NCBI GenBank assembly: GCA_031283575.1
Contig: JAITBL010000130.1
Span: 1 to 35,454, forward strand
Length of the DNA: 35,454 nt
From: Treponema sp.
GTDB taxonomy: Bacteria > Spirochaetota > Spirochaetia > Treponematales > Breznakiellaceae
Direction: 5' to 3'
Both the position numbers and the translations under genes were made by a program. The notes beneath the pieces were generated by a model. It made no database searches, was not told the DNA's origin, and saw only the letters and a program-made list of their open reading frames with translations. Each line of letters begins with the position of its first letter. Position 1 is the first letter of the stretch. Positions 1 to 35,454 of this stretch are shown one piece after another.

Positions 1-147
1 CGTCCGGACATGGGTAGATACAGCAGCGCCGCGCGTAAACATTATAAGCTGGAATATGCTATCACTATCCGTGACCAAATGCAAGGGGCCGCGTTGCCTG
101 ACACCGTGGTCCGGCGGACCTGGGATCAGGGTTGGATTTTTTGTTGA
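1..147 (+). CDS. C-terminal end of an unidentified protein (truncated by window edge)
   Basis: Frame 1 is open from base 1 to TGA at 145-147 (…RPDMGRYSSAARKHYKLEYAITIRDQMQGAALPDTVVRRTWDQGWIFC*); followed by a terminator-like hairpin. Too short to name. Confidence 0.3.
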   Translation, partial: RPDMGRYSSAARKHYKLEYAITIRDQMQGAALPDTVVRRTWDQGWIFC

Positions 148-225
148 TGGGGCGGTGCGGGGGCTGTCCGGTTTTTCGGGCTCAGATTTTTTTGACGGCG
201 GTTAAATTTCGATTGACGCCGCGTA

Positions 226-285
226 GGGTCCATACCCAAAAGCCCGCTTGCGCGGGCCTTTGGGCGGAATTGGGGCTATGGACCC
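226..285. terminator. Nested inverted repeat, probable transcription terminator between the left-edge gene and the convergent MCP gene
   Basis: gggtccata (226-234) / tatggaccc (277-285) enclosing cccaaaagcccgc (235-247) / gcgggcctttggg (252-264). Confidence 0.5.
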
Positions 286-292
286 GTCCGCG

Positions 293-342
293 AATCAACT
301 TTAATTGACTTCAATCAACTTCAATCAACTTCAATCGACTTT
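293..342. repeat. Five 10-bp tandem repeats (consensus aatcaacttc)
   Basis: aatcaacttt/aattgacttc/aatcaacttc/aatcaacttc/aatcgacttt, overlapping the MCP stop codon on the minus strand. Confidence 0.85.
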
Positions 343-2547
343 GAAGCGCGATACTTCCTTTACCAAATCATCGATAGTGGATTTGTTGCCGGTGCTTATT
401 GTGCTGATCTGCGCCACCGCGTCGTTGATCTGGTTTGATCCCGATGCCATTTCGTTCATTCCGTTGGTAATTTCCTGGGTTACCGCCTCAAGGTTTTTGC
501 TCTCGGTGATCACTTCCCTGCTTCCCTCAAGCATCTCCGTGGAGCCGTTTTTTACCTGCTGGGTAAGATCCTGGAGTTTTCCGATGGCCTCGAGTATCTG
601 CTGGCTGCCGCTGTTCTGCTCCTCCATGGCGCCGAGTATATTCCCCTCCTGTTCCGCCACGACTTTGACCCCGGCGTCGATTGCCTCGAACTTGTTAAGG
701 ACTCCGTCGGTCGACACGGTGATCTTGTCGATTGAGGCCTTGATTTTTTTAAGCACCGAACTGATCGTTTTCGACTGTTCCCCGGAACTTTCGGCAAGCT
801 TGCGTATCTCGTCGGCCACGACGGCAAAGCCCTTTCCGGCCTCGCCTGCGTGGGCGGCCTCGATGGCGGCATTCATCGAAAGCAGATCGGTTTGGCTGGA
901 GATACTTTCCATTACCGCGTTGATTTCCAGAAGGCCTTCGCTTTCGCGGGCAATTTTCTGAATATCCGCGGCGACTTCCTGGAGCCCGTCCCTGCCGACT
1001 TCGGCGGAACTGAGCAGCTCCTTTACGTTTTCGGCGTTTTTAAGCAGCGTCGCCGTTACCGATTGGACATTGGCAAGCATTTCCTCTACGGCGCTCGAAG
1101 ACTGCGAGACGCTTTCGGTCTGATTCTCCACATTGCCGTTGAGTTTGTTGATGTTGGCGGTAATTTGCTCCATCGTAGCGTTCGTTTCCGTTACCGACGC
1201 GCTCTGGTTAATCACGCGGCCCTTGATGTTCTGTATATTGGCGGTGATTTGGTTAATCGCCGCGGCGGTTTGATCCATGTTGACGGCCAGTTCATTCCCT
1301 ATATCAAACAGGGATATGGTCTTCTGTTTGATGGTGACCACCAGGGTGCGGATCTTTTCCAGGGTCTTGTTAAAATAGGTCGCCAGTTCGCCTATTTCGT
1401 CCTTGCGGTTAAGTTTGATCGTGCGGGTAAGATCCCCTTCGCCTTCGGAAATATCCTTAAGCGTCGTCGTAACTCTGACGATGGGTTTGGCAATATTTGC
1501 CGCGATAAAATAGATCAGGACGGCCGAGATAGCCATGGCCGAAATCAAAATAATCACCGTGATCTTCGTAAGCAGGTTTACCGACTGAAGCACCACATCC
1601 TGGGGAGCCGAAGCTACCAGGGTCCAGGGGGTTTTTACGCCTTCCGGATAGAACGGATAACTCTGAATAAACTTTTCTGCGTGGGCCTTCGTTCCGTTTT
1701 CGTCGATTGTTGCGATCGAACTCGCGCGCTGGTTGGGCGTTCCGTTCTGCAGGCTCTCCTCGATCATATCTGTTACCGACTGGGTAATGGCGGTAATTTG
1801 ATCGCTGTCGTGAAGGCTCTTGGATACTATGGCGGGGTTATAATGCGCGGCGATGGTTCCGTCGTTGGAATAGAGGATCGCGCGGCCTTCGCCATAGGGC
1901 TTTATCGCTTCGACAAATGTCTGCGTAGTACGCAGATCAATCATGATGCCGCAAAGGCCGACAACATTTCCCTCCGTGATGACAGGATAGGTAATCTGCG
2001 CTATCAGTACGGGATTTTCCAGCCAGCTGGTAAAATGAGCGTTACCGAGAACAGGATCGGGATTGCCAATGTTGGCCAATACTTCATGGTAGTTCGGATT
2101 GGTTGAAAACGAGCGTTTTGTCACCTGCCTGCCGGACTGTGTAAACCAGGTCATATAACGGCCCGTTCCATCAGTACCTTCCGTATTGGCATACTCGGCG
2201 TCGCGGCCGTCAATCACATTGGGCAGCCAGAGGGTGAATACGCTGATGTACTCCTCGTTCGCTTCCATTACCGTATGCATGGTTTCGTCAAAACGCCGGC
2301 GCCGTTCCGCGAGGGGAATTATTTGATAGCCGCTCATGGTCTGCGCCAGGGTCTCCGCTACCGTAAGGAAGTTCTCGAAATGGTTTCGTACTTCGCCCGC
2401 ATAGCGGCCGGTCAAATTCTCCATATTCTCAAAAGCATCCGTGGTTTGCATCTTGCGGGCCTGGGTCAAAACGACCAGGGTAACACCGCCCACGATAATC
2501 ACCATAAGGGTAAGGACGATCATGGTCAGTCGAGTTTTCAGTTTCAT
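331..2547 (-). CDS. Methyl-accepting chemotaxis protein (Cache-type periplasmic sensor, HAMP, MCP signalling domain)
   Basis: 738 aa; N-terminal TM, Cache-like region, second TM, HAMP ([26 protein letters not shown]), conserved MCP hairpin ([40 protein letters not shown]). Confidence 0.96.
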
Positions 2548-2675
2548 GGCTAAGCCTCCATAGTTTAAGAATAGTTGTATTGAGCAAGAATTTCAAATTT
2601 GCTCAGCAAATTTTTTTGCACGCCGAAATGAACGGGGCCTTGAATTCCGGACGGCGTGAGAGTAGAATTCTCTCC

Positions 2676-4220
2676 ATGAACAATCCAGTCAGTGAATATC
2701 TGGCTTCGGCCGATGTGTCGAAGATCGACACGGGCTTTTTGGCCTATCTGTGCAGTCTCTGCGAAGTCGCCTCGGTCGCGCCGGAAATCGCCGCTTCCAT
2801 TGTGAGGGAACTGCAAAACCAGCGGAGCCGCGTCAAGCTTATCGCCAGCGAAAATTACTGCTCGCTGCCGGTGCAGCTTGCCATGGGGAATCTCCTTACC
2901 GACAAATACGCCGAAGGCATGCCGAAGCACCGTTTTTACGCGGGGAACGATAATGTCGACGCCATCGAATCCGAAGCCGCCGCCGAGGCCTGCAAACTCT
3001 TTGGCGCGGAATACGCCAACGTCCAGCCTCATTGCGGGGCCGACGCCAATGTCCTGGCCTACTGGGCAATTCTTACCGCCAGAATCGAAGCTCCCGCGCT
3101 GGAGCGCTTTGGCGAGACCAATCTCTACAAGCTGTCCGATGATCAATGGGCCGCCCTTAAACAGGAACTGGGAAACCAGAAGCTGCTGGGCCTCGACTAC
3201 TATTCCGGCGGCCACCTTACCCACGGGTATCGCTATAACCTTACTTCGCGCATGTTTGACGTTCACGGCTACTCGGTATCGCCCGAAACGGGCATGCTTG
3301 ATTACGACGCCATCGAAAAACAGGCGCTGGATCTTAAGCCCTTCATCCTTCTTGCCGGTTATTCCGCCTATCCCCGCAAGATCAACTTTAAGCGCATGCG
3401 GGAGATCGCCGACAGGGTTGGCGCCGTTTTTATGGTTGATATGGCCCACTTTGCCGGCCTGGTCGCGGGCAGGGTCTTTACCGGCGATTACGATCCGGTT
3501 CCCCACGCGCATGTTGTTACCACGACCACCCACAAAACCCTGCGCGGGCCCCGCGCGGGACTGGTTCTTGCCACAAAGGAATTTGCCGAATCGCTGGACA
3601 AGGGCTGTCCGCTCACCATGGGCGGCCCCCTTCCCCATGTAATCGCCGCCAAAGCGGTGGCCTTTAAGGAAGCGCTCAAACCGGAATTCCGCAGTTACGC
3701 CGGACGTATTGTCGAAAACTGCCAGGCGCTGGCGGCGTCCTGCGTCAAAAACGGCCTCACCGTTCTTACCGGCGGCACCGACAATCACCTGCTCCTCGTC
3801 AACGCCTTCGCGCTGAAGGGCGCTAACGGGCAGCTTACCGGCAGACAGGCGGAAAGCGCCCTGTACGAGTGCCACATCACCCTCAACCGGAACAGCCTGC
3901 CCCAGGACCCCAACGGCCCCTGGTATACGTCGGGTCTGCGGATCGGAACGGCGGCGCTTAGTACGCTGGGTATGGGTACGGCCGAAATGGAAGAACTCGG
4001 CGGCATTATCGCGCTGGTTCTTAAAAACACCAGCCCCGCTCCCGACGCCAAAGATCCCGCCAAAAAGAGCAGGGCCAAATACCTTCTCGACGAAAAAACC
4101 AAAACCGAAGCCCGCGCGCGGGTCAAGGCTCTGCTCGATCGTTTTCCCGTGTATCCCGAACTCGATTTGGAATTTTTGAAAAAGGCCTTTGGCGGGGACG
4201 GGGAGCGGGAGCGGTCATGA
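2676..4220 (+). CDS. glyA: Serine hydroxymethyltransferase
   Basis: LIASENYCSLPVQLAMGN…KYAEGMPKHRFYAGNDNVDAIE, VDMAHFAGLVAGRVF, TTTTHKTLRGPRAGLVL; start taken at internal ATG (MNNPVSEY). Confidence 0.95.
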   Translation: MNNPVSEYLASADVSKIDTGFLAYLCSLCEVASVAPEIAASIVRELQNQRSRVKLIASENYCSLPVQLAMGNLLTDKYAEGMPKHRFYAGNDNVDAIESEAAAEACKLFGAEYANVQPHCGADANVLAYWAILTARIEAPALERFGETNLYKLSDDQWAALKQELGNQKLLGLDYYSGGHLTHGYRYNLTSRMFDVHGYSVSPETGMLDYDAIEKQALDLKPFILLAGYSAYPRKINFKRMREIADRVGAVFMVDMAHFAGLVAGRVFTGDYDPVPHAHVVTTTTHKTLRGPRAGLVLATKEFAESLDKGCPLTMGGPLPHVIAAKAVAFKEALKPEFRSYAGRIVENCQALAASCVKNGLTVLTGGTDNHLLLVNAFALKGANGQLTGRQAESALYECHITLNRNSLPQDPNGPWYTSGLRIGTAALSTLGMGTAEMEELGGIIALVLKNTSPAPDAKDPAKKSRAKYLLDEKTKTEARARVKALLDRFPVYPELDLEFLKKAFGGDGERERS

Positions 4221-5416
4221 AGAAGCTCTGTACCGTTTTCATTTTTTTTCTCTTTACGGCTTTCCGCCTGTCCGCTTCGGACCAATCGAGTCAATTGAAT
4301 CAATCGGACCAATCTAATCAATCGAGTCAATCGAATCAAAATGAGTTAAAAGCGCTGCTTGTATCAAACGACTACCAGGGAATAGAAGAATACGTATCGA
4401 AACAGGAAAACGCGGCGGACGAAGCCGGATGGTATCCGCTGCATTACGCGGCGGCCTACGGGGATGCAAAAAGTCTGGAGATAGTTTTGGCCGCCCTGGA
4501 CGATGTTCATGTCAGGGACGGCGAAGGCAATGTACCCCTGATTAACGCGATGCTCTTTTCAAATTATGAAACGTTCAGGGCGCTGCTTGATTCGACCGAT
4601 CTTTACCAGTCGAACAGGCGCGGCGGTTTTCCGTTTCTCTACCTCATGTATCTGCCGGAAGAAACCTGGGAAGACGCGCTCAGGGCGTTTCTTGGCTGCG
4701 GCCAAAACATCAACCAGCGTACTGGTGAAGCGGTAACCCTTCTCAATTACGCCGTTATGGGCGGCCATGAAAAACTGGTAAAACTCCTCCTTGAAAACGG
4801 CGCGTCAATAATTTTTTCCGACGCGAGCATATTGCTTTACCCGATTGATTATTCGGTGTATATCACCAAAAACTACACCGATATGGTACTTGCCGGCGAT
4901 TCACACTGGGAAAAAAGAAAGGCGATAAACGCCCTGCTTGCGGAATACGGCGGCGAAGAGCGGAACATCCCGAATACCATCGGCATAACGGGCAACTATT
5001 TTATGACGATGATTAATATTATTTCCACTGTCAATCAACGGGCGGCCGATGTACAGGAAATCAACCGGCAGAATTTTTTTACCGAATACACAAATCTTTC
5101 CGGCGGAACCGATATAATCATCACCAAAGAAGACAGCGTCAGAATGCTTGAAACCTGTACCGGCAAAAAAATTAATCTTGATGTGTACTACGGTGATTTT
5201 GAGCGGGTCCTGCGGGAAGCGGCCGAATCCGAAGAAGTCTGTTACGTGATTGTCAACATGGGTAACAGCCCCTATGTGACGCAATATTGGGCCGCGTTTT
5301 ACGGTGAAAGCGCGATCGAAGGTTTTGCCGACTGTTCCGGAACTTTTACGATTATGGACCCGGTGTTTTTCAGGATGAAGGATATAAGCACGGTGATCAT
5401 TATCACGGCACATTAA
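4217..5416 (+). CDS. Secreted/periplasmic ankyrin-repeat protein
   Basis: Signal peptide-like N-terminus, then ankyrin-like repeats (GWYPLHYAAAYGDAKSLEIVLAAL; AVTLLNYAVMGGHEKLVKLLLENGA). Overlaps glyA stop (ATGA). Confidence 0.8.
   Translation: MKKLCTVFIFFLFTAFRLSASDQSSQLNQSDQSNQSSQSNQNELKALLVSNDYQGIEEYVSKQENAADEAGWYPLHYAAAYGDAKSLEIVLAALDDVHVRDGEGNVPLINAMLFSNYETFRALLDSTDLYQSNRRGGFPFLYLMYLPEETWEDALRAFLGCGQNINQRTGEAVTLLNYAVMGGHEKLVKLLLENGASIIFSDASILLYPIDYSVYITKNYTDMVLAGDSHWEKRKAINALLAEYGGEERNIPNTIGITGNYFMTMINIISTVNQRAADVQEINRQNFFTEYTNLSGGTDIIITKEDSVRMLETCTGKKINLDVYYGDFERVLREAAESEEVCYVIVNMGNSPYVTQYWAAFYGESAIEGFADCSGTFTIMDPVFFRMKDISTVIIITAH
4283..4336 (+). repeat. Six 9-bp tandem repeats (consensus CAATCGAGT) encoding Q-S/L-S/N/D tripeptides
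   Basis: caatcgagt caattgaat caatcggac caatctaat caatcgagt caatcgaat, directly after the signal peptide. Confidence 0.9.
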
Positions 5417-5464
5417 CGTCCCGCAACAGGAGTATATGGAAGATGAAAAAACAGGCCGGACGAT

Positions 5465-5971
5465 ATGGATATTGACAGTTCCGCGCCGGAACATTCTTCC
5501 GGCGCTATCGCGGGAATGACGGTTCCCCAGGCGCGTGAATTGATCGGCGCCCACATCATTCAGGTTAAACTTAACGAAAAGCAATGCGCCGCGCTGGAAG
5601 CGGAAGCGGCCAAATGGCGCGGACGGGCGGAACTGGCGCGCTCAAAAAACGCCGCGGATCTGCAGGCGGAAGCGGAACGCCTGGCCGCCGCCGCCGAAAC
5701 AAAGCTGGCGGCCCTCAAGGCGGAAACGGCTGAACTTGCGGCGGACATTAAACGCCTGTTCCGTCAGCTTCCCGCTCTGGCCGCGCGGGAGCGTTCCGTT
5801 GATCCCGATCTGCTCCTCCAGGAACTCCTGATCAGCGCCGGCATGAATCCGGGGGAAGAAGCCCTGTTGGGCGTTGAGCGTAAATTTGCCGCTTTGGAAA
5901 AAGACGCGGCGGCCGGCGCGGAACTGGCGGCGCTCAAGGCAAAGCTGGCCGGCGGCGGGAACGGGGCTTGA
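5465..5971 (+). CDS. Hypothetical Ala/Glu-rich coiled-coil protein
   Basis: 168 aa ORF in same direction as neighbours, overlapping the following gene; heptad-like AEAEKLAAAAETKLAALKAETAEL. Confidence 0.65.
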   Translation: MDIDSSAPEHSSGAIAGMTVPQARELIGAHIIQVKLNEKQCAALEAEAAKWRGRAELARSKNAADLQAEAERLAAAAETKLAALKAETAELAADIKRLFRQLPALAARERSVDPDLLLQELLISAGMNPGEEALLGVERKFAALEKDAAAGAELAALKAKLAGGGNGA

Positions 5972-6777
5972 GCCGCGTTCCCCTGCTGCCCGAACGGCCG
6001 CGCCCGCTGATCTTCGCCCATCGCGGCTGTTCTTCCCTGGCGCCGGAAAACACCATGGCGGCCTTTCGCAAGGCCCGTGAAACGGGCGCGGGCGGAATCG
6101 AACTTGACGTGCACGCGGCGGCGGACGGAAGCCTGATCGTCGCCCACGACGACACGTTTAAGCGCACCGCGCCCGCCGGCAACAACGGCGGCGGGCGGCC
6201 GCTGGAAGAACTGACTTACGGCGAAATAAAACGCATTGATGTCGGTTCCTTTTTCGCCCCCGCGTTTTCCGCCGAACGGCCGCCTTTGCTCGAGGAAGCG
6301 CTCGAGGAATTCTGCCCCGCGCTCTACATTGACATCGAGTTAAAATCACGCAAAATCAAAAACGATCCCCTGCCGGATCTTTTGGCGAAAAAACTTAAAG
6401 TTCTGGGTCCCCGTATTGCCTGCGCGCTTACCGTTTCTTCTTTTAACCCGTTCTGCCTTGCCGCTTTCAAAAAATCCTGGGGGCGCGAACGGGGCGCGCT
6501 GCCGCCCGTCGCGTCTGCCGTGTTCTACTGCGCCGGCGCGGAAGTACAGTTCCTGTTCCGTCACGGCGCGGGCAGCTTTATCGCCGCCTGTGATTACCTT
6601 AAGCCGCGCCATGATCAGGCGCACGCGTGGCGGCGGGCGCTCGCCGCGCTTGAAGGGCGGCCCCTCGTTCCCTGGACGGTCGACGATCCCGCCTTGGCGC
6701 GGCGGCTGCTGGACCGGCCCTGCGCGGGTATTATCACCAACCGGCCGCAGGATATTGTTCCGGCCGTCAACGCGTGA
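5968..6777 (+). CDS. Glycerophosphodiester phosphodiesterase family protein
   Basis: GDPD motifs: LIFAHRGCSSLAPENTMAAFRKARETGAGGIELDVHAAADGSLIVAHDDTFKRT; YIDIELK; TVDDPALARRLLDRPCAGIITNRP. TTG start overlapping previous stop. Confidence 0.92.
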   Translation: MSRVPLLPERPRPLIFAHRGCSSLAPENTMAAFRKARETGAGGIELDVHAAADGSLIVAHDDTFKRTAPAGNNGGGRPLEELTYGEIKRIDVGSFFAPAFSAERPPLLEEALEEFCPALYIDIELKSRKIKNDPLPDLLAKKLKVLGPRIACALTVSSFNPFCLAAFKKSWGRERGALPPVASAVFYCAGAEVQFLFRHGAGSFIAACDYLKPRHDQAHAWRRALAALEGRPLVPWTVDDPALARRLLDRPCAGIITNRPQDIVPAVNA

Positions 6778-6779
6778 AC

Positions 6780-6808
6780 TTGAACAACTTTTCCCGTCCT
6801 GCTATACT
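6780..6808 (+). promoter_or_regulatory. Sigma-70-type promoter TTGAAC-N17-TATACT
   Basis: ttgaac (6780-6785), 17-nt spacer, tatact (6803-6808), upstream of the XRE-cupin gene. Confidence 0.7.
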
Positions 6809-6869
6809 GACGTACCGGATGCTTTCGCGGCATCGTATTCATTTTTTGATGTGTGGGCAGAGGAACACA

Positions 6870-7457
6870 GTGACAGCAAAACGAACACCCGGTGAACGAA
6901 TCATCGAACTTTGCAAGACGTACTCAATTACGCGGGAAGCCCTGGCCGAACGTTCGGGGCTGGATCGGGAACTTATCAGGCGTATCGAGGAAGAAGGCCA
7001 TATCCCCGATCTTGCGCCGCTCCTTAAAATTTCCCGCGCCCTGGGAGTGCGCCTGGGAACCCTGCTCGACGACCACGAAGAGCTGGGGCCGGTAATTACC
7101 CGCGCGGGAGCGGCGGCTCAGGCCGCCCGCTTTATTACCGGCGGCGCAAAGGAAGAAACGGATCTTGTTGATACGGCTCATCAGGGGCACATCTTCCACG
7201 CCCTCGCCGCCGACAAGGGAAGCCGCCACATGGAACCCTTCATCGTCGATATCAAAAGCGGTTCCGAGCAGCCCAAGTCGTCGCATGAAGGCGAAGAATT
7301 TATGTATGTGCTTGAAGGCGCCATCACCGTTGATTACGGAAAGGACAGCTACACGATCAACGCCGGCGATTCAATCTATTACGATTCCATCGTGCCCCAC
7401 CGCGTTATTTCGGAGCGGGGAGGGCGTATCCTCGCGGTAATCTATACGCCGGCCTAA
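6870..7457 (+). CDS. XRE-family transcriptional regulator with C-terminal cupin domain
   Basis: HTH ([53 protein letters not shown]) plus cupin ([43 protein letters not shown]). GTG start chosen with AGAGGA SD. Confidence 0.92.
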
Positions 7458-7477
7458 ACCGACATCGGGAACACAGC

Positions 7478-9127
7478 ATGCAATACCTGGAAACAACCCT
7501 GGGTTCGCTTCTTCGTCAAAAGGCGCGGCAGCAGCCCAACCACGATTTTATTGTTTACGCCGACAGGGATCTCCACTGGACCTATGCCGAATTCGACAAG
7601 CGGGTCGATGATCTGGCCCGGGGGCTTTTGGCCATAGGCCTAAAAAAAGGCGACCATGTGGGAATCTGGGCCACCAATGTGCCCGACTGGAACACCCTCC
7701 TCTTTGCCACGGCGCGGGCGGGGATGATCCTCGTTACCGTCAATACCGGCTACAAGCTCCACGAACTTGAATACCTGATGAAACAGTCCGATCTCAAATG
7801 CCTCTTCCTTACCGATAACTACAAAGATTCCGACTATATCTCCATGGTGTACGAGCTGGTGCCGGAACTCAAGACGGCGCCCCGCGGCCTGTTGAATTCG
7901 GAAAAGTTTCCCGCGTTTAAAACAGCCGTGTACATCGGCCCGCAGAAGCATCGGGGCATGTACAGCATGAATGAAGTTCTGCTTTTGGGACAACACACCC
8001 TGGAGATCGAAATTCTCAAGATCGAAGCTGAATGTGATGCCAACGACGTGGTCAACATGCAGTATACTTCGGGGACCACCGGCTTTCCCCGAGGGGTTAT
8101 GCTTACCCACCGTAACATACTCAACAACGGCCTGGGAATTGGCGATAACCAGCGCTTTAGCGAAAAGGACATCGTGTGCCTGCCTGTCCCGCTCTTCCAC
8201 TGCTTCGGCCTCGTGCTGGGGATGATGGCGGTGATCACTCACGGCTCTACCGCGGCAATGCTCGAATGGTTCGATCCGCTCCTTGTACTTGCCACGGTGC
8301 AAAAAGCCCGCTGCACCGCCCTCTACGGCGTTCCCACCATGTTTATCGCCGAACTGAATCATCCCATGTTCAAAATGTTTGATCTTTCCACGCTCCGCAC
8401 GGGGATCATGGCGGGAAGCCCCTGCCCCATCGAAGCCATGCGGCAGGTGATCGACCTGATGAATATGAAGGAAGTAACGATCTGTTACGGCCTTACCGAA
8501 TCTTCTCCGGTGATGACCCAGACCCGCTACGACGACGATTTGCAGGCCAAGGTTGAAACCGTCGGCAGGGAACTGCCAGGCATCGAAGTAACGATACGCA
8601 ATCCCGATACGGGTGAAGAGTGCCCCGGCGGAACCCACGGTGAATTTTGCTGCCGGGGCTACAATTTGATGAAGGGTTACTACAATATGCCCGAAGAAAC
8701 CGCCAAATGCATTGACAGCCAGGGCTGGCTGCATTCAGGCGACCTTGGCGTCAGGGACGAGCGGGGCTACTTCCGCGTTACCGGCCGCATCAAAGACATG
8801 ATCATACGCGGCGGCGAAAACGTTTACCCCAAAGAAATCGAAGATTTCCTCTACACGATGCCGGGAATCAAGGATGTACAGATCGTCGGCGTTCCCAGCG
8901 AAAAATACGGCGAAGAGATAAGCGCCTTTGTGATCCTTCATGAAGGGGTTTCCATCAGCGAAGAAGACGTCAGGGATTATTGCCGCGGCCAGATCAGCCG
9001 TTTCAAAATTCCCCGCTATGTTTTTTTTGTGGAGGCGTATCCGCTCACCTCATCAGGAAAGATACAAAAATATCTGCTCCGCGAGGAAGGGGCAAAGCGC
9101 ATTGCCGCGGGCCCCGGCGCGGCCTAA
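7478..9127 (+). CDS. AMP-dependent synthetase/ligase (acyl-CoA synthetase)
   Basis: P-loop-like [70 protein letters not shown]-terminal [15 protein letters not shown]. Confidence 0.95.
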
Positions 9128-9471
9128 CCCTTTTCCCTGTTCCACAGGTAGCTTTCCCTGATTTCGCCTACCGCCTGGCTAAAGCGCTCGTTTAATTCAT
9201 CAAGATACACATGAAGGCGCCTGGTATGTTTTCCGTCCAGCGGGTTGGTAAGAAAAAAGCGATAGGGTTCAACGTCCAGGGCTGCGGCGAGTTTGCTGAT
9301 TGTTTCCGGCGACACCCATTTCTTGCCGTTTTCAATATCGTTTACAAAGTTGTGGGCAAGTTCCGCCTTGATCGAAAGCGCCAGTTGGGAAAGCCGCTGT
9401 TTTTGCCGGTAAAATTTAAGGTTGCCGCTAAAAACGGCGCGAATATCGCAGCCCGCGGAGTTTTTCGCCAT
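9124..9471 (-). CDS. XRE-family helix-turn-helix DNA-binding protein
   Basis: [56 protein letters not shown]. Confidence 0.88.
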
Positions 9472-9527
9472 GACACATTGTCCGCTTCTTCGGCGTCATG
9501 CGCAAATAACCATTGTCGCAATGTGTC
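9472..9527. promoter_or_regulatory. Operator-like inverted repeat upstream of the XRE gene
   Basis: gacacattg (9472-9480) and caatgtgtc (9519-9527), perfect 9-bp arms; extra small palindrome attgtcgcaat (9512-9522). Confidence 0.45.
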
Positions 9528-9573
9528 GCCAATAGCCGTACCGGATGTGTTGTTAAATCGTTACAGCGCGGGA

Positions 9574-10593
9574 TCAGGATTCCGTATGGGTGAATTTACG
9601 GCTCTGCACCAGATCGCGGCCCTCAAAATTGCCCGCGTTGACAAAATCGCCCATCAATCGGGGGAGTATGGTAACATGAGGGGTTTCGCCCGAAATGGTA
9701 AGCCGCCCCGGCTCCGCCTTTTTTGAGCCCAGGTGAAAAATAAAGTTGACCGCGTCGGAAACTACCGTGCCCGTTTTGCCCGGCGGCAGGTAGGTGATTG
9801 CGCCAAAATGAAGGGCAAACACAAAGTTTGCCTGAATGTTCAGCCCCAGGGTTTCCAGCGATACCAGCGGAGCGGCGAGCAGCATGCGCAGGCAGGAAAC
9901 AACCGCGGCGTTGGCGCAGTTTTCGCGCGGCGGGATGATAAAAAGGCAATCCTTGCCCGTATCCATCCAGAGCAGCGCTTCGGTATCCTGAAGATTCCGG
10001 TTAAGGTAGGCAAGGAGGCGCTTGTAGAGCTGATTATAGGCCGCTTCGCCAAAACGGGATTGCAGCGATGTCTTGCCCTGGAACGAAACATAGAGCAGGT
10101 AGACGTTTACTTTGGAGCCGGAAGCAACCGTTTTCCAGCCCGCAAAGGCGGTCGTATTGAGTTTGATCGTTTGCCCAAAACTTTTAGGCGCGGCCGCCGC
10201 ATCGTTTTTTTGTTCCGGACCGCCGCCGCCGTTTGCGGCGAGTTTCCAGCCGGCGGCGGTCTGGTAACGTTTGCTGCCCGCGTTCTTGAGCGCGGCGGGT
10301 CCGATATAATCGGCCGCGCCTTCAAAAAACCAGACGGCGGGATCCTTGCAGGAACCTTTAAGATCAATGATGCCCCAGGGCGCGTCCTTGCAGCGCCTTT
10401 TAAGCAGCGCCGCCGCTTTTTTTAGATCCGCGGCGGTATAGCCGATTATATCAAGGTAAGTCAGATCGTCCGCCCGGGGAGCGTGCCTGCCCAAAGCGGC
10501 GGCGGAAAGATATTCCGGCGCGGCCGCTTCTTTTTTACCGTGCAGGGCCGTCTTGACGGCCGCCTCTTTTTTGGAAAAGATGTAGACTGTCAT
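9574..10593 (-). CDS. Degenerate class III nucleotide-cyclase-homology protein (partner B)
   Basis: C-terminal GTVVSDAVNFIFHL resembles the cyclase GTVISDAVNLASRLE motif, but canonical metal Asp positions are not conserved (LLYVSFQGKTS; LLWMDTGKDCLFII). ATG at 10593 with AGGAG SD, overlapping the upstream stop. Confidence 0.6.
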   Translation of the reverse strand: MTVYIFSKKEAAVKTALHGKKEAAAPEYLSAAALGRHAPRADDLTYLDIIGYTAADLKKAAALLKRRCKDAPWGIIDLKGSCKDPAVWFFEGAADYIGPAALKNAGSKRYQTAAGWKLAANGGGGPEQKNDAAAAPKSFGQTIKLNTTAFAGWKTVASGSKVNVYLLYVSFQGKTSLQSRFGEAAYNQLYKRLLAYLNRNLQDTEALLWMDTGKDCLFIIPPRENCANAAVVSCLRMLLAAPLVSLETLGLNIQANFVFALHFGAITYLPPGKTGTVVSDAVNFIFHLGSKKAEPGRLTISGETPHVTILPRLMGDFVNAGNFEGRDLVQSRKFTHTES

Positions 10594-11516
10594 AACTTCT
10601 CCTGCTTTACCTGATAACAACGGAATTTGCCCGCGGCCGAATTTTGTTCTTTCCCGAAAATATTGAGTATTCCCTGATCCAGGTTAACCGCGAGCGTGTT
10701 TGATACCACGAGGGAATTGGGAATGGCGGCTTTTCCTTCCAGGGCAATCGCTTTTTTTACCGTCTCGTTCTTTAAGCACTCCGCTTCGCTTTCGGAGTAC
10801 TGCACCGGCCCGGAATGCGCCGCAAGACGCAGTTTGATTTCGGAATTAAGGGGGTTTGAGATTTTATTGTAAAGAAAGATTTCGTTGATAATTTCGATTC
10901 CGGCAAAGACGGCCATACGCGCCGCGTTTCCCACCATAAAAGCGCCCAGAGCGCCGTCCCCCTCCCAGGACCAGAGCCTGCCCAGACGGGAGACGACCGA
11001 CCTGGTTACCAGCGTGCGCAGATCGCCATAGGCGCGGTTAATCAGCTCGCCCGGATTTTCCTTGACCAGAATTGAGTTCCCGGCAATGTCAAGGCGCAGC
11101 GTCACTATCTGCCTTTCATCGCCTTCGGACAGGCGGCCCCAGTTACGGCTTATCCGCTCGGCCTGGTTTTCAAAAAATTGTCCCGTGGTTTTGTCAAAGG
11201 TATAGCCCGCCTGGGTTATGTCGCCGATCACGTCGTCAAGGCCGCGCAAATCATAGCGGCGTCCCATATAGCCCTTGCTGTTGATTTGAATCAGGCGTTC
11301 GACAAAATCGATATAGCTGCCGTCCCGTATCAGATCGGTTACAATGCGGTTAGCCGCATCCTGGTTGGCGATGGGCTGTCCTTCATGGTAGCCGCTCTGT
11401 TTATAGATGTCATAGCGGGGGTTCACCATTTGGACGAAACGTATCATGTCGGCAACCGAAAGGGAGCTGTACAAACATTTACGGCAAAAGCGCGAAGAAA
11501 ATCCTTTGCTTTTCAT
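10590..11516 (-). CDS. Degenerate class III nucleotide-cyclase-homology protein (partner A)
   Basis: TLRLDIAGNSILV and GRLWSWEGDGALGAF retain the two metal-Asp positions of the cyclase fold; LRLAAHSGPVQYS follows; canonical VN…R motif not evident. Confidence 0.65.
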   Translation of the reverse strand: MKSKGFSSRFCRKCLYSSLSVADMIRFVQMVNPRYDIYKQSGYHEGQPIANQDAANRIVTDLIRDGSYIDFVERLIQINSKGYMGRRYDLRGLDDVIGDITQAGYTFDKTTGQFFENQAERISRNWGRLSEGDERQIVTLRLDIAGNSILVKENPGELINRAYGDLRTLVTRSVVSRLGRLWSWEGDGALGAFMVGNAARMAVFAGIEIINEIFLYNKISNPLNSEIKLRLAAHSGPVQYSESEAECLKNETVKKAIALEGKAAIPNSLVVSNTLAVNLDQGILNIFGKEQNSAAGKFRCYQVKQEKL

Positions 11517-11563
11517 ATCTGTGCAGTTTACTACAAATGATTTTTGATTTAAAGTAGCAGGCA

Positions 11564-12712
11564 ATGACTCCCCGTTCCGAAAGGCGGGCCCCTGGCTATC
11601 AAACCCCGCCGCGAATGAAGTGGGAAGCAACAGGGGCTTTGCCGCTGCTTACCGGCGTACTGCCCCCGCTGGCCGCCGTGGTAATTCTTGTTCTGGCGGC
11701 GCTGTTTTTTTCCGGCTGTTATACCGTCAAGCAGGGAACGATCCTGCTGGGGTATCTGGGCAGGGCGACGCCGCTGGAAGAACTGGCGCAAAACCCTGAT
11801 ACCGGCGACGAGGCGGAAAAAAACCGGCTTTTCGCCGCGCGGGCGCTGGATATACGGGCGTTTGCCATGGACGAGCTGGGTTTACAAAAGAGTAAAAACT
11901 ATACGCGGTATGTAAGTCTTGACCGCGATTACCTTGCCGTAGTGGTTTCGGCCTGCGCCGCCGATTCGTTTAGCACGCGGCTTTGGCATTACCCCGTGGT
12001 GGGCGCGCTTCCCTACAAGGGCTTTTTTGATCCTGCCGACGCCCGCAAGGAAGCGGCGCGTCTTTCGGCGGACGGTCTGGACGTATGGGTGCGCGGCGTG
12101 GACGCCTTCAGCACCCTGGGCTGGTTTAAAGATCCCCTCTATTCGTATATGCGGGAATACCCCGTGTACGCCCTTGCCGATCTGATCATTCACGAACTGC
12201 TCCACGCCACCGTTTTTATCAAGGGACAGCCGGCCTTTAACGAGCAGCTTGCCGAATATGCGGGCTCCGAGGGCGCGCGCCTCTACACGCTTTCACGTTT
12301 TGGCGAAAATTCCCCCGAATACCGCCGGCTCCTTTCCGGCAGGCACGACGCCGCGGCCTTTGCCGCTTTTCTCCGCGGCCTCAGCGCCGAGCTGGACGGC
12401 CTGTACGGCAAGACAACCCTTGACCGCGGCGCAAAGATCGCCGAAAAGGAGCGGATCATAAGCGCCGCCAAAACGCGCTTTGCCGCGGAATATGACGGGC
12501 GTTTTGAAAACGACGCCTACCGCTTTTTTTCAGACTTGCCGGTAAACAACGCCTATCTTGACCTTTACCGCCTCTATGAAGCGGATACTTTTTTTGCGGA
12601 CCTGGCGGCGGAAACCGGCGCCGGCCTTTCCGAGTTCATAGCCGCCGCCAAACTCGTTACCGGTAAAAATCCCCGGCAGGAGCTGCGCGAGCGCCTTGGA
12701 ATTGTACCTTAA
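11564..12712 (+). CDS. Predicted zinc aminopeptidase lipoprotein (COG4324-like)
   Basis: Lipobox-like AALFFSGC; zinc site DLIIHELLHATVFIKGQPAFNEQLAEYAGSEGARLY. True start may be internal. Confidence 0.82.
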   Translation: MTPRSERRAPGYQTPPRMKWEATGALPLLTGVLPPLAAVVILVLAALFFSGCYTVKQGTILLGYLGRATPLEELAQNPDTGDEAEKNRLFAARALDIRAFAMDELGLQKSKNYTRYVSLDRDYLAVVVSACAADSFSTRLWHYPVVGALPYKGFFDPADARKEAARLSADGLDVWVRGVDAFSTLGWFKDPLYSYMREYPVYALADLIIHELLHATVFIKGQPAFNEQLAEYAGSEGARLYTLSRFGENSPEYRRLLSGRHDAAAFAAFLRGLSAELDGLYGKTTLDRGAKIAEKERIISAAKTRFAAEYDGRFENDAYRFFSDLPVNNAYLDLYRLYEADTFFADLAAETGAGLSEFIAAAKLVTGKNPRQELRERLGIVP

Positions 12713-12754
12713 CTTTCGCGATAGACGCGGGTTATTCGAAAGTCTGGTTTAATA

Positions 12755-12774
12755 CCGCGCGGCTTGCCGCGCGG
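12755..12774. terminator. GC-rich hairpin downstream of the aminopeptidase gene
   Basis: ccgcgcggc tt gccgcgcgg, perfect 9-bp arms; no T-tract. Confidence 0.4.
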
Positions 12775-12799
12775 AGGCCCATTCGCCGGCACTTTCCGC

Positions 12800-12826
12800 T
12801 AAAGCATTTCCCCCAAATTCCGACAT
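12800..12826 (+). promoter_or_regulatory. Possible sigma-28-type flagellar promoter (TAAA-N15-tCCGAcAt)
   Basis: TAAA (12800-12803), 15 nt, TCCGACAT (12819-12826) versus consensus GCCGATAA; partial -10 match only. Confidence 0.3.
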
Positions 12827-13040
12827 TAAGAAAGAACCGTACTAAATGAAAACCGCGCCCGTTGGGCCTCCGGTGTTCGTGATGTCCGGGTATCCTCACC
12901 CTTCCGGGGACGGGTGGGTCGAGGGTTCAGCGTTTTGCCTGATAAAGCAGAACGCACAAGGCACAGGGCGTAAGTCCCATCAACTAAAGATCCTCGTTTG
13001 GGGGTCCGCAGTTATTACGTGTTTTACGGCAAGGATGCCG

Positions 13041-13076
13041 CGGTTTCCGGTCCGTCATAGGGACGGCAGGAAACCG
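13041..13076 (+). promoter_or_regulatory. Stem-loop in the flaB 5' leader immediately upstream of the Shine-Dalgarno
   Basis: CGGTTTCC (13041-13048)/GGAAACCG (13069-13076) enclosing CCGT (13052-13055)/ACGG (13063-13066); SD AAAGGAG follows at 13084-13090. Confidence 0.55.
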
Positions 13077-13099
13077 AAAATACCAAAGGAGTGTATTGT

Positions 13100-13960
13100 A
13101 TGATAATCAACCACAACCTCAGTGCAATGTTTGCCGACAGATCCCTCAAAGTTACCCAGGTCTCCCTGGACAATTACATGGAGAAACTGTCGAGCGGCTT
13201 GCGTATCAACCGCGCCGGTGATGATGCTTCTGGACTTGCTGTTTCCGAAAAGCTTCGCAGTCAGATCCGCGGCCTGAATCAGGCGTCAGTGAACGCCCAG
13301 AACGGTATTTCGTTTATTCAGGTAACGGAAGGGTATCTCCAGGAAACCCAGGACATCATGCAGCGCATGCGTGAGTTGGCGGTGCAGTCTTCGAACGGTA
13401 TTTATTCCGCCGAAGACCGGATGTACATCCAGGTCGAAGTTTCACAGCTTGTCGACGAAGTGGACCGGATTGCATCCCACGCCCAGTTCAACGGCATGAA
13501 TCTGCTGACCGGCCGTTTTGGCCGTCTTATCGGCGAAAATGTGGTTACCGCCTCTATGTGGCTCCATATCGGCGCCAACATGGATCAGCGGGAACAGGTT
13601 TATATCAACACCATGACAGCGAAGGCCCTTGGGGTCCGCAATGTCGGTGATGAATCGATTATTTCGCTGTCCAGCCCGGACAACGCCAACCGTGCCATTG
13701 GAACCCTTGATGAAGCGCTGAAGAAGATCAACAAACAAAGAGCTGATCTCGGCGCCTACCAGAACCGCCTGGAACACGCTGTCCGCGGCTTGGACATCGG
13801 AGCCGAAAATATGCAGGCTTCCGAATCCCGCATCCGCGATACCAACATGGCTAACGAGATGGTGTCCTTTGTGACTCACCAGATCCTCAACCAGGCCGGT
13901 ACCGCCATGCTTGCTCAGGCCAATCAGAAAGGACAGACTATTCTTCAGCTTTTGCAATAG
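13100..13960 (+). CDS. flaB: Flagellin (spirochaete periplasmic flagellar core filament)
   Basis: [63 protein letters not shown] … [38 protein letters not shown]. Confidence 0.98.
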
Positions 13961-13982
13961 CAAAAGACGTACTCGGGAAGGC

Positions 13983-14019
13983 GCCGTTCCGGTTACAGCC
14001 GGAACGGCTTCTTTTTTTT
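13983..14019 (+). terminator. Rho-independent terminator of flaB
   Basis: gccgttccgg (13983-13992) / ccggaacggc (13999-14008) followed by ttcttttttttc. Confidence 0.92.
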
Positions 14020-14038
14020 CGATGGCGTTCGTATCCGC

Positions 14039-14067
14039 TTGTTTTTATCGTTATCAGGGTGTATACT
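14039..14067 (+). promoter_or_regulatory. Possible sigma-70 promoter for the ddl-led operon
   Basis: TTGTTT (14039-14044), N17, TATACT (14062-14067), directly after the flaB terminator. Confidence 0.45.
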
Positions 14068-14113
14068 GAATAGGGTTGATTTTACGGCCCCGGCAACAAG
14101 GGGGTGTTGGATT

Positions 14114-15235
14114 TTGACAGGTCTAACTTATCATGCCGATAAAAAACCGCGCGTTTGTATTCTGTGCGGCGGTAAATCTCCGGAACATGAAGTTTCCCTT
14201 TGTTCAGCAATGAATGTGATAAAGGTTCTTGATCGGGGAAAATTCGATTATTTTCTGGTTGGAATTGATAAGTCCGGCAGGTGGTTTTACTGTCCAGGTG
14301 ATTTAGAGGGCAAATTTATTACCAATACCGATACTACGCTCAAACTTGATACCCCCTCGTTCCGGCAGGTAACGTTCACCGGTCCAACAGGCGGCGCGCT
14401 TGTCAATATAGAAAACGGCGAAACAGTAGACCATTGCGATGTTGTTTTTACGGTCCTGCATGGAATCAACGGCGAAGACGGTACGGTACAGGGTTTGTTG
14501 ACATTGGCGGGTGTGCCTTATACCGGCGGCGGTATACTTGGTTCCGCGCTGGGTATGGATAAGGATATGCAAAAGCGCGTACTGCGCGACGCGGGTATTC
14601 CTGTCACAAAAAGCATCACCCTGTATTCGTATGGCGCCATACCGGATTTTGAAACCGCCGCGGGGGAATTGGGCTGTCCCCTGATCAGTAAACCGGCCTG
14701 TTCCGGTTCGTCTATAGGGGTTCGTAAAATACAAAATAAAAGCGAATACGCGGACGCTGTACGCGAGGCTTTCTCTTACGCGCCAAAGATATTACTGGAA
14801 GAATTTATCAGGGGACGCGAAGTCGAGTGTTATGTGCTTGGGAATGAAAACCCGAAAGCTTTTTCCCCGGGCGAAGTTGATATGCGGGGCGATCTCTATT
14901 CTTATGAGGCAAAATATCAGCGGGCGGCAAGATGGGGTATTATCTATCCGGCAAAAACCGGTGAAAAAACAAAAGCAGAAATTATGCGGCTTGCGGAAAA
15001 AACTTTTACTGTTCTTGAAGGATCGGGATTTGCCAGGGTCGATTTTTTCTTAAAAGAGGATGATTCCATTTTGGTAAACGAAATAAACACCATTCCCGGA
15101 TTTACCTTCCTTCGTTCTTTCCCCAAAGAGTGGGAGGATGCGGGGTTTTCTTGCAGCAGTATTATCACCTGTATTATAGAACTGGCTGTTAACCGGTATA
15201 TTATGTATACAAAAATCAAGACTTGTTTTAAATGA
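14114..15235 (+). CDS. D-alanine--D-alanine ligase-like ATP-grasp protein
   Basis: CGGKSPEHEVSLCSA; HGINGEDGTVQGLLTLAGVPYTGGGILGSALGMDK; SKPACSGSSIGV; VNEINTIPGFT. TTG start with AAGGGGGTG SD inferred. Confidence 0.88.
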   Translation: MTGLTYHADKKPRVCILCGGKSPEHEVSLCSAMNVIKVLDRGKFDYFLVGIDKSGRWFYCPGDLEGKFITNTDTTLKLDTPSFRQVTFTGPTGGALVNIENGETVDHCDVVFTVLHGINGEDGTVQGLLTLAGVPYTGGGILGSALGMDKDMQKRVLRDAGIPVTKSITLYSYGAIPDFETAAGELGCPLISKPACSGSSIGVRKIQNKSEYADAVREAFSYAPKILLEEFIRGREVECYVLGNENPKAFSPGEVDMRGDLYSYEAKYQRAARWGIIYPAKTGEKTKAEIMRLAEKTFTVLEGSGFARVDFFLKEDDSILVNEINTIPGFTFLRSFPKEWEDAGFSCSSIITCIIELAVNRYIMYTKIKTCFK

Positions 15236-18015
15236 AACAGGGAGGCGGCGGGATAATTATGGGATCAAAAAGGTCTTATGTCATTTGGTTTATCATCTGC
15301 ACCGTGATCTGTGTAAGCACCGCTCTTGTGTGCGTATTCAACTGGAAACTGCTCAAACGGCCGGTATTCCAGAAGACCATTGAACTTGAATCGCCCCGTC
15401 TGGCAAAGTACCAGGCCGATGGAAATATTTACATCATTGACGCGGGTTTGTACCGTCTGATCTGTATGGCCCCGGACGGTAAAACAAAATGGACTGTTAC
15501 GACGGAACGCCTTGAGCAGTATGTCAAATTTATCGATCTTGCCGCCGATGAACGGGGAAATGTCTATGTATGCTGCAAAGAATTTGAAGGCGACGCTTAC
15601 CTGACCAAACGCGATTTTATCCGCCAGTACGACAGCAGGGGAAAATTTGTACGGGATATTTTGGTTGTCGATTATACCGATGACTCGGAAGACAGGCCGC
15701 ACGTTTTCCCCCAATTCAGTTCTTTTAATTATGACAATGGCGTTTTGTCTTTTATCCGTACGATGGAAAGCAAGGTAATTCTTTACCGTTTTGACACCTT
15801 TCGCAACGCGCTTGATCAAAAAGTATTTTATCCCGGAATGGGCGGTTATGCCGTTGCCCGTGTGGCAATGAAAGATTTTAATAATTTTGCCTACACAACC
15901 CGCAGTGGTGATATTTACGAAGTGGTAGACGGCGCTCCTTCTGCCCTGAGGGTTTCGTTTAACTGGACAGAAAAGGACGGCGGTATTATGCCGTGGTTTT
16001 TGCATTATGAAGGGGATAGTCTTATTTTTTGGGACATGGCAAGCGGGCAGCTGTTTCGTATCAACAGTAATAATCAACCCGTCCCCGTTCTGCCCGCTGA
16101 TTTTTTTGAATCGCTTTCCAGCAAGGGGCAGGCGCCGGGCTACGCTGTTTTTGGTTCCTACGGCGATTATTATGCCGGTGTATTTGGCGACTATGCGTGG
16201 TTTTATAACGCCAAAGAATTTGTAACATGGCCCAAAGGCCTGGAGCTGCCGCCAAGGGAGCGGATTTTTATCGCCACGGTGCAGGTTCTTTTTGCGGCGG
16301 CGGCTATTTCTTTTTTTGTCAGCTGTTTTATCCTTGTTGTCTTTATGTTTGACCGTTATGTGTCGTTATTTGTAAAGCAGACAGTAATAATTATTCCGAT
16401 TGTGATTATTGGTTTTTTTGTTTTATATCGAACTACGTTTGACGCCATGTCTGAACGTATTAAAACCCAGATTTTTCATGAACTTAGCATGGTGGCCAAT
16501 CTCGCCGCCAAACAGATCAGCGGCGATGATCTGGAAGAACTTACCAGCACTAAAGATTATCAAAGTGATGCCTATAAAAAACTTTCCACAGCCATGAAGG
16601 ATATAGTGGCTGATAACAAGGAAGTGTGGGGCAGATCATTTTATGCGGGAATCATGAAGGGCGTACGCGCCTGGCGCTGGATTTGTGTATCTGACGATGA
16701 ATTTAATCTGTTCCGCCCGACAGCTGTGGTCAATTTGAGCGATGAGGAATTGGATTTTTATAATGCGGGGGGCATTGATTCCGGCATTGCAGAAACAAAT
16801 GAAGGTTTATGGGCTTATGCCAGTAACGCCCTTTTTAAGAGTGATGGTGAAATAGCGGGATTTTTTGAAATCGGTATTGATTTGAACGGTTATGAAAAGA
16901 GCAATATAGAGCAAAGCAGAAAAACCGTAATTATTGCGGCGCTTGTTTGTGTCGTTATTCTTTTGGTTTTAATTGTCATACTGGCAATGATTATTAGGCA
17001 GCTTTCCACCGTGGCAAGCGTGTTGAAGAGAATCGGTTCGGGAGATTATTCCGCCCGTGTACATTATAAGGCCAGGGATGAACTGGGCACGGTAAGTTAC
17101 GGCTTTAACAGTATGGCGGCAGAACTCGAAAAACAGATAGGCCATATTACCGAAATAAACGCTTCGACAGTACGTTTTGTACCGGTTCAATTTATGGAAT
17201 ATTTAAAGGTGCCGGATATAACACAGCTAAAGCTGGGCGCAAGCGTTCAACATAATTTTACGATATTGTTTTTTGACATACGTTCTTTTTCGATTCATTC
17301 GGAGTTAATGAGCGTAAGCGAAACCTTTAAATTCATCAACAATATTCTGGGAGTTTCCGGCCCTGTTATACGAAAATACAACGGTTTTGTTGATAAATAC
17401 ATGGGTGACGCGGCAATGGCCCTGTTTCCCTTTGCCGTAGACGCGGTTAAAGCCGGTATCGAAATTTATCAGGAAGTCGTGCTTTCCGCGAACGCCAAAG
17501 TAAAGATGGGGCTGGACGGCGTTAATATAGGCGTCGGTCTCCATACGGGGCCTGTCTACCTTGGTATCATCGGCGAAAATGAGCGGCTTTCCGGCTCGGT
17601 CATTTCAAACAATGTAAATCTTGCTTCGCGTATAGAATCGCTTACCAAACAGGTAAAATCCGGCATGTTGATAACCAGCGCTACCTTTAACAGAATTCCG
17701 GACGAAGAACGTAATTTTAGCTACCGCTTTATTGGCATGATAAAAGTCGCCGGCGTCAACGAAATTACCGGTGTCTTTGACATACTGGACGCGCTGCCGA
17801 AAAAAGTACGTCAGCGGCGGCTTAAGACAAAGCTTGTGTTTGAATCGGGCGTCAGGCTGTATCATACCAAAAACTACAAAAAAGCCGAAGCGCGTTTTAT
17901 TAAAACCCTGGAAGCCGACCCTGACGATCTGTGCGCGTCAATTTGTCTTGAAGAAACCAGGGCGCGTATAAAAAATCCGGATCTTCCCAGTGTGTTTGTG
18001 TTTGACAGGAAATAG
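15232..18015 (+). CDS. Membrane sensor adenylate/guanylate cyclase: TM, beta-propeller/NHL-like ectodomain, TM, second extracytoplasmic sensor, TM, HAMP, class III cyclase, TPR-like tail
   Basis: NHL-like IRQYDSRGKFVRDILV; HAMP (LSTVASVLKRIGSGDYSARVHYKARDELGTVSYGFNSMAAELEKQ); cyclase FTILFFDIRSFSIHSE…FVDKYMGDAAMALF…VISNNVNLASRIE; tail YHTKNYKKAEARFIKTLEADPDD. Alternative start ATG 15259. Confidence 0.9.
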   Translation: MKQGGGGIIMGSKRSYVIWFIICTVICVSTALVCVFNWKLLKRPVFQKTIELESPRLAKYQADGNIYIIDAGLYRLICMAPDGKTKWTVTTERLEQYVKFIDLAADERGNVYVCCKEFEGDAYLTKRDFIRQYDSRGKFVRDILVVDYTDDSEDRPHVFPQFSSFNYDNGVLSFIRTMESKVILYRFDTFRNALDQKVFYPGMGGYAVARVAMKDFNNFAYTTRSGDIYEVVDGAPSALRVSFNWTEKDGGIMPWFLHYEGDSLIFWDMASGQLFRINSNNQPVPVLPADFFESLSSKGQAPGYAVFGSYGDYYAGVFGDYAWFYNAKEFVTWPKGLELPPRERIFIATVQVLFAAAAISFFVSCFILVVFMFDRYVSLFVKQTVIIIPIVIIGFFVLYRTTFDAMSERIKTQIFHELSMVANLAAKQISGDDLEELTSTKDYQSDAYKKLSTAMKDIVADNKEVWGRSFYAGIMKGVRAWRWICVSDDEFNLFRPTAVVNLSDEELDFYNAGGIDSGIAETNEGLWAYASNALFKSDGEIAGFFEIGIDLNGYEKSNIEQSRKTVIIAALVCVVILLVLIVILAMIIRQLSTVASVLKRIGSGDYSARVHYKARDELGTVSYGFNSMAAELEKQIGHITEINASTVRFVPVQFMEYLKVPDITQLKLGASVQHNFTILFFDIRSFSIHSELMSVSETFKFINNILGVSGPVIRKYNGFVDKYMGDAAMALFPFAVDAVKAGIEIYQEVVLSANAKVKMGLDGVNIGVGLHTGPVYLGIIGENERLSGSVISNNVNLASRIESLTKQVKSGMLITSATFNRIPDEERNFSYRFIGMIKVAGVNEITGVFDILDALPKKVRQRRLKTKLVFESGVRLYHTKNYKKAEARFIKTLEADPDDLCASICLEETRARIKNPDLPSVFVFDRK

Positions 18016-18023
18016 GACGGTAA

Positions 18024-18986
18024 ATGGGCGCCCGGTTTATCCTGAACGATTTACAGCAAAAAGCGTTTGATTACTTTGTGACGCGGGGCTTTTTACCGGT
18101 AGATAAAGACGCTTACCCCGTATTTAAGCGTTATGACGGCGGCGATAATCTTTTGGGAGAAATGACCGCCACCGTTGCCGTTATCTGGGGCTTTGAATAT
18201 TATGCCCTTTACAAAGTAATGGGCGGGTATTTATGCAGTCTGTGGTTTTTTCGTCATGATCCTGATTACTATTTTGAGGTGAACCGTCCTTCCCGTCCGG
18301 ATTGTTCCTTAAGCGATTTGATAAGCGCCTTGTATACCATGACACAGGAAGCGGGTTTATCCTGTCTGCGTATTTATTCGGTCAACGAAGAAAACCTGAA
18401 GGAGTTTCAGAACATACCCGGCTTTGATATAGAGACGGACTATTCCGGCGATCGCAGCGAATATTTTTATAAAGTAAAGGATTTAATGGAATTAACGGGG
18501 AGCGTTAATTTCTACAAACGCAAACGTCTTAAACGCTGTTTTTCCCTGGATAATATTTCAATTAAACCCATTACCGGCGAAAATATCAATCTTGTTCTGG
18601 GGGTACACGATAAATGGTGCGAACATCAGGATTGTGATTATTGCCGATCATTTGTCGGCTGCGAAAGAAAAGCCCTGGAGATCATGGTCTCTATCTATAA
18701 TGATAAAGAAAAAACGGGTCTTTTGCTTTACGAAGGCGATGTGCCGGCGGGGTATATTATTTGTGAACAAATCAATAAAAAAGTGTCTTATCTGTATCAG
18801 GGCAAGGCGGTTATTCAGGATTTTTTTATTTATCTTATTTATATGATGTATAAAGATTATCTGCCGGATGTGGAATACATGGATTTAAATGAAGATATGG
18901 GACACGAGGGGCTTAGAATGTTTAAAAGGCATTTAAGCGTTTACGAATTGTGGCGCAAATATCTTTTAACATACGGGAAACAATGA
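18024..18986 (+). CDS. DUF2156 / phosphatidylglycerol-lysyltransferase C-terminal-domain-like protein, paralog 1
   Basis: SEYFYKVKDLMELTGSVNFYKRKRLKRCF; WCEHQDCDYCRSFVGC; NEDMGHEGLRMFKRHLSVYELWRKYLLTY. Confidence 0.82.
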   Translation: MGARFILNDLQQKAFDYFVTRGFLPVDKDAYPVFKRYDGGDNLLGEMTATVAVIWGFEYYALYKVMGGYLCSLWFFRHDPDYYFEVNRPSRPDCSLSDLISALYTMTQEAGLSCLRIYSVNEENLKEFQNIPGFDIETDYSGDRSEYFYKVKDLMELTGSVNFYKRKRLKRCFSLDNISIKPITGENINLVLGVHDKWCEHQDCDYCRSFVGCERKALEIMVSIYNDKEKTGLLLYEGDVPAGYIICEQINKKVSYLYQGKAVIQDFFIYLIYMMYKDYLPDVEYMDLNEDMGHEGLRMFKRHLSVYELWRKYLLTYGKQ

Positions 18987-18989
18987 GCC

Positions 18990-19961
18990 ATGCGGTTAAA
19001 AACACGGGTAAATTTAAACGAGGCGCAGGAAAAAACATATTCTGTTTTAGCGCAGAATGGATTTGAACCCATGGAAGCGGGATCTTTTCCCTTTTTATAC
19101 GCTTACAGGGCGGATAATCAACTGCATGAACTTAGCGCAACAACCTGCGCCATCTGGGCGTTTGCCTACAGGGCGATATATAAAATGATACATTCCTGTT
19201 TGACAAGCGTTTGGTTTTACCGCGATGGAAAGGTGTTTTTCTATGTACACCGTCCCCAAAGTTCAGAATATTCCTTGCAGGAAATTGTTGACACTCTTTA
19301 TCGTTTGGCTATAGAGTCGGGGCTTGATTCATTGCAGCTATGGCCTGTCGAGGAGCGATTTTTGGATGACTATAAAGCTGTTGAAGGATATGATACGGAA
19401 TTTGAAAACAACGAGAATATGAGCGAGTATAAATACCGCATTCTTGATATAGTCAAATTGGAAGGCGGGGCCAATCAAAACAAGCGGACCATTTTAAAAA
19501 AATATTTTGACAGGGCAAACATTATTTCATTAAAAAAAAGTAATTTTGATATTTGCCTTGATATAGAAGAAGAGTGGTGTAAAACGGAAGACTGTGACAG
19601 TTGCTATTTTTATGGAAGCGGCTGTGCAAAAGACTCGCTGTTTCAAATGCTGACAATATTCGATGACAATATACACAGGGGATTGTTGGGATTTATTGAT
19701 GGTAAACCAGTGGCGTATTCAATCTGGGACAAGATTAAACCCGGGTATTATGTAACTTATTTTGCAAAATCCATAGTAAAGAATTTTACGACATACCTTT
19801 ATTATGTCATGGCAAAAGATCATATGCAGGATGGAATATTTTTGAATAATGGCCCCGATATGGGCAAAGAAGGCTTGAGGAATTTCAAGCGTCATTTGAG
19901 TACTTACGAACTCTGCGGCAAATATCTTTGTACTTTCAGGAAACAAGATGTCCAATGTTAA
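18990..19961 (+). CDS. DUF2156-like protein, paralog 2
   Basis: SEYKYRILDIVKLEGGANQNKRTILKKYF; WCKTEDCDSCYFYGSGC; NNGPDMGKEGLRNFKRHLSTYELCGKYLCTF. Confidence 0.82.
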   Translation: MRLKTRVNLNEAQEKTYSVLAQNGFEPMEAGSFPFLYAYRADNQLHELSATTCAIWAFAYRAIYKMIHSCLTSVWFYRDGKVFFYVHRPQSSEYSLQEIVDTLYRLAIESGLDSLQLWPVEERFLDDYKAVEGYDTEFENNENMSEYKYRILDIVKLEGGANQNKRTILKKYFDRANIISLKKSNFDICLDIEEEWCKTEDCDSCYFYGSGCAKDSLFQMLTIFDDNIHRGLLGFIDGKPVAYSIWDKIKPGYYVTYFAKSIVKNFTTYLYYVMAKDHMQDGIFLNNGPDMGKEGLRNFKRHLSTYELCGKYLCTFRKQDVQC

Positions 19962-20895
19962 AACCCGTTCGTCCGCTGATTTTTTTTGTTTGCAGGGATT
20001 TAAACCCATAGAAAGCGGTGATTTCAATTTATTCAGGGAATATGAAGGCCCCGCAAGGTTGATTGAACTTACCGCCACCCTCAGCGTTAATTGGGCTTTT
20101 GCCTCTTCCGGTTGTTATAAAATCGTTATGGATTATCTTTGCAGCGTATGGTTCTTTGAAAACGGGACCTGTTTTTGTATCCAGAATAAACGAGGAAAAT
20201 ATCATTCGCTAAAAGAGCTTGTTGATTTTTTGTATGATTTGTCTGTCAGGGCCGGATTGACCGGTTTAAAAATAAATTTTTTGGATGAAGTTTTGCTGCC
20301 CGATTTTACCTCGGTGGAGGGGTACGATATACATGCCGCTTATGATGAAAATTTAAGCGAATATGTATATAGGCCCGCGAATCTGCTTGATCTGGAAGGA
20401 AAAAATAACCAGAACAAAAGAACCTGTATCAATAAATTCAGCAAGATTGACAATTTATCCTTTGCGGAGCTTACCCCGGAAAATTTTAAATATTGTTTTG
20501 CTGTTGAAGAACGCTGGTGCGAAACCCAGGATTGCCCGGCCTGCGAGGCATCCTGTGGATGCGCCAAAAAGTCGCTTGAAACAATGGAAGTCATTTTTAA
20601 CCCGATTATACATCATGGGATGCTCGCTTTTATGGATAACCTCCCTGTAGCTTATGGTATTTGGGAAAAAAAAGAAAACGGCATAGTCTTTCTCTATTTT
20701 GCAAAATCAATCCTTGACAATTTTGCCATTTACTTTTATTATATACTGGTTAAGAAGTACCTGCGGGACGCTGAGTATATCAATGTTGGCGCTGATATGG
20801 GTATCGCGGGGCTGAGGCATTTTAAAGGCCATTTGAGCGAACATGAAGTTTGGAAGAATTATTTTTGTACTTATCAAAGGAACGGGAAGTTATGA
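19948..20895 (+). CDS. DUF2156-like protein, paralog 3
   Basis: SEYVYRPANLLDLEGKNNQNKRTCINKFS; WCETQDCPACEASCGC; NVGADMGIAGLRHFKGHLSEHEVWKNYFCTY. Confidence 0.82.
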   Translation: MSNVKTRSSADFFCLQGFKPIESGDFNLFREYEGPARLIELTATLSVNWAFASSGCYKIVMDYLCSVWFFENGTCFCIQNKRGKYHSLKELVDFLYDLSVRAGLTGLKINFLDEVLLPDFTSVEGYDIHAAYDENLSEYVYRPANLLDLEGKNNQNKRTCINKFSKIDNLSFAELTPENFKYCFAVEERWCETQDCPACEASCGCAKKSLETMEVIFNPIIHHGMLAFMDNLPVAYGIWEKKENGIVFLYFAKSILDNFAIYFYYILVKKYLRDAEYINVGADMGIAGLRHFKGHLSEHEVWKNYFCTYQRNGKL

Positions 20896-23888
20896 ATACG
20901 CCAGTAATTAAAAGGATCGCCATAGTGTGCTTCCTCATTGCCGCTGTTTTATCGCTTATTCTGGCGCTAAACAGAAAAAAAATAAATTTAAACCCATGGC
21001 AAACAAAGGGCATGCTGGAATGGTGCCTTTACGCAAGCGGAAACGGTGAAAGGCTTGCCATGAGCGGAAACGGCAAAGAGTCCGTAGTTGTAGTCGATAA
21101 TAATGACAGGCTTATTTACCGCCTGGACGCAAATACCGGCAATAAAGAGTCCTTTAAAAATACTGTGTTCATCACCCTGGATAATGAAAATAATCTCTAT
21201 GTGCTTGACTGGAATTTTGGGGGCGTTTTTACCGATAATGTCGAACGTATTATCAAATATGATGAAAACGGCAGGTTTGTTCAGGAATTATATGCTTACC
21301 GCTATTTAAATGAAGACAATATATTCAGTATAGGTAAAATCAAGGGGATAGCTTGTTCTAATAACAGCATTTATTTTGCGCGATTGGAACGCGACGGATT
21401 TTATCTGGAAGAAATATCAACCGATGGATTGTTCGATGTTAGAACAGTTGCAAAATATTTATATCCCAATGCAATGAGCGATATTTCTTATCTGCATATT
21501 AATCCAAATATAAAGCGCCTTGCAGGTGTAACAAAAAGCGGTACGATCAAACAGTTTGATTTTTCCGGCAACGAGCTTGGTGAATGGCCTGCCCCGCCAG
21601 GCACATTACCCTTTATGGCGGTTTCTGATGCCCACGGCAATATTATTTATTCCGACATACTCACCTACGAGCTTAACCGTATTGATACCGCAACGGGTGA
21701 ACATTCCGTAGTGGTCCCCGCGGAAGAAGGCATTCGGTACGATGAAATAAATTATGAAGGGGACACGCTGTATGCGGCGCCCAATACCGAGTATATTCTC
21801 ATGCTCAACGACAGCGGTTCAAAAGAAGCTTTATATTCATACACACTTCCGGACACAACAGTAATTGTAGGCCGGCTTATGTTTATTGCCTTGATACTGG
21901 ACGCGCTTGTCTGGGCGGGGTGTATTATTGGCGTTGTTTTACTTTTTAGGCGCATTAGCCTTAGCGATAAATTTAAACAAATAATTTTGGCGACCATTTG
22001 TATCGCATTGGGCGCGAGTGTATCGGCCATACTCATTGTCCGTGACATGGGCAACCGGATTACCGAAAACACTTTTTCGAGTCTTGAAAATATTTCCCGC
22101 ATGATGTCCGCCTCGATAGATACCGATGTCCTTACGGCGATAGACAGTCCCTCGGATTGGGATACCGAAGAGTATCAGAAACTCAGAGCGGACATTATGG
22201 ATTTATTTACCAGTCTGGACTTTACCGGACAAACGGTGTATCAGGAAATTTGGATGGAACGGAACGGAACGGTTTATTCCATGTATGATACCGAAAGTAC
22301 GCTTGGCACCTATTTCCCTTATGATGTTTATGAGGATACCTATTTTAAAGAGGTTTATGAAACCGGTAAATACATACACGAAGCGCTGCCCAGCGCTTCC
22401 GGTTCCTGGATTTATGTATGCGGTCCCATATTTGACAAAAACGGAAAGGTTGTGGCGCTTATCGAAACAGGGCACAGTCTCAATATGATTCTGGAACAAA
22501 ACAGAAAAATGATGATTCAAACGATGCTTATCGTTGTATCCACAGCCATTGTGTTCCTTTTGTTCATGATAGAAATGATAGTAATCGCCAATGGAAGAAA
22601 AAACCTTATAGCCGCCTGGAAACAGAGCGGCGGCAGGGACGAGACCTTTTTCCCTGAACTGCTCAGGGCCATTGTCTTCTTCCAGTTTTTCGCAAATAAT
22701 CTGGCAACCGCCCTGGTGCCAATGTATGCGGCAAATCTGTACATACCTTTATTCAATCTTCCCCGTGAATTTATTGTTACCCTGCCGTTTACCGCAAGTG
22801 TGGCGATGGCAATAACGGCATTATTTGTTGTTCCGGCGGTTTTAAACCGTGTGGGCATTAAACCCCTTGCTCTTTTTGCCGGAATATTTTTTACCGCCGG
22901 CAATATACTTTGCTGGACCGCGACCAATGTTGCGTTTTTGGCATTGGGCTATGCCCTTACCGGTTTTTGCAGCGGCACCCTGGTTCTTGTTGTGAACACC
23001 ATCATTGGAAGGCAAAAAGATGAGGCTTCGGTAACCAGCGGTTTTGCTCATTTTAACGCCTCGTATTTGGCGGGATTGAACGCCGGTATTGTAGTGGGCG
23101 CCATATTTGCCCAGTTCTTTTCATACCGGACGGTATTCCTTTTTGCGGCAATGTTTTCGTTTGTGCTGTTTACAATTATTTTGTATGCGGCCAATTCAAA
23201 ATACATGCAGAATTTCTTTATTCTTTCACACAAAGAAACCGCGGAAGAATCCGTGGAAGAATCCTCAAGGGCAAAAGGCCTGTCCATTGTCAGATTTGTT
23301 TTTAATCCCCTCGCGTTATGCATACTGTTTCTGGTTCTCCTTCCGTTTATGGCAAGCGCCAGTTTTATTGATTATTTTGTGCCCATATTCGGGAGCGAGC
23401 ATGGTTTGACAGAATCGAATATTGGTCAGCTTATCCTGTTAAGCGGCTTGCTTGCCATACTTTTTGGGACAAGCTTTTGTGAGTATGCGGCCAAAAAATT
23501 ACGCTACAAGATGATAATCATCGGCGCGCTGATTCTTAACATTGCCGGCTTGTACCTGTTTTCGGTAAGTCAAACCGTTCCCATGTTGATTGTAACCGTT
23601 ATTATTATGGCGGTAGCGAATATCTTCGCATCAACCAATATACAATCATATTATGCTTCGCTGTACCAGTATTACAGGGTTCAGCCCGCCCAGGCGTTAA
23701 GCGTTTTTTCCGCTGTGGAAAATCTTGCCATAGGCGTGGGGCCGGTAATGTTCAGTTATATATTGGCAAATAATATTGGCGGCGGCATTAGAATATTTGC
23801 GCTTGCCTCTTTGGGCTGTCTCATTGTCTTTAATATTGTGGCTGTCATTTTCTGGCATAATAAAAGGAGCGAAGCGCAGGCCCGCTGA
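20892..23888 (+). CDS. Beta-propeller/NHL-like and Cache-like sensor domains fused to a C-terminal MFS transporter
   Basis: N-terminal TM, IIKYDENGRFVQELYAY propeller repeat, TM, sensor region (TDVLTAIDSPSDWDTEEYQKLRADIMDLF…YVCGPIFDKNGKVVALIETG), then about 12 hydrophobic helices with MFS-like pattern. ATG at 20892 overlaps previous TGA. Confidence 0.85.
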   Translation: MNTPVIKRIAIVCFLIAAVLSLILALNRKKINLNPWQTKGMLEWCLYASGNGERLAMSGNGKESVVVVDNNDRLIYRLDANTGNKESFKNTVFITLDNENNLYVLDWNFGGVFTDNVERIIKYDENGRFVQELYAYRYLNEDNIFSIGKIKGIACSNNSIYFARLERDGFYLEEISTDGLFDVRTVAKYLYPNAMSDISYLHINPNIKRLAGVTKSGTIKQFDFSGNELGEWPAPPGTLPFMAVSDAHGNIIYSDILTYELNRIDTATGEHSVVVPAEEGIRYDEINYEGDTLYAAPNTEYILMLNDSGSKEALYSYTLPDTTVIVGRLMFIALILDALVWAGCIIGVVLLFRRISLSDKFKQIILATICIALGASVSAILIVRDMGNRITENTFSSLENISRMMSASIDTDVLTAIDSPSDWDTEEYQKLRADIMDLFTSLDFTGQTVYQEIWMERNGTVYSMYDTESTLGTYFPYDVYEDTYFKEVYETGKYIHEALPSASGSWIYVCGPIFDKNGKVVALIETGHSLNMILEQNRKMMIQTMLIVVSTAIVFLLFMIEMIVIANGRKNLIAAWKQSGGRDETFFPELLRAIVFFQFFANNLATALVPMYAANLYIPLFNLPREFIVTLPFTASVAMAITALFVVPAVLNRVGIKPLALFAGIFFTAGNILCWTATNVAFLALGYALTGFCSGTLVLVVNTIIGRQKDEASVTSGFAHFNASYLAGLNAGIVVGAIFAQFFSYRTVFLFAAMFSFVLFTIILYAANSKYMQNFFILSHKETAEESVEESSRAKGLSIVRFVFNPLALCILFLVLLPFMASASFIDYFVPIFGSEHGLTESNIGQLILLSGLLAILFGTSFCEYAAKKLRYKMIIIGALILNIAGLYLFSVSQTVPMLIVTVIIMAVANIFASTNIQSYYASLYQYYRVQPAQALSVFSAVENLAIGVGPVMFSYILANNIGGGIRIFALASLGCLIVFNIVAVIFWHNKRSEAQAR

Positions 23889-23919
23889 AAAGGGCCCTTT
23901 CGGAGGGCCCTTTTCAGCG
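23883..23919 (+). terminator. Perfect 15-bp hairpin overlapping the MFS-fusion stop codon
   Basis: cgctgaaaagggccc (23883-23897) / gggcccttttcagcg (23905-23919), loop tttcgga; includes TGA at 23886-23888. Confidence 0.75.
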
Positions 23920-23953
23920 CTTGACCGCAAAGGAGCCGGCTTTTAAATCGCCG

Positions 23954-24304
23954 TTAAATCTGCGGATTGTCAACCGCAATTTTATCGGTTTCCCGAAAGG
24001 GCGCCAGCGTGGATACCATGCGAACCACCGAAGAGGATTTGTTAACCACATAATGAACCTCGCGGGGTTCAATATGGATAAACTGCCCCTCCGTCAGGGT
24101 GTGGGCTGTCCCATCCACCACGATGATGACGGTTCCTTCTAAAATATAGAAGTTTTCTTCCATAACTTCATGATAATGGGCGCCGAAATCCTGGCCGGGC
24201 ATAAATTGCACCAGGGCAAAATTCATCCGGGGCCCCCTCATAAGGTATTTTGGCCCGTTATCACCGAACCGGTATTCTTCATCTTTTTCATCGACAATAT
24301 ACAT
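23954..24304 (-). CDS. Small cupin-domain protein
   Basis: MPGQDFGAHYHEVMEENFYILEGTVIIVVDGTAHTLTEGQFIHIEPREVHYVVN; AGAAGGAG SD before ATG at 24304; 38 bp downstream of lsrK. Confidence 0.88.
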   Translation of the reverse strand: MYIVDEKDEEYRFGDNGPKYLMRGPRMNFALVQFMPGQDFGAHYHEVMEENFYILEGTVIIVVDGTAHTLTEGQFIHIEPREVHYVVNKSSSVVRMVSTLAPFRETDKIAVDNPQI

Positions 24305-24342
24305 ATACACTCCTTCTGGATAAATGAATTGAATATCGGGCC

Positions 24343-25908
24343 TTACAGGCCCGGCGCGGACCACATATACCGTGTGATTTTTTCATCGCTTAAACGCAGC
24401 AGCGGCGCGTAGACGGCCCGCCAGGTTTCAGAGGCTTTCCGGTAGACTTCCCTGCTGGACGCGTCGGGGGTAAAACGTTTTTCTATTTTTACCAGTGTCC
24501 GGGCCGCCTCCTTGATGTCCGGATATAATCCTATTCCTTTGCCGGCCAGAAGGGCGGCGCCCAGGGCGGTGGCTTCCTTAACCACAGGCACCTCCACGGG
24601 AATTTCCAGGACATCGGAAACTATCTGGGACCACAGGGCGCTTTTGGAAGCCCCGCCGGCGAATACGATTTTTTCCGGGCGGTTTCCGGTGGCCTGTTCC
24701 ACCAGCCGCAGGTGCCCCAGGGTTACGAGGGCGGTATTTTCCATGATGGCCCGGTAAAAGGTGTATTTGTTGAATTTGTCCGGATCCAGATCGAAATTCA
24801 TAAAGGCCGGCGCCGCGTGCCGCCAGGAAATAAAATTCATCACGTCTGAAAAGGCGCAGATCATTCCGTACGAACCGGGGGGAATGAGCCGGGCTTTTTC
24901 ATCCATCAGGGCGTAGGGATCGGTGTTCTTTTGAGCCGCGAGGTTTTTTTCTTCCCCGCAGAAGGCGTCACGGTACCAGCGCATTACCAGGCCGGGGTTG
25001 AAGGCCAGAGCTTCGTATTGCCAGACCCTGTCTATGGCGTGGCAGTTTACCCTGACATCGCAGCGGGGAGAAGTCCGGCCCGTACCGGTGTTGTATTCGT
25101 ACTGCCAGAAACTGCCGCCGAACACCGCCGCCTCGTTTACGTCGATAACCCCCACGCCGATGGAACCAAGCTGGCAGTCGCCGCCGCCTATGACCAGCGG
25201 GGTTCCCTCGGCAATGCCCGATTCTTCCGCGCCGGCCCGGGAAACCCTGGCCGCCACGCTTCCACACTCCCTGACCTCGGGGAAGATGTCATCCCGCAGA
25301 CCGCAGCGCCGGGCTATGCCGGTATCCCAGGTTCTGGTTTGCAGGTCAAAAAGCCCGGTGGTGGAACCGTTGCTGGGCTCCACCACAAGGGTTCCCGAAA
25401 GGCGGTAAATGATCCAATCGTTAAACATGCCGATCCGGGCCGTTTTCCGGTACACTTCGGGGAGTTTGTTTTTTACCCACAAAAGCCGGGGCAGGGCCCC
25501 CAGGGCAAAGGTCTGTCCCGATTCACGGTAAATTTCCGTTTCCAGTTCCGGCGCTATCCGCTTTAACTGGGCCACCTCATCCCCGCTGCGGGCGTCAACA
25601 TTGGCGCAGGCCCAGATTTCCGTTCCCGCCGCGTCGTAGAGGACTATTCCTTCCCGCATACAGGTGGTGGACACGGCGGCGATTTGGGACGCCCTGACGC
25701 CCGTTTCGCTCAGCACATTCCGGGTACAGAAGCAGGCAAGGCCCCAGTTGGTTTTCCAGTCAAAGTCCATGCTGCCGGGATACCGGGGATCCTCACGGTG
25801 ATTCCATTCCCGCTGGCAGCAGCCGATTTGGTTTCCCCGCGTATCGAAAATAACGGCCCGCACACTGCCGGTTCCCGCGTCAATTGCCATAATATACTCG
25901 CCGGACAT
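24343..25908 (-). CDS. lsrK: FGGY-family autoinducer-2 kinase
   Basis: Closely follows remembered E. coli LsrK motifs: YIMAIDAGTGSVRAVIFDTRGNQIGCCQREWNH…PGSMDFD; TTCMREGIVLYDAAGTEIWACANVDAR; RDAFCGEEK; VVKEATALGAAL; terminal W-APGL. Confidence 0.92.
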   Translation of the reverse strand: MSGEYIMAIDAGTGSVRAVIFDTRGNQIGCCQREWNHREDPRYPGSMDFDWKTNWGLACFCTRNVLSETGVRASQIAAVSTTCMREGIVLYDAAGTEIWACANVDARSGDEVAQLKRIAPELETEIYRESGQTFALGALPRLLWVKNKLPEVYRKTARIGMFNDWIIYRLSGTLVVEPSNGSTTGLFDLQTRTWDTGIARRCGLRDDIFPEVRECGSVAARVSRAGAEESGIAEGTPLVIGGGDCQLGSIGVGVIDVNEAAVFGGSFWQYEYNTGTGRTSPRCDVRVNCHAIDRVWQYEALAFNPGLVMRWYRDAFCGEEKNLAAQKNTDPYALMDEKARLIPPGSYGMICAFSDVMNFISWRHAAPAFMNFDLDPDKFNKYTFYRAIMENTALVTLGHLRLVEQATGNRPEKIVFAGGASKSALWSQIVSDVLEIPVEVPVVKEATALGAALLAGKGIGLYPDIKEAARTLVKIEKRFTPDASSREVYRKASETWRAVYAPLLRLSDEKITRYMWSAPGL

Positions 25909-25960
25909 ACCGCCTCCCTGGGAGTGTATCACTCATCCTGCAAAGCTTGCATGATAAACA

Positions 25961-25989
25961 AGTATATTGTATGTAAACGAATATACCAA
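25961..25989 (-). promoter_or_regulatory. lsrK promoter (TTGGTA-N17-TATACT on minus strand) with embedded inverted repeat
   Basis: Plus strand agtata (25961-25966) … taccaa (25984-25989), 17-nt spacer; gtatatt (25962-25968)/aatatac (25980-25986) inverted repeat. Confidence 0.55.
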
Positions 25990-25996
25990 GTATTTT

Positions 25997-26146
25997 GAGC
26001 CTGTTCCAAAACTAATTGACTGTGCGCTAACGCGCACGGTTTTGAAACAGGCTCTTGCAGTTTCTCAGGCTTTCAGCCTTGCAAAACTGCTAATTTCAAG
26101 GTTGCTGTCCCAAAACTGAAGTTTTGGAACAGCCTCTTTTGAAATT
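25997..26146. repeat. Cluster of three imperfect inverted repeats (REP/MITE-like) in the lsrK-lsrF intergenic region
   Basis: gagcctgttccaaaac (25997-26012)/gttttgaaacaggctc (26039-26054) with inner gtgcgc/gcgcac; gcagttt (26057-26063)/aaactgc (26084-26090); aatttcaa (26092-26099)…gctgtcccaaaact (26104-26117)/agttttggaacagc (26120-26133)…ttgaaatt (26139-26146). Confidence 0.75.
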
Positions 26147-26213
26147 ACCGGGAATTAAAAAATTCGTTTGACAAATCATGGTTTATGCCCCAATATACTT
26201 AGGGGGAATAACA

Positions 26214-27092
26214 ATGGCTGATTTGGACGGGATTAAAATCGAAAAAAATTACTACACGGATACGGCGTTTGCCACCGGAGGGGATTTCCACGTTAAAGGG
26301 GCGGCAAATCTTGATTGGGGCATGAAAAAACATCTGACCAATATTTTTAGCCCCAAAAGCGGAAATACCGTTATGTTCGCCTTTGATCACGGCTATTTTA
26401 TGGGGTCCGTATCCGGTCTGGAACGGCTGGACATCCTGATTCCCCGGCTCATTGATCATGTTGATGTGCTGATGGCGACCCGTGGCGCGTTCCGGACCTG
26501 TGTAAAGCCCGATTTCAGAAAGGGCATAGCCCTTCGGGTTTCCGCCGGTTCATCAATGATCAATGATGACTTGAGCCATGAAATAGTCTCCGTAGATATT
26601 GAGGACGCCATCCGCATGAACGCCGATTGTCTGGCGGTCCAGACCTTTATCGGCGCAGACGGCCAATTGGAAAGCATTGATAATCTTTCGAAGGTGATCA
26701 ACGCCGCCGCCAGGTACAGTATTCCCACTTTGGGGGTCATCGCCGTGGGTAAAAATATGGAGCGGACGGATCAGTATTTTAAGCTGGCCACCCGTATTGT
26801 GGCTGAACTCGGCGCCCATATCGTCAAGACCTACTACTGCGATAAATTTGAGGAAGTAGCGGCCGCCTGCCCTGTTCCCATTGTGGTGGCGGGGGGTAAA
26901 AAACTGCCGGAAAAAGAAGCCCTGGAAATGGCCTACCGTTCCATACAGGGCGGCGCACGGGGCCTGGACATGGGACGAAACATTTTTCAAAGTTACCATC
27001 CGGCGGAAATGGCCGATGCCATCGGCAAGATCGTGCACGAAAAATTTACCGATAAAGAAGCCTGGGAATATTATTCCGGCAGAACCCGCTGA
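26214..27092 (+). CDS. lsrF: 3-hydroxy-5-phosphonooxypentane-2,4-dione thiolase (AI-2 catabolism)
   Basis: MADLDGIKIEKNY; LDWGMKKHLTNIFSPKSGNTVMFAFDHGYFMGSVSGLERLD; CPVPIVVAGGKKLPEKEALEMAYRSIQGGARGLDMGRNIFQS; matches remembered E. coli LsrF throughout. SD AGGGGGA. Confidence 0.93.
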   Translation: MADLDGIKIEKNYYTDTAFATGGDFHVKGAANLDWGMKKHLTNIFSPKSGNTVMFAFDHGYFMGSVSGLERLDILIPRLIDHVDVLMATRGAFRTCVKPDFRKGIALRVSAGSSMINDDLSHEIVSVDIEDAIRMNADCLAVQTFIGADGQLESIDNLSKVINAAARYSIPTLGVIAVGKNMERTDQYFKLATRIVAELGAHIVKTYYCDKFEEVAAACPVPIVVAGGKKLPEKEALEMAYRSIQGGARGLDMGRNIFQSYHPAEMADAIGKIVHEKFTDKEAWEYYSGRTR

Positions 27093-27181
27093 ATTGGAAG
27101 GCCGGATTCATAGCCCGGAGCTTGCGCCGGAAAATTTACCACCACTGAAAATGTTGTACATCGATTTTCAGATCGGGGTTG

Positions 27182-29551
27182 CTACTTCGACAATGCCTTC
27201 CAGTGGCCCTTCCATTCCGCGGGCCGTTCCAGATAGTAGCGGCACTGGTCGGCATAGTATTTAGGCGGGCTGTCTTTGTCCAAAAGCGCTTCAAAGCGTT
27301 TAAGGGCGCCGGCAAAGTCGCCGCTGTAAAACACTTCGCGGGCCTCGTCAAACTGCCTGATGACGGCTTCTTTTTCCCTGTACACGGCTTCGGTCATGGG
27401 TTCCCACACGGTCACCGGCTCGTTCTTTCCCACAACCGCTACCTGGGCAAGTTTACGGCCGTAGAAGGGTTTTTCCGCGCCCGCTTTGTTAAAGGTAGCG
27501 TCGGAACACATCAGATAAGTGCCAAACTGTTTATTAAGGCCTTCAAGGCGGGCCGCCAGGTTTACCGCGTCGCCCAGCATCGTGTAGTTAAAGTGATGGG
27601 CCGAACCAAAGTTTCCCACCACCGCGTAGCCGGTGTTAAGGCCGATACGGGTAAGAAGCCGCTTGTTCACGCCGGGCGCTTCAATGTGCCACGACTTAAA
27701 CTTTTCCTCGAAGTAGGGCCCCTTTTCCACCAGGCGGGCCTGGCACTCAATGGCGGCGGCCAGCGCGCGTGACGCGTGATCCTCAAGATGAACCGGCGCG
27801 TTCCAGAAAGCGATAATCGCGTCGCCTTCGTACTTGTCGATGGTTCCGCCTGAATCCTGAATGATGTCGGTAAGAAAAGTAAGGTAATCGTTGAGAAGCT
27901 CTTTAAGCTGATCAGGATCGAGATTTTCGGAAATCGTCGTAAAACCCTGTACATCGGAAAAGAAGATGCTGATGTCAAGACGCTGTCCGCCCAGCTTGAG
28001 CTGGCTGGGATCGTTTATCAGCTGATCGATATAGATCGGGCTTAGATACTGGCTGAACGCCGATTTGATGTAACGTTTTTGACTGCCCTCGGTTGCATAG
28101 TTATAAATATAACAGGTGACAAAGGATCCCAAAATTCCCGCCAGGGGAAGCACCACGGGAAGCCAGTAACCGGCGTGGTAGGCAAAGAGGGCGGCGGCAA
28201 CGATCGCCGCGGTGATTGCGAGCGTACTTCCCACCGCGACCGGCAGCTTATCGCAAAAGAGCACGAACGCGGTAACGGCGGCAACAACAACAAAGAGAAC
28301 GGCCAGCGCTGTCGGCAGCGGGATATCGCGTATAAAATCGTCGCTTAAAATATTGTCCAGCATCGTGATGTGCATCCCCATGCCCGGGTACACCGATTCC
28401 AGCGGGTTACTGCAAATATCAAAAAGTCCCGGGGCATAAAATCCAAAGAACACGTACTTGTCTTTAAAGTCTTCGGGATAGTAAAGGGGTTCTTCTCCCC
28501 CTGCGATGGCGCGGGCGCTGGTAAGAATATCCGACGCCCTGTAGGGAAGATAGCGGTTAAGGCTTCCCCTGAAACGGAGAATGCTGCGTCCCTGGCTGTC
28601 CACGGGAATGTTGTGTCCTTCCCACTCGATCTCCTGCTTTTTCGCGTTATACGAAATAACCGGACTGCCGCCTGAAACCAAAAGCGACGCGGCGGAAAGT
28701 CCCGGGACCGCGCGGCCGTCAAAATTGATAAAGAGCCGCACCCGCCGGTTGATACCGTCGGAATCTTCGGCATTGGTTACATTACCCAAAGCGCCCGACG
28801 CCTGATTGAGGGAAGGAATGGGAAACTGGGCGCCGATGCGGCCCTCGGCAATCAGATTAAAACGGTCCCGCACCCCGCCAAAGCCTTCCGGCGTAAAGAG
28901 TTTTTTGTCGGCCTCGGGCAGCCACACTTCGGAAATGCCCGTTTGGGTGCTAAAGAATACCGTCTGCACTACCCTGCCGTAACGGGAAGACGCGGCGGCA
29001 AAAGCTTCATCATCCTGGTTTACCGAAAGGCCCCGCAGCGCCTGCATCGCTTCCATATAGCCGGTAAAAACACCGCGCTGCTCCTCGGTCGGCCGGGCCC
29101 GCTCCGTACCGCGTTCCCCGCCGCGCTGGATATTCTGCGCCGACTGCCGCAGTTCTTCCATCTTTTCGACGGCGTTGTCAATAATCGCGTCCTGATTGGC
29201 GCTGCGATAAATGGAAGGTTCGGAAAAAAGTACGTCGAAAGCCACCGATTTGGCGCCTCCGGCGTTCATAAAGTCTACAATCTCGGCGTAGGATTCGCGG
29301 GGCCAGGGCCATCCCCAGCCGCGCTCCTTGTTGGCCCAGTCGATACTGTCCTGATCGAGAAGGACGACGGAAATTTCGTCCGAGGGCTTGTACGAATCGG
29401 CAAAAAGCTTGACCCGAAAATCGTAGGCCTTATATTCCAGGGTATCCAGCACATGCAGTATCTGGAGCAGTCCCACGCCTAAAAACACGAGAATCGTCAC
29501 CAGTATCGCGGTGATAATCCGTTTTGAATCCGGGGAATGTTTCCCTGCCAT
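27182..29551 (-). CDS. CHASE2-domain adenylate/guanylate cyclase
   Basis: CHASE2-like ectodomain (EISVVLLDQDSIDW…AKSVAFDVLFSEPS), TM segments, catalytic FFSDVQGFTTISE, IDKYEGDAIIAFW, YTMLGDAVNLAARLEGL. Confidence 0.93.
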   Translation of the reverse strand: MAGKHSPDSKRIITAILVTILVFLGVGLLQILHVLDTLEYKAYDFRVKLFADSYKPSDEISVVLLDQDSIDWANKERGWGWPWPRESYAEIVDFMNAGGAKSVAFDVLFSEPSIYRSANQDAIIDNAVEKMEELRQSAQNIQRGGERGTERARPTEEQRGVFTGYMEAMQALRGLSVNQDDEAFAAASSRYGRVVQTVFFSTQTGISEVWLPEADKKLFTPEGFGGVRDRFNLIAEGRIGAQFPIPSLNQASGALGNVTNAEDSDGINRRVRLFINFDGRAVPGLSAASLLVSGGSPVISYNAKKQEIEWEGHNIPVDSQGRSILRFRGSLNRYLPYRASDILTSARAIAGGEEPLYYPEDFKDKYVFFGFYAPGLFDICSNPLESVYPGMGMHITMLDNILSDDFIRDIPLPTALAVLFVVVAAVTAFVLFCDKLPVAVGSTLAITAAIVAAALFAYHAGYWLPVVLPLAGILGSFVTCYIYNYATEGSQKRYIKSAFSQYLSPIYIDQLINDPSQLKLGGQRLDISIFFSDVQGFTTISENLDPDQLKELLNDYLTFLTDIIQDSGGTIDKYEGDAIIAFWNAPVHLEDHASRALAAAIECQARLVEKGPYFEEKFKSWHIEAPGVNKRLLTRIGLNTGYAVVGNFGSAHHFNYTMLGDAVNLAARLEGLNKQFGTYLMCSDATFNKAGAEKPFYGRKLAQVAVVGKNEPVTVWEPMTEAVYREKEAVIRQFDEAREVFYSGDFAGALKRFEALLDKDSPPKYYADQCRYYLERPAEWKGHWKALSK

Positions 29552-29577
29552 AAGGCCTCCCGATTAGCTGTTAACGC

Positions 29578-30498
29578 TTAAGTCTTGGGAACCGCGCCGT
29601 AACGCCGTTTCCTGAATTCCCTGGTGTCGGCGACCTGATAGGATTGCAAATTGCGGTTCGCCTGGGTAATCCGTTCCGAAGGGGACGGGTGGGTTTTACC
29701 AAAACCCTGACCGGCGACGGTATTGCGCTGAAGGGCCTGGAGCACATCGAGTATGCTCGTGGGCTGATACCCCGCCGCGGCAAGCAGTGAAAGCGCCGTC
29801 TTGTCGGCGTCAAATTCCTGGGTCTTGCTGTACCCGTTGCTCACCATGGTGGTGACGATTTCCGTTACCGAATCGCCGAGCGTACCCGCCAGCGCCTTGG
29901 CATCAACGCCGGTTCCGGCGCTCGCGCCGGCCAGAATGCCGTCCTTGGCCGCCGAGATGTAGCGGGCGTTACGGATAGAAGTAAGACCGTGCTGCAGCTG
30001 AATGTGCGCGACTTCGTGGGCAATGACCGCGGCCAGGGCGTCCTCGCTGTCGGCGCAGGCAATGAGTCCCCGCGTTACAAAGATATGTCCGCCCGGGGTG
30101 GCAAAAGCGTTAATTTCCCGGGAATCCAGAATCGCCACATGGTAGCCTTTCCAGATATCCGGTCTTGGCGAGTTGATAACAATGGCGTTGCATATCTTGT
30201 TAAGATAGAGCTGTAAATTCCGGTTCCCGTTGTAGACGGTGTAATTGGCCGCGATATTCGCCGCCACCGCCCGCCCGATATAGTATTCGTTTTCCGCGGT
30301 AAGTTCATTGGCCGCCGCCGCCGATTCGGCAAAAGTGCCGATGCCGGCGCTGATGGCGTTGGCGACATCGTCGCTGGCGCCCAGAGCCTTGGCCGCTCCG
30401 CCCGCGAGATCGCCCAGCAAACGCGGAGGCGCCGCTTCGCAGGAAACTACCATGGTAAAAATACCGGTTAAAATCAATACGGCCGCGCGCTTTGTCAT
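29578..30498 (-). CDS. M48-family zinc metalloprotease
   Basis: AVIAHEVAHIQLQHG (HExxH), NGYSKTQEFDADKTALSLLAAAGY, THPSPSERI. Confidence 0.93.
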   Translation of the reverse strand: MTKRAAVLILTGIFTMVVSCEAAPPRLLGDLAGGAAKALGASDDVANAISAGIGTFAESAAAANELTAENEYYIGRAVAANIAANYTVYNGNRNLQLYLNKICNAIVINSPRPDIWKGYHVAILDSREINAFATPGGHIFVTRGLIACADSEDALAAVIAHEVAHIQLQHGLTSIRNARYISAAKDGILAGASAGTGVDAKALAGTLGDSVTEIVTTMVSNGYSKTQEFDADKTALSLLAAAGYQPTSILDVLQALQRNTVAGQGFGKTHPSPSERITQANRNLQSYQVADTREFRKRRYGAVPKT

Positions 30499-30968
30499 GA
30501 TTCCCCCTTTAAGAGATGACCTTCGTCAACAAACTGCAAAAGCTCCTGGTCGGAAACACTTACCCGTTCCAGAGCGTCCACGGCGTCATAGTTTGCCTGT
30601 TTGCCGCCGTCTTTTTTATACTCGTTTTCCACTTCCTGGGAAAAACCCTTTCCGGCAAGGGCGACTTCCCGCGCCGAGGCGTTGGCGGTACCACTGCCGG
30701 CGACAATGCGCTTGGTGGAAAGACTCGACTTGGCGATCCAGCCGACTTTATTGGCGGCGGTCTGCACCTGGATCCAGTTGCCCTTGACCGCCTGTACTTT
30801 GACCTCATCAGCCAGCTTTACGGCAGCTACCGTACCGGCAAAAAAACCTGTAGAAGCCTTGAGATTTGCCGAAGGTACATTCACCCACATGGATGTTCCC
30901 GCCCGCTGGGCAAATGTCAATCCAGCCGCGCAGAGAAGTAACAGCGCCGCAAAGATCAATTTTCGCAT
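30495..30968 (-). CDS. Secreted bacterial SH3-domain protein
   Basis: Signal peptide MRKLIFAALLLLCAAGLTFAQ; SH3-like MWVNVPSANLKASTGFFAGTVAAVKLADEVKVQAVKGNWIQVQTAANKVGWIAKSSLS; AGGAGT SD. Confidence 0.85.
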   Translation of the reverse strand: MRKLIFAALLLLCAAGLTFAQRAGTSMWVNVPSANLKASTGFFAGTVAAVKLADEVKVQAVKGNWIQVQTAANKVGWIAKSSLSTKRIVAGSGTANASAREVALAGKGFSQEVENEYKKDGGKQANYDAVDALERVSVSDQELLQFVDEGHLLKGES

Positions 30969-30974
30969 GGATTT

Positions 30975-31175
30975 ACTCCTATATTTCGGCGGCATTTTGC
31001 CGCCAATGTTAATCGGAAGTTACGCGACGCGTAACACTTACTCTACTATCTCGGCGGCATTTTGCCGCCAACGTCAATCGGAACACTTCCACGCAAGTGG
31101 AACGTGACTACTCCTATATTTCGGCGGCATTTTGCCGCCAACGTTAATCGGAAGTTACGCGACGCGTAACACTTA
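30975..31175. repeat. Three ~66-bp tandem repeat units each carrying a conserved hairpin plus a second palindrome
   Basis: cggcggcattttgccgcc hairpin in all three units; gttacgcgacgcgtaac palindrome in units 1 and 3; cacttccacgcaagtgg hairpin in unit 2. Confidence 0.88.
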
Positions 31176-31435
31176 TTCCCTTAACAATAAAATACATTTT
31201 GCATTATACCACAGCATACCCGATTGGGGAAGAAAAGCAAGGGGACACGCCATAGTAACAATTCGGTCTGAAATGAGTCAATTTGATACAATAGCCACCC
31301 CATTTTGACCCATTTGTCTCATTTTGTCCCGCCTGGCAATAACTTCAGCTTGCAAACGGTTTGCGGAATGAAAGCGCTTTTTGCTAATTCCTTACAGTAT
31401 AACGAATTAACGAATTTTTCCCCGCAGGGCCAAAC

Positions 31436-31452
31436 TTGGCACGATTTTTGCT
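31436..31452 (+). promoter_or_regulatory. Sigma-54 (RpoN) -24/-12 promoter upstream of hsp20
   Basis: TTGGCACGATTTTTGCT; GG (31438-31439) and GC (31450-31451) separated by 10 nt. Confidence 0.82.
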
Positions 31453-31541
31453 TTACAGTAAGTGAGAATGCTGCCCAGGCAGGTTCCCGGGACGCTTCGT
31501 ATGAAGGTCCAAAACCAGGCCAATTTTATTGGAGGTTCATT

Positions 31542-31997
31542 ATGAAAACCGTAGCTCTTTACCGCCCCACCAGCATCGGGAAAGCCATGAGCGATTTTAA
31601 CCGCTATCTGGAAAACTTTTTCGATTCGCCCCTCGGGCCCTTTACCGGCGACTCTCTTACCAATACGCTGCCTTTGGTGGACGTGCAGGAAAAAGAAGAC
31701 GCCTACCTGATAGAGGCGGATCTTCCCGGCTTTGACGGGAAGGGCGTTCAGGTCCATGTGGACAATGGCGCGCTCACGATTGAAAGCGTCAACGAGGAAG
31801 AAAAGAAGGAAGAGCAGGAAGCAAACTACCTGCGCCGCGAACGCAGCAGGATCAGCTTTAAGCGTTCCTTCAAACTGCCCGACAACGCCGACACCGGCCA
31901 GGTGAACGCCGTGTTCAAGAACGGCGTCCTCTCCCTGGAAATCAGGAAGTGCGAGGAAGCCGCCAAAAAGCGGATAATTCAGATCAACGCCGAGTAA
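31542..31997 (+). CDS. Hsp20 / alpha-crystallin family small heat shock protein
   Basis: PLVDVQEKEDAYLIEADLPGFDGKGVQVHVDNGALTIESV…RSFKLPDNADTGQVNAVFKNGVLSLEIRK; GGAGG SD. Confidence 0.94.
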   Translation: MKTVALYRPTSIGKAMSDFNRYLENFFDSPLGPFTGDSLTNTLPLVDVQEKEDAYLIEADLPGFDGKGVQVHVDNGALTIESVNEEEKKEEQEANYLRRERSRISFKRSFKLPDNADTGQVNAVFKNGVLSLEIRKCEEAAKKRIIQINAE

Positions 31998-32015
31998 GCG
32001 TTTGACACGCACGGC

Positions 32016-32053
32016 GCAGAAAAAACCCCGGCTTGAGCCGGGGTTTTTTCTGC
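32016..32053. terminator. Bidirectional rho-independent terminator between hsp20 and the convergent site-2 protease gene
   Basis: Perfect 17-bp arms gcagaaaaaaccccggc / gccggggttttttctgc, loop ttga. Confidence 0.95.
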
Positions 32054-32075
32054 ACGCGTCAGGGCGGAACCATCG

Positions 32076-32714
32076 TTAAACGGCAAAACCCGCCCATAAA
32101 AGCCGTATTATCGCGTTGACCAGTTTACCGACGGGAAGTATGTTGACTCCGGTAAAACCGGCGATCAGGATGACGGCAAAAAATACCATGGAACCAACGC
32201 GCATGATACGCGCTTCCGTTTCTTCGCCCAGGTTGATAAAGCCAAGAAAAATATGGCTTCCGTCCAGGGGCGGCAGGGGGAGCATGTTGAAAACAAAAAG
32301 GCCGATGTTGGTTGCGCCCCAGGAATAGAGTACGGTGACGGCGAAACGCAAAAATTCCGGGCTGCCCCGAAAGAGCGCGGCAAACAGTTTGATTCCCAGA
32401 ATAAACAGCGCGCCCAAAACCAAATTGGAAAAAGGGCCTGCCGCGGCAATGATTATTTTATCGCGGCCCGGTTTGGAGAGGGCGCGCGGATTGTACTGTA
32501 CCGGTTTGGCCCAGCCAAAACCGGCAATGATGATGAACAGCAAGCCCACAGGATCGATGTGTTTAACGGGGTCCAGCGTCAGCCTTCCGTCGTCTCTGGC
32601 GGAATAATCACCCAGTTTGTACGCGGCAAGGGCGTGGCAGTATTCGTGAATCGTAAAGCCGATGATGATCCCCGGTATCGAAACAAGCAGAGACCTTATA
32701 TCAAAATTACCCAT
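32076..32714 (-). CDS. Site-2 protease (M50) family membrane metalloprotease
   Basis: IGFTIHEYCHALAAYKLGD (HExxH); GWAKPVQYNPRAL; NMLPLPPLDGSHIF. Confidence 0.92.
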   Translation of the reverse strand: MGNFDIRSLLVSIPGIIIGFTIHEYCHALAAYKLGDYSARDDGRLTLDPVKHIDPVGLLFIIIAGFGWAKPVQYNPRALSKPGRDKIIIAAAGPFSNLVLGALFILGIKLFAALFRGSPEFLRFAVTVLYSWGATNIGLFVFNMLPLPPLDGSHIFLGFINLGEETEARIMRVGSMVFFAVILIAGFTGVNILPVGKLVNAIIRLLWAGFAV

Positions 32715-34110
32715 AAACCGCCGCGGCCTCCCCGCCTTTCAGCACGCGGAGCACGCCGCTTACCAGAGCGAGCATTTCGTCTTCGCCGGGGAAAACATGA
32801 ACCGGCGCCAGCTTGTCCACACGCTGTTTAATGGCGCCGGTAAAGCGGATTGAATGGGCAAGGCCGCCGGTTAAAATAATGGCGTCGACGAGGCCTTCGA
32901 GAACCGCGCACATGGCGCCAATTTCTTTCGACACCTGATACGCCATGGAGTCAAGTACCAGGGCCGCAAACTCGTCGCCGTCATTGATCATTTTCTGCAC
33001 CTGTTTAAGATCGGCGGTGCCCAGGTACGCCTGCATGCCGCCGCGCCGCGTTACCTTTTCGATCATTTCCTGTTCGGTGTATTCCCCCGAAAAACAGCGG
33101 GCTATCAGCGGAAGGGCCGGAATGCCGCCGGTACGTTCCGGCGTAAAGGGGCCTTCACCCGAAAGCGCGTTGTTCACGTCGATGACGCGGCCGTAACGGT
33201 GAGCCCCCACGGTAATGCCGCCGCCCAGATGGGCCACCACAAAGCGGGCGTTTTCGTAGGGCTTGCCCAGCTGCGCGGCAAGGCGGCGGGCTACGGCTTT
33301 TTGGTTTAAGGCGTGGAAAACAATGGTCCGTTCAATGCCGGGCATGCCGGTCAATTTGGCGTTACGGTCCATTTCGTCTACAACCACCGGATCTACCACA
33401 TAGGCGGGAATTCCCAGCGGCTCGGCAATTTCGGCGGCGATAATTGCGCCCAGCGTTGACGCGTGGATCGCCGCCGTCGCCGAATGGAGGTCTTCGATCA
33501 TGTTTTGATTGATCAGGTAGGCGCCGCTTTCCATTGGTTTTAAAAGACCGCCGCGGCCGGCTACGGCATCAAGGCTCGCCGGAGAAATGGACGCCCGCTT
33601 GAGAGCGGCAAGTATGCAATTTTTACGGAACTCCCGCTGTTCCAGCGCCGCGCCGTAGCTGGCGAGCTCCTCGTGACTGTGGCGAAGCGTTTGGGCGGCG
33701 ACGCATTTTTCGTTGTCAAACACGGAAAACTTGGTTGAAGTGGAGCCGGGGTTAATAGCAAGGACGCGGAAAACGCCGGCCGCTTTTTCGGGAACCGCGG
33801 CGGGCGTTTCGGCCTCCTGCGCCGAAACGGCGCGCCCGGCGGGACGTTCGATACGCTTTCCGTCCATCGCGATGCTCAACACGCAGTCCAGGTTAAGGAT
33901 ACGTTCCATGACCTGGGCAAGCTTGGTGTGGGTTCCTTCGATGTCAATTTCCATGCGGGATACGCCCGCCTGCCCGTCCCTGCCGGGGGTTTCCTCGTCA
34001 ACGGCAAGGCGCTTGATGTTCCACCCCTCACGGCGAATGTGCCCCGCGACGCGGCCGAGGACGCCGCTTTTGTTTAACACGAAAAGTTCTACCCGTTCTG
34101 TTTTGACCAA
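32707..34110 (-). CDS. buk: Butyrate kinase with N-terminal IlvH-like ACT domain
   Basis: ACT: VELFVLNKSGVLGRVAGHIRREGWNIKRLAVDEE…SRMEIDIEGTHTKLAQVMERILNLDCVLSI; kinase: VLAINPGSTSTKFSVFDNEK, GRGGLLKPMESGAYLINQ, VDPVVVDEMD, HALNQKAVARR, NNALSGEGPFTPERTGG. Confidence 0.92.
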   Translation of the reverse strand: MVKTERVELFVLNKSGVLGRVAGHIRREGWNIKRLAVDEETPGRDGQAGVSRMEIDIEGTHTKLAQVMERILNLDCVLSIAMDGKRIERPAGRAVSAQEAETPAAVPEKAAGVFRVLAINPGSTSTKFSVFDNEKCVAAQTLRHSHEELASYGAALEQREFRKNCILAALKRASISPASLDAVAGRGGLLKPMESGAYLINQNMIEDLHSATAAIHASTLGAIIAAEIAEPLGIPAYVVDPVVVDEMDRNAKLTGMPGIERTIVFHALNQKAVARRLAAQLGKPYENARFVVAHLGGGITVGAHRYGRVIDVNNALSGEGPFTPERTGGIPALPLIARCFSGEYTEQEMIEKVTRRGGMQAYLGTADLKQVQKMINDGDEFAALVLDSMAYQVSKEIGAMCAVLEGLVDAIILTGGLAHSIRFTGAIKQRVDKLAPVHVFPGEDEMLALVSGVLRVLKGGEAAAVYG

Positions 34111-34143
34111 TTCACCACCTCCGCCGCGGCTTCGTCTGCCGCC

Positions 34144-34773
34144 TCATACTCCCGCTTGTGAGGGCGTCCTGAAAAGATTCATCGTACCGGTACGCCATTC
34201 TTCCATCGCTTCAAGGATGATGTGTTCCGCCTGGGCCCAGGAATCGGCGCGGGGCCCCGCGAGGCCCTTGTTGGTGGAATTGGAAAAGATGATAGTGTTG
34301 TGTCCGCCGCTTCGCAGTTCCTTGATATTTTGCGGAGCGTCGTCGATATACACATGGGCGCCCACCGCCGCTTTGTCGTTCATAAAGCAAATATCCCTGT
34401 AGGGAATATCGTAGTTTGCAAGCCATTCTACCGTTTGTGTGACGCTGGTCTCGTGTGAATACTTGAGGAAGAGCCGGTGGGTGATAATGCGGATACGTAC
34501 GCCGCGATTCGAAAGTTTACGCAGGGTTGCCGGCGCGTCCTTGATCGGAATCATCTCGCGAAAGAGATGCCGCTGTGTTACGGCAAAACGGTGAAGCCGG
34601 TCATAACCGCCGAATTCGTTAATGCCCCATTCATCGAGGCCAAAGCTTACCTCGGCGGTAAGGGATTCTTCCGCTTTGTTGAGCCACTCGGCGGCGATCT
34701 TCCGCATGGCGCCGTAAAAGTCACCCACCACACCGTCAAGGTCGACGCCAAGAATAAAGCTGCTCTCGTCCAT
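34144..34773 (-). CDS. NT5C-type 5'(3')-deoxyribonucleotidase / HAD-family protein
   Basis: ILGVDLDGVVGDFYGAMRKIA; RIRIITHRLF; ICFMNDKAAVGAHVYIDDAPQNIKELRSGGHNTIIF. Confidence 0.8.
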   Translation of the reverse strand: MDESSFILGVDLDGVVGDFYGAMRKIAAEWLNKAEESLTAEVSFGLDEWGINEFGGYDRLHRFAVTQRHLFREMIPIKDAPATLRKLSNRGVRIRIITHRLFLKYSHETSVTQTVEWLANYDIPYRDICFMNDKAAVGAHVYIDDAPQNIKELRSGGHNTIIFSNSTNKGLAGPRADSWAQAEHIILEAMEEWRTGTMNLFRTPSQAGV

Positions 34774-34800
34774 GGGGACATTGTATCAAAAAAAACGCGC

Positions 34801-35454
34801 GTATGCCAGTTCGGGCGGCCGGGGGACGCCGACAGCCGCGAAAATATTACCAAAATAGAACGCCTCTTGCAAACCCGCGCGACATACGCCTATAATGCCA
34901 TGGGGGAAATGCTTGCCGCCCTTGACTTCGACGGCAACCCGCTGAACGTGGAATACGACCGGATGGGAAGAAAAACCGCGCTTGAAAGCGCCGATATGGG
35001 CAGAAAAGAGCAACTTCTCTCAAGGCGGCTTTTAGCCGCCAGCCGCGACGATCCCGAGCGCCGCTGGCTTGCGAGAATTGCGACCACGAATGCAGACGGG
35101 TTTTGGGTGTACCAGGATATAAAATACGACATCAACGCCGTGGGCAACGTCACGGGCTACAAAAACGACAACCACTTTTTTAAAACCACGCAGGAATATA
35201 ACTATGACGACCTCTACCAGCTTACAGACGCCCACGGGGTCAGTACCGGCTATATCAACCGGAGCAAATCGGGAACCAGTTATAACAGCGATTACCGCCA
35301 GACATTTACCTTTGACGCAATCGGCAACATGAAGTGGAAGGAAAGCAGCAGCTTTGGCACCCTGGGGGCAAACCTTAATTATAACTTTGTCTATACGAGA
35401 GCCGAAGGCAGCCCCCACCGCATGGCGCGGACAGGCGACATGTACTACCGCTAT
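34801..35454 (+). CDS. Rhs/YD-repeat protein fragment, open at the right window edge and without a clear N-terminus
   Basis: Continuous frame: ATYAYNAMGEMLAALDFDGNPLNVEYDRMGRKTALE … VWVYQDIKYDINAVGNVTGYKND…YNYDDLYQLTDAHG…FTFDAIGNMKWKESS…RMARTGDMYYRY; no stop before 35454. Confidence 0.78.

What the first reader, a model, noticed from the sequence alone, without database searches (positions are those of the whole stretch)
14114..23888. Candidate undescribed operon: Ddl-like ligase, sensor-cyclase, three DUF2156 proteins, sensor-MFS fusion
Six same-strand genes are packed with overlaps or gaps of only a few bases (ddl/cyclase overlap, 9-bp gap, 3-bp gap, 14-bp overlap, 4-bp overlap). They are bounded by the flaB terminator upstream and a perfect hairpin downstream. 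Seen directly: gene order, overlaps and motifs; the stretch reads clearly more AT-rich than flanking DNA. Established: ATP-grasp Ddl enzymes form D-Ala-D-X bonds; DUF2156 is the MprF C-terminal aminoacyl-transferase-type domain; MFS proteins export small molecules. Inference: a signal-gated pathway that makes an amino-acyl or dipeptide-like product or lipid and moves it with the MFS protein, with cyclic nucleotide output reporting the same stimulus.
Basis: partly seen in the sequence, partly recalled or inferred. Interest (0 to 1): 0.88.

Follow-up and report, generated by a model that had tools for sequence, protein, structure and literature searches.

The report
Twin-sensor transport and signalling operon
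In spirochaetes, a transporter and a messenger-making enzyme that carry the same kind of outside sensor repeatedly sit in one operon with an enzyme predicted to attach small groups to amines, which suggests an undescribed sense-modify-transport unit; its substrate is unknown.

Summary
In detail: six tightly packed same-strand genes (14114-23888; about 43% GC against 55% in the other window genes) lie between two strong hairpins. Five of the six belong to a conserved unit; the Ddl-like ligase does not. The core is a sensor-cyclase and a sensor-MFS carrying the same type of extracytoplasmic sensor (NHL-like beta-propeller plus a cache-like region, four TM helices), encoded beside a predicted amine-acylating enzyme. 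In the window's family (201 genomes), all 22 genomes with the sensor-MFS also have the DUF2156 subfamily. In other Spirochaetota families the third gene is DUF2156, a formyltransferase-like protein or a GNAT acetyltransferase, often with 4-bp overlaps. Cyclase and MFS distances correlate (r = 0.90 within the family, Mantel p = 0.0005). The DUF2156 proteins are tandem-GNAT, closest to 2HQY, then to MprF C-terminal domains and FemX. All 66 family copies keep a four-cysteine cluster. Most likely the unit modifies an amine compound, transports it across the membrane and reports its outside level through cAMP; substrate, direction and cyclase activity are inferred. The Ddl is a second, lineage-specific copy. 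The papers searched describe no such system.

The parts
13983..14019 (+). flaB intrinsic terminator (upstream boundary)
   Evidence: stem-loop with T run; -26.2 kcal/mol, z -4.0 for 13975-14030
14114..15235 (+). Ddl-like ATP-grasp ligase, second copy; lineage-specific passenger, not part of the conserved module
   Evidence: PF01820/PF07478; D-Ala-D-Ala-type EAKY loop in the sequence; a better Ddl on contig C175; not linked to the module in 200 relatives
15259..18015 (+). sensor-cyclase: TM1, extracytoplasmic beta-propeller-like domain, TM2/TM3, cache-like region, TM4, HAMP, class III nucleotidyl cyclase, short TPR-like tail (alternative start 15232)
   Evidence: HAMP aa 586-633, cyclase aa 674-845; D682, K722, D726, N796, R800 invariant in 21 homologues, S/T at 789 (numbering from 15232)
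18024..18986 (+). DUF2156/LPG_synthase_C protein, array position 1; Cys cluster at 18617-18662
   Evidence: PF09924 E 1.3e-9; alignment and tree
18990..19961 (+). DUF2156/LPG_synthase_C protein, array position 2; Cys cluster C197-C212 at 19578-19625
   Evidence: PF09924 E 8.8e-11; model pLDDT 85, Foldseek to 2HQY, MprF C-terminus and FemX
19948..20895 (+). DUF2156/LPG_synthase_C protein, array position 3; Cys cluster at 20518-20562
   Evidence: PF09924 E 2.2e-8; tree
20892..23888 (+). sensor-MFS fusion: TM1, NHL-like propeller (aa 39-318), TM2/TM3, cache-like region (aa 410-529), TM4, then MFS transporter (aa ~590-985)
   Evidence: MFS_1 E 3e-23; sensor model pLDDT 88.9, pTM 0.85; Foldseek to NHL propellers and streptogramin B lyase
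23883..23919 (+). perfect 17-bp hairpin at the operon end (probable bidirectional terminator)
   Evidence: -32 kcal/mol, z -5.9, 0 of 200 shuffles as good

Best explanation
The operon encodes a sense-modify-transport unit. DUF2156 proteins (tandem-GNAT, aminoacyl-transferase fold) transfer an acyl or aminoacyl group onto an amine-bearing small molecule or lipid headgroup in the cytoplasm. The MFS half of the sensor-MFS carries the product across the inner membrane, most likely outward. Its own propeller/cache sensor reads the outside concentration and gates transport. The sensor-cyclase, with the same type of sensor, reads the same or a related ligand and turns it into cAMP, so the cell knows how much product is outside. 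In other lineages the enzyme slot holds a formyltransferase-like protein or a GNAT, and some lineages place a chemoreceptor or an Rsb-type partner switch beside the sensor-MFS. Shown by computation: the conserved unit, the shared sensor type, the enzyme classes and folds, the intact cyclase residues. Inferred: substrate, direction of transport, gating, cAMP as product, use of aminoacyl-tRNA.
For: Conserved unit: 22/22 sensor-MFS genomes in the family have the DUF2156 subfamily (33/201 overall; Fisher p 1.5e-21, not corrected for kinship; 13/13 genera, p 8e-10) and 15/22 have the cyclase. Tight spacing recurs. Cyclase and MFS distances correlate, r 0.97 over 20 loci and 0.90 within the family, Mantel p 0.0005. 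Same unit in other families: MFS-cyc-formyltransferase (L110-L114, L116), cyc-MFS-DUF2156 (L117, L118, L121), MFS-GNAT with a convergent cyclase (L115). Same sensor type: each profile scores the other family's sensor at about 190-420 bits in the Spirochaetota module loci. Propeller and four TM helices. DUF2156 fold matches 2HQY, MprF C-terminus and FemX. Cyclase metal, lysine, Asn and Arg residues invariant.
Against: No substrate or activity is known for any member. 2HQY, the closest solved relative, has no assigned function. Seven of 22 sensor-MFS genomes show no cyclase hit, and the cyclase occurs alone in other Treponema and in Clostridia, so the two halves are separable. DUF2156 arrays occur without MFS or cyclase in three genera (g19, g24, g211). 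MFS direction cannot be read from sequence. In the f3 family the neighbour is an uncharacterised ~460-aa protein, not an acyltransferase.
Confidence: 0.45

Rival explanations
1. Uptake unit (transceptor-like): the sensor-MFS imports an amine nutrient when the outside sensor detects it, the cyclase signals its presence, and the acyltransferase traps or converts the imported compound inside the cell.
For: MFS direction is undetermined; outward-facing sensors suit nutrient detection; chemoreceptor genes lie beside the module in L042, L052, L129, L139 and L141, as expected for an attractant nutrient.
Against: The best NCBIfam MFS match is the multidrug-type TIGR00880 at a sub-threshold score; no catabolic genes recur beside the module.
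Confidence: 0.2
2. Envelope-modification unit, a split analogue of MprF: DUF2156 aminoacylates a lipid or envelope precursor from aminoacyl-tRNA, the MFS flips it, and the sensors detect membrane-active cationic compounds.
For: Fold match to MprF catalytic domains and FemX; an omptin-family gene directly upstream of DUF2156 in L046/L047; formyltransferase in other families, a class that includes ArnA.
Against: Best match is the soluble 2HQY group, not MprF; no flippase domain on DUF2156; the formyltransferase scores closer to Fmt than to ArnA (82.9 vs 51.4 bits, both far below cut-off).
Confidence: 0.2
3. Modify-and-pump detoxification: the transferase inactivates a toxic amine (for example an antibiotic from gut neighbours) and the MFS expels it; the sensors detect the toxin outside.
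For: Acyl transfer to amines plus an MFS is a common resistance logic (established knowledge); the L115 GNAT shows weak sub-threshold similarity to streptothricin acetyltransferases.
Against: Known resistance units mostly use cytoplasmic regulators, not paired outside sensors with a cyclase (general knowledge); three diverged enzymes kept in fixed order are more than inactivation needs.
Confidence: 0.1
4. Chance neighbours: unrelated genes lying together in an AT-rich island.
For: GC differs from the flanks in the window's family; the same-genus genome G542 lacks the DUF2156, MFS and cyclase hits.
Against: Recurrence in many genera and several families with other gene orders, and correlated distances.
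Confidence: 0.02

Closest known systems
MprF / aminoacyl-phosphatidylglycerol synthase (LPG_synthase_C, PF09924)
   Same: Tandem-GNAT catalytic fold (Foldseek to 4v35, 5vrv, 4v36, 9j8q); a membrane transporter works alongside.
   Different: Stand-alone ~320-aa proteins without the MprF flippase domain, often two or three paralogues in array with a four-Cys cluster; closer to 2HQY than to MprF; transporter is an MFS with a sensor.
2HQY-type proteins (Bacteroides thetaiotaomicron conserved protein, function unknown)
   Same: Best sequence and fold match (129 bits with the profile; TM 0.78-0.85).
   Different: The cluster Cys-x4-Cys-x2-Cys-x5-Cys is only partly present in 2HQY; the modelled window copy is only about 20% identical to it.
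Class III adenylyl cyclases with HAMP (CyaB/CyaC-type)
   Same: HAMP + class III catalytic domain with Lys and Thr/Ser substrate residues and intact metal, Asn and Arg residues.
   Different: N-terminal propeller + cache-like sensor, a relative of which is fused to a transporter in the same operon.
UhpB/UhpC-type transporter-coupled signalling
   Same: An MFS protein tied to a signalling output by its operon.
   Different: Here the MFS itself carries the extracytoplasmic sensor, and the output enzyme is a cyclase with its own copy of that sensor rather than a histidine kinase (comparison from general knowledge).
LplT-Aas and similar MFS + acyltransferase pairs
   Same: MFS transporter coupled with an acyltransferase.
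   Different: No sensor or cyclase in LplT-Aas; the acyltransferase is of another family (general knowledge).

Membership tests
MprF (lysyl/alanyl-PG synthase) | C-terminal tandem-GNAT LPG_synthase_C domain | tested here: met
   PF09924 above cut-off in all three window copies; fold match to MprF C-terminal structures
MprF (lysyl/alanyl-PG synthase) | N-terminal multi-TM flippase domain in the same protein | tested here: not met
   320-aa proteins, no other Pfam domain above cut-off
MprF (lysyl/alanyl-PG synthase) | aminoacyl-tRNA-dependent transfer to phosphatidylglycerol | not testable with these tools
   needs biochemistry or lipidomics
D-Ala-D-Ala ligase (window gene 1) | ATP-grasp Ddl N and C domains with D-Ala-D-Ala-type omega loop (EAKY) | tested here: met
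   sequence YSYEAKY; best PDB matches are DdlA-type enzymes
Class III adenylyl cyclase | two metal Asp, substrate Lys and Thr/Ser, transition-state Asn and Arg | tested here: met
   D682, D726, K722, N796, R800 invariant in 21 homologues, S/T at 789; activity not tested
Pycsar defence system | cyclase paired with a cyclic-nucleotide effector gene (PycTM etc.) | tested here: not met
   PADLOC hits only to the cyclase domain; no effector among the six genes
Major facilitator superfamily | MFS_1 domain with about 12 TM helices | tested here: met
   PF07690 E 3.2e-23, aa 609-939 of the 1012-aa reading; hydrophobic segments aa 633-986; TM count not exact
Conserved module (as defined here) | sensor-cyclase, sensor-MFS and a predicted amine acyltransferase adjacent on one strand | tested here: met
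Conserved module (as defined here) | Ddl-like ligase as a conserved member | tested here: not met
   no Ddl beside the module elsewhere; 158 of 201 family genomes have a Ddl hit, only G000 and G530 show two

The most novel reading that the evidence does not exclude
The module is a self-contained cell-to-cell signalling circuit of spirochaetes: a GNAT-fold enzyme makes an N-acylated or aminoacylated amine signal, the sensor-MFS secretes it under feedback from its own outside sensor, and the twin sensor-cyclase reads the accumulated signal and answers with cAMP, with chemoreceptor or Rsb-type outputs replacing or joining the cyclase in other lineages.
Probability: 0.15. Interest if true: 0.88.

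Novelty: new variant of a known kind. Interest (0 to 1): 0.62.

Why it matters
A transporter fused to an outside sensor, paired with a cyclase bearing the same type of sensor and with an exchangeable acyl-transfer enzyme, would be a new way to couple small-molecule modification, transport and second-messenger signalling. It recurs across Spirochaetota, including Treponema known only from metagenome assemblies, and the shared sensor gives a direct handle for finding the ligand. It also places DUF2156 proteins of the 2HQY group, whose function is unknown, in a testable functional context.

Tried and rejected
Ddl as part of the pathway: rejected, no conserved linkage. Anti-phage (Pycsar-type) cyclase: only cyclase-domain matches. 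Chance clustering: rejected. Simple empty site in the same-genus genome G542: the right-hand flank genes (cupin, FGGY kinase, aldolase-like) are there, but no left-flank match lies in the fetched 20 kb, so no insertion junction could be drawn. Sequence search of the sensor-MFS in the PDB: only a weak chance hit. Literature: DUF2156 + major facilitator + operon, 0 papers; DUF2156 alone, 8 papers, none on such a module judged by title and abstract start; COG4866, 0; sensor/MFS/cyclase/spirochete combinations, 0. Sensor-MFS outside Spirochaetota was not searched directly; only cyclase-anchored loci were seen there, and those listed showed no full-length sensor-MFS.
Full report
OBSERVATION. Spacings are 8 bp, 3 bp, -14 bp and -4 bp for the last four junctions. 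The ddl/cyclase junction is a 4-bp overlap if the cyclase starts at 15232, or a 23-bp gap if it starts at 15259, which fits the homologues better. Both flanking hairpins are strong. The module is 42.7% GC against 54.7% for the other window genes. Observation confirmed.

THE CONSERVED UNIT. A search of 199 genomes of the order with the middle DUF2156 protein gave strong hits (above 130 bits) only in the window's own family, often as 2-3 tandem copies. Fetching those loci showed sensor-MFS and/or sensor-cyclase relatives beside many of them. Phylum-wide, full-length sensor-MFS relatives occur in further families (f3, f11, f12, f27, f39, f51) and, outside f3, lie next to a full-length sensor-cyclase relative or, in L115, a convergent cyclase; the L063 contig ends inside its neighbour. 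The third gene differs: DUF2156 in the window's family and in three f39 genomes; a formyltransferase-like protein in L110-L114 and L116 (Formyl_trans_N, best NCBIfam match fmt for the two scanned; the rest by profile or by eye); a GNAT acetyltransferase in L115. Many junctions are 4-bp overlaps or a few bases. In family f3 the sensor-MFS is instead beside an unclassified ~460-aa protein and a SpoIIE phosphatase, with STAS-like and RsbW-like genes close by judged by eye.

STATISTICS. In 201 family genomes, 22 have the full sensor-MFS, 33 the DUF2156 subfamily and 33 the cyclase. All 22 MFS genomes have DUF2156 and 15 have the cyclase. P values there ignore kinship, but 13 of 13 genera agree. 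Cyclase and MFS distance matrices correlate: r 0.97 over 20 loci, 0.90 within the family (n 11, Mantel p 0.0005). Of the seven MFS genomes without a cyclase hit, three (G069, G502, G570) have a chemoreceptor gene within 40 bp on the same strand; this may be a swap of output and rests on three loci in two genera. MAG incompleteness limits all absence claims.

TWIN SENSORS. Cyclase and MFS share the N-terminal architecture TM, ~300-residue domain, two TM, ~150-residue region, TM. BLAST identity is about 20-25%, but each family profile picks up the other's sensor at about 190-420 bits in the Spirochaetota module loci. The MFS sensor model (pLDDT 88.9, pTM 0.85) is a beta-propeller followed by an alpha/beta cache-like region. 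Foldseek hits are NHL propellers and streptogramin B lyase at TM ~0.55-0.64 by target length; this gives the fold, not the ligand. The model was made for the MFS sensor only; that the cyclase sensor has the same fold rests on the alignment. 'Cache-like' is my reading of the secondary structure, not a database hit.

ENZYMES. DUF2156 copies: PF09924 above cut-off, best PDB relative 2HQY, model pLDDT 85, Foldseek 2HQY, then MprF catalytic domains and FemX. The Cys loop itself (201-210) is modelled with low confidence. All 66 family copies have the cluster WC-x4-C-x2-C-x5-GC or a close variant: 65 by pattern and one by eye (L129 copy 2); the three f39 copies lack it, as do the two canonical DUF2156 proteins of the own genome. 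The tree separates array positions into old lineages that keep their order in several genera, so the copies are not recent duplicates; the window copies sit on long branches and their exact place is unsure. The cyclase keeps the catalytic residues and the Lys + Ser/Thr pattern of adenylyl cyclases (assignment from general knowledge of class III cyclases).

DDL. The window Ddl is a second copy. The own genome has a better-scoring Ddl on contig C175, and no other family genome shows a Ddl next to the module. It looks like an ordinary D-Ala-D-Ala ligase.

MECHANISM. The recurrent parts are an outside-sensing transporter, usually an outside-sensing cyclase, and usually an enzyme class that acylates amines. 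The simplest reading is that the enzyme makes or modifies an amine compound, the MFS moves it, and the sensors report its outside level. Export is preferred because an enzyme encoded with a sensor-gated transporter fits feedback on a product, but import is not excluded. What is shown is the unit and its parts; substrate, direction and signalling are inference.

ORIGIN. The genome-contig hits identify members of this family as Treponema sp. MAGs and the other module loci as Spirochaetes, Spirochaetia or Spirochaetales bacteria; contig lengths tie L170, L171, L176, L177, L178 and L185 to G564, G177, G558, G366, G258 and G446. That the Treponema MAGs come from termite guts is my guess from the isolate names, not a tool result. 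The module is lower in GC than its flanks in most loci of the window's family but not consistently in other families, which may reflect horizontal transfer within that family; no junction was demonstrated.

Noticed in passing
L001 and L002 (own genome, contigs C259 and C216): Two canonical DUF2156 proteins (without the Cys cluster) are each divergent from and adjacent to a peptidase-T-like M20 peptidase gene, a possible clue to the function of the 2HQY-type group; the peptidase call is by eye.
   Followed up: no
L052:9233-12301 (G144): One 1022-aa ORF joins a cyclase truncated near residue 875 to the second half of a DUF2156 protein; either a real deletion fusion or a MAG assembly error.
   Followed up: partly
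L124:569-2797 and L129:9315-11468 (genus g14): Further copies of the same sensor end, instead of in an MFS, in a segment resembling a periplasmic solute-binding domain (by eye; no Pfam hit); in L129 it lies about 2.4 kb after the module.
   Followed up: partly
L046/L047 upstream of DUF2156: An omptin-family gene directly precedes DUF2156-MFS in genus g29.
   Followed up: partly
L133, L134, L138: A Na+/H+ antiporter family (PF03553) gene lies between cyclase and DUF2156 in three loci (Pfam run on the L170 copy, which is the same contig as L138; the other two by similarity).
   Followed up: partly
L041, L043, L049, L053, L125, L126, L128, L131, L132: DUF2156 arrays (two or three copies recovered) without sensor-MFS or cyclase in genera g19, g24 and g211.
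   Followed up: partly
L054:6271-7203: A flagellin gene lies upstream of the module in genus g34 as it does in the window, hinting at conserved location in some lineages.
   Followed up: partly
window 27182-29551 (-): A second class III cyclase with a CHASE2 domain lies 3.3 kb from the module.
   Followed up: no
L175, L179-L197 (Clostridia): Stand-alone sensor-cyclases with the same architecture occur in Clostridia MAGs and isolates, several of them from rumen, without an adjacent sensor-MFS.
   Followed up: partly
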